Shown piece after piece: positions 1 to 64,000 of a stretch of DNA of 64,000 nt. Position 1 is the stretch's first letter. Each line of letters starts with the position of its first letter. The DNA comes from Lentibacillus amyloliquefaciens. GTDB taxonomy: Bacteria > Bacillota > Bacilli > Bacillales > Amphibacillaceae. The DNA is taken from assembly GCF_001307805.1 (NCBI RefSeq), contig NZ_CP013862.1, positions 1,426,001 to 1,490,000 on the forward strand. Reading direction: 5' to 3'. The notes below the pieces were generated by a model. That model saw only the letters and a list, made by a program, of their open reading frames with translations. It made no database searches and was not told where the DNA came from. The position numbers and the translations under genes are program-made.

Positions 1-185
1 TCAGGATACTGTTCAGCCATTCCTGTAATAAACTGACCTTTCCCGGTTCCAATCTCCAAATGAATTGGATTTTCATTTCCAAATAATGTATGCCACTTTC
101 CCTTTTTTTCTGTCGCATCCGGGACAATTAAATGGGTATTCTCTTTCAGAAAGTCATCTGCCCACGGCTTATGACGCTGTCGCAT
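1..185 (-). CDS. trmB: tRNA (guanine-N7)-methyltransferase TrmB, N-terminal part (runs off window)
   Basis: Only the first 61 or so codons are present; the gene continues past the left edge. The reading starts MRQRHKPWADDF and reaches the SAM-binding loop HLEIGTGKGQFITGMA, both typical of TrmB (YtmQ), which makes m7G46 in tRNA with S-adenosylmethionine. An AAGGAG ribosome-binding site lies 8 bases before the ATG at 183-185. The neighbours ytzH and ytmP are also trmB neighbours in Bacillus subtilis, which supports the call. Confidence 0.9.
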   Translation of the reverse strand, partial: MRQRHKPWADDFLKENTHLIVPDATEKKGKWHTLFGNENPIHLEIGTGKGQFITGMAEQYP

Positions 186-295
186 GGTTACTTCTCCTTT
201 TTCCTTGGGTGTTTATATTAATTTTACACAAAGAGCATTATTCTTAAGCATAAAATGTAACGAATCAGCTAACACTCTAAATTGAGGTGATTTTA

Positions 296-583
296 ATGGT
301 TCTGACAACCCACAACCAATTACAATTATTGCACGATATTTTAACAGAACAGACAGAAGATTGCTGTGGTGAGATTTCCGAATACCAGCAAATCAAACGA
401 TTGGTTCAAGCGATGATCGCAAACAATAGCATATCAAATGAACAGCTGCTCGAACTCTTGCCTGAAATTTATAACTACGGCCGGCAGGGTGAAATTGCTC
501 AAAATGATGAAGAACACATCGTCTCCAACAAAATAAATATTCAAACATGGGTCAATGCTATTCAAAAGACTAGTTTAGAATAG
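296..583 (+). CDS. ytzH: YtzH-like small conserved protein
   Basis: A 95-residue, mostly helical acidic protein of the YtzH family, which is conserved in Bacillaceae beside trmB and ytmP and has no assigned function. The frame is open from a GTG at 287, but that GTG lies inside the ribosome-binding site (GAGGTGA, 284-290), so the ATG at 296 is the better start and gives a length close to B. subtilis YtzH. It is divergent from trmB and converges on ytmP, the two genes overlapping tail to tail by 14 bases (570-583). Confidence 0.8.
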   Translation: MVLTTHNQLQLLHDILTEQTEDCCGEISEYQQIKRLVQAMIANNSISNEQLLELLPEIYNYGRQGEIAQNDEEHIVSNKINIQTWVNAIQKTSLE

Positions 584-1385
584 CATCAACACATCGATTT
601 AAATCACGCAGGTCAGTTAAACGGTCAGCTATTTTATCAGTTCTGTTTTGTTCATGGTGCCATACCAAATAATCGAGGGCGTCTAAGATTAAGTACCAAT
701 ACATGCGTTTAAATAACGCTTCATTCTTGTCCAGACCGTAGCGGCTCAGCCAGTCATTCCAGTCTTCCTGTGGTACATACCATTTTAAAATGTAGCCATA
801 ATCCATCGCAGGATCGGCGATTGTGGCATTATCCCAGTCCACCAAGTAAAGCTGTCCTTTTGTCGTCAATATAACATTATTGTGATTTAAATCGCAGTGA
901 CATACAACATGCTGCTGATTCCGGGTAACCGGCAGCAGCTGCTCCAAGTATTGAAGGGCATCGGTGACTTCCCGGTATTGGTTCATTAATTCGCTGGATT
1001 CTAATTGTGCTTGGATTTCATTGAATCGTTCATCAGGTGTCAACGGCTTGTTCCCAAGACGCATAAGCATATGAAGAAGTTCGGTCGATTCATGGATCTT
1101 CCGAAGCAAATCAGCTACCTGATGATGCTGCATTTCTTCCGCTTTCAGTTCTCTTCCTTCCAGCCATTTTTGAGCAGTTATAACATCCCCGTTTTCCATC
1201 CGTTTTGTAAACACGAGCTTGGGGACAATGCCTTCCGCTGACAGTACTGCCAAAAACGGAGAGGAATTTCGCTTCAGGAACAGCCGTTTGTCATCCTTCT
1301 CAGCGATATAAGCATCACCGGTTAATCCGCCGGCAGGGGTAATATTCCATTCTTTTCCAAATGTCTGTTGGAGCCAATTCACCAT
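570..1385 (-). CDS. ytmP: YtmP, choline/aminoglycoside kinase-fold phosphotransferase
   Basis: A 271-residue protein with the APH/choline-kinase fold. The Brenner motif HCDLNHNN is at residues 163-170 (Asp165 predicted catalytic base, Asn170 metal ligand), and the metal-binding DWD is at 183-185. The family phosphorylates small hydroxylated molecules; the substrate of YtmP is unknown. A weak GAGGT ribosome-binding site precedes the ATG. The gene converges on ytzH with a 14-base overlap. Family assignment is firm, function open. Confidence 0.85.
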   Translation of the reverse strand: MVNWLQQTFGKEWNITPAGGLTGDAYIAEKDDKRLFLKRNSSPFLAVLSAEGIVPKLVFTKRMENGDVITAQKWLEGRELKAEEMQHHQVADLLRKIHESTELLHMLMRLGNKPLTPDERFNEIQAQLESSELMNQYREVTDALQYLEQLLPVTRNQQHVVCHCDLNHNNVILTTKGQLYLVDWDNATIADPAMDYGYILKWYVPQEDWNDWLSRYGLDKNEALFKRMYWYLILDALDYLVWHHEQNRTDKIADRLTDLRDLNRCVDAILN

Positions 1386-1639
1386 AAATACCTCAAATCG
1401 TCATTAAATTCATTTTAACAAAGTGATGGCTGTGTAAAATGCTTAACGTTGTTAATAAGACACATGAGAATAGATTATCTAAAAAACACGTCACTTTCAA
1501 CCGAAACTTATATTCCCATCACATCGATATGGTTATCTTGTTTTGTAATCGTACAATCGGCACAACTGTCAGCCCGGCCGTCCGTTGATATGTTATTAGA
1601 CTACTTGAACGGACCTTAAGGCGTTCAGCATGGAATAAT

Positions 1640-2575
1640 TCAACTTCCTTTTTCTCCGCTGCCACTTAGAAATGCTTCATCATCATCTGATTCCCACTCC
1701 GGTCGTTTAACGGCTGTTGTCTGGCAATGTTTCAGTAATAATTCGGCCGTTTTAAGCTGCTGGTTTTTCAATGGGGATACGAGATTTCTTTTTTCTGTAA
1801 ACCAGTCTTCATATTCATGCTTTCCTATGATTTTTGTATTGTATGATTCCTTAAGTGATGCGATATGATTTGTCCGCGATAAGACAACTTTACTGACAGG
1901 CAGTGCAATACCTGCTTGGTTCATGATGCTTTTGACAATTTTCTCTGTTCGTTTAAGTGCAAGCAATGGACTGAGCATCTTTGTTTCTTGTTTTGCTTCT
2001 TCCTTCACCAGCCAGGTCCGCTCGCCATCCGCTGTAATAAGCGTGCCGGGCTGCTTTTCAATCATATGAATTATTTCGATTCCAATCGGACTGATAAAAA
2101 TAATATTGCCCTCGACCGGCGCCTTTTTCACATTGAAAATAGGATAATACATCAAAAGATATGTATCAGGAAAACGCATGAGGAAGTATTTCAAACGGTC
2201 ATTCTCATAATAGTCATTAGGCATAAATGAAACATCAGTAGCCGTCGATGTAGCCCATTTCAATTGAAGCGGAAACAACTTATCCAGAAAATAGTACCGC
2301 AAATCATTTTCAGTCTTTGGCAGATCGATTGGATCATCATGAAGTTCTGTTGCTGTTGTTGTTTTCCGGCTGTCCGGTTTTAAAAATGACTTCCACTTTG
2401 ACATGATCGGTTCCGGATCGTCCGTTTTAATATTATGTGCAAAATCGTCATTCAGCCACAAGTTATGCATTTCCTTCCAATTATCCTGTTTCATACGTAT
2501 GAATTGACTCGGATAACGATAAACATTCCATTCATATCTGGAAACGTAATCCTCCAGCTTAATCAGCTGCGCCAT
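1640..2575 (-). CDS. Conserved protein, possibly NERD/nuclease-related
   Basis: The frame is open further upstream, but the ATG at 2573-2575 (MAQLIKLEDY) has a strong GGAGGGG site just before it, giving 311 residues. The central block GNIIFISPIGIEIIHMIE followed by a tract beginning LSPLLALKRTEK resembles the core and NPL-type region of NERD proteins, though the usual catalytic residues are not obvious to me. It starts one base after the thpR stop codon, so the two are an operon and probably translationally coupled. I treat the NERD link as tentative; the protein is certainly a real conserved Bacillaceae family. Confidence 0.65.
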   Translation of the reverse strand: MAQLIKLEDYVSRYEWNVYRYPSQFIRMKQDNWKEMHNLWLNDDFAHNIKTDDPEPIMSKWKSFLKPDSRKTTTATELHDDPIDLPKTENDLRYYFLDKLFPLQLKWATSTATDVSFMPNDYYENDRLKYFLMRFPDTYLLMYYPIFNVKKAPVEGNIIFISPIGIEIIHMIEKQPGTLITADGERTWLVKEEAKQETKMLSPLLALKRTEKIVKSIMNQAGIALPVSKVVLSRTNHIASLKESYNTKIIGKHEYEDWFTEKRNLVSPLKNQQLKTAELLLKHCQTTAVKRPEWESDDDEAFLSGSGEKGS

Positions 2576-2576
2576 T

Positions 2577-3137
2577 TTAGTCCCCTCCCCCGGAAAAATC
2601 AAAAACGGTTTCAACAGTATACTTAGGGTTTTTATCCGGTTGAATCCGATAGAGAACAATCTGGTTAACAGTAATTGATTGCCTCTCTGTAAAGCGATTT
2701 TTCAAGTTAGGCACATCTATTGGTTTGCCTGTCCATTTTTTTGCCAATGTTATATGCGGTGAATACGCCCTTTTTTCATGTTTAAAACCCGTTTGGACTG
2801 CTATCCCTTCAATATTCTGCTGTAAACGCAGCAATTCCGGATGTCGTTCGGCCCCTGCCCATAAAACACGCGGACTTTTCGGATTGCCGAATGTGCCCAG
2901 AGTACCTGTCGGCAAGGTAAAAACGTTGAAATTCTCAATTTGCTGCATTGAATTGATTAACCTATTCAGCTGCTGGTCATCAACAGCCCCAAGGAATTTC
3001 AGTGTGATATGCAGATCCTCAGGATGCACCCATTGTTTGAAGGGCAGTTCGGGTTTAAGTTCACGCTGCCATCCGGCAAGCTTTTCTCTCAGAGATGCCG
3101 GAAGTGGAATAGCAATAAAATAATGTGACGAATTCAT
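2577..3137 (-). CDS. thpR: RNA 2',3'-cyclic phosphodiesterase (ThpR/LigT family, YtlP)
   Basis: A 186-residue 2H phosphoesterase. The two HxT catalytic motifs are HITLKFLG at residue 43 and HITLAK at residue 128, with the expected spacing of about 85 residues. The family opens 2',3'-cyclic phosphates to 2'-phosphates; older annotation calls it 2'-5' RNA ligase. A GAGGGA site precedes the ATG. It is the first gene of a two-gene unit with the NERD-like gene. B. subtilis ytlP lies in the same neighbourhood. Confidence 0.9.
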   Translation of the reverse strand: MNSSHYFIAIPLPASLREKLAGWQRELKPELPFKQWVHPEDLHITLKFLGAVDDQQLNRLINSMQQIENFNVFTLPTGTLGTFGNPKSPRVLWAGAERHPELLRLQQNIEGIAVQTGFKHEKRAYSPHITLAKKWTGKPIDVPNLKNRFTERQSITVNQIVLYRIQPDKNPKYTVETVFDFSGGGD

Positions 3138-3312
3138 ATAAATCCCTCATTTTTATACGTTTTATATCGTATGCTGCATTAACTCATTAATATCGATTTA
3201 CGAAACTTTAATAATTTTTAACTTTTCTCAGATGCGATTTAGCTGTAAAATAGAATTAGCGGATCAGAGAGCTTGCACCAAAGACAATGAATATTCCTTA
3301 GGGAGTGATTAT

Positions 3313-3534
3313 TTGGATCATTCAACTTCTCGAATGATAACACGAGTGAAAGCTGTTTACCTTTACATAAGAGAAAAAGGAACAGTATCGACCCGGGAAA
3401 TTGCTGATGAATTTGGAACAACTGACCGCACTATTCAACGCGACTTAACTATTTTGACACATAACGGGCTGGTAAAAAGCCCTATTCGCGGTAAGTGGAA
3501 AACGACAGCTAAACCTGTCAAAATCTCTTCATAA
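3313..3534 (+). CDS. ytzE: YtzE, small DeoR-type HTH regulator (TTG start)
   Basis: The true product is about 73 residues, beginning at a TTG (3313-3315) six bases after a GGGAGTG ribosome-binding site; an ATG 81 bases upstream is in frame but has no such site. The protein is almost entirely a DeoR-type winged helix: STREIADEFGTTDRTIQRDL is the helix-turn-helix, and the tail SPIRGKWKTT matches YtzE. There is no ligand-binding domain. It is monocistronic, followed by a strong terminator, and converges on the pseudouridine synthase gene. Its targets are unknown. Confidence 0.85.
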   Translation: MDHSTSRMITRVKAVYLYIREKGTVSTREIADEFGTTDRTIQRDLTILTHNGLVKSPIRGKWKTTAKPVKISS

Positions 3535-3547
3535 TCAGAGCGATACC

Positions 3548-3577
3548 AGCTGACGCTTAGATGTCAGCTCTTTTTTT
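3548..3577 (+). terminator. Rho-independent terminator of ytzE
   Basis: A 7-bp perfect stem (AGCTGAC at 3548-3554 with GTCAGCT at 3563-3569), an 8-base loop and seven T at 3571-3577. The stem overlaps the last codon and stop of the converging rsuA-type gene. Confidence 0.85.
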
Positions 3578-4283
3578 GCAGTTTCAAGCTTTCAACTTCC
3601 GCTTCCGTCAGTTCACGGAAGGTCCCAGTCTCCAGTTCAGTATCCAGCCCCAGCATCCCCATACGGATCCGTTTCAAATAAATAACTTTTTTCCCGACTG
3701 CTTCGAACATTCGCTTCACCTGATGAAACTTGCCTTCTGTCACTGTAACATTCACATGTGACACGTCGTTTGCCTGCAAAATCTCCAAGGCTGCGGGCTT
3801 TGCAGTGTAGCCGTCATCTAATTGAACACCATTTTGGAACGCGTGAACATCTGCTTCTGTTACATGCCCGCTGATATGAGCATAATAGGTTTTCTCGACA
3901 TTTCTTTTTGGAGAGGTCAACTGATGACCCAAATCGCCATCGTTTGTAATCAGTAGAAGCCCTTCTGTATCCTTATCAAGCCTGCCGACCGGAAATGGTG
4001 CAAACCGTTTATAATCATCAGGCAGAAGCTTAATAACAGTTTTATCATAATTATCAGTTGCTGCCGAAACATACCCGGGCGGTTTATTCAGCATAATATA
4101 CACGAATTCACGGTACTGTACGATGTTATCATTTACTTTGACAATATCCTTTTCCGGACTGACCTGAGCACCGCTGTCTTTGACTGTTTTGTCATTAACC
4201 GTTACTTTCTTTTTCTTAATGAGTGCTTTAACATCTTTACGGCTTCCAAAACCCGTATTCGCCAGTAATTTGTCAAGACGCAT
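3564..4283 (-). CDS. rsuA: RsuA-family 16S rRNA pseudouridine synthase (YtzG)
   Basis: A 239-residue protein with an N-terminal S4 RNA-binding domain (MRLDKLLANTGFGSRKD, about residues 1-60) and a pseudouridine synthase domain with the catalytic signature GRLDKDTEGLLL, Asp103 being the nucleophile. The family modifies U516 of 16S rRNA (E. coli numbering). It lies 13 bases downstream of the MurJ-type gene, and its GGAGG site fills that gap, so the two are cotranscribed as ytgP-ytzG are in B. subtilis. Confidence 0.9.
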   Translation of the reverse strand: MRLDKLLANTGFGSRKDVKALIKKKKVTVNDKTVKDSGAQVSPEKDIVKVNDNIVQYREFVYIMLNKPPGYVSAATDNYDKTVIKLLPDDYKRFAPFPVGRLDKDTEGLLLITNDGDLGHQLTSPKRNVEKTYYAHISGHVTEADVHAFQNGVQLDDGYTAKPAALEILQANDVSHVNVTVTEGKFHQVKRMFEAVGKKVIYLKRIRMGMLGLDTELETGTFRELTEAEVESLKLQKKS

Positions 4284-4296
4284 GACTATCCTCCAT

Positions 4297-5916
4297 TCAT
4301 CGTTTAAATAAACGATCCAGAACTCTCACCCGGTCACCTAATACACGCTCGAGCAATGTTGATTGATAACTGAACCATAAGTATACACTGCCCCCGCCTG
4401 TCACACCCGCAATTAGCATGATGACAGCCGCACCTCTTGATGTTTCATATGCCAAAAATGTGCCGAACAGAAGTTTGAGTAATATAATGGCAATCAGCAT
4501 GAACACTGAAAAAATACAAATCAGCAAGAAGCGCTTAAACGTTTGTCTGAACGGAAAACTGATTGATTTTTTAATCCGCCACAGGTTGAGCATAACAGCT
4601 GTCCCCGCAGCAAGCGCTGTGCCAAAAATAGCACCCTTTGGCCCAAATGTATGGATTAACTGGATATTGAATAACACTTTGATTAAGACACCTGCAGATA
4701 AACTGATAACAGCGAACTGCTGCTGATTGATTCCCTGAAGAATGGCTGCTGTTACAGTAAACAAAGCAAAAAATAGTGCAACAGGCGCATACCACCCCAG
4801 TAAAGCACCGGTCGTTTCAATGTTGTTCATACCATAAAGTGCTCCATAAATAACGTGTGATAGTGCTGACAATCCAATAACAGCCGGCACCACAAGAACC
4901 AGCACAATCTGCAGTGCCTGATTAATCTGCTGGAATAATAATGGCCGGTTCTCTTTTGTAAATGATTTGGTCAAAGCAGGTATGATAGCCAGAGACATCC
5001 CTGTTGCGATCGTGACCGGGATAATCACTAACTTATGGCCGTAATAATTAATCGCAGAATAAGCCGTATCATACAATTCTCTTTGACCGATAGCGGTCAT
5101 CGCCCGCTCGACCGTGAACTGATCCACAAGCTGATACACCGGAATGGCGACACCGACCAATATAAATGGCCCTGCGTAACGGAAAAGTTCAGCAAACAGG
5201 TCTTTTGTCGGGATATCATATGTACGCTGCTGCCGTTCTAAATTTTTGTGGATATTTGCTTTGCGTTTGCGCCAATAAACGAAAAGCACACCACAGGATG
5301 CCAGTGCACCGATAAACGCAGCGAACGTGGCAAACCCAACAGCTGTAACAATCGTTCCGCCAACAACTTGCGTGACAATGAACGCACTGACAAGGATAAA
5401 GCCGATTCGGACAATCTGTTCAATAACTTGTGAAGCGGCAGTAGGTCCCATTGACTGATATCCCTGAAAGAAACCGCGCGTAATACTCATTGGCGGTATG
5501 AGCAATAAAGCAAAACTTACCATCCGAATAACCATCGTTACATCTGCTACAGCGATATTCCCTGTCTCTTCATTTGTTATCATCTGACCTGCCAGCCATT
5601 CTGCGCTGAAGAAAAGCCCTAAGAAAGCGAGAAAACCTGTAACAGACATTAACATGATTCCCGCCCGATACATTCTTAAGCCGGTTTCATAATCTCCTAA
5701 GGCATTATATTTAGACACGAATTTTGATACAGCCAAAGGCACCCCTATCGTCGAAATGCTGATCAAAATACTATATGGTGTATATGCAAGCGAAAACAGT
5801 GTACCTCCTGTTTCCCCTACAAGTTCGTTAAATGGAATAACATAAATCATCCCAAGAAATTTTGACAAAAAAGTCGCACCAGTCAAAAGCATGGTGCCTC
5901 TTACAATATTCGACAT
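4297..5916 (-). CDS. ytgP: YtgP/MurJ-type lipid II flippase (MOP superfamily)
   Basis: A 539-residue polytopic membrane protein of the MVF/PST branch of the MOP exporter superfamily, with about 14 predicted transmembrane segments. B. subtilis YtgP has the same length and position next to ytzG, and can replace E. coli MurJ in moving lipid II across the membrane for peptidoglycan synthesis. The N-terminus (GTMLLTGATFLSKFLGMIY) and the arginine-containing first membrane helices fit that family. The start is an ATG at 5914-5916 with an AGGTG site upstream. Confidence 0.88.
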   Translation of the reverse strand: MSNIVRGTMLLTGATFLSKFLGMIYVIPFNELVGETGGTLFSLAYTPYSILISISTIGVPLAVSKFVSKYNALGDYETGLRMYRAGIMLMSVTGFLAFLGLFFSAEWLAGQMITNEETGNIAVADVTMVIRMVSFALLLIPPMSITRGFFQGYQSMGPTAASQVIEQIVRIGFILVSAFIVTQVVGGTIVTAVGFATFAAFIGALASCGVLFVYWRKRKANIHKNLERQQRTYDIPTKDLFAELFRYAGPFILVGVAIPVYQLVDQFTVERAMTAIGQRELYDTAYSAINYYGHKLVIIPVTIATGMSLAIIPALTKSFTKENRPLLFQQINQALQIVLVLVVPAVIGLSALSHVIYGALYGMNNIETTGALLGWYAPVALFFALFTVTAAILQGINQQQFAVISLSAGVLIKVLFNIQLIHTFGPKGAIFGTALAAGTAVMLNLWRIKKSISFPFRQTFKRFLLICIFSVFMLIAIILLKLLFGTFLAYETSRGAAVIMLIAGVTGGGSVYLWFSYQSTLLERVLGDRVRVLDRLFKR

Positions 5917-6043
5917 CGTTTCACCTGCATTTTGATTGTTATTTCACTCCGTATTTATATTATCACAGATAAGCACCGCTAACACCATCATTATGATACA
6001 GATTTTCGCAATAGATGAATTGTTTTTAGGGTGCTGTAAAACG

Positions 6044-6052
6044 TGGTATGCT
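6044..6052 (+). promoter_or_regulatory. Possible extended -10 promoter of ytfP
   Basis: TGGTATGCT fits an extended -10 (TGn-TATGCT) about 25 bases before the ytfP start codon. No good -35 lies at normal spacing, so the call rests on the extended -10 alone. Confidence 0.3.
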
Positions 6053-6076
6053 ATCAAATGAAAGGAAGGGAGAATT

Positions 6077-7342
6077 TTGTCATACGATGTCGTAGTAATT
6101 GGCGGAGGACCGTCAGGATTAATGGCCTCCATTGCCGCAGCCGAAAATGGCGCTAAAACGTTATTACTGGAAAAAGGAAGAAAGTTAGGCACTAAACTGG
6201 CTATTTCAGGCGGCGGTCGCTGTAATGTCACAAATAGGCTTCCCGAAGAAGAAGTCATCAAACATATACCAGGGAACGGAAAATTTTTATACAGCCCATT
6301 TTCCATTTTCAATAATTACGATATTATCGATTTTTTTGAAGGAATGGGCGTTGGCCTGAAAGAAGAAGATCATGGACGGATGTTCCCTGTCTCCAATTCA
6401 GCCAAAACAGTTGTCAATGCATTAATTAATAAGTTAGATGAACTAAGTGTCGAAGTTCGTATGAAAACACCAGTAAAAGCTGTGCATTATGATCAGGAAG
6501 AACATACCGTTATTTTGGATAGCGGAGAAAAATTATACACTAAATCGTTGATCATCGCAGTCGGAGGAAAAGCCGTTCCTCACACCGGATCAACAGGTGA
6601 TGGCTACAGTTGGGCAAAAAAAGCAGGACACACCATTACAGAATTGTATCCGACAGAAGTAGCGCTTACTTCCGGCGAAGCGTTCATTCAAAATAAAAGC
6701 CTGCAGGGATTATCATTAAGAGACGTTTCCCTTTCAGTCCTGAACAAAAAGAATAAACCGTTGATCACCCATCGCATGGACATGATTTTTACCCATTTCG
6801 GCATCTCCGGACCGGCGGTTTTGCGCTGCTCTCAATTTGTGGTCAAAGAACTCATGAAAGGCCGTGAAGACGTCACCATGCTGCTTGATGTTTTCCCTGA
6901 CAAACAAGAAGAGCAATTGATACAGTCAAGTTTAAAACAGATCGAAGAAAACCCTAAAAAGTCATTCAAAAATATTTTAAAAGGGACTGTACCGGAAAGA
7001 CTTCTTGACCATATGCTCGCTATCCATGAAATAGATGCCGACCAAAAAGCGGCAACAGTATCAAAAGAAGCTCTACGAAATGTGATTCATGACCTGAAAA
7101 ATTTTCGTTTCACGGTTCATGGCTCACTTCCGTTAAAAAAGGCATTCGTAACGGGCGGCGGTGTGTCAATAAAAGAGGTCGTCCCCAAAACATTACAATC
7201 TAAATACATGCACGGTTTGTATTTTTGCGGTGAAATCCTGGACATTCATGGTTACACGGGTGGTTATAATATTACCTCCGCACTGGTAACCGGACGGCTT
7301 GCAGGATTAAATGCGGCGGCAGAAACTAAAGCCGGCGCCTAA
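6077..7342 (+). CDS. ytfP: YtfP, FAD-dependent oxidoreductase (HI0933/BaiN-like)
   Basis: A 421-residue flavoprotein of the HI0933-like family. The dinucleotide-binding loop GGGPSG is at residues 9-14, followed by the family signature [14 protein letters not shown], and the C-terminal FAD-contact block [11 protein letters not shown] is present. Relatives have been proposed to reduce quinones or steroid enones, but the B. subtilis protein has no settled role. The start codon is TTG at 6077-6079 behind an AAGGAAGGGA site; no ATG fits the conserved N-terminus. Monocistronic and followed by a terminator. Confidence 0.87.
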
Positions 7343-7350
7343 TTCTGATT

Positions 7351-7386
7351 TTCCATTGATATCTTGTTTCTTCCGTTGATATCTTG
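7351..7386. repeat. Short direct repeat after ytfP
   Basis: TTCCATTGATATCTTG (7351-7366) and TTCCGTTGATATCTTG (7371-7386) agree at 15 of 16 bases with a 20-base period, directly before the ytfP terminator. Confidence 0.6.
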
Positions 7387-7430
7387 AATGGGGACTGTCT
7401 CATACTTCGACAGTCCCCATTCGTCTATTT
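7386..7430 (+). terminator. Strong terminator of ytfP
   Basis: A 14-bp perfect stem (7386-7399 with 7409-7422), a 9-base loop, then a T-rich tail. Confidence 0.85.
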
Positions 7431-7585
7431 TTATTTAAACCCGCTTTTTACTTATTTTTTCCAATCAGAGGTCTTGCTCACATTATATCGCTTCTTTAAA
7501 CTGGGATTTGATACCTGACATTTTTTGATGCGTTATTGATAAAGCTAAGAATGACTCAAAGGCTAAAAAGAAAGGATGAATTTGC

Positions 7586-7747
7586 ATGCAAAAAAATAAC
7601 AATATGTGGCTTCCGTTAATCGCTTCTGTAGGGGTCGGAGCTGCAACATATTACAGTATGACAAGAAACAACCAAAATTTTGGACAAGCATTACAACAAG
7701 CCGCTCCGATTGTCTCCCAAATGAATAATGGTAACCAGAGTAGTTAG
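7586..7747 (+). CDS. 53-residue small protein with a hydrophobic N-terminal segment
   Basis: A short ORF beginning MQKNNNMWLPLIASVGVGAA, then a polar tail rich in Asn and Gln (YYSMTRNNQNFGQALQQ) and ending in NGNQSS. An AAAGGATG ribosome-binding site lies 8 bases before the ATG, and a strong terminator follows nine bases after the stop, so it looks like a real single-gene unit. The layout (one short membrane segment, then a small tail) recalls the YrzQ/DUF3918 group of tiny Bacillus membrane proteins, but I cannot confirm that. Function unknown. Confidence 0.65.
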   Translation: MQKNNNMWLPLIASVGVGAATYYSMTRNNQNFGQALQQAAPIVSQMNNGNQSS

Positions 7748-7755
7748 AAACAAAC

Positions 7756-7788
7756 AAAAAAGCGCATCTGTGTTGGATGCGCTTTTTT
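7756..7788. terminator. Bidirectional terminator
   Basis: GCGCATC (7762-7768) pairs with GATGCGC (7776-7782), flanked by six A and six T that extend the stem. It works on either strand, between the small gene and the rRNA operon. Confidence 0.85.
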
Positions 7789-7828
7789 ATTTAAAATCTA
7801 ACTTCAATTATATTAAGGATTATTACAT

Positions 7829-7859
7829 AAAAAAACTGATCTCATTAGTTTAAGATCAG
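7829..7859 (-). terminator. rRNA operon terminator
   Basis: On the minus strand, CTGATCT (7853-7859) pairs with AGATCAG (7836-7842), followed by seven T (complement of 7829-7835). It lies 12 bases beyond the 5S 3' end. Confidence 0.85.
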
Positions 7860-7870
7860 CCTTTTCTCTA

Positions 7871-7989
7871 TTGCCTGGCGGCGTCTTACTCTTGCAGGGG
7901 TTAAACCCCAACTACCATCAGCGCTGGAGAGCTTAACTGCTGTGTTCGGCATGGGAACAGGTGTGACCTCTCCGCTATCGCTACCAGAC
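7871..7989 (-). rRNA. rrf: 5S ribosomal RNA
   Basis: The minus strand carries the 5S core GAGGTCACACCTGTTCCCAT, the conserved CCGAACAC and the closing CGCCGCCAGGCAA, about 119 nt in all. Ends are estimated from terminal-stem pairing and could be off by one or two bases. It is the last gene of the operon, with no tRNA gene between it and 23S. Confidence 0.93.
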
Positions 7990-8084
7990 TTTGTCATTTC
8001 TATCGTGCTGTCGTCTCTTCCGTTTTGACGGACAAGAATTATTATAGGCATTTTCACCAGAAAATGCAAGGGGTTTTGACAAAT

Positions 8085-8121
8085 TTGCACCCTGAAAACT
8101 AAATAAGAGCTTCATTCAACG
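8085..8121 (-). other. 23S processing stem, 3' arm
   Basis: The reverse complement of this stretch matches 11096-11134, upstream of 23S, apart from a few bases. The two arms flank 23S and would form the long duplex cut by Mini-III/RNase III-type enzymes. Confidence 0.75.
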
Positions 8122-8134
8122 TTTTTTGCGGGTT

Positions 8135-12776
<4,642 letters not shown>

Positions 12777-12954
12777 GTTTGTCCGAAATTGACACCGATC
12801 AATCTCAGTCTTAGCTTACAAAAATTGATTCAAGGGGTAAAAGTTTGCATCAAATCAGCTCAGCTGATTCTTCAACTTCTTACCTCTGACATCGTTTGTC
12901 ATACTGGTTGTTTTGTTCAGTTTTCAAGGAGCAAATTACTGTCTGTTCGACAGT
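12777..12954 (-). other. 16S leader with processing arm and a start-site hairpin
   Basis: The 5' arm of the 16S processing stem (12906-12932) is complementary to 11155-11182 in the spacer apart from two or three positions. Upstream of it, ACTGTC (12938-12943) and GACAGT (12949-12954) form a 6-bp hairpin close to the expected start of P2 transcripts. Confidence 0.65.
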
Positions 12955-12960
12955 GATAAT

Positions 12961-12989
12961 ATTATATCACCATTGTTGAAAAGTGTCAA
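12961..12989 (-). promoter_or_regulatory. rRNA promoter P2
   Basis: On the minus strand, TTGACA (12984-12989), a 17-base spacer and TATAAT (12961-12966): consensus sigma-A elements. Confidence 0.85.
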
Positions 12990-13045
12990 TAACTTTTGGC
13001 TTAATCAATGTGTTTTGTTAATGCCGTTTTTCAACAGCAAGAACA

Positions 13046-13074
13046 ATAATACTACCGTCATTATTAAAAGTCAA
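13046..13074 (-). promoter_or_regulatory. rRNA promoter P1
   Basis: TTGACT (13069-13074), a 17-base spacer and TATTAT (13046-13051), 85 bases upstream of P2. Tandem promoters are usual for Bacillus rRNA operons. Confidence 0.75.
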
Positions 13075-13129
13075 CAATAAAACTTAAAAAAATTCAACTC
13101 AAATTGTGGTGAAAAGTTTTGCTGCATGA

Positions 13130-13438
13130 CTAGACAATGACTTCTCCATCCCAATTCTGCATGCCGCCTTCCATATTAGGAGCTTTGAAATCATGCTCAT
13201 CAAGGAACGATGCAACCATCATACTTCTTCTGCCCGATCGGCAAACAAGAATGTAATGGTTATCTTTATTGAGTTCATTTGTGGAATGAGGGTTTTCTCA
13301 AGCGGAAGATGCTGGGGCATTTTCAATCATTCCTTGTTGAACTTCGTCATCTTCCCGAACATCTATAACCACTGTATTATCGTCATCTTTCATCACCCTT
13401 CTTACTTCATCAGGCGTTACTGTATTAATATGATCCAT
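13130..13438 (-). pseudogene. Rhodanese-like protein, disrupted by paired frameshifts
   Basis: The frame starts at an ATG (13436-13438) behind an AAGGAG site and reads as a single-domain rhodanese: VTPDEVRRV, then VVIDVREDDEVQQGMIEN. Codon 47 is an in-frame TGA (13298-13300). In the next frame the missing family segment QHLPLEK can be read just there, and after it the original frame resumes with HYILVCRSGRRS, holding the active-site Cys loop, and EGGMQNWDGE to a TAG. The pattern implies one extra base near a CCCC run and one lost base about 25 bases on. It is either a young pseudogene or contains sequencing errors. Confidence 0.75.
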
Positions 13439-13623
13439 GCTTATTCTCCTTAATAACTGGAACGTTCCACAGCATTCGGGTTACAATAAATTTCGCTTAA
13501 TACAAGCAGTTTAAATTGGCTCAAAGTAAATTTTAATTCATTTCTACACTAACCTTTGTTATGAATACGACGCAAATATAAAACACACACTATAGCAACG
13601 TTGATATTTGAGGTGAATGCCAA

Positions 13624-14364
13624 ATGAGGGCTATGGTTATTATGAGTTTCATTGGACTGTTTTTTCCGCTCTTAACCGGTGCTGAGTTAACCGATACTTC
13701 ATTAAAACAGCTTGAGACATTTAATATGGATATAACCGGTGATTCATCAAAAGAAAAAATTAAATTAAACGGGGCGCCTTTTGCTCCTGACTCGGATTAT
13801 TATGCAGAAATAAAAGCCGTCATTTCAGGCAACGATGACCAGCAGTGGAACATTAATTATGAAGGCGGTTATAACCCTGCCATTCAATTTTATGATCTTA
13901 ATCATAATGGTGTGAAAGATTTATTTTATCAAAGTGCTGCAGGCGGAAACAGAGGGTTATATCATTATCATTTACACACTGTGAGTACGAATGAATTGAA
14001 AGAAGTACCCTTGCCGGAGCAGAAAAGTATCAAAGCAAAATTTAAAGATGGATTTAAAGTTGAAATCCAGATCGATCATGAATTGGAGCCTGAGACAGTA
14101 AATGTGAATCATCGTTCTTCGGAATATGAACAACTGGGCATCTATAATGAAAATGGGAAATTACTGGACAGCACAACACCAATCATTGAGCCAATCTCTT
14201 TTTTTGAACCTGTGGAAATCAGTGATCAAAAGGGATACGGTCTGAAAAGCTTTCAGCATATAAGCGGTGCTTATCACGCGGATCTTCTTGGAACTGTCGA
14301 AACACTCTGGTATTATGAACACGATAAATGGATTATTTTGGAAACTGAATGGGTTCCTTCTTAA
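13624..14364 (+). CDS. Secreted protein of unknown function
   Basis: A 246-residue protein with an N-terminal hydrophobic stretch (MVIMSFIGLFFPLLTGA) that reads as a signal peptide, then a soluble beta-rich domain. The motif FYDLNHNGVKDLFY resembles a calcium-binding DxNxNG loop as found in VCBS/FG-GAP-type repeats. A GAGGTGA ribosome-binding site sits 7 bases before the ATG. It is monocistronic, between the rhodanese remnant and leuS. I do not recognise a named family; a role outside the cell membrane is an inference from the signal peptide. Confidence 0.7.
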   Translation: MRAMVIMSFIGLFFPLLTGAELTDTSLKQLETFNMDITGDSSKEKIKLNGAPFAPDSDYYAEIKAVISGNDDQQWNINYEGGYNPAIQFYDLNHNGVKDLFYQSAAGGNRGLYHYHLHTVSTNELKEVPLPEQKSIKAKFKDGFKVEIQIDHELEPETVNVNHRSSEYEQLGIYNENGKLLDSTTPIIEPISFFEPVEISDQKGYGLKSFQHISGAYHADLLGTVETLWYYEHDKWIILETEWVPS

Positions 14365-14426
14365 CAGATCCGGAAAAGATTTCTTTCAACGATTGCTTAA
14401 ACTAAGAAATCTGAAGTCTGAGGTCA

Positions 14427-14446
14427 GACCTTAAAAGACCTTAAAA
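14427..14446. repeat. Tandem 10-bp duplication
   Basis: GACCTTAAAA occurs twice head to tail, inside a wider 7-bp inverted repeat (GAGGTCA at 14420-14426, TGACCTC at 14453-14459), between the secreted-protein gene and the leuS terminator. Confidence 0.6.
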
Positions 14447-14489
14447 CTTCCTTGACCTCTATGACCTTCAACTAAGCTTAGTTATAAAA

Positions 14490-14531
14490 CACATCCCAAA
14501 AGTCAGATTTCACACTGATTTTTGGGATGTG
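14490..14531 (-). terminator. leuS terminator
   Basis: A 17-bp stem (14490-14506 with 14515-14531, one G-T pair) and an 8-base loop. On the minus strand it is followed by TTTTAT. Confidence 0.75.
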
Positions 14532-14556
14532 CTTCAAGTAAAAATCTTTCATTCAT

Positions 14557-16971
14557 TTAATTGGCAACAATATTCACCAGTTTTCCTGGAACCACAATCA
14601 CTTTACGAACCGTTTTCCCTTCAATCAGTTCCTGTATGCGATCATTTTCCAGTGCCTGCTTTTCAAGGTCTTCTTTTGAAATGTCTTTTGCAACATTTAA
14701 TTTGGCACGAACCTTACCCATGATTTGAACCACAATTTCCATCTCGTCCTCAACGAGCTTGGATGCATCATATTCCGGCCATTTTTCATAGGTGATCGTT
14801 TCTTCATGCCCCAGAATATCCCACATTTCCTCAGATAAATGCGGTGCAACCGGGGAAAGCATTTTAACAAAACCTTCAATAGACGCTTTGGGAATTTCAT
14901 CTGCTTTATAAGCTTCATTAATGAATACCATTAATTGAGAAATGCCCGTATTAAAATGCAGGTTTTCAAAATCCTCGGTAACTTTTTTAACCGTTTCATG
15001 ATAGACCTTCTCAAGTGATGCTGCCTCATTTGTGTCCACAATTTTCCCTGACAGTTCTCGTTGTTCATTGACAACGAGGCGCCATACGCGGTCCAAAAAG
15101 CGTCGTGCACCATCCAGACCATTCGTTGACCAGGCAACAGCTGCATCAAGCGGTCCCATAAACATTTCATACAAGCGCAATGTATCAGCGCCATGAGACG
15201 TGACAATATCATCCGGATTGATGACATTTCCTTTGGATTTACTCATTTTTTCATTGCCTTCACCGAGAATCATACCTTGGTTAAATAATTTCTGGAACGG
15301 CTCTTTTGTCGCAACCACACCAATGTCATATAAAAATTTATGCCAGAACCGGGCGTACAGTAAATGAAGCACCGCATGTTCCGCGCCGCCAATATAAATA
15401 TCAATCGGCAGCCATTCTTCCAGTGCCTTCGGATCAGCCAGCTCATCCGGGTTGTTAGGATCCACAAAGCGCAGGAAATACCAGCAGCTGCCGGCCCATT
15501 GCGGCATTGTATTTGTTTCACGACGGCCTTTCACACCGGTTTTCGGATCAGTTACATTGACCCAGTCGCTGTTGGCCAGTGGCGATTCCCCGGTTCCGGA
15601 CGGTTTGATTTCATCCATTTCCGGCAATTCCAGCGGCAGATCCTCTTCCGGAACCGCACTCATCGTTCCGTCTTCCCAATGAATAATCGGAATCGGCTCT
15701 CCCCAATAACGCTGTCTGGAAAACAGCCAATCACGGAGGCGGTAAGTCACTTTTCCGGTTCCTTTATTATTTTCCTCAAGCCAATCAATCATTTTGACGA
15801 TAGCATCATCTTTCATCAAGCCGTTCAGGAAATCGGAATTAACAATTTCACCGTCATCAACATAAGCTTCCTTCGATAGATCACCACCAGCAACAACTTC
15901 TTTGATCGGCAGTTCAAATTTTTGCGCAAATTCATAGTCACGCTCATCATGACCGGGAACTGCCATAATTGCTCCGCTTCCATAACTCATCAGAACATAA
16001 TCGGCAATCCAGATCGGCATTCTTTCATTGTTTACAGGGTTAATGGCATATGCACCTGTAAATGCGCCGGTTTTTTCTTTGGCCAGGTCTGTACGCTCCA
16101 AGTCAGATTTAGTTTCAATCTGCTTCCAATAGGCATTCACAGTATCCTGCTGATCGCGGGTTACAATTTTATCAACCAGCGGATGTTCAGGTGCAAACAC
16201 AGCATAAGTCGCTCCAAATAATGTATCAGGGCGCGTGGTGAAAGCCGTGAATTGTTCATCATGGCCTTCAATGCCGAACGTAATTTCAGCACCTTCAGAA
16301 CGTCCGATCCAATTGCGCTGCATATCTTTAATACTTTCCGGCCAGTCCAGTTCTTCCAGATCTTCCAGCAGTCTGTCTGCATAGGCAGTAATTTTCAGCA
16401 TCCACTGCTTCATCGGCTTTCGGACAACCGGATGGTCGCCCCGCTCACTTTTACCGTCAATTACTTCTTCGTTTGCAAGTACGGTTCCAAGTGCCGGGCA
16501 CCAGTTAACGGGGATTTCATCCATATATGCCAGGCCTTTTTCATACAGTTTTGCAAAAATCCACTGGGTCCATTTGTAGTATTCGGGATCAGTTGTGTTA
16601 ATTTCACGATCCCAGTCGTAGGAAAAACCCAATTCTTTAATTTGCCGTTTAAATGTTGCAATATTGTGTTCAGTGAATGCAGCCGGGCTGTTGCCTGTAT
16701 CAATGGCATATTGCTCTGCCGGCAGTCCAAATGCATCCCATCCCATCGGGTGAAGCACTTCATAGCCCTGCATCCGTTTCATCCGGGAAAAAATATCGGT
16801 TGCCGTATAGCCTTCAGGATGCCCGACATGGAGACCTGCACCTGATGGATATGGAAACATATCAAGTGCGTATACTTTTTCCTTATTTGAAAATGTATTC
16901 GTTTTAAACGTTTTATTGTCAGCCCAATATTCTTGCCATTTTGCTTCAATTTCCTGATGATTGAAACTCAT
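14557..16971 (-). CDS. leuS: Leucyl-tRNA synthetase
   Basis: An 804-residue class I synthetase, the B. subtilis length. The HIGH-type motif is HVGH at residues 48-51, followed by PEGYTATD, and the KMSKS loop is exact. The CP1 editing domain is present with its threonine-rich [14 protein letters not shown] region. It charges tRNA-Leu with leucine. A GGAGG site precedes the ATG. A T-box leader with a CUC specifier lies immediately upstream, so expression should rise when tRNA-Leu is uncharged. Monocistronic. Confidence 0.97.
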
Positions 16972-17062
16972 TTTGTTCTTCCTCCTTATTCATTTGTAAC
17001 AATACGAATAGCAAACATCTTCTGCTTTTTATAAAACCAGCATAAGCTTGCCTAATAAAAAA

Positions 17063-17282
17063 AGCTACTCATCCCCGATAAAAGGGACGAGAAGCTTATC
17101 TCCCGCGGTACCACCCAAATTAACACAACATGTGCTCACTTGTTTCCTTAACGCGGGTTTGACGGCAAAGACTACTGACGTTCATCTTTGCAACTTTAAG
17201 GTGAGTTCAAAAACGTCTCAGGAACAGTTTTCACCAGCCACTGCCTCGCTTCACCTGAGAAAAGTTAATTACTAATCCTTTT
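17063..17282 (-). promoter_or_regulatory. T-box riboswitch of leuS, specifier CUC (Leu)
   Basis: The minus strand carries the invariant T-box GGGTGGTACCGCGGGA (complement of 17101-17116), which pairs with the tRNA acceptor end. Upstream, the specifier region reads GAACTCACC with CTC (complement of 17203-17205), a leucine codon. Downstream is the terminator: AGCTTCTCGTCCC (complement of 17084-17096) pairs with GGGATGAGTAGCT (complement of 17063-17075), followed by seven T. Uncharged tRNA-Leu should favour the antiterminator. Confidence 0.93.
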
Positions 17283-17334
17283 CAATGTTATTGCTTAATA
17301 GAATTGTTCAAAAAAGGCGATAATTGTACAACGA

Positions 17335-17363
17335 ATTTTAACCAATACGGTTAGCTTTGTCAA
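17335..17363 (-). promoter_or_regulatory. leuS promoter
   Basis: TTGACA (17358-17363), a 17-base spacer and TAAAAT (17335-17340) on the minus strand, about 50 bases before the T-box stem I. Confidence 0.8.
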
Positions 17364-17403
17364 GGTACATTAGTTTCCTGTTCTTCCCATTACAAGGTGT
17401 TCA

Positions 17404-17412
17404 TGCTAAAAT
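17404..17412 (+). promoter_or_regulatory. Possible extended -10 promoter of mnmM
   Basis: TGCTAAAAT is an extended -10 about 50 bases before the mnmM start codon. A convincing -35 was not found. Confidence 0.35.
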
Positions 17413-17460
17413 AAAAATACTATTTATTCAGCGCAATATAAAGGAGCACAAAACAAAGCT

Positions 17461-18030
17461 ATGATAAAAGGAATTATAAACTACTCACATTATTTAATGG
17501 AAGAAGCCGTCAAGAAAGGCGATACAGTTATCGATGCGACGTGCGGCAACGGCCATGACACCATTTTTCTGAGTCAGCTGGTCGGGGAAGATGGCCATGT
17601 TTTCGGATTTGACATCCAGGAACAGGCCATTCTGAATACCAAGGCTCGTCTTGTCCGGAACAAGCTAACAAATGCCACAGTTATTAACGACAGCCACAGC
17701 AATTTCATGCATCACATGCCTGTGGATAAACTGACTCGGCTTGGCGGAGCAATTTTTAACCTGGGATACCTTCCCGGAAGCGACAAATCAGTCATCACCC
17801 ATAGTGAATCAACGATATTGGCAATTGAAGGCATCATTTCCCATTTGAAACAAAATGGCATTGTCGTTCTTGTCGTCTATCACGGTCATGAAGGCGGAGA
17901 GGAAGAACGGGAGCAATTGATGAAATATGTCCGGCTGCTGGACCAGAAACTGTATCATGTTCTGTGCTATGGCTTCATCAATCAAAAGAACGATCCGCCA
18001 TTCATTTTGGCCATCCAAAAAAGAAATTAA
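17461..18030 (+). CDS. mnmM: MnmM (YtqB), tRNA wobble-uridine methyltransferase
   Basis: A 189-residue class I SAM-dependent methyltransferase with the motif I loop DATCGNGHDT (residues 25-34) and the FNLGYLPG motif where the rRNA-methylase-like family has its substrate loop. B. subtilis YtqB has been shown to methylate nm5 to mnm5 in the mnm5s2U wobble base of tRNA, working after MnmEG. The best ribosome-binding site (AAAGGAG) is 13 bases before the ATG, longer than usual. It is monocistronic, with a terminator shared in space with the converging ytpB. Confidence 0.85.
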   Translation: MIKGIINYSHYLMEEAVKKGDTVIDATCGNGHDTIFLSQLVGEDGHVFGFDIQEQAILNTKARLVRNKLTNATVINDSHSNFMHHMPVDKLTRLGGAIFNLGYLPGSDKSVITHSESTILAIEGIISHLKQNGIVVLVVYHGHEGGEEEREQLMKYVRLLDQKLYHVLCYGFINQKNDPPFILAIQKRN

Positions 18031-18038
18031 ACATTGAT

Positions 18039-18063
18039 AACCCGGATTCAATTCCGGGTTTTT
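18039..18063 (+). terminator. mnmM terminator
   Basis: AACCCGGA (18039-18046) pairs with TCCGGGTT (18053-18060), then T-rich. The converging ytpB stop codon lies in this hairpin. Confidence 0.85.
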
Positions 18064-19118
18064 GTCATACGGTGGTAAAGCTTTGTATTCCAATGGAAAA
18101 AACGTGCTTTATATCCGCTTATCTGCAGCAAATTATCAGTAATGGTCATTCCGCCATCAAGCTTCTTTGTTTTCGGGTCACCAAGATAAAGACCTACAAG
18201 CCCGTGATGAACCATTTCATGAAAACGCCGGTCGGGCAGCTGCTGCACCTGATGATCAGCTTGCTCAATGAAATACATAAACCGCTTTTGCATCAGCTCG
18301 GGATTATCGTAATAACTGCAAAAATTCAAATCACCTTCAACCCTGTCCTCTTCCTGATCAATATAATAATCCAGCAAAATATGCAGCCCTTGCACAAATG
18401 GAAAATAGCTTTCAATAATTTTATCCGCCAATTCCGCGGACATACCATTCAGAGCATAGGAAACGAGGCAAAATATCCCCAGTGTAGAGCCGGCAGCTGC
18501 TGAAAATTCATACCAAAACAGTGATGAATCATCGGCTTCTTCTTTATACCAGTTGATAAGCCTCGAAATCCGCTCTTCTTGTTTCACATGTTTATGTACC
18601 TGCAAATCACTGTATAATCGTTCGAGTTCCAATACATGACCGCCGATAACATCATACGCGTCAAGGCGCCGCATGGTTCGCTGGCATGTTCGTACCAGGT
18701 CAGCTAAGTACTCCCCGTCTGACTGCTCATCACGCAAGGCATAATAATTCTGGATCGGGTTTTGCCTGCTTAAAGCGTCAGACATCGCCTCATGAAGCTG
18801 CTGAAAATCGTCCGGATCAAGCGATGTGCTCCGGTCACATAAGTTGTCAAGGTAATCACTGATGGTCTGATAAGCGACAATAAACGTGATGGCTTCCCGC
18901 CACCTGAAGCCTGACAGGAGTGCATAAACAGCACCTCCCAGGCAATGAAACCGTTTTGATTCAATGCTTGCTAAAGCCTGCTGTCTTAATTCTTCATTGG
19001 GAATTGCTCCAGCGCGTTTTTGCCAAAAATTCAATTCTGCATTAACGGCCGGAAAAATTTTACGATAGACTGCTGTCATTAATGTAAACGGCGTTTTCGG
19101 TATGGTGTAAGCCAACAC
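18048..19118 (-). CDS. ytpB: YtpB, tetraprenyl-beta-curcumene synthase (DUF2600)
   Basis: A 356-residue protein of the DUF2600 family. B. subtilis YtpB is a class IB terpene synthase that cyclises all-trans-heptaprenyl diphosphate to tetraprenyl-beta-curcumene, the precursor of C35 terpenes. The Asp-rich motif DYLDNLCDR (residues 88-96) is present, and a later YYIDQEEDRVEGD block may be a second metal site. The start is GTG (19116-19118) five bases after GGAGG; the ATG just upstream is out of frame. Converges on mnmM. Confidence 0.87.
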   Translation of the reverse strand: MLAYTIPKTPFTLMTAVYRKIFPAVNAELNFWQKRAGAIPNEELRQQALASIESKRFHCLGGAVYALLSGFRWREAITFIVAYQTISDYLDNLCDRSTSLDPDDFQQLHEAMSDALSRQNPIQNYYALRDEQSDGEYLADLVRTCQRTMRRLDAYDVIGGHVLELERLYSDLQVHKHVKQEERISRLINWYKEEADDSSLFWYEFSAAAGSTLGIFCLVSYALNGMSAELADKIIESYFPFVQGLHILLDYYIDQEEDRVEGDLNFCSYYDNPELMQKRFMYFIEQADHQVQQLPDRRFHEMVHHGLVGLYLGDPKTKKLDGGMTITDNLLQISGYKARFFHWNTKLYHRMTKTRN

Positions 19119-19203
19119 CCATTCCTCCGATCATTCGCTGCAAACGTGAAATTTTTGCTATACTGCTAATTATAATATCACCATATTTTTAAGGGGGATT
19201 CAA

Positions 19204-19713
19204 ATGATTCAGCCATATAAATATCATTACCCGGATATCCATGAATCTGTTTTTATTGCCGATGATGCAACGGTCATTGGTGATGTGACAATCGATGAAC
19301 AGTCAAGCATATGGTTTAAAACCGTCATTCGCGGGGATGTCGCACCAACCAGGATTGGAAAAGGCGTGAGTATTCAAGATTTATCCATGGTCCATCAAAG
19401 TCCTGATTTGCCGATAACAGTAGAAGATTATGTGACAGTTGGCCACCAGGTGACATTGCATGGCTGCACTGTCCGCAAACACGCTTTGATCGGTATGGGA
19501 TCACTCATTCTCGATGGTGCTGAAATCGGCGAGCATGCTTTTGTCGGAGCAGGAAGCCTGGTGCCGCCGGGTAAAAAGATACCACCACAAACACTTGCTC
19601 TTGGCAGACCTGCTAAAGTTGTCCGCGAATTGACTGAAGACGATTATCAGGAGATGGAACGCGTTTATAAATCGTATATTGAAAAAGGACAGTACTATAA
19701 AGCGAAACTTTAA
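19204..19713 (+). CDS. ytoA: YtoA, gamma-carbonic anhydrase-like hexapeptide-repeat protein
   Basis: A 169-residue left-handed beta-helix protein built from hexapeptide repeats (for example VIGDVT, IGMGSL, VGAGSL). The gamma-carbonic anhydrase zinc ligands are matched by the histidines in MVHQSPD and VGHQVTLHG. Catalysis has not been shown for all members, so carbonic anhydrase activity is probable rather than certain. A GGGGGA site precedes the ATG. Monocistronic, ending at a hairpin shared with asnB. Confidence 0.85.
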   Translation: MIQPYKYHYPDIHESVFIADDATVIGDVTIDEQSSIWFKTVIRGDVAPTRIGKGVSIQDLSMVHQSPDLPITVEDYVTVGHQVTLHGCTVRKHALIGMGSLILDGAEIGEHAFVGAGSLVPPGKKIPPQTLALGRPAKVVRELTEDDYQEMERVYKSYIEKGQYYKAKL

Positions 19714-19760
19714 TCAGCAGAGGATTCCTCTCATCAAACAACAGAACCTTTTTCAAACAG

Positions 19761-19800
19761 AAAGCAGGGGATAAGGCCCAACGCCATCATCCCCTGCTTT
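19761..19800. terminator. Shared terminator of ytoA and asnB
   Basis: A 12-bp perfect stem (AAAGCAGGGGAT at 19761-19772 with ATCCCCTGCTTT at 19789-19800) between converging genes. The T tracts are short on both sides. Confidence 0.6.
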
Positions 19801-19825
19801 ACGAGTGTATAATATATTGAATTTA

Positions 19826-21709
19826 TTATACAACAGATGCAACCGCCAAATCAGGCTGGCTCAATTCAGTTGCACCAAATTTTTTCTCCACAAATATCTG
19901 ATGCCACAGCATAAACATAAGAACAGTCCATATTTTACGACTGTAATCTGCTTTACCTTGACAGTGGGCTTCAAGCAAGTCAAGCACATACGACTTATAC
20001 AGCAGATGATCCGTCTCACTTTCATCAATGAGCTGTTTCGCCCAATCATAAAGCTCGTTTTTCAGCCAGTGACGAATCGGTACGGGGAACCCGAGTTTTT
20101 TCCGGTGCAGCACATGGTCAGGGATAATCCCGCGGGAAGCTTCGCGTAAAATATTTTTCGTTGTACCATTGGCAATTTTCATATCAACCGGTATGCCGCT
20201 TGCCACTCGGAATACTTCCTTATCCAAAAACGGTACACGCAATTCAAGCGAGTTCGCCATCGTCATCTTATCTGCTTTTAATAGAATGTCGCCGCGCAGC
20301 CATGTATGGATATCAACATACTGCATCTGGTTTACAAGCGGATAATCGTTGACATAGTCGAATAGACCCCGGGTAATTTGCTGGTACCGCAATTCCTGTT
20401 TCCAGCATTTCAGGAGACCTTCTTTCTCCGAGTCCTCAAATATTTTGGCATTTCCGATATAACGTTCACGTAATGGGGTTGTCCCGCGTTCAAGAAAACT
20501 TTTGCCGCGTACACCTTCAGGGATAGTCTCAGCTACCCTTGCCAGAAGATTTTTCACCGGACCTGGTATCGAATCAAACATTTTCAGTGATTCCGGTTCA
20601 CGATAAATGTTATATCCGCCGAACAACTCATCGGAACCTTCGCCGGAGAGTGTGACTTTGACGTGTTTGCGCGCCTCCCGGGATACAAAATACAACGGGA
20701 TGCAAGCAGGATCTGCCAGAGGATCGTCCATATGCCACATGATTTTTGGCAAATTCGCCACAAACTCCTCAGGTGAAATAATATAGGATATATTTTCGAC
20801 CCCCAGTTTATCGGTGGTTTCTTTGGCGGCATCGATTTCCGAATAGCCTTCACGTTCAAACCCGACCGAAAATGTCTTGATATTCGGGTTGATCTCTTTG
20901 GCGATCGCCACTATAAGCGTCGAATCAATACCGCCGGATAGAAATGACCCGACCGGCACATCACTGCGCATATGCACTTTCACCGAATCATACATGGCCT
21001 CTTGAATACGGCTGACCCAATTTTGTTTTTCCATCACTACCGGTCTGAACGTCGCATGCCAATAGCGATGGAAAGAAATAGGCTGAGCCGGTTTTTTTAC
21101 AAAATAATGACCGGCCTCAACTTTTTTGATCCCTTCTGTCATCGTCAATGGCTCCGGAACATATTGAAAACTTAAGTAATGCTGCAATGCTTCCGGGTCA
21201 ATTGCTTCGTTCTCCATCATTAATGTCATACTCTTTTTTTCTGATGTGAACATTGTTGCGTCTTCTGTTTCCCGGTAAAATAACGGCTTAATGCCAAACG
21301 GATCACGTGCGCCATAGATTGTTTCCTCTTCCTTGTCCCATACGAGAATCGAGAACATACCGCGCAAATATTGAAACGCCGCTTCTTTATGTTTTGCAAC
21401 TAATGCAGCAATCACTTCCGTATCCCATTCCGTTTTAAACCTGAATCCCTGCTCGATTAAATCACTGCGCAGTTCAATATAATTATAGATTTCGCCATTA
21501 AAGATAAGTATGATTTTTTCATCATGATAACTTAACGGCTGTGCGCCGCTGTCAATATCTATGAAGCTCAGCCGCCTGAATCCGAACGATACATAATCGT
21601 CATGGTAAAACCCTTCATCATCAGGTCCTCTGTGAAGCATGTCATTATTTTGCTGTTGTTCATTTGGTGTCACGGGGTTATTTCGGAGTATACCAATAAA
21701 ACTGCACAT
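19826..21709 (-). CDS. asnB: Asparagine synthase (glutamine-hydrolysing), AsnB type
   Basis: A 627-residue two-domain enzyme. The N-terminal class II glutaminase begins with Cys2 and carries HRGPDDEG, FNGEIYNY and the FGFRRLS loop. The C-terminal synthetase domain has the PP-loop SGGIDSTL and SGEGSDELFGGY. It makes asparagine from aspartate, glutamine and ATP; the closest B. subtilis relative, AsnB (YtnA), has been linked to amidation of peptidoglycan meso-diaminopimelate and lies beside metK. The N-terminus reads MCSFIG where most relatives have MCGFVG. A GAGGG site precedes the ATG. Confidence 0.93.
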   Translation of the reverse strand: MCSFIGILRNNPVTPNEQQQNNDMLHRGPDDEGFYHDDYVSFGFRRLSFIDIDSGAQPLSYHDEKIILIFNGEIYNYIELRSDLIEQGFRFKTEWDTEVIAALVAKHKEAAFQYLRGMFSILVWDKEEETIYGARDPFGIKPLFYRETEDATMFTSEKKSMTLMMENEAIDPEALQHYLSFQYVPEPLTMTEGIKKVEAGHYFVKKPAQPISFHRYWHATFRPVVMEKQNWVSRIQEAMYDSVKVHMRSDVPVGSFLSGGIDSTLIVAIAKEINPNIKTFSVGFEREGYSEIDAAKETTDKLGVENISYIISPEEFVANLPKIMWHMDDPLADPACIPLYFVSREARKHVKVTLSGEGSDELFGGYNIYREPESLKMFDSIPGPVKNLLARVAETIPEGVRGKSFLERGTTPLRERYIGNAKIFEDSEKEGLLKCWKQELRYQQITRGLFDYVNDYPLVNQMQYVDIHTWLRGDILLKADKMTMANSLELRVPFLDKEVFRVASGIPVDMKIANGTTKNILREASRGIIPDHVLHRKKLGFPVPIRHWLKNELYDWAKQLIDESETDHLLYKSYVLDLLEAHCQGKADYSRKIWTVLMFMLWHQIFVEKKFGATELSQPDLAVASVV

Positions 21710-21876
21710 AAGCTTATCCCTCTTTTTTCATTCATGATTATAAACTTTTCACTATTACTGGTTATGTCTCTGTCAGAAATCATTCCGAGATGTATAGTTG
21801 ACGATTCGGATCAATTTTTGTTTCAGGTTTATTACATTTTCAGCTTTAAAAAATACTCGCTTGAAGACAATAAAAA

Positions 21877-21922
21877 ATTGGCAGGTATGAGTCTGGTTCA
21901 AACATTACTCATACCTGCCAAT
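21877..21922 (-). terminator. metK terminator
   Basis: A 16-bp perfect stem (21877-21892 with 21907-21922) with a 14-base loop, followed on the minus strand by six T. It is one of the strongest hairpins in the window. Confidence 0.88.
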
Positions 21923-21981
21923 CAAAGCATAATATTGAGGTACCTTATTCGTCCTTACTGTTTATTCGTTATCCCATTCTC

Positions 21982-23187
21982 TTATGCTTTACTTTTCACG
22001 AGTGCTTCCAATTCTTCCACTTTATCAGTTTTTTCCCAGGGAAATAACGTATCTGTTCTGCCAAAATGGCCGTATGCAGCCGTTTTTTTATAAATTGGCT
22101 TTTGCAGATCGAGCATCCGGATAATCCCGGCCGGACGAAGGTCAAAGATTTTCCGGATTGCACTGACAAGCGTTTCTTCATCCACAGTGCCCGTCCCGGA
22201 GGTATTAATGGAAATCGAAACAGGTTCAGCCACCCCGATTGCATAAGCAAGCTGTACTTCACACGTTTTTGCTAAGCCGGCTGCCACAATATTTTTAGCC
22301 ACATACCGGGCTGCATAAGCAGCAGAGCGGTCAACCTTTGTAAAATCCTTTCCGCTGAATGCGCCGCCGCCGTGACGCGCATAGCCGCCGTATGTGTCAA
22401 CAATGATTTTTCTGCCGGTCAGGCCGGCGTCTCCCTGAGGACCGCCGATCACAAATCGGCCTGTCGGATTAATGATGTATTTCGTCGTTTCATCTAAAAG
22501 ATTTGCAGGCACGACAGGACGAATAACGTGTTCAATCAAATCCTTTTCAATTTGGTCTGTGGAAATATCCTGATGATGCTGGGTTGAGATGACGACTGTA
22601 TCAACTTTGACAGGCATATCATGTTCGTCATATTCAACGGTGACTTGCGTCTTTCCATCAGGGCGCAAATAATCTAGCACTTGCTCCTTCCGCACATCGG
22701 AAAGCCGTTTTGCCAACTTATGTGCCAGTGAGATCGGAAGCGGCATCAGTTCTTCCGTTTCGTCGCAGGCGAATCCAAACATCAGACCCTGATCACCCGC
22801 TCCAATCGCAGCAATTTCCTCATCACTCGTCTTCCCTTGACGCTCTTCAAGCGCGGTGTCCACACCACCGGCAATATCAGGAGACTGCTCATCAATTGCT
22901 GTCAGTACTGCACACGTATCGGCGTCAAACCCAAATTTTGCCCGGGTATAACCAATATCCTTTATCGTCTTCCTGACAATTGCAGGGATATCCACATATG
23001 TTGTTGTAGTTATTTCACCTGATACGAGTACCATTCCTGTTGTTACAACTGTTTCACAAGCCACGCGGGCATTTGGATCACTTTCTAAAATTTCATCTAA
23101 TATGGCATCTGAAATCTGATCACATATCTTATCCGGATGACCTTCCGTTACCGATTCTGATGTGAACAAACGATTGTTTACAGCCAT
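21982..23187 (-). CDS. metK: S-adenosylmethionine synthetase
   Basis: A 401-residue enzyme that makes S-adenosylmethionine from methionine and ATP. Signatures are [13 protein letters not shown] near the N-terminus, [10 protein letters not shown] and GGGAFSGKD, all canonical. The start is an ATG (23185-23187) with GGGAGG ten bases upstream. The leader carries a SAM-I riboswitch, so SAM should shut off its own synthesis. It lies between asnB and pckA, the B. subtilis order, with pckA divergent. Confidence 0.97.
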
Positions 23188-23380
23188 CTGGCCATGTCCT
23201 CCCTTGAATATATGGTACGGAACTCTTTTTTCAGTGTTTTACGTTTATAAAGTGAATCTTCAATCAGTACCGGACATATACTGGCAGTTGATCCCTCACC
23301 TAATCTCACCATCTACTCGAACATTTGGGCCGGGGGTCTTCCTGCCAGTTACATGCGGGATAAATTTACTCCTAAAAACA

Positions 23381-23540
23381 AAAAACCTTCCCTGCATCAT
23401 GAGGAAAGGAATTCGTGGCCTTTCACTCTTATTGTTCAAGGACTGATCCTTGCACCAGATTAGCACCTTTTCACAAAACGTGATGGTTGCCGGGCTTCAT
23501 AGGGTCTGTCCCTCCGCCGACTCTGAATAAGAGAGTATCC
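23381..23540 (-). promoter_or_regulatory. SAM-I (S-box) riboswitch of metK
   Basis: The minus strand reads the S-box core GGCGGAGGGACAGACCCTATG (split GGCGGAGGGA/CAGACCCTATG), then GAAGCCCGGCAACCA and GGTGCTAA. The P1 helix is CTCTTATT (complement of 23526-23533) with AATAAGAG (complement of 23426-23433). Downstream the terminator pairs CCTTTCCT with AGGGAAGG (complement of 23386-23409), followed by TTTTTTG and more T. SAM binding should stabilise P1 and allow termination. Confidence 0.95.
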
Positions 23541-23551
23541 GTTCGCACATA

Positions 23552-23580
23552 ATGGTATCGAAAAGCTTATACGATGTCAA
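23552..23580 (-). promoter_or_regulatory. metK promoter
   Basis: TTGACA (23575-23580), a 17-base spacer and TACCAT (23552-23557) on the minus strand, ending just before the riboswitch. Confidence 0.7.
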
Positions 23581-23661
23581 CTGTTTCAGAAACGAGTAAA
23601 CATCAGCAGGAAAATTTTATAGAATTAATCTCAAAAATAGTATGGACTAATTCGATAAATG

Positions 23662-23670
23662 TGTTATACT
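23662..23670 (+). promoter_or_regulatory. Probable pckA promoter (extended -10)
   Basis: TGTTATACT is a good extended -10. A TGGACT at 23643-23648 could be a weak -35 at 16 bases. In B. subtilis pckA is repressed by CcpN; no site was assigned here. Confidence 0.5.
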
Positions 23671-23725
23671 AATTACACATTAGATGCACAGATTGTTTTT
23701 ATCCGAATCCATTAAAAGGTAGGTA

Positions 23726-25321
23726 ATGAAAATGAAAACTGAAGAAGAGGCGCTTGTAACGCAAAATTTGCTTACCCATGAGAATATACAGACTAATCTG
23801 GCTGTTTCCTTGTTAGTCGAAAAAATCCTGTCAAAAAACGAAGGTGTGCTGACTGCAACCGGCGCAGTCTGTGCCTCCACAGGAAAGTACACCGGGCGTT
23901 CACCAAAGGATAAATTTATTGTTCGTGATGAGGTGTCTGATCAATATATAAACTGGGGCGAGGTGAACCAGCCCATCGATGAGCAATCTTTTGAGAAACT
24001 CCTGAAAAAAGTCACAGCCTATTTACACCAAAAAAATGAATTATTCCGTTTTAAAGGATTTGCCGGAGCAGATCCGTCCTACCGTCTTCCGATTGAAGTC
24101 ATTAACGAATATGCCTGGCACAATTTATTTGCACGCCAATTATTTGTCACACCGACAGATGAGGAATTACAAAACCATGCGTCTGACTTCACGGTCATAT
24201 CTGCACCGACTTTTAAAGCGGATCCTGAAGTTGATGGGACAAATTCCGAAACATTCATTATTATCTCATTTAAAAAGCGAATTGTTTTAATTGGCGGAAC
24301 GGAATACGCAGGCGAAATCAAAAAATCGATCTTCTCCGTTATGAACTATATTTTGCCAAAAAATGATGTACTATCCATGCACTGCTCGGCAAATGTTGGT
24401 CAGGAAGGCGATGTTGCTTTATTTTTCGGTCTATCCGGAACTGGCAAAACTACCCTTTCAGCGGATCCATATCGCCGATTGATTGGTGATGATGAACACG
24501 GATGGAGTTCAAACGGGATTTTTAATATTGAAGGCGGCTGTTACGCAAAATGCATTAACCTGTCACCGAAAAAAGAACCGCAAATTCACAATGCTATCCG
24601 ATTCGGGTCCGTCCTGGAAAATGTCGTTCTTGATGATTCATCACGCGAACCGGATTATGATGACACATCATTAACCGAAAACACACGTGCTGCCTATCCG
24701 CTTGAGAATATCGATAATATCATACGCCCAAGTATTGCAGGTCACCCAAATACAATTATATTCCTGACAGCTGATGCATCAGGTACACTGCCGCCTATCA
24801 GCAAGCTCACCAAAGAACAGGCAATGTATCATTTCTTGAGCGGCTATACAAGCAAACTGGCTGGTACGGAGCGCGGGGTCACCCAGCCGCAAGCAACATT
24901 TTCAGCTTGTTTCGGCTCACCATTTTTGCCGCTTCCGCCATCAGATTATGCTGAAATGCTCGGTGAAAAAATAGATCAGTTTAATTCAAACGTATTTCTG
25001 GTCAACACCGGGTGGACCGGTGGATCATTTGGCATCGGAGAGCGTATGAAGCTTTCCCATACAAGAGCTATAGTCCATTCAGCGCTTGAAGGCGAACTGA
25101 ATAATATCGAAACGGTAACAGACGATATCTTCGGTCTCGATATCCCTGTCCACGTTCCCGGTGTACCGGATGAAGTATTGGTTCCGAAAAATGCCTGGAG
25201 TGATAAAGATTCATATGAAAAAGAGGCAAAGTCACTCGCCCTGAAGTTTCACGACAACTTCACACAGTTTACTGAAGCAAGTGAAGCGATCCAGAATGCA
25301 GGACCATCATACAAAGGCTAA
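23726..25321 (+). CDS. pckA: Phosphoenolpyruvate carboxykinase (ATP)
   Basis: A 531-residue enzyme of gluconeogenesis that converts oxaloacetate and ATP to phosphoenolpyruvate. The kinase P-loop [11 protein letters not shown] is at residues 235-245, GDDEHGWS and [10 protein letters not shown] follow, and the substrate-binding block [14 protein letters not shown] is near residue 52. Two ATGs fit (23726 and 23732); the first is better spaced from AAAGG. Divergent from metK and followed by a double hairpin. Length and motifs are complete. Confidence 0.96.
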
Positions 25322-25380
25322 CTTAAGTATTTTGAAACGATTTCCTCATCCCAAAAGGATTTGACATATGAAGGAAAATA

Positions 25381-25431
25381 AGCCGGCTTTTTTGCCGGCA
25401 GCCGGTCTCATAAATTGAGGCCGGTTTTTTT
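25381..25431 (+). terminator. pckA terminator (two hairpins)
   Basis: A short GCCGGC palindrome hairpin is followed by CCGGTCTCA (25402-25410) pairing with TGAGGCCGG (25416-25424) and seven T. The 174 bases from here to the next start codon hold no further gene I can support. Confidence 0.85.
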
Positions 25432-25605
25432 ATTGATTCTGTCAGTGCAGATTTCAGCTTCAAGTGTCCCCTCCCCTGTAAGCTCCCTCAAATGAATCAA
25501 CCAGCTATTCCTCTTCTCCTTTGTAGTTTCTTCTAATAGGCATTCACACATTTTTATAACCCGCATAAAATGACGATTAACTACCATGGGAAAGGAACGA
25601 ATATT

Positions 25606-26595
25606 ATGTTGAAACGTTTTGGTATTGCCTTATTATGCTGTCTTTTTCTTCTATTCACCGCTGCTTGCTCTTCAGGCAGTTCAACCTCAATTAAATTGGC
25701 TGAGGTAACGCGATCTGTATTTTATGCACCGCAGTACGTTGCAATAGAAGAAGATTTTTTTGAAGAGGAAGGCATCAATATTGAACTGCAAACCACGTGG
25801 GGCGGCGATAAAACAATGACCGCTTTATTATCTGATGGTGCAGACGTTGCCCTTGTCGGGTCAGAAACCTCCATTTATGTCGCTGCACAAGGTTCAAAAG
25901 ACAAAGCGATTAACTTTGCTCAATTAACACAGACAGACGGCACTTTTTTGGTAGCCAAAGAACCTAAACCGGATTTTAAATGGGAAGATATCAAAAACAG
26001 CACATTTCTCGGCCAGCGTGTCGGCGGCATGCCGCAAATGGTTGGTGAATATGTGCTGAAACAGAATAGTATTGATCCTCAAACCGACTTAAATCTTATT
26101 CAAAATGTTGATTTTGCTAATATACCAGGTGCTTTTTCATCCGGTGACGCCGAGTATGTGCAATTGTTCGAGCCAACCGCTAGCACCTTCGAAAAAGAAG
26201 GCGAAGGGCATATCATTGCTTCATTTGGTGAAGAATCCGGATCGGTCCCATATACAACATTTATGACGAAAGAAAGCTTTATCAATGAAGACGAAGAAAC
26301 GGTTAAAAGTTTCACAAAAGCCATCTACAAAGCACAGCAGTGGGTCCAGGAACACAGTGCTGAAGAAATTGCCGACGTGATCCAGCCGTATTTTGAAGAC
26401 ACATCAACAGAAATGCTTGCAACCTCTATTGAACGTTACAAAAATCAGGATTCCTTCGCTTCAGAACCGGTACTTGCTAAAGATGGCTGGAATAACCTGA
26501 AGACAATCATGGATGAAGCCGGTGAATTGCCGGAAGATATTCCTTATGAGGAACTTGTCAATACAAAAATTGCCGAGGAAGTAATTGGTAACTAA
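25606..26595 (+). CDS. ytlA: ABC importer substrate-binding lipoprotein (NMT1/SsuA-like)
   Basis: About 329 residues from the ATG at 25606, which follows AAAGGAA; a longer in-frame start is less likely because this one places the signal peptide at the N-terminus. The lipobox FTAAC gives a lipid-anchored Cys outside the membrane. The mature part has the NMT1/THI5-like fold, with EVTRSVFYAPQYVAIEEDFF and the GSETSIYVAAQG region. It is the first of three genes that form an importer resembling B. subtilis YtlACD. The family takes up sulfonates, nitrate or thiamine precursors; the substrate here is not decidable. Confidence 0.85.
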   Translation: MLKRFGIALLCCLFLLFTAACSSGSSTSIKLAEVTRSVFYAPQYVAIEEDFFEEEGINIELQTTWGGDKTMTALLSDGADVALVGSETSIYVAAQGSKDKAINFAQLTQTDGTFLVAKEPKPDFKWEDIKNSTFLGQRVGGMPQMVGEYVLKQNSIDPQTDLNLIQNVDFANIPGAFSSGDAEYVQLFEPTASTFEKEGEGHIIASFGEESGSVPYTTFMTKESFINEDEETVKSFTKAIYKAQQWVQEHSAEEIADVIQPYFEDTSTEMLATSIERYKNQDSFASEPVLAKDGWNNLKTIMDEAGELPEDIPYEELVNTKIAEEVIGN

Positions 26596-26607
26596 GGAGG
26601 ATAACGC

Positions 26608-27411
26608 ATGTCTTTTCTCACCTTAGATCATGTATCACATCACTATTTTTCAAAAAAAACCTATACGAAAGCACTTGAAAATATATCTTTCTCTGTTAAA
26701 GATGGTGAGTTTGTCGCACTACTCGGTCCAAGTGGGTGCGGCAAATCAACAATCCTCTCCATCATTGCCGGGATTATTGAACACACTGCCGGTAATATTT
26801 ATGTAGGTGATCAGCCGCTTCACAAATCTGAGCTGGATATCGGATATATGCTTCAGCAGGATTATTTGTTTCCATGGAAAAGTATTCTCGATAATGTGCT
26901 GATCGGTCCGAAAATCAACCGTGATCATTCCAGTGAAACAAAAGAGAGAGCAGCCGATTTACTCAGACAGGTCGGTTTGCCCAACATGGAAGAAAGCTAT
27001 CCGGATTCCCTTTCCGGCGGAATGCGGCAGCGTGTGGCGCTTGTACGCACACTAATCACAAATCCTAATATCTTGTTGTTGGATGAACCTTTTTCTGCAC
27101 TTGATTATCAAACAAAGCTGAAGCTGGAAAACCTTGTGTGGGATCTGTTGCACATGTACAAAAAAACATCGGTTCTGGTGACACATGATATTGGTGAAGC
27201 CATTGCGATGAGTGACCGTCTCATCCTGATGAATGCCAATCCCGGTTCGATTGCCAAAACGTTCGAAGTTCCGATCGAATTGCGTAATGAAGAACCTTTT
27301 TTAGCCCGGCGTCACCCAAAATACCAATTATTATTCGATAAAGTGTGGGAGGAGCTGGAAAAGAGCGAAACGGATGACTCGGCAGACAAAGGTGGTGGAA
27401 TACTCCAATGA
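26608..27411 (+). CDS. ytlC: ABC importer ATP-binding protein
   Basis: A 267-residue ATPase of the SsuB/TauB group. Walker [10 protein letters not shown] is at residues 40-48, the signature LSGGMRQR at 135-142, and Walker B ILLLDEP ends near residue 161. It would sit on the inner membrane face and drive the YtlD-type permease. The ATG follows AAGGAGG, 12 bases after the binding-protein stop, and its end overlaps the permease start by 4 bases (ATGA). Confidence 0.93.
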
Positions 27412-28214
27412 CACGTGAAACAGATCAACAGTTGCATGAAAATTATAAGCATAATCTGAAACGTGAAAAACGATTTGTCTTTTCATGGCAAATCGTTATA
27501 CTGGTTGCGTTTTTTGGAATTTGGGAACTGGCAAGCCGTATGTATTGGATCGATCCATTAATCTTCAGTTCACCGTCCGAAGTCTGTATGGTCCTGATAA
27601 ATAAATTTGCTGATGGCTCCATGCTTATGCACACTCAGGTAACACTGTTTGAAACAGTACTCGGCTTTTTGATCGGAACCTTTCTCGGAGTTATGATGGC
27701 CACTATTTTATGGTCGTCTGAACGGTTTTCCAACATTATGGATCCTTATCTGGTCATCATGAACGCCATGCCTAAAGTTGCTCTTGGCCCGATTATCATC
27801 GTTGCTATGGGACCTGGATACCTCTCTATTATTACAATGGGGGCCATTATAGCAGTAGTCATTACGACACTTGTCGTATATTCCGCCTTCAGGGAAGTTG
27901 ACCCGAACTATGTAAAAGTATTGAAAAGTTTTAAAGCAACACGCCCCCAGATTTTTAAAGAAGCTATTTTCCCCGCCGCAATTCCGGCTATGATATCGAC
28001 TTTAAAAGTCAATGTAGGCCTGTCCTGGGTTGGCGTCGTTGTTGGAGAATTTCTGGTATCCAACGAAGGATTAGGCTACCTGATTGTTTACGGATTCCAA
28101 GTATTTGACTTTTCACTGGTCATGTCAAGTTTGATACTGATCGCTATTTTCGCAGCATTGATGTATAAAGTTGTCGAGCGGATTGAAGTATTTTTGATTA
28201 AACGTGTAGGCTGA
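27408..28214 (+). CDS. ytlD: ABC importer permease
   Basis: A 268-residue membrane protein with about six transmembrane segments and the binding-protein-dependent transport (BPD) domain. The EAA loop is the block around [20 protein letters not shown], where the ATPase docks. It overlaps the ATPase gene by 4 bases, so the three genes are one operon. No thiamine-type or other riboswitch was seen upstream of the operon. Confidence 0.92.
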
Positions 28215-28400
28215 TATTCATAACAACTTACGTCGATGAATAAGTGCAGCATGGTTGATTTGGTAGTGTGTGGGAGTTGATGGTTGCATTTATCGGTTGA
28301 TATTGCTGCTATTCCGGTTGTTATCTCCCCCAGCCCATTCGATATAACCCCGGCGGTGCTCCCCAATCCCCCTTCGAAAACCTTACCGGCATATAAAATA

Positions 28401-28433
28401 GCCGCCCCGGAAAGTTCCGCTTTCCAGGACGGC
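28401..28433 (-). terminator. Probable ectD terminator
   Basis: A 13-base stem (28401-28413 with 28421-28433, two G-T pairs) and a 7-base loop. On the minus strand it is followed by TATTTTAT. It could also serve the permease gene on the plus strand. The rest of 28215-28489 holds no gene. Confidence 0.6.
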
Positions 28434-28457
28434 CTTTATTAACGCCAGGATCATTTT

Positions 28458-28474
28458 CAGGAAAGTTTCCCGGC
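28458..28474. repeat. 17-bp repeat, copy downstream of ectD
   Basis: CAGGAAAGTTTCCCGGC on the plus strand. The same 17 bases occur on the minus strand at 29443-29459, so the two copies form an inverted repeat that flanks ectD. Each holds the near-palindrome GGAAAGTTTCC. Confidence 0.75.
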
Positions 28475-28489
28475 GGCATTTAAATTGAT

Positions 28490-29386
28490 TCAGCTCATTG
28501 TCAGGATACCGCTATCCCGCACAGCAATATATTCCGGACGCTTTTTGCCGCCCGAAAAAGGGTCAACTAATTGATTTTCCACACTATTGTACACCATGAA
28601 TAAATTGTTTCTTGGATAAGGTGTGATATTGCTCGTTGAACCGTGCATGGTATTGCATTCAAACAGCGTGATGGAGCCTGCTTTTCCGGTCGGCACAGAA
28701 ATGCCTCCACCTGTTTCAGTGAGCTTGCGCAGGCTGTCTTCATCAGGCACACCGAATTTTTGCTTTTTCAGTGACGCTTTATAATTGTTATCAGGGGTTT
28801 CACCTACACAGCTGACATAGTAGTTCTGGGACCCCGGTATAAGCATCAAAGGCCCGTTAAATGTATAATTGTCGGATAAGGCAATCGATAAACTGACCGC
28901 CCTCATCCGTGGCATGCCATCTTCAATGTGCCATGTTTCAAAGTCAGAATGCCAGTCAAATTCCTTCCCTTTGAAGCCGGGCTTATAATTAATACGGGAT
29001 TGGTGTACATAAACATCGCTTCCCAGTAAGTGCTGCACGATATCCAGTATCCGCTGATCATTCGCAACGTCTTTGAAGTAATTGTCGTCTTTATGCACGT
29101 GAAAAATTGAACGGATGTCATCACTTTCCGGTTCACGGATCACTTTATCGGATGTGACATCGTTGTTCGAATCCTGCAATTCAAAAATGGCTTTCTGCAT
29201 GTCATTAACTTCCTCACCAGAGAAGAAATCCTCGATCTGCAAAAACCCATTTTTTTCATAGGAATCAAGCTGTTCTTTTGAAATAGGGGCCTGATGATCT
29301 TTGGATTGATCTGTGTGTATCACAGGGTCCCTCCGCTTTAGAATCTCCGGCTGGTCCATTTGTCGTGATGGATAAAGATCTTCCAT
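28490..29386 (-). CDS. ectD: Ectoine 5-hydroxylase
   Basis: A non-haem iron, 2-oxoglutarate-dependent dioxygenase that makes 5-hydroxyectoine from ectoine. The EctD signature [17 protein letters not shown] is present. With the ATG at 29386 ([15 protein letters not shown] upstream) the iron ligands fall at His146, Asp148 and His248, the numbering of the Virgibacillus salexigens enzyme; a GTG four codons earlier lies in the ribosome-binding site. The product is 298 residues. No ectABC genes lie nearby, so the substrate must be made from another locus or imported. The neighbouring BCCT carrier fits import. Confidence 0.95.
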
Positions 29387-29428
29387 TGAAAACAACACTC
29401 CCTATTAAAATTTTTCATATATATGATT

Positions 29429-29459
29429 AAGTTTCCTGGATAGCCGGGAAACTTTCCTG
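29429..29459. promoter_or_regulatory. Palindrome and second 17-bp repeat copy upstream of ectD
   Basis: AAGTTTCC (29429-29436) and GGAAACTT (29447-29454) form a perfect 8-bp inverted repeat that extends inward (TGG against CCG). The right half overlaps the 17-bp repeat copy (29443-29459) also found downstream of ectD. It lies about 45 bases before the ectD start codon, so it could be an operator or a 5' leader hairpin. Confidence 0.55.
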
Positions 29460-29635
29460 CATGTTTTTAACGACATCTTACCCTTCTTAATTAACTCCTA
29501 AATTCCCTAATATAAAAATCATTTATAATTATTGTACAATTTAACGATTTTTAATGCAAATGAAGCGAAAAACCTCTTAATCTTAATGGAATTGCCGCCC
29601 GTCAGCATCATTCAATCGGGCAGCTTTAAGTCCAT

Positions 29636-31120
29636 TTACGACCAATTTTTCTCTTTATCAGCTTTTAAAGCTTTGTAGAACGAAGCAATCATGAGCAGCA
29701 TGATGAAAGAAAACGGGAGTGCAGCGGATATCAGCGCATTTTGTAAAGCCTGAAGCCCGCCGGTGTATAATAGCACAGCTGCAATGCCAGATTGTGCGAT
29801 TCCCCATGTGAATTTTACCGTAGTCGGCGGTGACATGGAGCCGTTTGTTGTCTGCATGCCCAGAACAAATGTGGCAGAATCGGCAGATGTTATAAAAAAT
29901 GTACTAATCAGGAGAATGCCGAGAATGGATAAAATCATCCCGAACGGCAATTGTTCAAACAAGCCGAATAATGCCTGTTCATCAGGAAGCCCCGCGATGT
30001 CAGTTCCGTTATTTTGCGCCGTAATACCAGACATGCCGAATGTTGAAAACCATAGAAAGCCAACGACAGACGGAACAATAAGCACCCCGGACAGAAATTC
30101 CCTGATCGTCCTCCCTTTTGAAACACGGGCGATAAATATCCCGACAAATGGTGACCAGGCAATCCACCATGCCCAAAAAAAGACCGTCCAATCCAGCACC
30201 CATTGCCGCTCATCTGCGTCGTTCGGTGCCAAACGAAAACTTTCAGACGGCAATTGCTGAATATAAGTGCCGACCGTCTCCGTCAATGAATTTAAAATAT
30301 ATAACGTGGGACCGAGAACTAGTGTGGCCAGCAGCAAAATACCACCAACACCCATATTGGCATTGCTCAAATACTTAATGCCTTTACTGAGACCGGTGTA
30401 AGATGAAATCATGAACAGCACTGTCACAAGTGCGATAATAACGAGCTGTACCCAAAATGAAATCGGCAGATCAAACAGAAAGGCCAGACCGCCATTAATT
30501 TGAGTGGCGCCAAAACCAAGTGTCGTTGCCACCCCGACAATCGTTGCAAAGACGGCAATCACATCAACCGCTTTACCCCAGGCGCCCTTCATCCTGTCTC
30601 CGAACAACGTTTCAAGCGAGGAACTGACAAGACCGGGTTTATCATGGCGAAACATAAAATATGCCAGCACAAGTGCAATCACCGCATAAATGGCCCAGGC
30701 ATGAATCCCGTAGTGAAAAAATGTCAAACGCAGCGCGTCTTCCAGTGCTGCTGTTGTCCCCGGCTCAGCGGTGGGAGGTGTTTTCATATAGTGAGAGACG
30801 GGCGAAGCGACACCATAGAACACAAGGCCAATCCCCATACCGGCACTGAACAGCATGGCAAGCCATGATGAATAGCTGAATTCCGGCTTTTCCCCTGCTT
30901 TTCCAAGCCTGATTTTTCCATAAGGACTGAACACCAGATATAAACAAAAAATCATAAATAGCGTTACGATCAGTAAATAAAACCAGCCAAAATTACGTGA
31001 GATAACCCCCATTACAGACGCAGAAACCTGTTCAAAATTCCCTGGAGAAATGACACCGAAAACCGAGAGCGATACAGTGATTGCCAGCGTAATCCAAAAA
31101 ACGCTTGTCACATTTTTCAT
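29636..31120 (-). CDS. BCCT-family osmolyte transporter
   Basis: A 494-residue, 12-segment sodium- or proton-coupled carrier of the betaine/carnitine/choline family. The GMGIGLVFYG motif (about residues 94-103) and the signature WWIAWSPFVGIFIARVSKGR are exact. Members such as OpuD, BetP and EctT import glycine betaine or ectoines under salt stress; which of these applies cannot be read from sequence alone. Lies 250 bases upstream of ectD on the same strand, with a weak GC-rich hairpin (about 29591-29622) between them. Confidence 0.92.
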   Translation of the reverse strand: MKNVTSVFWITLAITVSLSVFGVISPGNFEQVSASVMGVISRNFGWFYLLIVTLFMIFCLYLVFSPYGKIRLGKAGEKPEFSYSSWLAMLFSAGMGIGLVFYGVASPVSHYMKTPPTAEPGTTAALEDALRLTFFHYGIHAWAIYAVIALVLAYFMFRHDKPGLVSSSLETLFGDRMKGAWGKAVDVIAVFATIVGVATTLGFGATQINGGLAFLFDLPISFWVQLVIIALVTVLFMISSYTGLSKGIKYLSNANMGVGGILLLATLVLGPTLYILNSLTETVGTYIQQLPSESFRLAPNDADERQWVLDWTVFFWAWWIAWSPFVGIFIARVSKGRTIREFLSGVLIVPSVVGFLWFSTFGMSGITAQNNGTDIAGLPDEQALFGLFEQLPFGMILSILGILLISTFFITSADSATFVLGMQTTNGSMSPPTTVKFTWGIAQSGIAAVLLYTGGLQALQNALISAALPFSFIMLLMIASFYKALKADKEKNWS

Positions 31121-31371
31121 ATGAATGAACCTCCCAATGAAAGCTTGTAAGAGGTAGTTTTTCTTTGTATCGTTTTTCTATACGGCATTCGTTCCGCACG
31201 ATTCATTCAGTTGGCACTTTTTGGAATTGACAGCTGTTCAAGCAGATTGATTGTTTTTAATGGCAAATAACGTAGACTATGAATAGCAGGTTTAGAACGG
31301 ACTTTTACGGACAGTTAACCTCGGTCTTGGACGGTTTACTGGCCGTTGATGAGAGAAAAGGAATGACAGCT

Positions 31372-32421
31372 ATGAAACAATTTTACAGTGATGTTTTTCA
31401 ATATAGAGGAAGCCATTATGATTTTGGCTATATACAAGGTGAACAACTCAGAAATTCCCCCATTCTGACAAACCGCAGTAAACAATGGGAATCTAAAAAA
31501 GACCGGCATTTCCTGATCAATCCCGACGAGGTAAAAGAGGCCATCCTCACGTTTGCACCCGGTGTCTGGGATGAGATTTGCGGGCTCAGAGATGCACTGC
31601 AAATGGATATGGACGAGGCGATTCGTATGTTTGGCGGCTATTATCTTGAATACACCCGCAGCGGCTGCTCGATTTTTATGGACCCGGATTACATGGTCCG
31701 CAATTATGACAGCCATCCGCTTGGATATGAGGGCCGGTTTATGTTTTATCAGCCGACTGATCAGGGTTACGCCATCATGGGCCCGACCATGCAGATAACC
31801 GGGCGGGCCGATGGTATGAATGAGAAAGGGCTGGTGATGGGCTATAATTTCACCCATCGCAAACAGTCCGGCGATGGATTCCTATGCAACATGATCGGAC
31901 GGATGATTCTTGAAACATGTGCCAGCGTGGATGAGGCGATCTCTCTTCTGGAAGGAATCCCCCATCGTCATTCATTTAGCTATTGTTTATTGGATAAAAG
32001 CGGAGAACCCATTGTGGTTGAAGCGTCGCCCCGGGAAGTCGCTGTACGCAGATCAAACGTGTGCACTAATCACTTTCATTTATTGGATAAGGAAAATCGT
32101 TACCGGCAGGATGAATCACAACGACGGGAAACCGCTATTCAAAAACAACAGCAGTATGCCACAGATCCATACGAGTCTTTCCGGATGATGAATAATTCAG
32201 ACAAAGACATCTATTCATTCAAATATGACGCAGCAGCCGGCACACTTCACACCGCTGTCTACTTTCCAAAGGATGTGAAAGCGTGGTTCGCCATCGGTCC
32301 TGACCGCCGACCGGTTATTTTTGACTTCAATAAGTGGCTCCAAGGGGAAAAAATTAACGTCAAACATATTAAAGGTGAACTTGATTATGATGGGATCTTT
32401 GTCAATATGGGAAGGCAATAA
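31372..32421 (+). CDS. C45-type Ntn acyltransferase/hydrolase
   Basis: About 349 residues from the ATG at 31372, placed 9 bases after AAAAGGA; the frame is open further upstream but lacks a start signal. The family (acyl-CoA:6-aminopenicillanate acyltransferase-like, peptidase C45) is autoproteolytic, with an N-terminal nucleophile Cys. The motif TRSGCSIF puts that residue at about Cys99, with MVRNYDSHP (usual Asn/Asp region) and NEKGLVMGYN after it. Members cleave or transfer acyl groups on amides. It is divergent from the BCCT gene. Substrate unknown. Confidence 0.82.
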   Translation: MKQFYSDVFQYRGSHYDFGYIQGEQLRNSPILTNRSKQWESKKDRHFLINPDEVKEAILTFAPGVWDEICGLRDALQMDMDEAIRMFGGYYLEYTRSGCSIFMDPDYMVRNYDSHPLGYEGRFMFYQPTDQGYAIMGPTMQITGRADGMNEKGLVMGYNFTHRKQSGDGFLCNMIGRMILETCASVDEAISLLEGIPHRHSFSYCLLDKSGEPIVVEASPREVAVRRSNVCTNHFHLLDKENRYRQDESQRRETAIQKQQQYATDPYESFRMMNNSDKDIYSFKYDAAAGTLHTAVYFPKDVKAWFAIGPDRRPVIFDFNKWLQGEKINVKHIKGELDYDGIFVNMGRQ

Positions 32422-32473
32422 GGGAAGGTTCTAACTTTTATCTGGAGTGCCCCTGTGCCGTTTTGGGGCAGGT

Positions 32474-32680
32474 CACGCGATTCGGGAGATGGATCGCGTG
32501 AAAACCACCTGATACCACGCGATTTATGACCTCTCCCCCCATACGAGTTTGGGGTGCTCTCGCAAAAGTTTCGGCGCCATCACGCGAGTTGGGTCTATTC
32601 CTGCACAAGTTTCAGATGTTCTTGCACGAGTTCACGTCATCCCCGCACGCGTTTTAAATCCTCCCGCACAAGTTACGTCG
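32474..32680. repeat. Degenerate 21-bp tandem array
   Basis: About ten units related to GCACRAGTT, each followed by roughly 12 less conserved bases. The TT of the motif falls at 32548, 32569, 32589, 32610, 32631, 32652 and 32673, a spacing of 21 with one unit of 20; three earlier, weaker units sit at 32481, 32502 and 32523. The clearest units read GCACAAGTT, GCACGAGTT and GCACGCGTT. The array fills the gap between two converging genes. No coding frame with a start signal crosses it. Confidence 0.75.
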
Positions 32681-32692
32681 GATTTCCTTTTA

Positions 32693-32722
32693 AGAAAAAA
32701 TTTTTTGGCCACTGCCAAAAAA
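32693..32722 (-). terminator. Racemase terminator
   Basis: TTTTTTGGC (32701-32709) pairs with GCCAAAAAA (32714-32722). On the minus strand the hairpin is followed by a run of T. Confidence 0.8.
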
Positions 32723-32738
32723 TCTCCCTTAGCCATGA

Positions 32739-33437
32739 CTAATCTGAAAAAGTAAAATCTACCATCTTATCAACATGAATGTCAGTTGTGTTTAACAACG
32801 GAACATTTAAATCCCCGTCTTTCAAAATCATTGGCAGTTCTGTGCAGCCGAGTATCAAACCGTCCAGCTTTTCTTCTGCAATCATTTTGTTACCAATTTC
32901 CACAAAAGCTTTTTTCGTATCCTCTTTTACGATACCATTTTCCAATTCATCAACAATTCTTTGGTGAATGAATTGCTGGTCTTCTTCACTTGGAACGGTA
33001 ATTTTTTTATCGCTGCCTATAAAAGGCTTTTTAAAGAAGTCACGTTCCATCGTGAATTTCGTGCCCAACAAGCCCACATTGTTCAATTCCATTTCGTCCG
33101 CTTTTTCATACGTCGCCTCAACAATGCTAATCATCGGGACACTAACTCTTTCCCGGATTTGATTAAAAACAATATGCGGGGTATTGGCAGAGACGATCAC
33201 AAAATCCGCACCGATATTTTCCAATTTTTTCGCAGCACCCCCGACATACGCACTTAAGTCATCAAGCCGGTCTTCGCTGATATACTTAAAAATGTTATAC
33301 ATATTGATGCTGTTAATGTAGAATTCCGGTAGTGTCTGATTACTGTTCATCCTCTCCTGATACTTCTGAATGTAGGACTCGTAATAATCGACAGTCGATT
33401 CAGGGCCCAGTCCGCCAACTATGCCTGCTTGTTTCAT
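32739..33437 (-). CDS. Aspartate/glutamate racemase-family protein
   Basis: A 232-residue protein of the Asp/Glu/hydantoin racemase superfamily: GIVGGLGPESTVDYY at the N-terminus and LGCTELPMIL with Cys198 at the C-terminal catalytic site. The other catalytic Cys, normally just before NT in the CNTAH motif, is Ala84 here (SANTPH). Two-base racemases need both Cys, so it may use a different mechanism or substrate, or belong to a one-Cys subgroup. Monocistronic with its own terminator. Confidence 0.85.
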   Translation of the reverse strand: MKQAGIVGGLGPESTVDYYESYIQKYQERMNSNQTLPEFYINSINMYNIFKYISEDRLDDLSAYVGGAAKKLENIGADFVIVSANTPHIVFNQIRERVSVPMISIVEATYEKADEMELNNVGLLGTKFTMERDFFKKPFIGSDKKITVPSEEDQQFIHQRIVDELENGIVKEDTKKAFVEIGNKMIAEEKLDGLILGCTELPMILKDGDLNVPLLNTTDIHVDKMVDFTFSD

Positions 33438-33661
33438 TTCACCTCATCCTTTCCCCGGTAATTCAATCGGAATACTTTATATTTTCCATGATACCATACT
33501 TGCACCTATGCATCCAATCCTGTTTTGAAAAGGTGAAGCAGCATACAAACCTCCCCCCAAACTGTTTCGTTCTAACTCAAGTTCTATTTACTCTTGTCAG
33601 TAAATCGGCCAGCTGATTTCACTATTATTAAAATGGCGGACTGACTTTTCTTTTAAAAGGC

Positions 33662-33693
33662 GTACCGGCAGACGAACGTCAGCCTGCCGGTAC
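33662..33693 (-). terminator. Acyl-CoA synthetase terminator
   Basis: GTACCGGCAG (33662-33671) pairs with CTGCCGGTAC (33684-33693), with TTTT three bases on in the minus-strand sense. The stem comes within seven bases of the stop codon. Confidence 0.75.
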
Positions 33694-33699
33694 ACACCC

Positions 33700-35292
33700 T
33701 CAGTTCACTTTCTTCGGTCCGTCCCAATGCATCTCGCGCAGGCGGTACTTCTGCAGTTTCCCTGTCGCTGTTTTTGGCAGGGTGTCGGCAAATTCAACAG
33801 CTTTAGGCGCTTTAAAGTGGGCCATTTCGGACCGGCAAAAATCAATGATATCCTGCTCAGTCGCAGCAGCACCATCATCCGGCACAATGATAGCCTTAGG
33901 CACTTCACCCCATTTTTCATGCGGAATGGAAATGACAGCTGCTTCCATAACGTCCGGGTGCTGATACAACACACCTTCTATCTCTGTGGATGAAATATTT
34001 TCGCCGCCGGAAATAATCAAATCCTTCGCACGGTCACGGATTTCAGTGTAACCGTCCGGGTAGGTAACCGCCAAATCACCCGTGTGAAACCAGCCGTCCT
34101 TAATCGCTTCAGCCGTCTTTTCCGGATCTTTATAATAGCCTTCCATCACAACATTTCCGCGGGTAATGATTTCGCCCAGCTCTTCGCCATCCCAAGCGAC
34201 TTCCTCACCATCTTGATGAACAACTTTTGTTTCTCCGTTAAAAGCCAGTTCAATTCCTTGTCTTGCCTTGATTGCCGCTTGCTCATCAGTTGATTCGGAT
34301 TCAAAATCTTTTTTCCACTCGCAATAAAGAATGAATGGTGAGGTTTCAGTCAGACCATAGACATGAATCATATTCACCCCAAGCAGGTCCTGTGCTTTAT
34401 GGATGAGTGCCGCTGCTGGAGGAGCTCCGGCTGTTGCCATGCGCGGACTTGTTGTGATTTTTGTTTCTTGTGCTTTCGGCTCATTTATCAGCATATTAAT
34501 AACAGTTGGTGCGCCGCACAACAGCGAAACATGCTGTCGTTCAAATAGGTAGAGAATGTGAGAGGGATCGACTTTACGCAAACAAACGTGAGTGCCGCCG
34601 GCTGCCGTTATCGACCAAACACCGCCCCAGCCATTGGCATGGAACATGGGCAATGTATGAAGATAAACATCATCATGACTGACACCGAGGTGGTACATGA
34701 AATTAGCTGCATTGAGATAATTACTGCGGTGCGTCAGCATCACACCTTTAGGATTTGATGTGGTGCCGCTCGTATAATTCAATGTCATAAGCTGGTTTTC
34801 ATCAATCTCGACCTCTGGCGGCGTTGCATTCTCCGGGACACCCTCGAGAAACGTTTCAAAATCCACTCCTTTTAACGACGTCGATTGACCTGCCACCGAA
34901 ACAATTACGACTCGCTCAAGTGAAAGATTATCCGCAATTTCCTCAATCGGACCCGTGAATTCCTCATCAACGATTAGCATTTTGGCATCACTATGATTGA
35001 TAATGTAATCCAGGTCTTCTGCGTTTAAACGGTAATTCAAAGGCACCATCGCAGCACCAAGCTGACAAATACCATAAAAACACTCCAGCATATAATGCGT
35101 GTTGGGCAGCATAACGGCAACATGATCACCCTTTTGAATACCGGACTCATGTAAAGCGATTGACAGCCTGTCCGTCCGCTTGCCAAATTCCCGGTACGTA
35201 AACGCTTTCTCTTCATCAATAATAGCCGTTTTTTTCGGATAATACTTTACTGCTCTGCGCTTCCAGTCAAGTGGCGTAAGTGTTGAAAACAT
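33700..35292 (-). CDS. AMP-forming acyl-CoA synthetase
   Basis: A 530-residue member of the ANL adenylate-forming family. The P-loop YTSGTTSNPKGVMLTHR begins at residue 173, with YGLTETSP, the GWFHTGDLA motif, RAKDLIISGGENIS and the C-terminal catalytic Lys in KTATGKLQKYRLR. It activates a carboxylic acid as an acyl-adenylate and passes it to coenzyme A. Closest in style to medium/long-chain fatty acyl-CoA ligases of the DmdB/AAE type; the chain length is not predictable. Monocistronic. Confidence 0.9.
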   Translation of the reverse strand: MFSTLTPLDWKRRAVKYYPKKTAIIDEEKAFTYREFGKRTDRLSIALHESGIQKGDHVAVMLPNTHYMLECFYGICQLGAAMVPLNYRLNAEDLDYIINHSDAKMLIVDEEFTGPIEEIADNLSLERVVIVSVAGQSTSLKGVDFETFLEGVPENATPPEVEIDENQLMTLNYTSGTTSNPKGVMLTHRSNYLNAANFMYHLGVSHDDVYLHTLPMFHANGWGGVWSITAAGGTHVCLRKVDPSHILYLFERQHVSLLCGAPTVINMLINEPKAQETKITTSPRMATAGAPPAAALIHKAQDLLGVNMIHVYGLTETSPFILYCEWKKDFESESTDEQAAIKARQGIELAFNGETKVVHQDGEEVAWDGEELGEIITRGNVVMEGYYKDPEKTAEAIKDGWFHTGDLAVTYPDGYTEIRDRAKDLIISGGENISSTEIEGVLYQHPDVMEAAVISIPHEKWGEVPKAIIVPDDGAAATEQDIIDFCRSEMAHFKAPKAVEFADTLPKTATGKLQKYRLREMHWDGPKKVN

Positions 35293-35480
35293 AATTTAAA
35301 GACTCCCTTCCCATGTTGGTTATCACTTATGTCTCAATCAATCTATACTGCACCAGCGTCAGGCCCCATATGAAAATGACCATGCATTTCCATATACTCA
35401 ATCCCCTTCGCCCTAAAATTTTGATATATTTTAATTGTACGAAAATTAATGTCATACTTGCAACTGAAAAGAGAAAATTC

Positions 35481-36218
35481 TTAATGCTCTTTCCGGATCA
35501 TCCAAATCAGCGTCGTTTGGGAAGCAGCATAATGGACCAAAGGAGCTTTCCGGCCGCATCTAACCTGAAATGGTGCCAGTGTCTCTTCTGTCACATTCGC
35601 TTGTGCGTGTTGAAGTTCCCATTTTGGATGGTGAATGGATCCGCGAAACAGAATTCCTTTAATTGATGTCCACAAAAAATACCGTTCAACGAGCCATTCG
35701 CTAAGCCCGCCTTCTTCCGGCGAAAAGAACTCTCCTACCGGTCTGGCCATTGCCCTGAAGACCGCCGGCATCCGCTGTTTTCGGGCACAGTAATAATAAA
35801 TGACTCCGTCTGACCGATTGATGCCCATTTCAGCGTAAAAGTAAGACAGCGTCGCCACCCTGGAACCGAGAACAGCCATTAAATTGTCTGCATCAAGACT
35901 GAAAAAGAAAACGCCGCTCAAACCGTTGCATCTCACGTACGTCCGCACATTCACTTCCCGAAATTTTTTCACATGAGGAACGGATGCGCGTATGCCACGA
36001 AACCTTACGTCCGTCACGTTAAATGGAACAATGCTAATCCAGGCGTCTCCTTCATATGTATCAAGCTCAAGTCCGGGCGGCAGAAACCGATTTATAATGT
36101 TTGGCGAAACGGGCCAGTGAAAAAACGTTATCTCTTCCCATTTTTGCATCATGACCCACGGCCCGCTCGGCAGCGAGCTTCTGCGATGTGTGGTGCTATT
36201 CAATATATCCTGAAACAT
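35481..36218 (-). CDS. YqjF-family protein (DUF2071)
   Basis: A 245-residue protein of the YqjF/DUF2071 family, with the typical N-terminal block beginning WEEITFFHWPVSP and ending FLPPGLELDTYEG, followed by WISIVPF. Members are of unknown function; the fold resembles acetoacetate decarboxylase. The ATG at 36216-36218 gives the conserved length. No promoter or terminator that I can support was found, and it is flanked by genes in different orientations. Confidence 0.82.
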   Translation of the reverse strand: MFQDILNSTTHRRSSLPSGPWVMMQKWEEITFFHWPVSPNIINRFLPPGLELDTYEGDAWISIVPFNVTDVRFRGIRASVPHVKKFREVNVRTYVRCNGLSGVFFFSLDADNLMAVLGSRVATLSYFYAEMGINRSDGVIYYYCARKQRMPAVFRAMARPVGEFFSPEEGGLSEWLVERYFLWTSIKGILFRGSIHHPKWELQHAQANVTEETLAPFQVRCGRKAPLVHYAASQTTLIWMIRKEH

Positions 36219-36321
36219 CTGACTTCACCCCTTTTTCAGCTATTATATACTTTGTAACCATTATACACTCTCTAGCTTTCTCCAATAACTTTTTCCGCTA
36301 ATAATTTCCAAAACTGATAAA

Positions 36322-36350
36322 TTGTTAGATGACCGGGTGACTGATATAAT
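36322..36350 (+). promoter_or_regulatory. Patatin gene promoter
   Basis: TTGTTA (36322-36327), a 17-base spacer and TATAAT (36345-36350), 33 bases before the start codon. Confidence 0.75.
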
Positions 36351-36382
36351 TTTCTTATAAGAGAAAAAGGAAGTGTGGAATT

Positions 36383-37276
36383 TTGGAATACGAAGCAGGC
36401 CTCATGTTAGAAGGCGGGGGTATGCGATGTGCGTTCACTGTTGGCGTACTGGATTATTTTTTAGATCAGCAGGTTGAATTCCCTGCTGTTGCAACAGCAT
36501 CGGCAGGAGCACTTATCGGGAGTTCTTATATCGCTAAACAGCGTGACCGGAACACGAAGCTGCTCGCTGCGATAGGCAAAAATCGGGATGCGATATCAAT
36601 CTTAAGGCTGTTGCAAAAAAGGGAGCTATTCGGTATGGATTTGATTTTTGAAAAGTTAGCTAACCATACGTTTCCGCTTGAATTTCAATCATTTTCACAA
36701 GCGAGCTCCAGATTTATTGTCGGAACAACCGATATTAATACCGGCAAACCAGTTTTCTATGACCAGTTTGATCAACAAAAGGATCTGTCGACGATTATCA
36801 GAGCCTCTTGTTCGCTGCCTGTTTTGGCGCCAAGCATCGACTATAAAGGGAATCAATTAATCGACGGCGGTGTCGCTGATCCGATACCAATCACTCCCCT
36901 GGTTGAACAGGGATTTAAAAAGCAAGTGATCGTCCTTACCCGTAATAAAAACTATGTCAAAAAACCCACAAAACTAAACTGGTTTTATAAGCGTATTTTT
37001 AAGAATAAGCCCGAGTTAGTCAAATTATTGCGCAACCGCCACCTGCGCTACAATGAAACCATGAAACAAATACGCGCCATGGAAGCGAAGGGCGAAGTTT
37101 TTATCATCCAGCCGGAGGAACCGCTGGAAGCAAGCAGAATTGAAAGAAGCTATGATAAACTTGAGGCACTATATCATCAGGGTTATCAGGTGGCCAAAGA
37201 GAAACACCAGGCATTGCTGGACTTTCTGCAAGGTTCAGAACAACCACCATATGCAGAAGAAAATCTGTCTTCATAA
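36383..37276 (+). CDS. Patatin-like phospholipase family protein
   Basis: A 297-residue patatin of the bacterial YjjU/RssA group. The oxyanion loop EGGGMR is at residues 10-15, the nucleophile Ser40 lies in TASAGA, and the catalytic Asp161 is in IDGGVADP. The nucleophile elbow is normally GxSxG; here the first Gly is Thr. The start is TTG (36383-36385) behind AGGAAG. Members hydrolyse acyl lipids with a Ser-Asp dyad. Monocistronic with its own promoter and terminator. Confidence 0.87.
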   Translation: MEYEAGLMLEGGGMRCAFTVGVLDYFLDQQVEFPAVATASAGALIGSSYIAKQRDRNTKLLAAIGKNRDAISILRLLQKRELFGMDLIFEKLANHTFPLEFQSFSQASSRFIVGTTDINTGKPVFYDQFDQQKDLSTIIRASCSLPVLAPSIDYKGNQLIDGGVADPIPITPLVEQGFKKQVIVLTRNKNYVKKPTKLNWFYKRIFKNKPELVKLLRNRHLRYNETMKQIRAMEAKGEVFIIQPEEPLEASRIERSYDKLEALYHQGYQVAKEKHQALLDFLQGSEQPPYAEENLSS

Positions 37277-37288
37277 TTTTATAATATA

Positions 37289-37326
37289 GAAAAGCGTTTC
37301 TGCAATTGCAGGAACGCTTTTCTTTT
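37289..37326. terminator. Strong terminator between converging genes
   Basis: A 15-bp stem (37289-37303 with 37308-37322) closed by a 4-base loop, with T runs on both strands. It serves the patatin gene and the sodium symporter operon. Confidence 0.88.
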
Positions 37327-37347
37327 CTGCTCTTTGAACACAGCAGT

Positions 37348-38811
37348 TTAACCAGCCGACTTTCCCGCTTCTGATCCAGATGGGTCTGCATGATAGCGAT
37401 TGATCTGCTCCTGTGTTGCTGCTGACGGGGGCGCTGTCATTAAACTGACAACTATAACCAGCAGCAATGAAATCGGTGAAGCAATGATTGGTTCTGACAC
37501 CAACGCAAACGGCTTGGTAATAACTAATATCAAAAATGTCAATGCGCCACCGAGCATACCTGCCAGCGCACCTGCTTTATTTGCCCGGTTCCACCAAATC
37601 CCGAGCACAAGCGGAAAGCCAAACGACGAAAGCAGAAACCCACCTACCCAGCCAACCATGATAGCTATCAGCTGTGGCGGATTAATTGCAATGATAATCC
37701 CCACGATACTGGCGATAATCATAACTACAAAGCCAATTCTAGTAACTGTCTGCTCAGAGGCTTCTTTGTTAATGTATTCCTTGTAAATGTCCCGAGCAAC
37801 ACCAGCGGAAATTGCCAGAAGCATCGCATCAGCGGAAGACATGATTGCTGCTAAAAGCCCTGAAAGCATAATACCTGCCAGAAGTGGTGACATATAGTTT
37901 TCAATTACAGATACAAAAATCATATCCTGGTTATTCAATGTATCAGCTATGCCCAGGCTAGCTCCCCCGGCAGCCACAATTAGCCCGAAGCCAAAGATCA
38001 ACAAGTATAAAAGACATGCCCACATAGCCGACCGCCGCGCTGTTCTCGCATCCCGTGATGCAAAATTACGCATAACAGCTGATGGCGAAACAATACCGAA
38101 CCACAGAAATGCTAAGAACAAACCAAAATAAGACATCCATGGCTGCGTAATATCACCGAATGTCGGTGTAACAGAAAGGGCATCCTGAATCAGGGAAGAA
38201 AACCCATCATGTTGGAATAGAATAATCAGGGATAATACAAGCATCCCTACAAGCATAACAGATCCCTGAATCAAATCAGTATAAGTGATTGCCCACATAC
38301 CGCCAAGTGCAGCATAAACCGTAAAACCTATTCCGAGTACAATAACGGCGGTTGTGTAATCAATACCCAATACATAAGAACCTATCAATCCTGATGCGGT
38401 CAATTGCGGTACCATATAGAAAGTCATCCCAATAACAACGATGGCTACAGCTACAACCTGCACTGCGTTGCCATATCGCTGCTTGAAAAATTCCGGCAAT
38501 GTGTTGACACCTGACCGCCTAATTTGTCCGGATACCAGAAAAAGTGTAAATGGAAGGATGGCGACAGCACCAAACCCATAAGCAAACAAGAAGGGAATGC
38601 CGAGTGCAACGCCAGACCCTACTGCGCCCATCAACGAACTCGAACTTGCCAAAGCAGCAAATAAAGCAAATGCTCCAACGAATGTATTAATGCTTTTCCC
38701 CGCTGTCCAATAATCGCTCTCAGAAGAATGCGCACGCCGTGTAAAATAAATGCCAATCAGTGTCATCAATACAAGATAAACACCTAATATAATAGTTTCC
38801 ATTATCTGCAT
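37348..38811 (-). CDS. Sodium:solute symporter (SSS family)
   Basis: About 487 residues from the ATG at 38811, six bases after GGAGGGG; an ATG 15 bases upstream overlaps that site. A polytopic carrier of the SSS family (relatives PutP, PanF), with about 13 transmembrane segments and the core blocks AALGGMWAITYTDLIQG and SGLLAAIMSSADAMLLA, which carry the Na2-site residues. It is the last gene of a four-gene operon and probably imports the compound that the two enzymes convert. The substrate is unknown; amino acids or small carboxylates are typical. Confidence 0.9.
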   Translation of the reverse strand: MQIMETIILGVYLVLMTLIGIYFTRRAHSSESDYWTAGKSINTFVGAFALFAALASSSSLMGAVGSGVALGIPFLFAYGFGAVAILPFTLFLVSGQIRRSGVNTLPEFFKQRYGNAVQVVAVAIVVIGMTFYMVPQLTASGLIGSYVLGIDYTTAVIVLGIGFTVYAALGGMWAITYTDLIQGSVMLVGMLVLSLIILFQHDGFSSLIQDALSVTPTFGDITQPWMSYFGLFLAFLWFGIVSPSAVMRNFASRDARTARRSAMWACLLYLLIFGFGLIVAAGGASLGIADTLNNQDMIFVSVIENYMSPLLAGIMLSGLLAAIMSSADAMLLAISAGVARDIYKEYINKEASEQTVTRIGFVVMIIASIVGIIIAINPPQLIAIMVGWVGGFLLSSFGFPLVLGIWWNRANKAGALAGMLGGALTFLILVITKPFALVSEPIIASPISLLLVIVVSLMTAPPSAATQEQINRYHADPSGSEAGKSAG

Positions 38812-38828
38812 TTTTGACCCCTCCATTT

Positions 38829-39050
38829 CTATCCACCGTTTCGTGATTCATCCCTTTTTTCCATCCAAATAACGTAAATGATCGACAGGAGAAACCATAC
38901 AAAATAACTAAAAAACATTAACCAGCCGGCAAGCGAAATACCCATCATATAGATATCAGTCGGCCACCAGATTAATACAATTGCAGATATGGCAAGCAAT
39001 ATGGTGACCAGAATGATACCCGGATCTGACAGTCTTGATTTTGACTTCAT
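38829..39050 (-). CDS. Small two-segment membrane protein, probable symporter partner
   Basis: A 73-residue protein with two hydrophobic segments (about residues 10-28 and 35-62) and charged ends (MKSKSRLSD, EKRDESRNGG). Small proteins of this layout, such as the DUF997 protein YhdT beside PanF, are often encoded directly before SSS carriers and may act as partners. The spacing is tight: 17 bases to the symporter start and 34 bases after the cyclodeaminase gene. Family not certain. Confidence 0.75.
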   Translation of the reverse strand: MKSKSRLSDPGIILVTILLAISAIVLIWWPTDIYMMGISLAGWLMFFSYFVWFLLSIIYVIWMEKRDESRNGG

Positions 39051-39084
39051 AGCAATCTCCTTTCTTTCCTTTTTGATTAACCAT

Positions 39085-40050
39085 CTACATGGTTAAATTT
39101 GTTCCTATCCCTTTTTCTTGAGCCTTCTGATACATCAAATTGGCAACAACCGCATCAAATAACGCCATCCCGGTTGTTTTTAGCACAACGGTTTTTCCTT
39201 CTTCAATCACCCCAGCTGACTTATCTGAAATTTGCTCAGACATTGTCAAAATGGATTCCCGGTCAATCCAGCCTTTTTCAATCGGTGTCGCGATATCACC
39301 TGACTCCTCAATGGCATGTTCTGTATCAACCATCACCCGACCGGCTATTTTAAATAAGGATTCAGGAAATTCCCGCATGGCCGGCTGGAAGGAACCGACT
39401 CCAATGAATAGTTTGTTTTTAAGGAGATTCGGGTTATCAGGGAGGACAGGCTGTTTGGATGTTGTTGCCGTTATCACGATAGCAGCATCTTTGATTGCTT
39501 CGTTGACGGAATCATTTGCATGGATAGAAATGTCAGTGCCAACCCATTCCTGCAACGACTTTTTAAAAGCGGCTATTTTCTCCGGTGAGCGATTGAAGAG
39601 GTAAATATCCCTTATTGGTCTTTCGGTACATGCAGCAATAGCCTGATAGAATCCTTGCACACCAGTTCCGACAATCGCCAATGTTGAGGCATCATTCTTG
39701 GCCAAATGACGTACACCGGACCCACCAATAGCGCCTGTTCGCATCCCTGTCAAAAATGAACCATTTAAAATTCCTTTAATATCTCCTGTTTCACTGTCAT
39801 TTAAGACAACCAGCCCATGCAGCGTCGGGAGGGTCTGGTTATTTGGGAAAATCGTAACAAGCTTGGTTCCGATCGCATCCCCGGTAAAACACGGCATTAG
39901 CAAGAGTGTATTGTCATCCTCTTTTACCTGCATGCGCTGAGGCATTTGGAATTTTCCAGTTTCATAAATACCATAAGTCGCATCAATGGCATCAATCACA
40001 TCCTTCATTGTGACCGCTTCCTTGATGTTCTGTTCACTTAAAAATAGCAT
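39085..40050 (-). CDS. Ornithine cyclodeaminase/mu-crystallin family NAD(P) enzyme
   Basis: A 321-residue protein from the ATG at 40050, eight bases after GGAGG. The family includes ornithine cyclodeaminase, alanine dehydrogenase and delta-1-pyrroline-2-carboxylate (imine) reductases. The substrate-binding lysine falls at Lys63 in GTKLVTIFP, Arg104 in TGMRTGA, and the Rossmann loop is VGTGVQG at 127-133. Thirty bases downstream of the FAD oxidoreductase. Since its partner makes an imine, an imine-reductase role is the most consistent guess. Confidence 0.87.
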   Translation of the reverse strand: MLFLSEQNIKEAVTMKDVIDAIDATYGIYETGKFQMPQRMQVKEDDNTLLLMPCFTGDAIGTKLVTIFPNNQTLPTLHGLVVLNDSETGDIKGILNGSFLTGMRTGAIGGSGVRHLAKNDASTLAIVGTGVQGFYQAIAACTERPIRDIYLFNRSPEKIAAFKKSLQEWVGTDISIHANDSVNEAIKDAAIVITATTSKQPVLPDNPNLLKNKLFIGVGSFQPAMREFPESLFKIAGRVMVDTEHAIEESGDIATPIEKGWIDRESILTMSEQISDKSAGVIEEGKTVVLKTTGMALFDAVVANLMYQKAQEKGIGTNLTM

Positions 40051-40080
40051 GTTCACAACCTCCATCTAATTGTTATCTCA

Positions 40081-41247
40081 TTATACAATAGCACCCTCAA
40101 TTATTAATTGATTGTTCGCAAAACGTTCAAAATGCAGGGGGCTTAAATCCAGTGTCTCATACCAGCCTTTTCGGATCATTTCTGACAGTCCTTTACCAAC
40201 TGCTGGTGCCTGCTGCATACCGTGTCCACTAAATCCGCAAGCCATATAGTAACCATCCAGTTGCGGATGTCCACCGATGATGGCATTCTGGTCTCTCGTA
40301 TTATGGCTGTAAATACCTGCCCAACCATTACTGATTTTAGCCCGCTCAAAATTTTGAATTCGTTCGGCCAGAATTGGCCACAACTGTTCTTCAAACAGCG
40401 AACGCTTCCACCTGAAATCAATCCCGGGTTTTACTTTTTCCGAAAAACCTGTTATCAGCGAGTTGCCTTCATGTCTGAAGTATACACCTGTCGGGTCAAT
40501 CGTTAGTGGCAGGTATTTATCCAGCGGTTCGGCAATATCAAACTGAATGATTTGCCGTTTCAATGGCACAATCGGCAAGGGGAGCCCGATTTTCTCGCTT
40601 AATTCAGCAGCCCATGGACCGGCACAATTGATAACAATAGGTGCCCTGTATATGTCTCCGTTATCAAGCCTGATTCCGATGGCTTCTCCTCTTTCTGTCA
40701 GGATTGTGTCTACCTCTTCATACACGTATTCACTGCCCAGCTGTTTCGCTTTTTTGGCATATCCCTGCATGACCGAGTACGGATCCAGGTAGCCATCTTC
40801 TCCACAGAACAATCCTCCCTGCAAGTCATCAATTTTCAACTCCGGAATGATTGACAGCAATTCTTCTTTTGCCAATAGTTCAGAAGGCACACCATGTTTT
40901 TGTTGCAATTGAAGCTGCTTCTTCAACTGGTCAATATTCTCGTCTTTAGCAAGAAAAAGATAACCGCGCTGTTTGAAGTCAATCTCGGCTTTTTCTGCTC
41001 CAATAGCCATGTCTTCTGCAAATGTCTTATATTTTTGTAAGCCATAGCGGCTGATTTGAATATTAATCTCCGTTGTAAACAGCTGCCTCAGACCACCGGC
41101 ACTTCTTGGAGTTGATGTATATTCATATATTCTGTCTTTTTCAAATATCGTTATATCTCCTTCATACCCGTCATTAAGGAGATTGTAGGCAATACTGGAT
41201 CCGATCACACCACCGCCGACTATGATAATATCTGTTTGTTTTTCCAT
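40081..41247 (-). CDS. DAO-family FAD-dependent amine/amino-acid oxidoreductase
   Basis: A 388-residue protein of the D-amino-acid oxidase/glycine oxidase/sarcosine oxidase family. The FAD loop GGGVIGSS is at residues 11-18, VINCAGPWAAEL gives the second FAD contact, and the C-terminal GFSGHGMQQAPAVG closes the site. It is expected to oxidise the C-N bond of an amino or secondary-amino acid to an imine. First gene of the four-gene operon, divergent from the CdaR-type regulator. Substrate not readable from sequence. Confidence 0.88.
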   Translation of the reverse strand: MEKQTDIIIVGGGVIGSSIAYNLLNDGYEGDITIFEKDRIYEYTSTPRSAGGLRQLFTTEINIQISRYGLQKYKTFAEDMAIGAEKAEIDFKQRGYLFLAKDENIDQLKKQLQLQQKHGVPSELLAKEELLSIIPELKIDDLQGGLFCGEDGYLDPYSVMQGYAKKAKQLGSEYVYEEVDTILTERGEAIGIRLDNGDIYRAPIVINCAGPWAAELSEKIGLPLPIVPLKRQIIQFDIAEPLDKYLPLTIDPTGVYFRHEGNSLITGFSEKVKPGIDFRWKRSLFEEQLWPILAERIQNFERAKISNGWAGIYSHNTRDQNAIIGGHPQLDGYYMACGFSGHGMQQAPAVGKGLSEMIRKGWYETLDLSPLHFERFANNQLIIEGAIV

Positions 41248-41357
41248 TCAATCATCACCTTAGATATCCAGAGTTTAATTATTCGTAATATTATATTTAT
41301 TTATATCGTATAACACCCATGAGTGGCTATGGTTAATATGCACAAGATTATAAAGGA

Positions 41358-41387
41358 TTAACACAATCATTAGAATTGTGTTATAAT
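41358..41387 (+). promoter_or_regulatory. Regulator promoter with internal palindromic operator
   Basis: TTAACA (41358-41363), an 18-base spacer and TATAAT (41382-41387). Between and overlapping them lies a perfect inverted repeat, AACACAAT (41360-41367) and ATTGTGTT (41375-41382), with a 7-base gap. A protein bound there would cover the promoter, so self-repression or shared control with the divergent operon is likely. Confidence 0.7.
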
Positions 41388-41440
41388 TTTAACCAGAAAT
41401 AAAGACTGAAATTAAGGATGTGAAGGTCATCGAGGATTTC

Positions 41441-42634
41441 ATGCAGATTGCACAAACAGTAGTGAAAGCGGTTTCAAGGATTTTACCATTTCATATCAGT
41501 TTCAGCGATGAACAGGGTTATATCATCGGGTCATCTCTTCCTGAACGGATTGGAAGTTTGCATGAACCATCGAAAGAAGTGTTAGAGAAAAATACTTATT
41601 TGTTATTTGACGAAGAAAAAGTGAAGAACCAACCTAACGTCCTTCCCGGTATAGCCGTGCCAGTAAAATTAGATTCCTCAACGGTTGGTGTTCTTGGGAT
41701 TATTGGACCCCCGAAACAGGTCGAACCATATGCACAGCTTATCAGCAAATACGTCGAAATGAGGTGGCAAGAAACTATTGATAAACAGCTGGAAGAGCTG
41801 GAAACCAAAACACTAGAAACGTTTGCACAATATATTCTGTTAAACGATAAAACTAATCAGGTAAGAGTCGAACAATATTGCAAAATGCTTGATATACCAT
41901 TTCACACAAAACGCTTTTGCATTGTTGTGGATATCGGTGATTCACTCATCAGCAGTGTTCAGAATAAAACACCTGTCGGGCAGTTGAAAGAACGATTGCT
42001 GTATTGCACACAACAAGCATTCAACAGTTATCATAATGTCATCTGCACCTTTTTGAATACCGAAAAAATTATTCTATTGAAACCTGTTCAATCAGAACAT
42101 GATTACCTTGATGTGCTGGAACAATTTATCGAGCAAAGCTATCATCTGATCGACATGTTTGAAACCTATCAGATTACCAATATTTCGGTTGCTGCCGGGA
42201 ACATGTGCCATACCATAGACCGGATTAGTGCATCATACCAGGAAGCGGAAAGCCTGATTAAATTCGGCAGGGAGTTCGATATATCACCAGGCATTTACAC
42301 GTTTCACAGCTGGAGCATTTTAAAAGAACTATTACCGCATCAAATCGATGCACATTTTCAGGATAAGATCATGTTCCGTTTAAAATCACTCCTTGAAGAC
42401 GATGATTTTGCCGAGCTTATAGAAAATTTCCTGGTTTACTGCCGTAATAAGATGAATATCAGCCAGGCATCTAAAGACCTTTACATTCATCGAAACACCC
42501 TGATTTACCGGCTTAAAAAAATTGAAGCGATCACTTCCATCAATATCAAAGATTTTGAGCATTGTATGATGTTGTATTTGGTGTTGAAAAGATATGGCAA
42601 AAGCTCCTCTCTAAGTAAAGAAAGGAGCTTTTAA
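41441..42634 (+). CDS. CdaR/PucR-type transcriptional regulator
   Basis: About 397 residues from the ATG at 41441, five bases after GAGG; a GTG at 41420 is in frame but poorly placed. The N-terminal block (QIAQTVVKAVSRILPF, then GYIIGSS) is the sugar-diacid recognition domain, a central GGDEF-like region follows, and the C-terminal HTH is NISQASKDLYIHRNTLIYRL. This architecture activates catabolic operons on binding a small acid. It is divergent from the FAD/OCD/symporter operon, its most likely target. Its last codons form the terminator shared with argD. Confidence 0.87.
   Translation: MQIAQTVVKAVSRILPFHISFSDEQGYIIGSSLPERIGSLHEPSKEVLEKNTYLLFDEEKVKNQPNVLPGIAVPVKLDSSTVGVLGIIGPPKQVEPYAQLISKYVEMRWQETIDKQLEELETKTLETFAQYILLNDKTNQVRVEQYCKMLDIPFHTKRFCIVVDIGDSLISSVQNKTPVGQLKERLLYCTQQAFNSYHNVICTFLNTEKIILLKPVQSEHDYLDVLEQFIEQSYHLIDMFETYQITNISVAAGNMCHTIDRISASYQEAESLIKFGREFDISPGIYTFHSWSILKELLPHQIDAHFQDKIMFRLKSLLEDDDFAELIENFLVYCRNKMNISQASKDLYIHRNTLIYRLKKIEAITSINIKDFEHCMMLYLVLKRYGKSSSLSKERSF
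42599..42632. terminator. Terminator embedded in the regulator's 3' coding end
   Basis: AAAAGCTCCT (42599-42608) pairs with AGGAGCTTTT (42623-42632). It works on both strands. The regulator stop codon ends at 42634 and the argD stop begins at 42635. Confidence 0.8.
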
Positions 42635-43792
42635 TCAGTGACTTGATATCTTCTTCTCTGTCAAAACATCACGCAACAAATCGACAGCCTGATCGATTTC
42701 CTGCTCGTTCACCGTCAGCGGCGGAAGGAGTCTGATAATGGTTGAACCGGCAACTAGCACAAGAAGCCCTTGTTCTATCAGCTGCGGTACCACATGCGAC
42801 ACATCCTCGCTGCATTCAATCCCGACCATAAGCCCTTTGCCGCGGATTGACGAAACGATTGGAACATCACTAATTGCTTCCTTCAGACGCTTCTTCAGGT
42901 ATTGTCCTTTTTTCGTTACGTCCTGTAAAAAATCATCCTGAAAAACATGTGTAAGAACGGCCTCTCCCGCTGCCATGGCAAGCGGATTACCGCCGAATGT
43001 CGCCGCATGAGCCCCAGGGCCAAATGCCTCACGCAGCGATTCTTTCGCGATCATCGCACCAACCGGCACCCCATTGGCAAGCCCTTTTGCCGAGGTGATA
43101 ATATCCGGCGAAATACCGTAATGCTGATAGGCAAACGGCTTGCCTGTACGGCCGATACCGGTCTGAACTTCATCAACAATCAACAGGAGATGATGTTCCG
43201 CACATATTTTTTCCAGTTCCTGTACAAATTCAGCATCAGCCATATGAAGACCGCCTTCACCCTGGATCACTTCCAGCATAACAGCAGCCGTTTCGCCGTC
43301 CACAGCTTGTTTCACTGCATCGATATCATTAAATGGAACGTAGCTGAATCCCTCAAGCATCGGGCCAAAGCCTGAATGGATTTTCTCCTGACCGGTCGCA
43401 GCCATGGCACCAAATGTCCGTCCATGAAAGGATTGTTCAAACGTAATGATTTTATGTTTGCCGGTTGCTTTGCGGGCCAATTTAATCGCTGCCTCATTCG
43501 CCTCGGTTCCGCTGTTGCAGAAAAATACTTGATCACCTGAGGTGTTTGTTGTCAAAAGTTCAGCCACTTTTTCCTGAATCGGATTATGATACAAGTTGGA
43601 AACGTGCCAATAACGGTTGAGTTGACTTTCCAGTGCTTCCTGAACAGCGGGATGCCGGTGCCCGAGATTGCACACACCAATGCCTGCTCCGAAATCCAGG
43701 TAGGTTTTCCCGTCGGTATCCTCAACGGTTGTCCCCTCTGCCCGTTCGACCGCCAGATTAAAGCGTTTATACGTTGGAAATAGTGCTGTCAA
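42635..43792 (-). CDS. argD: Acetylornithine aminotransferase (TTG start)
   Basis: A 385-residue class III PLP aminotransferase that converts N-acetylglutamate semialdehyde and glutamate to N-acetylornithine. Visible are [10 protein letters not shown], the [15 protein letters not shown] motif, [11 protein letters not shown] and the PLP lysine in [10 protein letters not shown]. The start is TTG (43790-43792), seven bases after GGAGG and overlapping the argB stop by 4 bases. Last gene of the argCJBD operon; no carAB or argF follows as in B. subtilis. Confidence 0.94.
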
Positions 43793-44562
43793 TGTGCCGC
43801 CTCCTTTCGATTCGTTATGCGCGTACCTGTAAAACCGGCTTTACCAACCACCTGATTCACATCAGCTATCATGACATATTGAAGACTGTCACTTAAGCAG
43901 CTGAGCGCAGCTTTTACTTTGGGGATCATCCCGCCGTCAATCACCCCTGTGTCAATAAGTTCCTCAATTTCTTTTTCGCTTGCTGATTGACGCAATTCAC
44001 CTTCCTGCATAACGCCGGGCACATCGGTAACGAATATCAATTCACCGGCACCGGTTGCCTGAGCAACCGCACCAGCCGCTGTATCAGCATTGACATTATA
44101 CCGTTCATCACCCTGGCCGGTGGCAATCGGTACAATCACAGGAACGATATTTTGGGCTGTAATTTGTTCCAGAAATGCCGCATTAACCGTGTTTACTTCC
44201 CCAACATAGCCATAGGTTGGAAAATCAATCGGTGTACAGGTAATCAAATGCGCATCAGATCCGGAAAAACCGGCTGCTTGGATGCCGGCTTTATTCAATT
44301 TCCGTGTGATGGCATTATTGATTTGACCGCTCAAGACCATTTCAACAACATCCATGGCTGCTGCTGAAGTTGTTCGGAGCCCGTCAATAAATGAAAATTC
44401 AATGTCGAGTTCATCGAGCATTTTCTGAATTGCGGGCCCGCCGCCATGGACGATAACCGGCTTTATTCCATTCTCTTGTAACGTTTTGATATTATTAAAA
44501 AAATCATCGGATAAATCATCGACAATACTGCCGCCGCACTTGATAACCGCTATTTTCTGCAT
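43789..44562 (-). CDS. argB: Acetylglutamate kinase
   Basis: A 257-residue amino-acid kinase-fold enzyme that phosphorylates N-acetylglutamate. From the ATG at 44562 (GGAGGTG six bases upstream) it begins [12 protein letters not shown], with the [12 protein letters not shown] loop and the [10 protein letters not shown] block. A longer in-frame start would overlap argJ and is not supported by a ribosome-binding site. It lies 13 bases after the argJ stop and overlaps argD by 4 bases. Confidence 0.95.
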
Positions 44563-44575
44563 GACGACACCTCCT

Positions 44576-45805
44576 TTAAGTCCGGTAGCTTGCATTAATG
44601 CGGACATACTCATACGTTAAATCGCAGCCCCACGCTTGACCCGATCCATCTCCGACATTTAAATCAATTGAAATCATCACGTGTTCATTGAGCATATAAT
44701 CGGACACCGCTTCTTCGGAAAAAGGCAGCGGTTTACCGTTCTCAATCAGTTTCACAGTCCCAATGGACGTGTCAATCGCTACCGGGTTAACATCGGCTCC
44801 GCTCCGGCCAATCGCAGCAATTATCCGTCCCCAGTTCGGATCAGACCCGTAGACAGCTGTCTTGACGAGCGGCGAGGCGACTACCGTTTTGGCCACTTTG
44901 ATCGCTTGGGTGTCGTCATGCGCACTGTTCACAGCCACTTCAATCAGCTTTGTCGCGCCTTCACCATCGCGCGCAATCATCTTAGCAAGATCTTCACACG
45001 TCGCTTCAAGCAAATCAACAAAAACCGGCCAATCTTTATGTTCAGGTGTCAAGCTTTCATTCTCAGCTTTTCCGCTTGCCATCGTCAGCACCATATCATT
45101 TGTCGATGTATCGCCATCAATCGTAATACAATTGAATGTCTTGTCAGTCGCTTGTCGTAGAGCGATATCCAGCATAGCCGGTTCAATCACGGCATCGGTG
45201 GTCACAAAGGCAAGCATCGTCCCCATATTCGGTTCAATCATACCCGAGCCTTTTGCCGAACCGGCCATCGTAACCGTCTGACCATCGACTTCAGTTTGAT
45301 AGCACGTTGCTTTGGTTTCGGTATCTGTTGTCAAAATTGATTCATTAAAAGCTGCTGCATCTTTTTGTTCGCCTGATAGTTTAAGATTATTGATATTCGG
45401 TATGATTTTATCCATCGGCATATCAAGTCCAATAATACCTGTGGAGGAGACAGCCACCGTATGTTCCGGCAGTGACAATTCACGAGCAACTTCCCGGCGC
45501 ATCGTGTAAGCGTCCTCCTCACCCTGCGCACCTGTGCAGGCATTGGCATTGCCGCTATTAACGATAACCGCCTGCAATTTACCTTCTTCGGCAATGCTTG
45601 CTTTGGTCACGTGTAATGGTGCTGCCTGTATAGCGTTCAGCGTATATAACGCAGCAGCACTTGCGGGCACGTCACAATAAATCATCCCAAGATCATGTCG
45701 TTTCCGCTTCACGCCCGTGTGCATTCCCGCTGCCTGAAAACCTGCGGGTGTCACGATCGTCCCCTCTTCCATTTTTTGTATGCTGCTCAGCTTTGTCAGC
45801 ACCAT
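44576..45805 (-). CDS. argJ: Bifunctional ornithine acetyltransferase/N-acetylglutamate synthase
   Basis: A 409-residue self-cleaving Ntn-type enzyme that recycles the acetyl group from N-acetylornithine to glutamate and, in bifunctional forms, also makes acetylglutamate from acetyl-CoA. The autocleavage motif reads MGTMLAF with Thr196 as the new N-terminus (most relatives have Ala-Thr here). ATG at 45803-45805 behind GGAGG. Second gene of the operon, 32 bases after argC. Confidence 0.94.
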   Translation of the reverse strand: MVLTKLSSIQKMEEGTIVTPAGFQAAGMHTGVKRKRHDLGMIYCDVPASAAALYTLNAIQAAPLHVTKASIAEEGKLQAVIVNSGNANACTGAQGEEDAYTMRREVARELSLPEHTVAVSSTGIIGLDMPMDKIIPNINNLKLSGEQKDAAAFNESILTTDTETKATCYQTEVDGQTVTMAGSAKGSGMIEPNMGTMLAFVTTDAVIEPAMLDIALRQATDKTFNCITIDGDTSTNDMVLTMASGKAENESLTPEHKDWPVFVDLLEATCEDLAKMIARDGEGATKLIEVAVNSAHDDTQAIKVAKTVVASPLVKTAVYGSDPNWGRIIAAIGRSGADVNPVAIDTSIGTVKLIENGKPLPFSEEAVSDYMLNEHVMISIDLNVGDGSGQAWGCDLTYEYVRINASYRT

Positions 45806-45837
45806 TTATTTTTCCTCCTTTCGTGGATTCTTTTAAA

Positions 45838-46875
45838 TCACGGATAAACAGGTGCGAATGCAAGACCTGCTTTCTCGTCAATACCAAACATCCGGTTCAT
45901 ATTTTGCACGGCCTGACCTGATGCGCCTTTGACAAGATTATCAATCACCGAAACAATCATGATCCGGTTCGTGCGTTCATCAAGCGTCACTGATAAATCA
46001 CAAAAGTTAGACCCGTAAACTTCTTTCGTGCTCGGGTATGTACCCTCTTCTCTAACTCTCACAAAATAGGAATCTTTGTAACTTTCCTGATAAAGATCCG
46101 TTAATTCCTTCGCTGTCATACCATCTGGTGCTTGTGCATACATCGTCGTCATAATGCCACGGGTCATCGGAACAAGATGCGTGCTGAACGTGACCGCGCC
46201 TGCTTCCGGATTCAAGCGGGCCATTTCCTGCTCAATTTCCGGCGTATGCTGGTGGGCAAAAACTTTATAGATTTTAAGATTATCATTCATTTCAGTAAAA
46301 TGTGTTACCGGTGTAGCCTTTTTTCCTGCACCGCTGACACCTGTTTTGGCATCAATGATGATGGATTCAGGGTCAGCGATATTTTGTTTCAGCAATGGCG
46401 CCAGACCAAGCAACGCAGCCGTTGGATAACAACCGGGGTTAGAGATCAGCTGTGCTTCAGTGATATCTTCTTCAAGCCATTCGGTCAAACCGTACACCGC
46501 ATTTTCCAAAATCGCTTCATCAGGCGCTTTCTTGTTGTACCACTGTTCATATTGCTTTGTATCCTTCAGTCGGAAGTCACCTGACAAATCAATGACACGG
46601 CTGCCTGCATTGACTAACTCAGGGACGAGTTCAGATGACACGCCTGATGGGGTTGCTGTGAATACAACATCCGCATCCCGGGCAATTTTTTCCGAATCAA
46701 TTGCCTCAAGTTCCATTCCCGAGACAGTTTCTAAATGCGGGTAGCTTGCTGTAATTGATTCACCTTCTTTGCTTGATGAATGAAACGAGTGAAGGGTAAA
46801 GCTGGGATGCTGCTGCAAAAGCCGGATCAGTTCCGCTCCGCCATATCCGGTTGCGCCGATAACAGCTGCTTTCAT
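45838..46875 (-). CDS. argC: N-acetyl-gamma-glutamyl-phosphate reductase
   Basis: A 345-residue NADPH-dependent reductase that makes N-acetylglutamate semialdehyde. The Rossmann start is VIGATGYGGAEL, the catalytic Cys149 is in SNPGCYPTA, and HQHTPEIEQE carries the active-site His. First gene of the operon. The GGAGG is 12 bases before the ATG, a long gap. The promoter upstream carries two ARG-like boxes, so arginine with ArgR/AhrC should repress it. Confidence 0.95.
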   Translation of the reverse strand: MKAAVIGATGYGGAELIRLLQQHPSFTLHSFHSSSKEGESITASYPHLETVSGMELEAIDSEKIARDADVVFTATPSGVSSELVPELVNAGSRVIDLSGDFRLKDTKQYEQWYNKKAPDEAILENAVYGLTEWLEEDITEAQLISNPGCYPTAALLGLAPLLKQNIADPESIIIDAKTGVSGAGKKATPVTHFTEMNDNLKIYKVFAHQHTPEIEQEMARLNPEAGAVTFSTHLVPMTRGIMTTMYAQAPDGMTAKELTDLYQESYKDSYFVRVREEGTYPSTKEVYGSNFCDLSVTLDERTNRIMIVSVIDNLVKGASGQAVQNMNRMFGIDEKAGLAFAPVYP

Positions 46876-46914
46876 AAGTCATTTTCGCCTCCTGCAGATT
46901 TATTATTTCTCCCT

Positions 46915-46956
46915 ATTATAAAATGTATAATTATAATGTCAAGTGTATATTTATAA
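46915..46956 (-). promoter_or_regulatory. argC promoter with paired ARG-like boxes
   Basis: On the minus strand TTGACA (46937-46942), a 16-base spacer and TATAAT (46915-46920). Two near-identical 12-base motifs, TATAAATATACA (complement of 46944-46955) and TATAATTATACA (complement of 46924-46935), sit 20 bases apart around the -35. The A/T-rich form and spacing fit ArgR/AhrC hexamer sites. Confidence 0.7.
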
Positions 46957-46970
46957 ATTTTTATGATGAG

Positions 46971-47007
46971 AAAAAAAATACACGCTGTGTTAAGTAAACA
47001 GCATGTA
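46971..47007 (-). terminator. Terminator of the DUF1801 gene
   Basis: TACATGCTGT pairs with ACAGCGTGTA (complement of 46998-47007 and 46979-46988), one G-T pair, followed by eight T on the minus strand. Confidence 0.85.
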
Positions 47008-47036
47008 CTGCTAAGTTTAGAAATTATCTTGGGTTT

Positions 47037-47480
47037 TCACTTCTTTTTCTTGCCCTCATAGATGTTAATCCAATCATCTGCTGTCATTTTAGAAACCAGT
47101 TCCCCAATAAGCTGATAAGGGATTTTTTTTGGATTTGTAAACCGAATACAGCTCTTACCCATATTTAACTTTGTATCCATGTGGTTGGGATATTCTGTTT
47201 GGAACCAGTTTAGCAATTCATCATCTGCATACATTCCCATATGATAGACAGCGATATGTTTTTTTTGGGCTGCGATACTGATAAATGGCAAAGGGGTGTC
47301 TTTTTTGCCTAAATACCCGTCCGGATAGACAGCTAAAGGGATCACATAAGATGGCATCCCATATTGCATGTCCAATGCAAAACCGTTTGGGATGTTCTGA
47401 TCGACCACCTCTTTCAGTTGAATAAAAGCATCTTTCCATTTAGTTTCCACGTTATCGAGATACTGATTGACGTCTGACAT
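47037..47480 (-). CDS. DUF1801-family protein
   Basis: About 147 residues from the ATG at 47480, which follows AAGGTGAT; the open frame extends 8 codons further without a start signal. The DUF1801/YdhG-like fold is seen in MQYGMPSYVIPLAVYP, then HIAVYHMGMYAD and the C-terminal GKSCIRFTNPKKIP. A relative has been described as an iron chaperone for the frataxin pathway in B. subtilis, but this assignment is by family only. Monocistronic with a terminator. Confidence 0.8.
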   Translation of the reverse strand: MSDVNQYLDNVETKWKDAFIQLKEVVDQNIPNGFALDMQYGMPSYVIPLAVYPDGYLGKKDTPLPFISIAAQKKHIAVYHMGMYADDELLNWFQTEYPNHMDTKLNMGKSCIRFTNPKKIPYQLIGELVSKMTADDWINIYEGKKKK

Positions 47481-47546
47481 TTCATCACCTTCCTGTCGAT
47501 TCACACGTATTTTATCATTTTAAATCGTTGTTCCCATTTAGTATAC

Positions 47547-47858
47547 CTATCCTGTTTTCCGGCGATAGACAACAAGCGTGATGGCATTTAAAAGAATCGT
47601 AACGACAAGCAGAACCGTTGAGGCAAATACCACAGCCCCGGTTGTGTCCATAAGAGCGGACCAATCTTCAATCTTCACCAAATGATAGTTATAGTAAATC
47701 TGAAAATATAGCGAAACAGCACACGCACCAAGGCTTATGATGGAAAAAGCTGCCCAATGCCTGTGGTTCGCTTTATCCTGCCGCATGAGATTAACAACGG
47801 GAAGTATCCAAGCGATTAATCCAAGTGCGAGACTTGCAACATTAAGTAAACCAATCAT
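47547..47858 (-). CDS. Four-segment membrane protein, unknown
   Basis: A 103-residue hydrophobic protein from the ATG at 47858, which follows GGGGGATG; the frame is open 14 codons further without a start signal. Hydrophobic segments begin at about residues 2, 31 and 69, with a short polar loop MRQDKANHRHW and a basic end YRRKTG. I do not recognise the family. It is separated from the lipoprotein gene upstream by 48 bases and may be cotranscribed with it. Confidence 0.6.
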   Translation of the reverse strand: MIGLLNVASLALGLIAWILPVVNLMRQDKANHRHWAAFSIISLGACAVSLYFQIYYNYHLVKIEDWSALMDTTGAVVFASTVLLVVTILLNAITLVVYRRKTG

Positions 47859-47906
47859 GTCCCATCCCCCTGTTTGGGTTGTTTGTTCAGTCTTCAGCAA
47901 CTCTGC

Positions 47907-48872
47907 TCAGTATAATTCACTATACCCGCTTCCCTCGACCACTTCCTTAGCATCCAGTTTTGTCCAGTCCGTTATAATTGTATCAGGATTGTTTTCGATA
48001 AAGCTTTCCGTAATTTGGTAACCTATTTTATAATTCGACCACCTTGGAATATCTTTAGCTGGATTTCCACGAGAAAAATCATTAAAGATATTTTGATCCG
48101 TTGATTCAGCGTGAGTGCTCAATTCTTCTAAAACCACAGCTTCTGCATCTTCGGACAAAGGCTCAGTCCAAGACACATTTATATCAGGATAGATAATGCT
48201 CGCAAAGGAATCCGCCTTTCCTTCTGTTATGACTGAATCCAGAACACTGTAGACGCTTTGTTCACCGTTATGAAAAAAATTAACAGTATGGTGGTATTCA
48301 TGAGCCACTGTATACTTCAATGTTTCTTCAGAATAAGAAGGGTCAATCGATAGCAAAATGTCGTTTTCTAAATACGTAACGCCACCTACGCCTTCCAGAT
48401 TATCAATCGTAAACCAGTCTTCAGGATTGACCGGGAAGACATAAAAAGTTGTATCTGCACCGGACAGAAGCTCAGCGGATTCTGATACAGCTTCCTTAAT
48501 TTGTTCATTGATTTTATCTTGATTTTCAACAAGCTTATTCGTATTTTTCTCCAGCTGTTCAATGTCTGAAGTCGGTGACAGATAGTTGCCTAATGTTATA
48601 TAATCGAGTGAGGACGTTTCCTTAAAAGGGTCAAAGACTTCTTTTGTATAAACTTCATTATTATCCAGTTCAGTGTTCTTCTCCATGGAATCTATGTATT
48701 CAAGCACTTCGTCGTAAAAAGGAATAATTTTAAAATCCTGGCCATCATGTGAGAATTGATAGGTCGTATAGGATGGCCCATTCTCCTTATCTTCTTCTTG
48801 CGTTTGTTCATTACCGCCAAAACACCCTGCACATACAATTAATAAAATAGATAAAGTAATGATTCGTTTCAT
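47907..48872 (-). CDS. DUF2268-type zinc metalloprotease lipoprotein
   Basis: A 321-residue protein with a signal peptide ending in CAGC, so Cys17 is the likely lipid anchor. The zinc motif HEYHH (His191, Glu192, His195) lies in VAHEYHHTVNF, and ITEGKADSFA offers Glu217 as third ligand, the DUF2268 pattern of predicted Zn proteases. It should sit outside the membrane. Whether it cleaves proteins is unproven. ATG start; the small membrane protein gene lies 48 bases downstream. Confidence 0.82.
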   Translation of the reverse strand: MKRIITLSILLIVCAGCFGGNEQTQEEDKENGPSYTTYQFSHDGQDFKIIPFYDEVLEYIDSMEKNTELDNNEVYTKEVFDPFKETSSLDYITLGNYLSPTSDIEQLEKNTNKLVENQDKINEQIKEAVSESAELLSGADTTFYVFPVNPEDWFTIDNLEGVGGVTYLENDILLSIDPSYSEETLKYTVAHEYHHTVNFFHNGEQSVYSVLDSVITEGKADSFASIIYPDINVSWTEPLSEDAEAVVLEELSTHAESTDQNIFNDFSRGNPAKDIPRWSNYKIGYQITESFIENNPDTIITDWTKLDAKEVVEGSGYSELY

Positions 48873-48935
48873 TCATTCTGCCTCCCTGATGTTCACAAGC
48901 ACTCTATAATTCTGACGTTTAATATCAAAAGATTT

Positions 48936-49259
48936 TCATATGAAATAAGAATAATAAGTTCCAAATGTTATTAAAAAACTGCCCGCAATAAATAACAATA
49001 AACCAGCATCAATTGCCGTCATATTGAATTCAAACGGTCTGACACCACCAGCATCCTGGCCGGTATCACCTTTCACATATGCATTAAATTCATTATTTTC
49101 CTGGTGAATATATAGTGAAAATAACCATTTTATCCCAAATATAAGAATACCACCCAAAAAGATGATATCAATCAATTTCCAACCAAGGATACGTGACACA
49201 CCCCACAACAAAAGTGCTTCAACAACGATCGTCATTAACACAATATAGAACTTTTTCAA
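48936..49259 (-). CDS. Three-segment membrane protein, unknown (TTG start)
   Basis: A 107-residue protein with hydrophobic segments at about residues 4-24, 28-50 and 82-105, and a polar loop of about 30 residues. The start is TTG (49257-49259), five bases after GGGGAG; it overlaps the stop codon of the truncated VOC fragment upstream, so translation may be coupled to it. I do not recognise the family. Probably cotranscribed with the protease gene downstream. Confidence 0.62.
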   Translation of the reverse strand: MKKFYIVLMTIVVEALLLWGVSRILGWKLIDIIFLGGILIFGIKWLFSLYIHQENNEFNAYVKGDTGQDAGGVRPFEFNMTAIDAGLLLFIAGSFLITFGTYYSYFI

Positions 49260-49411
49260 GATATCTCCCCTTTAGATGGCGTGTGCTCGAGTGATGTTTC
49301 ACTTGTTAGTTTTGAATTCGGGAAAACAGAAGCATAAAACGGCGCCGCTTCATTCACCTCCTTGTCAAACAACAAATGCGGGATAATGGTTTGACTGGTT
49401 TTAGCCATCAT
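49256..49411 (-). pseudogene. Truncated PhnB-like VOC protein fragment
   Basis: Behind a GGAGG site an ATG opens a 51-residue frame: MAKTSQTIIPHLLFDKEVNE, then AAPFYASVFPNSKLTS. This is the N-terminus of the PhnB-like/3-demethylubiquinone methyltransferase-like VOC family, whose members are about 130-160 residues. The match ends near EHTPSKGE, and the frame stops at a TGA overlapping the TTG start of the next gene. It looks like a gene cut down by a deletion that joined its front to the membrane-protein gene. Confidence 0.7.
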
Positions 49412-49539
49412 TAATCCTCCTCAAATTTTACCAAAAATTAAAACGCATCCAACAATCAATACGTCTATATTTTCACAAAGTTTCAATTCTTAATAAAAAA
49501 GATGGATTATTGTGAAAAAAGCGGAAAAGGGACCATGAC

Positions 49540-49575
49540 AAAGGGGCAAAGTGTCCGACACTCTGCCCCTTTTTT
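49540..49575. terminator. Hairpin terminator after pbuX
   Basis: AAAGGGGCA (49540-49548) pairs with TGCCCCTTT (49564-49572), with an inner AGTGT/ACACT. The plus strand has six T after it; the minus strand, the one pbuX needs, has only TTTG. Confidence 0.65.
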
Positions 49576-49578
49576 CAA

Positions 49579-51702
<2,124 letters not shown>

Positions 51703-51722
51703 AAGCTATTGAATTGGTGACT

Positions 51723-51750
51723 ATTATAGCATCTTATACAGAAAAAACAA
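51723..51750 (-). promoter_or_regulatory. xpt promoter
   Basis: TTGTTT (51745-51750), a 16-base spacer and TATAAT (51723-51728) on the minus strand, just before the aptamer. Confidence 0.65.
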
Positions 51751-51797
51751 CCCCGAAATTTTTGAGTCCGGACAGAGATTCTTACATTCTGTCGCGT

Positions 51798-51826
51798 TTG
51801 ACATATGCGGAAAAGTCGTGTAAATT
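51798..51826 (+). promoter_or_regulatory. guaC promoter
   Basis: TTGACA (51798-51803), a 17-base spacer and TAAATT (51821-51826), divergent from the xpt promoter. Confidence 0.75.
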
Positions 51827-51887
51827 AAGAAATAGACGAACGATATAAATTAAACTATTATTAATATTCGTTTTTAGGAGTGTGACC

Positions 51888-52871
51888 ATGGAAAATGTAT
51901 TTGATTATGAAGATATTCAATTAATTCCGGCCAAATGTGTTGTAAAGAGCCGTTCTGAGTGTGACACGACCGTAACCTTTGGCGGACATACTTTTAACCT
52001 GCCTGTTGTGCCTGCCAACATGCAGACGATCATTGATGAAAAAATTGCACGCCACCTGGCTGAAAAGAATTACTTTTATATTATGCACCGTTTTGAACCC
52101 GAAACTCGGATCGATTTCATCCGCGACATGCAGAAAGACGGGCTGATCGCTTCTATCAGTGTTGGTGTTAAAGAGGATGAATACAGCTTTGTGAAGCAGC
52201 TTGCTGACAAGCAGCTGATACCTGAATTTATTACAATTGACATTGCCCACGGCCATTCTGAAGCCGTCATCAATATAATCCGACATATTAAAAAACATCT
52301 GCCGGAAAGCTTTGTCATCGCCGGAAACGTCGGCACACCAGAAGCAGTACGGGAACTGGAACATGCCGGTGCAGACGCAACAAAAGTTGGTATTGGCCCC
52401 GGAAAAGTTTGCATCACCAAAATGAAAACCGGATTCGGCACAGGGGGCTGGCAGCTGGCTGCACTGAAATGGTGTGCCAAAGCCGCGAGCAAACCGATCA
52501 TTGCTGACGGTGGTATCCGCACACATGGCGACATTGCCAAATCAATCCGCTTCGGTGCATCAATGGTCATGATTGGCTCCTTATTTGCCGGTCATGAAGA
52601 ATCACCAGGCAAAACGGTTGAAGAAGACGGCAAACGCTATAAAGAATATTTTGGCTCGGCCTCGGAATTCCAAAAAGGCGAAAAGAAAAATGTGGAAGGC
52701 AAGAAAATGTATGTCGAGCACAAAGGCTCACTGAATGATACACTGACCGAAATGCGGCAGGATCTGCAGTCCGCTATCTCTTATGCTGGCGGTGCCGAGT
52801 TGCAGGGTATCCGTTATGTTGATTACGTTGTCGTGAAAAATTCAATTTTCAACGGGGATCAGGCTTATTAG
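51888..52871 (+). CDS. guaC: GMP reductase
   Basis: A 327-residue IMPDH/GMPR-family TIM barrel from the ATG at 51888 (GGAG seven bases upstream; the frame's earlier GTG is not used). The catalytic loop [11 protein letters not shown] has Cys175, and the later [11 protein letters not shown] and [14 protein letters not shown] bind the phosphate. It reduces GMP to IMP with NADPH, linking guanine nucleotides back to the shared purine pool. Divergent from xpt-pbuX. No riboswitch was seen in its own short leader. Confidence 0.94.
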
Positions 52872-52940
52872 AACGCCGTTCATCGGTAAAATCCCGAAGT
52901 TCACAACTTTTTCCCCGAAGTTAGCGCAATAAATTCTATT

Positions 52941-52992
52941 ACTATCCCGCGGCTTTATCTGTTAAACGATGAAAGCTGCGGGATAGTTTGTC
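52941..52992 (+). terminator. guaC terminator
   Basis: A 16-bp stem (52941-52956 with 52972-52987, one G-T pair) followed by a T-rich tail. Confidence 0.75.
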
Positions 52993-53066
52993 TTTTAGAA
53001 CGTTCTATTTAACAACAGGTCTCCCCTGTTCATCCGGGGTCATATGATGGCTCCCTTTAAAAATCT

Positions 53067-53372
53067 TCACACACCAAAGATTACTGTGCCAATTAAATGG
53101 TAAAGTATTGGAATTAGGAACAAGATCATGTTTAATACAATTCCGGTCAACGATAGTTTATCCTTATTCAATCTATATGCCGCTAAACCGATTACAGCGC
53201 CTATTGGACAAAGGATGATGGGCATTAGGATTAGCAATCCCGAAAATTCACCTATCGCAACCACACCTGCAAAAAAGTTTATGATCAATACCATTAATAA
53301 AAAAGGGATCAGAACGGAAACTGCACCCAGAATGTGGCTAAGTTTAATGATAAGTACCCCCTCCTCCCTCAT
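53067..53372 (-). CDS. Small membrane protein, unknown; start codon unusual
   Basis: Up to 101 residues with about three hydrophobic segments, a YRLNKDKLSL loop and a short tail. The first ATG (53370-53372) has no Shine-Dalgarno sequence. A strong GGAGGGGG lies inside the frame, eight bases before an ATT codon (53346-53348), so translation may begin at that rare start and give 93 residues (KLSHILGAVSVLIPF onwards). Related DUF4190-type proteins have a similar layout. No function assigned. Confidence 0.5.
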   Translation of the reverse strand: MREEGVLIIKLSHILGAVSVLIPFLLMVLIINFFAGVVAIGEFSGLLILMPIILCPIGAVIGLAAYRLNKDKLSLTGIVLNMILFLIPILYHLIGTVIFGV

Positions 53373-53470
53373 GTTTATCTACTGCCGGTTTTTCTTTAAC
53401 ACACCTTCTTCAGGGAACATGCCTTCTCAAGTGATGCTATCTTGTAACGGCATCCCTATTCGAATAATAG

Positions 53471-54499
53471 TCATTTAATATGCCACTCAAACCATCGTCC
53501 GTGGCCATCAGTATCCCCGATAGTTTGATTGAATTCCACACCATCCAGAAAATAATTAAGATGAAGTTGCCTATCCCACATATTATTATAGATATGAAAA
53601 ACATCTCGATTCTGTCCGATATTTTTTATCTTCCCTAAGAGTTCGTGTTTTGCATCATCCGGTATCTGATTTGCAACGTGTGTATGGAAAATACAGATAG
53701 CCGTATCTTCTGGGCGTGTTTCCACAACGTCTTCAAGAAGAGCTATTCCATCTCCCTCAATAAGTTCTACCGGATTATCTTTTAAACATTCGGCAGCATT
53801 TTCAAATAACGCCAATCGATTTTGGTGCTCCGGCCAAATAAGTGATTTTAACCACAAATAATCTTCAGAATTTCTTAAGTCACTTATATATAAGTCCAAC
53901 CCAATTTTTGACGCGACAGGAGGGCTTTCAAGTGGTAATGAGGGAGTATTCTTCCCCTTAATCTCGGAGGTTATATGAACACGTGAGGATTTATCGCCAA
54001 AAATTTGATCAGTGCCATATGTATAACTGTACTTATCCCACAAAAGCTGAAGTCCGGCGCTTGTTCCAATTTCAATAAGGGATAAAGGTTTCTTCGTTTT
54101 ATGATAAATGTAAGAAAAAACCGGATAGAGGTAAGCACAACGCCTGACCTCATTGGTCTGAACCAGCTTGCTTCTTAAAATCGAAACAATCTCATCTTTA
54201 TAAGCACGGCAAAATTCCTTAAAGCAGACAAAAGTGCCGCTGTCTATGTTTTTTGGAGAATCGACCCGACTTGGATAATACGTTTTTAATGGATGGTCGC
54301 TGCCTTTCAATAAAAGATAATGAACCGCTCCAAACAGTAGATTTGGAACGGGCTGTCCATTTTGAGCAGCTGAACACAATTCAAGAATTTCATCATCTTT
54401 TGAAATTTTTAAAGATAAGAATTCATAGAGTTCACTTGAATCCTTACATTCCATGTTTGCGAAGTTATAAAATCGTTGGGATAGATGCAATGTGTTCAT
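53471..54499 (-). CDS. DUF2332-family protein
   Basis: A 342-residue protein of the DUF2332 family. The core LSLIEIGTSAGLQLLWDKY resembles a SAM-binding loop (IEIGTSAGL), and CIFHTHVANQIPDDAK is the family's second block. Members are often annotated as possible methyltransferase-like proteins, with no proven reaction. Monocistronic with an ATG start at 54497-54499. Confidence 0.8.
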   Translation of the reverse strand: MNTLHLSQRFYNFANMECKDSSELYEFLSLKISKDDEILELCSAAQNGQPVPNLLFGAVHYLLLKGSDHPLKTYYPSRVDSPKNIDSGTFVCFKEFCRAYKDEIVSILRSKLVQTNEVRRCAYLYPVFSYIYHKTKKPLSLIEIGTSAGLQLLWDKYSYTYGTDQIFGDKSSRVHITSEIKGKNTPSLPLESPPVASKIGLDLYISDLRNSEDYLWLKSLIWPEHQNRLALFENAAECLKDNPVELIEGDGIALLEDVVETRPEDTAICIFHTHVANQIPDDAKHELLGKIKNIGQNRDVFHIYNNMWDRQLHLNYFLDGVEFNQTIGDTDGHGRWFEWHIK

Positions 54500-54587
54500 T
54501 CAATTCCACCTTTACTGTTTAACTTCTTCAAAATTTTTCATATATTTTAACACAAACATTCTAGCATTATTTCCAGCATACCCAAAT

Positions 54588-55583
54588 TTATAAACCAAAT
54601 GCTTCAGCCAGCAGGCGGTATGAATGCACCTTAGCTTCAAAATCATAGATGTTGGTGATAATCATAAATTCATCGGTTTGATAATACTCGCCAAGCCGCT
54701 CCAATTCGGCTTTCACCTGATCCGGTGTGCCGATGACTGTCCGGCTGCGATTTTTCCGGATGATATCCAGCTCTTCCTGTCGGTACGAACGTTTCTTGAC
54801 TTCTTCAATCGATGGCACCTTTATATCCGATCCTTTTCCAACGTTCAGCAGCCATTTATCCTGACTGATGGCCAGTTCTTCCGCTTCCTCTTCTGTATCG
54901 GCACAAACAACGAAAATACAGACGGCTTTAACCGGCTGATTAAAGTCGGGTGACGGCTGAAATTGTTCCCGGTAAGTTTCCATGGCATTTTTTCCTTTAT
55001 CCGGGCTGATGAAATGACCAAACACAAACCCTGCACCAACCTCAGCAGCATTGACGGCACCACGTTCAGACAGCCCGAGCACCCACATGGGCGGAACGGT
55101 TTTCGTTCGTGGTGCAGCTTTGACCAAACGATACGGATGGTCTTTCGGGAGTGTATTATGTAAAAACCCATGCAAATCCTGCAGCTGACGCGGAAATTCC
55201 TTCATGCTTTTATTAACGCCATCAGTCAGTGCCATGCGTGTATCCTGCGAGCCTCCGGGGGAACGGCCGATCCCGAGATCAATCCTTTCCGGAAACATCG
55301 CTTCAAGCATTTTGAAATTCTCGGCCACTTTATACGGACTGTATTGCGGCAGTAAAACACCACCGGAGCCGACACGAATGCGCTCCGTTAACGATGCAAT
55401 CCGGGCTATTAATATTTCCGGTGATACACTTGCCAGCCCATTGGTATTATGATGCTCTGCCACCCAATAGCGTGTATAACCGAGTTCTTCGGTTACTTTT
55501 GCAAGCTTCAATGTATTATTCAATGCCGTTTCAGGGTCAGACCCCCGTGAAATCGGCGACTGATCCAGTACGCTCAGTTTCAT
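54588..55583 (-). CDS. Luciferase-like (LLM class) flavin-dependent oxidoreductase
   Basis: A 331-residue TIM-barrel protein of the bacterial luciferase family, MsnO8-type, from the ATG at 55583 (MKLSVLDQSPISRG is the family start; AGGAG is 12 bases upstream). Motifs are RYWVAEHHNT, GGVLLPQYSPYKVAE and DLGIGRSPGGSQD. These enzymes use reduced FMN and oxygen on unknown organic substrates. Monocistronic in appearance. Confidence 0.86.
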   Translation of the reverse strand: MKLSVLDQSPISRGSDPETALNNTLKLAKVTEELGYTRYWVAEHHNTNGLASVSPEILIARIASLTERIRVGSGGVLLPQYSPYKVAENFKMLEAMFPERIDLGIGRSPGGSQDTRMALTDGVNKSMKEFPRQLQDLHGFLHNTLPKDHPYRLVKAAPRTKTVPPMWVLGLSERGAVNAAEVGAGFVFGHFISPDKGKNAMETYREQFQPSPDFNQPVKAVCIFVVCADTEEEAEELAISQDKWLLNVGKGSDIKVPSIEEVKKRSYRQEELDIIRKNRSRTVIGTPDQVKAELERLGEYYQTDEFMIITNIYDFEAKVHSYRLLAEAFGL

Positions 55584-55731
55584 ACAGGCGTTATCTCCTT
55601 TCAAATCGTGTGTTGCATATGTCCATCTTCTCATAATTGCCTGACAAACTGAAAAAATCAGTCCGGATTATTTGCCCGGTGATACATTATAAACCAATGA
55701 CGTCACTCCTTTTCCAAGTTCAGGGTGCCGC

Positions 55732-56655
55732 TTAATTAAAGTGTTTGACCAGACTGAATTGACCCGGCTTCTGCCGATAGCCTAATTTTTCATTTAGGGA
55801 CAGCATCGGCGCGTTTTTCGAGTCATTATGTGTTCGAATATACGTTGCACCATTTTGCAGCGCATAGTCAATAGCTTTTACTTTGATCGCTTGAGCAAGC
55901 CCACTACCGCGGTATTTACGGCTAACGCCAGTCATGGAATTATAATATGTTGTATCCGTTTCTTTGATGATCATCGACAGCGCAATCCACTGATGGCCAT
56001 CGACCGCCAATATAAAACCGTTCTTATCGACATCTTGTGTCAATTGGTTCATTCGATCATTATCCGGAAGGGGTTGATCTGCCATTCCGGGAATATCAGA
56101 GACAAGCTCCCGCCAAAAATTCCAAAAACGATTATGAGACACTTCATCTTGCGGATATTCTGCCAGGCTCGTAAACCGGATGCCCGCTGAATTCAGCGCC
56201 TTGAAGCTTGCGTCAAATTGACTTGTATCGAATTCTGTAATAGATAACTGCGACTCGAATGTCTGACTGGTTATACTGAAACCTCTTTTTTTAGCCCAGT
56301 CAAGCGACCTTTCATCCGTATCTTTTATACTGGTTTGTAACGAATCAGCCCCGTGTCTTTCTGCCAAAATTTCAATCTCATCCAGCATCCGGCTCCCGAT
56401 GCCATGACTCTGCCATTTAGAATCAACGTTTATGGTCACCTCAGCATACCCGGGCTTCAATACCGGATCCCAGGCGCCCATCACAAACATGCCAAACCCG
56501 ATCATGTTTCCTTTCGCCGTTACCATGCCAAATTTATGTAAAATGGTTTCGCTGTCCGCCTTCGCTTCATAGCGTTTAATCGCATCTAAATCCGGCGTCT
56601 CTTGACTCCGATTATGTACGTTTGCTGCATAATTGCTTGCCGTTAAAGGGATCAT
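55732..56655 (-). CDS. Tandem GNAT acetyltransferase
   Basis: About 307 residues with two GNAT folds in one chain. The acetyl-CoA loop of the first is SHGIGSRML, that of the second YRGSGLAQAIK. Start at the ATG 56653-56655, six bases after AGGTGGAG, rather than the GTG inside that site. The second half ends in NAPMLSLNEKLGYR, typical of GNATs. Substrate unknown; two-domain GNATs often modify aminoglycosides, peptides or amines. Confidence 0.85.
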   Translation of the reverse strand: MIPLTASNYAANVHNRSQETPDLDAIKRYEAKADSETILHKFGMVTAKGNMIGFGMFVMGAWDPVLKPGYAEVTINVDSKWQSHGIGSRMLDEIEILAERHGADSLQTSIKDTDERSLDWAKKRGFSITSQTFESQLSITEFDTSQFDASFKALNSAGIRFTSLAEYPQDEVSHNRFWNFWRELVSDIPGMADQPLPDNDRMNQLTQDVDKNGFILAVDGHQWIALSMIIKETDTTYYNSMTGVSRKYRGSGLAQAIKVKAIDYALQNGATYIRTHNDSKNAPMLSLNEKLGYRQKPGQFSLVKHFN

Positions 56656-57039
56656 GTCGATCTCCACCTAAAATCACACCCTCCTTAATTTTTTCCATTA
56701 TATTTAATAACGTGTGTCAACTCCAGTGGCTTTGAATGTTGCAACCTCTACTTGGGTACTCACATGTTACTAATCCGTAAAAGTTTGTCACATAACACCC
56801 TTTCTTTACCAGTCAAGTCAGAATTTGCATGTTTTTATTCTTTGGAAATCATTCCCTTGATCATCGCAAACATAGATCAATAGAATGCTGAGAGCGACTC
56901 AAGCGGAGCAACCATTTTTTGGGTCATGTCAAATCATATTACATTCATTAAACTCTTAGTTGTGAACTTTTCAATTAGGAGCATTCCTGTAATGAAAAAA
57001 TTTGAGGAGAAATCGGTGTAAATGACAAGTGCATAAAAA
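56656..57039. other. Gene-free stretch left of the IS element
   Basis: About 384 bases without a supported gene. It contains an inverted repeat, TTGATC (56857-56862) and GATCAA (56875-56880), and a small AGGA/TCCT hairpin near 56980. Part of it may belong to the left end of the IS110 element, whose border I cannot place. Confidence 0.5.
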
Positions 57040-57105
57040 AAGTCCCCTTGGTACGATAGAGAGTGTCATCGCGGTGACCTCGAATTTAGTACCGAAGGAG
57101 GACTT
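57040..57105 (+). promoter_or_regulatory. Leader hairpin hiding the transposase ribosome-binding site
   Basis: The outer stem has 15 pairs with two single-base bulges: AAGTCC, CCTT and GGTAC (57040-57054) pair with GTACC, AAGG and GGACTT (57089-57105). An inner stem pairs GAG/GTCA (57061-57068) with TGAC/CTC (57075-57081). The Shine-Dalgarno sequence AAGGAGG (57095-57101) is inside the outer stem, so translation should be held back unless the stem opens. Confidence 0.7.
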
Positions 57106-57110
57106 CTACA

Positions 57111-58397
57111 ATGGATTTTACACAAAATAATCGATTAGCGCAAATCAACGAACAAACACTGATTATCGGGGTTGATATAGCGAAACGTAAACACGTGGCC
57201 CGTGCGATAGATGATCGGGGACGAGACCTCGTCAAACGACTGGTGTTCTCCAATTCGCTGCAAGGATTTACAGACCTCATCGAATGGGCTGAAAGCTTGT
57301 CCAATGAATACGAGCGCCCCAACATCATCATTGGAATGGAACCAACCGGTCACTACTGGCTGAATCTAGCCTATCACTTGAAAGCTCGGGCTATTCACGT
57401 CGTTGTCGTCAATCCGATGAAGGTCAAACGGTCCAAGGAAATGGATGATGATTCCCCGACTAAAAATGATACAAAAGATGCCAAAGTCATTGCCCAAATC
57501 ATACGTGATGGCCGTTATCATGAACCAACGTTACCGGAGGATGTGTACGCTGAATTGCGCGAAGGCATGAAACTCTATGACATGATCCAAGAGGATATGT
57601 CCTCGGTCAAAGCCCAAATGCATAATGCGCTTGATCGCTACTTTCCAGAGTTTCTCGATGTCTTTAAAGACTGGACCGGTAAAGCTGCCCTCCATCTACT
57701 GACGAGAGGCTATATGCCGGAAGATATTCGTGAAACGTCGGAAGACGATTTACTTTCAGACGTCAAACAGGCTGCCAAACGTGGGGTTGGCATCAAGCGC
57801 ATCCAGGCATTGAAACAGGCAGCTGAAGACAGTGTTGGCCTTACCGTGGGATTACGCATGGCACGTCAGGAAATTCACTATTTAATTGATCAGTATAAGG
57901 CTCTTGAAGAACGTCTTATCGCTCTTGAAGCACAACTCGAAAAACTTGTTCTTCACATACCCGGAGCTGATCAGATGATAGCGATCAAAGGCGTAAGTGC
58001 CATAACAGTGGCCGGTTTCTTCGCTGAAGTTGGTGATTTATCGAATTATCGGGATCCACGCCAAATCATTAAATTAGCGGGACTCAACTTAAAGCTGAAT
58101 CAATCAGGTCTGTTCAAAGGCCAAACGACGATCACCAAACGAGGACGAAAGAGGCTGCGAAGCTTACTTTATCAAGTGGCACGGCCATTATCCCTGCACA
58201 ATGAAGGGTTTAAGCAATTGCACCATTATTATCGTCATCGGTCCGATAATCCGCTGACAGGAAAACAATCGTTTGTCGCATTAAGCCGAAAACTCATCAA
58301 AATCTTTTATCTATTAGGGACACGGAAGTGTACGTTCAGTGAAGAGCGCATGATCCGTGACATCCCAATGATTTCGACATTACAGGAAGCCGCTTAA
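57111..58397 (+). CDS. IS110-family transposase (DEDD recombinase)
   Basis: A 428-residue transposase with an N-terminal RuvC-like DEDD domain: Asp22 in GVDIAKRKHVA, Glu77 in GMEPTGHYW, Asp120 and Asp123 in NDTKDAKVIA. The C-terminal transposase-20 (IS116/IS110/IS902) domain follows with IPGADQMIAIKGVSAIT and RQIIKLAGLNL. The gene appears intact. Members of this family are guided by an RNA made from the element's own non-coding end. ATG follows a GGAGG that is buried in a hairpin. Confidence 0.95.
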   Translation: MDFTQNNRLAQINEQTLIIGVDIAKRKHVARAIDDRGRDLVKRLVFSNSLQGFTDLIEWAESLSNEYERPNIIIGMEPTGHYWLNLAYHLKARAIHVVVVNPMKVKRSKEMDDDSPTKNDTKDAKVIAQIIRDGRYHEPTLPEDVYAELREGMKLYDMIQEDMSSVKAQMHNALDRYFPEFLDVFKDWTGKAALHLLTRGYMPEDIRETSEDDLLSDVKQAAKRGVGIKRIQALKQAAEDSVGLTVGLRMARQEIHYLIDQYKALEERLIALEAQLEKLVLHIPGADQMIAIKGVSAITVAGFFAEVGDLSNYRDPRQIIKLAGLNLKLNQSGLFKGQTTITKRGRKRLRSLLYQVARPLSLHNEGFKQLHHYYRHRSDNPLTGKQSFVALSRKLIKIFYLLGTRKCTFSEERMIRDIPMISTLQEAA

Positions 58398-58730
58398 CAA
58401 GACGTACAGCTATCGTTTTTGAGCCATCTTTTGACAATTGAAGCACGGATTAGCCGGTCGATATTTCATCCGTTAGGGCATAGACCCACCATAGGAGCAT
58501 TTCCGGCATCCACCATGGTCAGGTCGAACGAAGGAATTTGCGCGCATAGACGCCGAGAGACATGGGAGGGTCCACCGCCATGTAAACGTGGAGATCCAAG
58601 GTGCGATCATAAGATTGATTATCCATTTAATGGAAGTCATCCATTAATGCCTATTCGGCTTAACCCGCCAATTCCATATTTATCCTTAAATGTCATTAAA
58701 AGGATTTAAGACCGCTATGGACTTCAATTG
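58398..58730 (+). ncRNA. Candidate bridge/seek RNA region at the right end of the IS110 element
   Basis: About 330 bases after the transposase stop, with no coding frame that carries a ribosome-binding site. It shows several self-pairing segments: ACGGAT (58445-58450) with ATCCGT (58468-58473) around a 17-base loop; ACATGG with CCATGT near 58560-58583 around a 12-base loop; GTCCAC with GTGGA near 58570-58592; AATGGA with TCCATT near 58629-58645. This resembles the guide-RNA-bearing end of IS1111-type relatives, but that is inference; the upstream side could instead carry it. Confidence 0.4.
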
Positions 58731-58800
58731 ATCAAAAGAAATTTGGAGAAAAACGAAGCATTTCTAAGAAAATATTAATTTATTGAGGGAGGTCAATCAA

Positions 58801-59388
58801 ATGAACAAATTAAATAGATTCTCAATTATAGCAATACTTTTCGGTCTGATTGCATTCCCGGCAGGAGCAGCCGCACAAACTTATTCAGTACAGCAAGGCG
58901 ATTCGTTTTACACGATAGCCAAAAATAACAACCTGACGTTAGGAAACTTGCAAATCGCAAACGAACGCTCAGGCAGTCAGCTAAAAGCGGGCGAAACCAT
59001 CACGATTCCTGATGCCGTTTCCACTGAGGGCAAGGAATTGATGGCCAAGCTCGTTCATGCCGAAGCTAAAGGTGAACCATATGAAGGTAAAGTAGCCGTT
59101 GCGACAGTCGTTTTAAATCGCGTCGATTCAAGCGAATTTCCTGATACAATAAAAGATGTCATCTATGAAAAAACCGATGGTGTCTATGCTTTTTCACCGG
59201 TTAAAAACGGCGCAATCAATAGTGGCTATGACGCCAGCGACATGAAAGCAGTCAATGAAGCGATTGCCTTCAGAGGTCAGGGAATGGGCTCATTATATTT
59301 CTATAACCCGGACAAAGTCGAAAGCGATAATTGGATTTTCTCACGTGAAACGATTACAAAGATTGGTGATCACCGATTTGCAAAATAG
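58801..59388 (+). CDS. LysM-SleB cell-wall hydrolase
   Basis: A 195-residue secreted protein from the ATG at 58801 (GAGGGAGG upstream). It has a signal peptide ending near FPAGAAAQ, one LysM domain (YSVQQGDSFYTIAKNNNL, about residues 30-70) for binding peptidoglycan, and a SleB/CwlJ hydrolase_2 domain from LMAKLVHAEAKGEPYEGK on, with its conserved Glu and the AFSPVKNGAIN block. Relatives act in spore cortex lysis or wall turnover. It lies directly after the IS element. Confidence 0.9.
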   Translation: MNKLNRFSIIAILFGLIAFPAGAAAQTYSVQQGDSFYTIAKNNNLTLGNLQIANERSGSQLKAGETITIPDAVSTEGKELMAKLVHAEAKGEPYEGKVAVATVVLNRVDSSEFPDTIKDVIYEKTDGVYAFSPVKNGAINSGYDASDMKAVNEAIAFRGQGMGSLYFYNPDKVESDNWIFSRETITKIGDHRFAK

Positions 59389-59512
59389 AAATCGGCGGAT
59401 AAGCTGATTTCACTCTTGGAAAAACTCAGGCCTAGCTTCGTCTTATAGCGCGTGCCGAAGTTTTTCTTATAAGTTCAACCATAATTTATGCTTTCTGACG
59501 TTACGTTGTTAA

Positions 59513-59549
59513 AAAGCTGAAGAACGTCATGATGACGCGCTTCAGCTTT
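59513..59549 (-). terminator. Terminator of the TVP38-type gene
   Basis: GCTGAAG (59516-59522) pairs with CTTCAGC (59540-59546), with inner CGTCA/TGACG; five T follow on the minus strand. Confidence 0.8.
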
Positions 59550-59580
59550 GTACATATGCCTCAATCGATTGCCTTTTATA

Positions 59581-60201
59581 TTAAAACGATTGAAAGGCAT
59601 CATAAAGAAAATGCATGCCATAAAGTGGAAATAGCGTATAAATAAACAAAGTAATCGGCTTGCAGAGCCAAAAGTAAAGAATAAATTTTTTTAATGAAAG
59701 CTTGGTTAAACCGGCAATCAAACAGATAAAATCATCCGGGAATCCGGGAAAAATCATCGAAATCCAGAAAAATCGTTCAAACCGCTTCCCCTTATTCACC
59801 CAGCCGATATATTTTTCATACGTCTCTTGTTTGACAAAATAACTTGCAAACCCGCGACCAAACCGCCGCGCCAATAAAAAATTGGCCAGTGAACCGAGGA
59901 AGATACCGACGATATTCAAAATGGACCCCAGCCCAATCCCGAATAACATCACACCAACCACTGTTGACACATTGCCGGGCAACACCGGAATGACGACCTG
60001 AACGAAGGTTAAGCCCAAAAAGGCAAGAGGCGCGATACTGCCGAACCCTTCAACCCAGCTTTGCACACGGTCGGGATTATTGAAAAACCCGCTTTCAATA
60101 ATAAATAAAGCAAATCCGATTAACAGGAGAATCCCGGCAATCGTTGTTATTTTAACAATTGGTTTTTGATAGTTTATAAGTGTTTTCTTTAGATGACTCA
60201 T
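59581..60201 (-). CDS. TVP38/TMEM64 (DedA-like) membrane protein
   Basis: A 206-residue membrane protein of the VTT/SNARE-associated family, with about five hydrophobic segments. The family blocks LPGNVSTVVGVMLFGIGLGS and GSLANFLLARRFGR are present, and FPGFPDDFICLIAGLTKLS is the second half. Such proteins are thought to move lipids across the membrane, which is not proven for this one. ATG at 60199-60201, monocistronic with its own terminator. Confidence 0.85.
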   Translation of the reverse strand: MSHLKKTLINYQKPIVKITTIAGILLLIGFALFIIESGFFNNPDRVQSWVEGFGSIAPLAFLGLTFVQVVIPVLPGNVSTVVGVMLFGIGLGSILNIVGIFLGSLANFLLARRFGRGFASYFVKQETYEKYIGWVNKGKRFERFFWISMIFPGFPDDFICLIAGLTKLSLKKFILYFWLCKPITLFIYTLFPLYGMHFLYDAFQSF

Positions 60202-60389
60202 GCCAGCACCAGTTTCTTTCAGTTTACTTCGATATCATAAAATATCAGTAAAATAAGCATATCATATAAAATTGCCGGGATAAAAAAACCGGCACTGGAA
60301 AATGTTCTCGAAAATGTGACCATTGAGAGGTCGTAAACAATATTAATAAAAAAGAAAAGTAAAGTCCTTTATGTTTGCTATTATCGTAG

Positions 60390-60860
60390 TTAACTTTCCC
60401 CTTTTTCCTCCCAAAGCCTGACGCGTTCTTCAAAACTCACTTCCTGATGTAATTGATGCAGCATCCATTGATAGCCGAAAAGATCGTTGAATATGGCATT
60501 TGACACGCCGAAATCAGCTAGCTCAGTCACTGGCTGCAATTCAGTACAGCCTTCATTCATTGCCCTGGAAAAAGTTCCCTCGATGTCAGGGACCATGATA
60601 TTAAACCAAATTGTTTGAGGGTTCTCAGGGTTTGGTGCTTTTAAACCAAATTCGGGATTTTCGTCCAGCATATGAAAACGGACACCGTATAAGGTGAAAA
60701 TAACTTCATTTTCACCCTTAGGAAAATCTGTAACCTCAACACGCTCGATATCAAATATTTTTTCGTATAGTTCCAGCGCTTTCAAACTGTCTGTCACAAT
60801 CATATCGATTTCTGTACCGACCACTCCGCCTGTTGTTTGCTCATTTTTTTGTTCATTCAC
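60390..60860 (-). CDS. VOC-family (glyoxalase-fold) protein (GTG start)
   Basis: A VOC-superfamily protein of about 156 residues. The GTG at 60860 is seven bases from AAGGCGGTG; a GTG nine bases upstream lies in the site. The fold shows in GTEIDMIVTDSLKALELYEKIFD (split DMIVTDSLKALELYEK) and in the closing NAIFNDLFGYQWMLHQLH. This PhnB-like subgroup often lacks the metal ligands, and no function is known. Confidence 0.75.
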   Translation of the reverse strand: MNEQKNEQTTGGVVGTEIDMIVTDSLKALELYEKIFDIERVEVTDFPKGENEVIFTLYGVRFHMLDENPEFGLKAPNPENPQTIWFNIMVPDIEGTFSRAMNEGCTELQPVTELADFGVSNAIFNDLFGYQWMLHQLHQEVSFEERVRLWEEKGES

Positions 60861-60987
60861 TATGTGCACCGCCTTTCTGAGTCACTAATTCCATACACTG
60901 TTATTATACCACGTTTTCCTCATAATAATGGCCATTGTGAGAACGAACACGCTGTTCGATTAGCTTGACACGGTCAAAACGAATCAA

Positions 60988-61437
60988 TTACTTAAGTAAC
61001 GCCCTTAACTCTTCAGTCATCTGTTCAACTAATTCAGGCCTTCCATGAAACTGAGCAGGTGTGTTTTGAAAAAGCTCAATTCGCCAATCATTACCTTTCT
61101 TAACTGCAACTAAAGTTTGATGCGCATTGAATTCAGGTTCAATATCTGTTTTCCCAGGAGGAACCATCCCTGCAATGGCGTGTAAAATGGCGGCATCAGA
61201 TCCCAATGAACGTATATTTTTAATTTTGGTGATAAAAGGCGGTGTTGGATGCTGTTCAAAGATAGGCTTTAGGTGCGATAATATTTCCTCCTGTCCAATT
61301 ATCTTACTGCCGTCAAATCCAATTTGGACGCCCTGTTCTGTGAATTGTTCAGCCATTCCTTGGGCATCTCGGTTATTCCAGGCATTGATTAACGTCTGAT
61401 AAACTTCATGAACTTCATCATGCACCGAAGCATTCAT
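60988..61437 (-). CDS. NTF2-like/SgcJ-type small protein
   Basis: About 149 residues from the ATG at 61437 (GGAGG eight bases upstream), with the NTF2-like fold: VYQTLINAWNNRDAQGMAEQ at the start, then GSKIIGQEEILSHLK, and the sheet-forming HQTLVAVKKGNDWRIELFQN. Families such as SgcJ/EcaC and SnoaL-like use this fold for small-molecule binding or catalysis. Monocistronic; role unknown. Confidence 0.75.
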   Translation of the reverse strand: MNASVHDEVHEVYQTLINAWNNRDAQGMAEQFTEQGVQIGFDGSKIIGQEEILSHLKPIFEQHPTPPFITKIKNIRSLGSDAAILHAIAGMVPPGKTDIEPEFNAHQTLVAVKKGNDWRIELFQNTPAQFHGRPELVEQMTEELRALLK

Positions 61438-61535
61438 ATACAATTCCTCCTGAAAAATAATAAATTTGTTTTACCTATGTTTATAGTCTAAACCAGGATA
61501 CGATGAGCATAAGCAACATTGTTTCAGCTTCATTT

Positions 61536-62281
61536 TCAACTTTTTATTCCGCCATACCTTCGCTTTCGTTGCCGGTATTCTTCCAGCGCCAGCAGAAATT
61601 CCTTCTCGGAGAAATCCGGCCACAACATATCTGTAAACCAGAACTCGGTATAAGCCAGCTGCCATAACAAAAAATTGCTCAGGCGCTTTTCCCCGCCGGT
61701 GCGAATAAGCAGGTCCGGCTCCGGCAAACCGGATGTATACAAGTATCGTGAAAATTGCTGTTCATCCAGCTCATCCAGTGACAATTTCGCCTCGTTTATA
61801 TCCGCTATCATCGCTTTCATAGCATAGAGTATCTCGTGTCTGCTTCCATAGTTAAGGGCCATGTTGAGCTGAAGCCCATCATTTTCCCTGGTACGGTCTA
61901 TTGCATATTGCATCGCTTCTCGTGTATAAGGTGGCAGTTGCTCCATATCACCGATTGCCTCAATACGCACATTATTTTCGATAAGATCTGGAAGGTATCT
62001 ATGAAGAAACGCCTTGGGAAGCTTCAATATATATTCGACTTCAGGCTTGGGCCGCCGCCAGTTTTCGGTTGAAAATGTATAAAGTGTTAATACTTTAACC
62101 TTATATTTGATGGCTGCCTTAACCCCCTTATGACAGCGGACACCCCTTCTTTATGGCCCGAAACTCTGGGCATGCTGCGCTTCCTCGCCCAACGACCATT
62201 ACCATCCATTATAATGGCTATATGTTCCGGAACATAGCCGGATGTTTTCGATTGTCTATAATTGAAAAAAGGCATTTTCAT
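61536..62281 (-). pseudogene. uppS: Undecaprenyl diphosphate synthase, frameshifted
   Basis: The front part (from the ATG at 62281 after GGGGGA) has [19 protein letters not shown] and [12 protein letters not shown], the UppS active-site start. It then meets a run of five C (62123-62127, plus strand). One base fewer there restores a frame reading [22 protein letters not shown] and continuing to the RTGGEKRLSNFLLW and WPDFSEKEF blocks. So an extra base breaks the gene into 62081-62281 and 61536-62080. UppS is essential for wall and teichoic acid synthesis, so a second intact copy, a programmed frameshift or a sequence error is needed. Confidence 0.85.
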
Positions 62282-62385
62282 TCTCATTCCCCCGACATTT
62301 TGTTAGTCTATCCTATTACACATCTCCCTTACCCAAAATGATTTTATTTCGGACTTAAGACGATCCGCATATCGACGTTTGTCTG

Positions 62386-62610
62386 TTATGAATCATACAT
62401 ATCATCATCACTTCGGTGTTCCAAAATATCTCCGGGCTGGCATTCTAGAGCCTTACAAATCGCATCCAGCGTTGATAATCGAATTGCTTTTGCCTTGCCA
62501 TTTTTTAAAATTGACAGGTTCGCCATTGTGATTCCCACCTGTTCCGAAAGTTCTGTTACACTCATTTTTCTTTTTGCAAGCATCACATCAACATTGATTA
62601 TAATTGCCAA
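62386..62610 (-). CDS. YozG-like XRE-family regulator (TTG start)
   Basis: A 74-residue helix-turn-helix protein starting at TTG (62608-62610), six bases after GAGGTG; the residues MAIIINVDVMLAKRKMS then match YozG. The HTH is TELSEQVGITMANLSILKNG, and the tail ends in CQPGDILEHR. It lies directly after the DUF2975 gene, and the pair recurs in Bacillaceae. It probably regulates the pair itself. The ribosome-binding site overlaps the partner's stop codon. Confidence 0.85.
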   Translation of the reverse strand: MAIIINVDVMLAKRKMSVTELSEQVGITMANLSILKNGKAKAIRLSTLDAICKALECQPGDILEHRSDDDMYDS

Positions 62611-62620
62611 TTGTTTCACC

Positions 62621-63103
62621 TCAGACCGTTAAATCATTTTCGGTTTTTATTTTTATCGCTTGTTGCAAAAGCCTTTGGAGAACAGCAGCAAAAACTGCAA
62701 TCACAATCGGGGCAAAAACGAGCAGCATACCAACCACAATCACACCCGGGGCATCGTCCATCTCTGCAAAACCATAAAAAAGCGGCAATCCGATGACATA
62801 CAAACCGCTGATTGTGATAGCACAGTACTTTATCATTCTTAACGCTCTTACAGATAAATCCGAGAATGCATTGTTGTTGTCAATATAGCTTAACAGCTTA
62901 AATGTATGATATAACACAACGTAGAAGGGGATTGCCGTAGCGTACATAATCGTTAATATGCCAAGTATCACATAATCCCAGCCAGATAGGCCTGCTACTA
63001 CATTCCTGACTATCATAGGTACAGTAAATAAGATAAAAGCAAGAACCGGAGCTCCGATTATAAAAACAGCGATCTTTAAAAAAATCGTTGACCTTCGCCG
63101 CAT
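62621..63103 (-). CDS. DUF2975 membrane protein
   Basis: A 160-residue protein from the ATG at 63103 (AGGTG six bases upstream) with four hydrophobic segments, at about residues 8-30, 38-58, 87-108 and 120-142. DUF2975 proteins are almost always paired with a small XRE regulator, as here. The YIDNNNAFSDLSVRALRMIKY loop is the family signature (split YIDNNNAFSDLSV/RALRMIKY). The pair is thought to sense or affect the membrane, but no function has been shown. Confidence 0.85.
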   Translation of the reverse strand: MRRRSTIFLKIAVFIIGAPVLAFILFTVPMIVRNVVAGLSGWDYVILGILTIMYATAIPFYVVLYHTFKLLSYIDNNNAFSDLSVRALRMIKYCAITISGLYVIGLPLFYGFAEMDDAPGVIVVGMLLVFAPIVIAVFAAVLQRLLQQAIKIKTENDLTV

Positions 63104-63150
63104 GAAAAGCACCTCGTTTATTTATTTTTCCAGGTAATCGTAACATGTTA

Positions 63151-63185
63151 TTTATCGTATTACAATATATTTTTATCCTATTACA
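63151..63185. promoter_or_regulatory. Two 14-bp direct repeats before the DUF2975-XRE pair
   Basis: TTTATCGTATTACA (63151-63164) and TTTATCCTATTACA (63172-63185) agree at 13 of 14 bases with a 21-base period, two helix turns. They lie 50-80 bases before the operon start, where a self-regulating XRE protein could bind. Confidence 0.55.
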
Positions 63186-63208
63186 TTGTACATGTGTCGA
63201 TTTAGACA

Positions 63209-63243
63209 AAAATAAAAAGCATTCCTTCTAATAGAAATGCTTT
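63209..63243 (-). terminator. Terminator of the YciI-type gene
   Basis: AAAGCATT (63216-63223) pairs with AATGCTTT (63236-63243), with T-rich sequence on the minus strand. It lies about 130 bases after the YciI stop codon. Confidence 0.7.
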
Positions 63244-63376
63244 AACTAACAACCATTCGCTTGATCATAAATACAAAGGAACCACTGTCTCCCTCCAGAA
63301 ATAATACTTGTGACCCTAATATTCGAGATAAAATACAAGACAATCAATTTAATGATCTACACTTCAATCTCTTAAG

Positions 63377-63655
63377 TTAAAAATAAAATTCAACATCTGT
63401 TTCCATCGCCCATTCATGAATCTCCCAGTTCCTTGCACCATTTATGATGTAGGGATCTTGTTTTAAATAGGATGTGGCTTGAACCAGACTATCCGCTGCA
63501 TAAATCACCAGTCCCCCGGAACCGTCTGTAAATGGGCCGTTCATCAAAATCTTTTTCTCATCGCGCATTTGCTTTAGGAATGCCAGATGCTGCGGACGAA
63601 ATTCCTTACTTTTTCCCTCATCTTTCATTGGCAAAAAAACAGCAAAATACTTCAT
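63377..63655 (-). CDS. YciI-family protein
   Basis: A 92-residue protein of the YciI-related family, with a ferredoxin-like fold: MKYFAVFLPMKDEGKSKEFR at the start and the GPFTDGSGGLVIYAAD loop, which in relatives holds the active-site His/Asp region. Relatives include the dehydrochlorinase TftG. AAAGGAG precedes the ATG. Function unknown. Confidence 0.82.
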   Translation of the reverse strand: MKYFAVFLPMKDEGKSKEFRPQHLAFLKQMRDEKKILMNGPFTDGSGGLVIYAADSLVQATSYLKQDPYIINGARNWEIHEWAMETDVEFYF

Positions 63656-64000
63656 TTAAACCGACTCCTTTGTTGTATTACTATTCTTATATTTTGCGTG
63701 GTCACACAATAGCCTGTTCGCATCTGCAAACTTATCTCTGTCTAACTATTTCGACACAGGAGAATTTAATTCCTACATAATAAGCGCAATTCTTTTGGTG
63801 GAATTGCGCTTGCTTGCCAGATACGTATGTAACTGAAAAAATCAAGCAATCATCATGGAAACAAAAGTTCGTATATATTATAATGACAAAATGCGGTGTT
63901 CACGTTTAACTTAAGAGCTTGCGGAACTTATGGAGAAGTAAACGTTAGAACCCGCTTCACTAATCAGGCCACATGCTATTCATCCAAAATCTCCCGCGTT
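63656..64000. other. Gene-free right end with one perfect hairpin
   Basis: About 345 bases to the window edge with no supported gene. An 11-bp perfect inverted repeat (AAGCGCAATTC at 63782-63792, GAATTGCGCTT at 63801-63811) has a loop of eight bases. It lacks a T tract, so it may terminate a gene outside the window or be an operator. Confidence 0.55.

Follow-up and report, generated by a model that had tools for sequence, protein, structure and literature searches.

An IS110-family element of Lentibacillus amyloliquefaciens is probably an RNA-guided insertion sequence, with a predicted bridge/seek RNA, a Shine-Dalgarno (SD) sequence as its address, a right end that rebuilds this SD at insertion, and a leader that may insulate the transposase gene. 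The complete element occupies positions 56982-58791 (plus strand) of the window, the 64,000-nucleotide stretch of DNA that was analysed. It measures 1,810 bp, including one copy of a 2-bp core, AG. Its borders, the RNA fold, the covariation of the left guide with its targets and the SD context of the insertion were all read from sequence comparisons, as presented below.

The borders were determined from the common ends of relatives and from uninterrupted sites. Nearly all relatives with readable ends start with AG|CATTCC and finish with ..GAGGGAG|. Two loci, L041 and L117, had one extra left base (left junction GGAGCCATTCC), and at several relative loci the right-end word was not found. In Halobacillus hunanensis, three copies diverge beyond the common element ends. 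Eight sequences served as uninterrupted counterparts for three insertion loci, and all their junctions were inside an SD. None of the eight sites had a gap or a target duplication at the junction, as expected for scarless insertion at a short core. The uninterrupted site of the hydrolase gene hit in the window is present in four genomes of the same genus (e.g. TTTTCAGCTAGGAGGTCAACAAAATG in G007). The two further loci have two uninterrupted counterparts each, one of these being a second flank copy within the host's own genome; at that third locus the empty-site alignment extends just 67 or 44 bases leftward. An earlier, sequence-only reading had placed the element at 57040-58730, with 330 non-coding bases on the right, and had suggested aligning copies to find the borders. 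The alignment moved the start to 56982 and the end to 58791, and the long right non-coding end, all of it element and not host DNA, measured 394 nt (58398-58791, plus strand).

The left copy of the core (56980-56981) closes the left target, ..AATTAGG AG, as revealed by the empty-site alignments and the junction table, and the right copy is found at 58790-58791. The left end, CATTCCTGTAAT..., has 129 nt including the leader (56982-57110) and is conserved in relatives. The insertion point, overlooked in the sequence-only reading, is the SD of a SleB/LysM-type gene on the same strand (58801-59388, with an ATG at 58801). Its product is a LysM/SleB-type cell-wall hydrolase, resembling SleB (NCBIfam) with a score below the family cut-off. 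The former AGGAGG now reads GGGAGG, and the rebuilt SD, GAGGGAGG (58785-58792), which includes the right core AG, ends 8 nt before the ATG. With GAGGGAG as its last bases, the right end leaves an SD-like sequence at the old spacing, and the gene is probably still translated. Two such elements are present in the host genome, their proteins having 100% and 81% identity with the query, along with two IS110 transposases that are more distant. Both elements are single and differ from each other (81%), and hence there is no sign of recent movement in this genome.

The transposase gene (57111-58397, plus strand) is an intact open reading frame for a 428-aa DEDD transposase/recombinase. It matched PF01548 and PF02371 over their cut-offs, in agreement with the earlier assignment to the IS110 family, and also NCBIfam NF033542, 'IS110 family RNA-guided transposase'. 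The nearest solved relatives were IS621 (E 1e-9) and ISCro4 (E 5.3e-9). The alignment to IS621 keeps the D, E, D..D and SG residues, which we take to be catalytic; the C-terminal stretch aligned weakly. In a plasmid collection, 1030 records had relatives, all with less than 60% identity.

The right end contains a predicted bridge/seek RNA of ~171 nt (58440-58610, plus strand) with seven conserved helices, which matched its covariance model with 176 bits. The underlying alignment comprised 45 sequences, the window included, with 41-100% transposase identity. The structure was drawn by hand and has 29 pairs. Pairing was formed in 97.2% of the alignment cells, with 88% in the smallest helix. Changes on both sides were seen in 17 of the 29 pairs, with 111 two-sided cells compared with 31.9 in shuffled alignments. 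Sliding the structure by one to three columns lowered the pairing to 34-50%, a comparison in which the original position is favoured by having been derived from the same alignment. The count of further pair types is a weaker measure and gave 33 versus 29.0 in shuffles (11 of 500 as high). Folding of 58440-58610 as a single sequence showed no excess stability (z +0.22). The structured right end proposed by the sequence-only reading is thus supported by covariation and not by single-sequence stability. Its proposal of a bridge/seek RNA agrees with a conserved, covarying RNA whose loops match target and donor. This RNA lies in the right end and not on the leader side, which had been named as the other candidate location; the 129-nt left end holds just the leader. 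A 96-aa open reading frame at 58419-58709 overlaps the covarying RNA and for this reason was not taken as a gene.

The covariance model matched 28 of 42 sources strongly, the most distant of these having 37% transposase identity, two weakly (L031 and L034) and 12 not at all. Four sources without a match have at least 37% identity: L012 and L109 both end at a contig edge; L014 and L018 have transposases of ~50% identity and room downstream, yet no RNA was matched by the model. In samples that included the own genome, matches were found in 36 of 200 genomes of the class (E 1e-10) and in 34 of 199 genomes of the phylum (E 1e-6). The two weak matches, L031:2710-2871 (minus strand, 19.3 bits) and L034:1299-1469 (plus strand, 14.0 bits), adjoin distant IS110 transposases, and their GGGACTYNGATCCCG-type stems are perhaps a diverged relative of the same RNA.

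The sequence-only reading had suggested that the RNA may be one not yet described for its subgroup. In line with this, the element had no Rfam match up to E 1, and no description of SD-addressed bridge RNAs or of the right-end RNA was found in searches of an open-access library. Most IS110 and IS1111 elements of ISfinder were given a predicted RNA in a published survey of bridge RNAs (PMC11208160, excerpts), and a relative may figure in its supplements.

Several further observations were made in and around the right end. The region between the RNA and the right end (58611-58780) is less conserved and also present in relatives. It has a short hairpin, CCATTTAATGG in the window and CCACTTTTTGG-like elsewhere, and a CCAAATTTATCC-like word in some relatives. 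In a Halobacillus element (L038), the last ~49 bases are duplicated, with the second GAGGGAG end before an ATG, and a G486 copy (L160) has a similar short repeat. Elsewhere in the window, Rfam matches were ordinary and all on the minus strand: an rRNA operon (7873-12775), a T-box leader (17080-17294), a SAM riboswitch (23426-23533) and a purine riboswitch (51618-51719).

The open sides of the first and second hairpin of the RNA form a target loop and a donor loop, respectively. On the 5' side of the target-binding loop, alignment places the right-target guide region, TCGATATTTCATCCGTTA (58458-58475). On its 3' side is the left-target guide (58488-58502), where ..TAGGAG (58492-58497) is identical to the window's target, TTAGGAG (left target plus core). 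The donor loop contains GAAGGAATTT on its 5' side (58530-58539), with AGGAAT complementing ATTCCT of the left end in nearly invariant columns. On its 3' side, GGGAG (58564-58568, invariant columns) equals the finish of the right end, GAGGGAG. Both donor guides show this fit to the element ends, with hardly any variation to test by covariation. We propose that the right end would be transcribed from the plus strand into the bridge/seek RNA and bound by the IS110-type recombinase. The 3' side of the target loop would copy the left target and core (NAAGG-AG), its 5' side would complement the bases to the right of the core, and the donor loop would fit both element ends.

The relatives were grouped into clade A, to which the window's element belongs, clade B (palindrome-guided), clade S (deeper SD-guided) and clade C. 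In the first set of loci, after dropping 11 repeated ones, both guides were parsed in 91 elements (L041 and L117 remained unparsed), giving 56 distinct pairs with core AG (23 in A, 28 in B, four in S, one in C). Over the last five left positions, left guide and left target were identical in 248 of 280 comparisons, with 129 ± 9 in shuffled pairings, none of 5000 being as high. The identity was also found within clade A (101/115 versus 72.7 ± 4.6) and within clade B (125/140 versus 98.5 ± 3.1), in both cases with none of 2000 shuffles as high. With four pairs, clade S was not significant (17/20 versus 14.2; 136 of 2000 as high).

A second set was taken from 91 listed RNA matches, 60 of which were fetched, from 12 genomes with at least three matches each. 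It excluded G370 (four loci, one of which, L207, is the same as L108 of the first set), a repeated flank (L202) and a locus without the right-end word (L192). Five G549 loci were included by their right-end word, and 54 loci were scored. The left guide was readable in 37, giving 36 distinct pairs from nine genomes. Here, 158 of 180 positions were identical (shuffled 113 ± 5.3; none of 5000 as high). The sequence-only reading had suggested a search for guide-loop complementarity; its outcome is a left guide with the letters of the left target flank and a donor loop in agreement with both ends of the element.

The right guide followed its target less closely. In clade B the 5' side of the loop complements the bases to the right of the core (CAACTAA versus TTAGTTG), and the signal was weak but present (237/376 versus 220 ± 6.0 shuffled; seven of 2000 as high, at the best offset tried). 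Across clades a clear signal was obtained, again at the best offset tried. Within the window's clade, individual targets were not tracked (75/160 versus 72.1 by chance; 499 of 2000 as high), and the window's own right target matches its right guide poorly. The duplicated right end of L038 was also omitted from this test.

In the window's clade, most left guides are AAGGAG or close to it. As the usual address of the clade is an SD, the element would enter the 5' leaders of genes in sense orientation. To count insertions before genes, we required an open reading frame of at least 40 codons with its start 3-16 nt after the core. Among unique right flanks, a start codon followed in 15 of 22 cases in clade A, 3/9 in S, 2/5 in C and 2/48 in B. 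Sorted by guide type, 18 of 28 first-set elements with SD-type guides preceded a start codon (15 ATG), versus five of 56 with other guides (0 ATG). Among the new loci the counts were 33/40 (25 ATG) and 2/14 (2 ATG), respectively (Fisher, p 9.5e-6 for any start and p 0.004 for ATG alone), with the loci not fully independent, since copies of one element within one genome share the guide. Random positions were before a start codon in 12.6% of cases (5.7% ATG). In the first set, SD-guided relatives outside the window's clade were less often before a start codon, as in clade S. Among the clade A misses, several kinds were seen. The guides of L008 and L054 are not SD-like. L038, with the second copy of its duplicated right end before the ATG, was scored positive only in the count by guide type. 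In L006 the AAGGAG insertion is apparently inside a gene, as its flanks read through as one open frame. L036, L121 and L122 have no long open reading frame at the scored distance.

These counts describe where the insertions are found, and they could also arise by accident, if AAGGAG is a common word with SDs as its commonest sites. In the rest of the window, a start codon follows 15 of 31 AAGGAG and six of nine AAGGAGG sites, so that the address alone would bring many insertions into SDs, and some copies, such as L006, are inside genes. On the other side, deep branches of the transposase tree, and not just the window's clade, have guides of the SD type, and in the target sense the right guide is rich in purines, like the spacer between SD and start codon, though neither proves selection for SDs. 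We regard an accidental preference as a serious possibility, a little short of an even one, and it concerns selection, not mechanism. Our claim is that the guide reads an SD, with no claim that the machinery senses translation. A single pattern search, run on part of the loci, gave no element inserted into its own SD.

The target of clade B elements (L058, L060, L066-L068, L086, L096 and others; ~50-55% identity) is a palindrome-like word, TTGAACTAACGGGGCAG / GTTAGTTGAACAAG, and several of the insertions directly follow a terminator-like T-run. The palindrome seems to be a REP-like target in Bacillus and Paenibacillus and worth naming.

The leader of the element forms a hairpin (57040-57105, plus strand) with an outer stem of 15 pairs, the 3' arm of which contains the transposase SD, AAGGAGG (57095-57101). 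This stem, and the burial of the SD in it, had been noticed by the sequence-only reading. The RNA at 57037-57113 folds with -29.5 kcal/mol, compared with a shuffled mean of -15.25 (z -5.1; none of 200 as stable). Masking of the SD is widespread: at least three of four SD nucleotides were paired in 47 of 55 leaders, with a mean z of -4.8 (range -7.0 to -0.7). RNAalifold gave no consensus structure for all 55 leaders, probably through a loss of register of the 3' arm caused by gaps. The evidence was taken instead from the folds of single leaders and from two sub-alignments. The first had 14 compensatory cells versus 4.1 in shuffles; the second had 19 versus 11.2, with eight versus 6.2 pairs changed on both sides, a value matched in 62 of 500 shuffles. 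Covariation, which had been suggested as a check for both ends, is thus strong for the right-end RNA and modest for the leader. A lowering of transposase translation by the leader is plausible from these folds.

Promoters in the leaders were scanned with a sigma-A-like consensus of 12 positions, with the transcription start set 7 nt after the -10 box. Outside the window's clade, the predicted start was past the anti-SD arm in 39 of 39 leaders, and the promoter matched at least nine of 12 positions in 32 (shuffled mean best 4.3-5.1). The SD was freer in the transcript from the predicted promoter, with on average 2.07 versus 0.10 of four nucleotides free in the palindrome-side clade and 1.67 versus 0.89 in clade S. 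In these sister clades, a promoter whose spacer contains the 5' arm of the hairpin would start transcripts past this arm, with the SD freer, and the hairpin would bury the SD in transcripts coming from outside. The transposase would so be insulated from host read-through. The leader promoter is degenerate in the window's own clade, matching at least nine positions in one of 16 leaders (seven of 12 in the window), with the start past the arm in eight of 16. At the joined circle ends, where a promoter would form in the IS110/IS1111 life cycle, a simple consensus scan found no promoter with at least nine matches in 90 cases (mean best 7.4 versus 7.0 shuffled).

A regulated switch, for instance one bound by the recombinase, or an antisense terminator would also account for a hairpin at this place. 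The sequence of the inner hairpin is conserved beyond what masking of the SD needs. In 52 of 55 leaders, the initial 24 nt contain a run of at least four A near the foot of the stem, so the minus strand (57026-57110 in the window) reads as a hairpin followed by a T-run, like an intrinsic terminator. The promoter that an insulator needs is, as stated, degenerate in the window's clade. Pairing of the SD in most leaders and the position and strength of the promoter in the other clades argue against such a switch or terminator, which we consider possible but rather doubtful. The insulating leader that we prefer resembles the protection from read-through known for IS10 and IS50. Sense insertion into 5' leaders would make such a protection useful; the hairpin is also present in the clade that inserts beside terminator-like sequences.

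The guides have changed between close relatives. Within clade A, close transposases have different guides (AAAA, AGAA, AAGG) and the targets follow the guide. In a genome with the guide TTTGT, four of four distinct left targets end with TTTGT; in a genome with the guide ATACG, the four targets agree partly. These targets, together with the location of the segment in an internal loop that is conserved and, as in bridge RNAs, faces a second guide, make it very improbable that the recombinase protein itself prefers AAGGAG-like DNA and that the RNA segment is an old duplicate of the element end, even though the segment also repeats the first left-end bases (..GGAGCAT) in most members.

A transposase tree of 75 rows was built by a quick search; its outgroup and some of its deep rows have long branches. 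Guide labels were set by hand for L014, L016, L017, L019, L023 and L041. These were verified against the RNA except for L014, L041 being verified via L117, the same element; L023 was too short for the tree. Guides of the SD type occur in the window's clade and on several deep branches; the palindrome guides fall within a single group of 34 rows, of which one has no label. An SD-type ancestor that was re-addressed later is the simplest reading, although unproven.

Among the closest known systems are IS621 and ISCro4. Shared with them are the DEDD RuvC and C-terminal domains, with detectable sequence similarity, a dinucleotide core common to donor and target, and an RNA that has both kinds of loop, for target and for donor (PMC11208160, excerpts). 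The RNA of the element is in the right end, unlike the IS110 group sensu stricto, with the bridge RNA in a long left end, and the right guide precedes the left guide. The transposase, with 428 aa, is longer than the IS621 chain (328 aa). Read on the transposase strand, the core is AG; the IS621 target has CT as written in the excerpts of PMC11208160.

Similarities to the IS1111 group (seekRNAs of ISEc11, ISPa11 and ISKpn4) are an RNA downstream of the transposase and a segment complementary to the top strand located 5' of one complementary to the bottom strand (PMC11187229, excerpts), with the top-strand match significant in clade B and not within the window's clade. IS1111 elements have subterminal inverted repeats of 7-17 bp. 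No such repeat was detected in the window's clade (22 elements, mean 5.45 versus 5.36 shuffled, z 0.1), which differs from IS1111 in this respect; the other relatives (68 elements) had z 1.0. At 428 aa, the transposase exceeds the 330-350 aa of IS1111 by ~80-100 aa. A long downstream non-coding region without a proper sTIR is shared with the 'green group' of IS110 (PMC11187229, Fig. 1b), compared by its text description only.

Targeting of an SD has a precedent in the IS110 family. IS900, from Mycobacterium avium subsp. paratuberculosis, inserts at the motif CATGNNNNNNTCTCCTT (PMC8141618, excerpts); in reverse, this motif resembles an SD that precedes a start codon. A 1997 paper cited there has the claim of SD targeting in its title (PMC8141618, excerpts). 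For IS900 the site is read in the opposite orientation, with the transposase gene pointing away from the host gene; its complementary strand carries the hed gene. The window's element was inserted in sense and rebuilds the SD. It combines an IS1111-like RNA position and guide order with a long IS110-type transposase, an SD address and SD restoration, and its clade lacks clear terminal repeats.

More broadly, we tentatively propose, with somewhat less than even confidence, a phylum-wide bridge-RNA family of Bacillota with an ancestral SD address. Its members would enter in sense ahead of almost any gene, rebuild the SD there and keep their own SD behind a hairpin that the promoter skips. Sister lineages would have been re-addressed to terminator-side palindromes or other words by a few guide bases. 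RNA-guided IS110 recombinases are candidate tools for programmable insertion, and this subfamily is a large natural data set of guide switching with targets following. It offers a natural solution to harmless insertion ahead of genes, and its leader gives a testable model for how activation by host transcription may be avoided.
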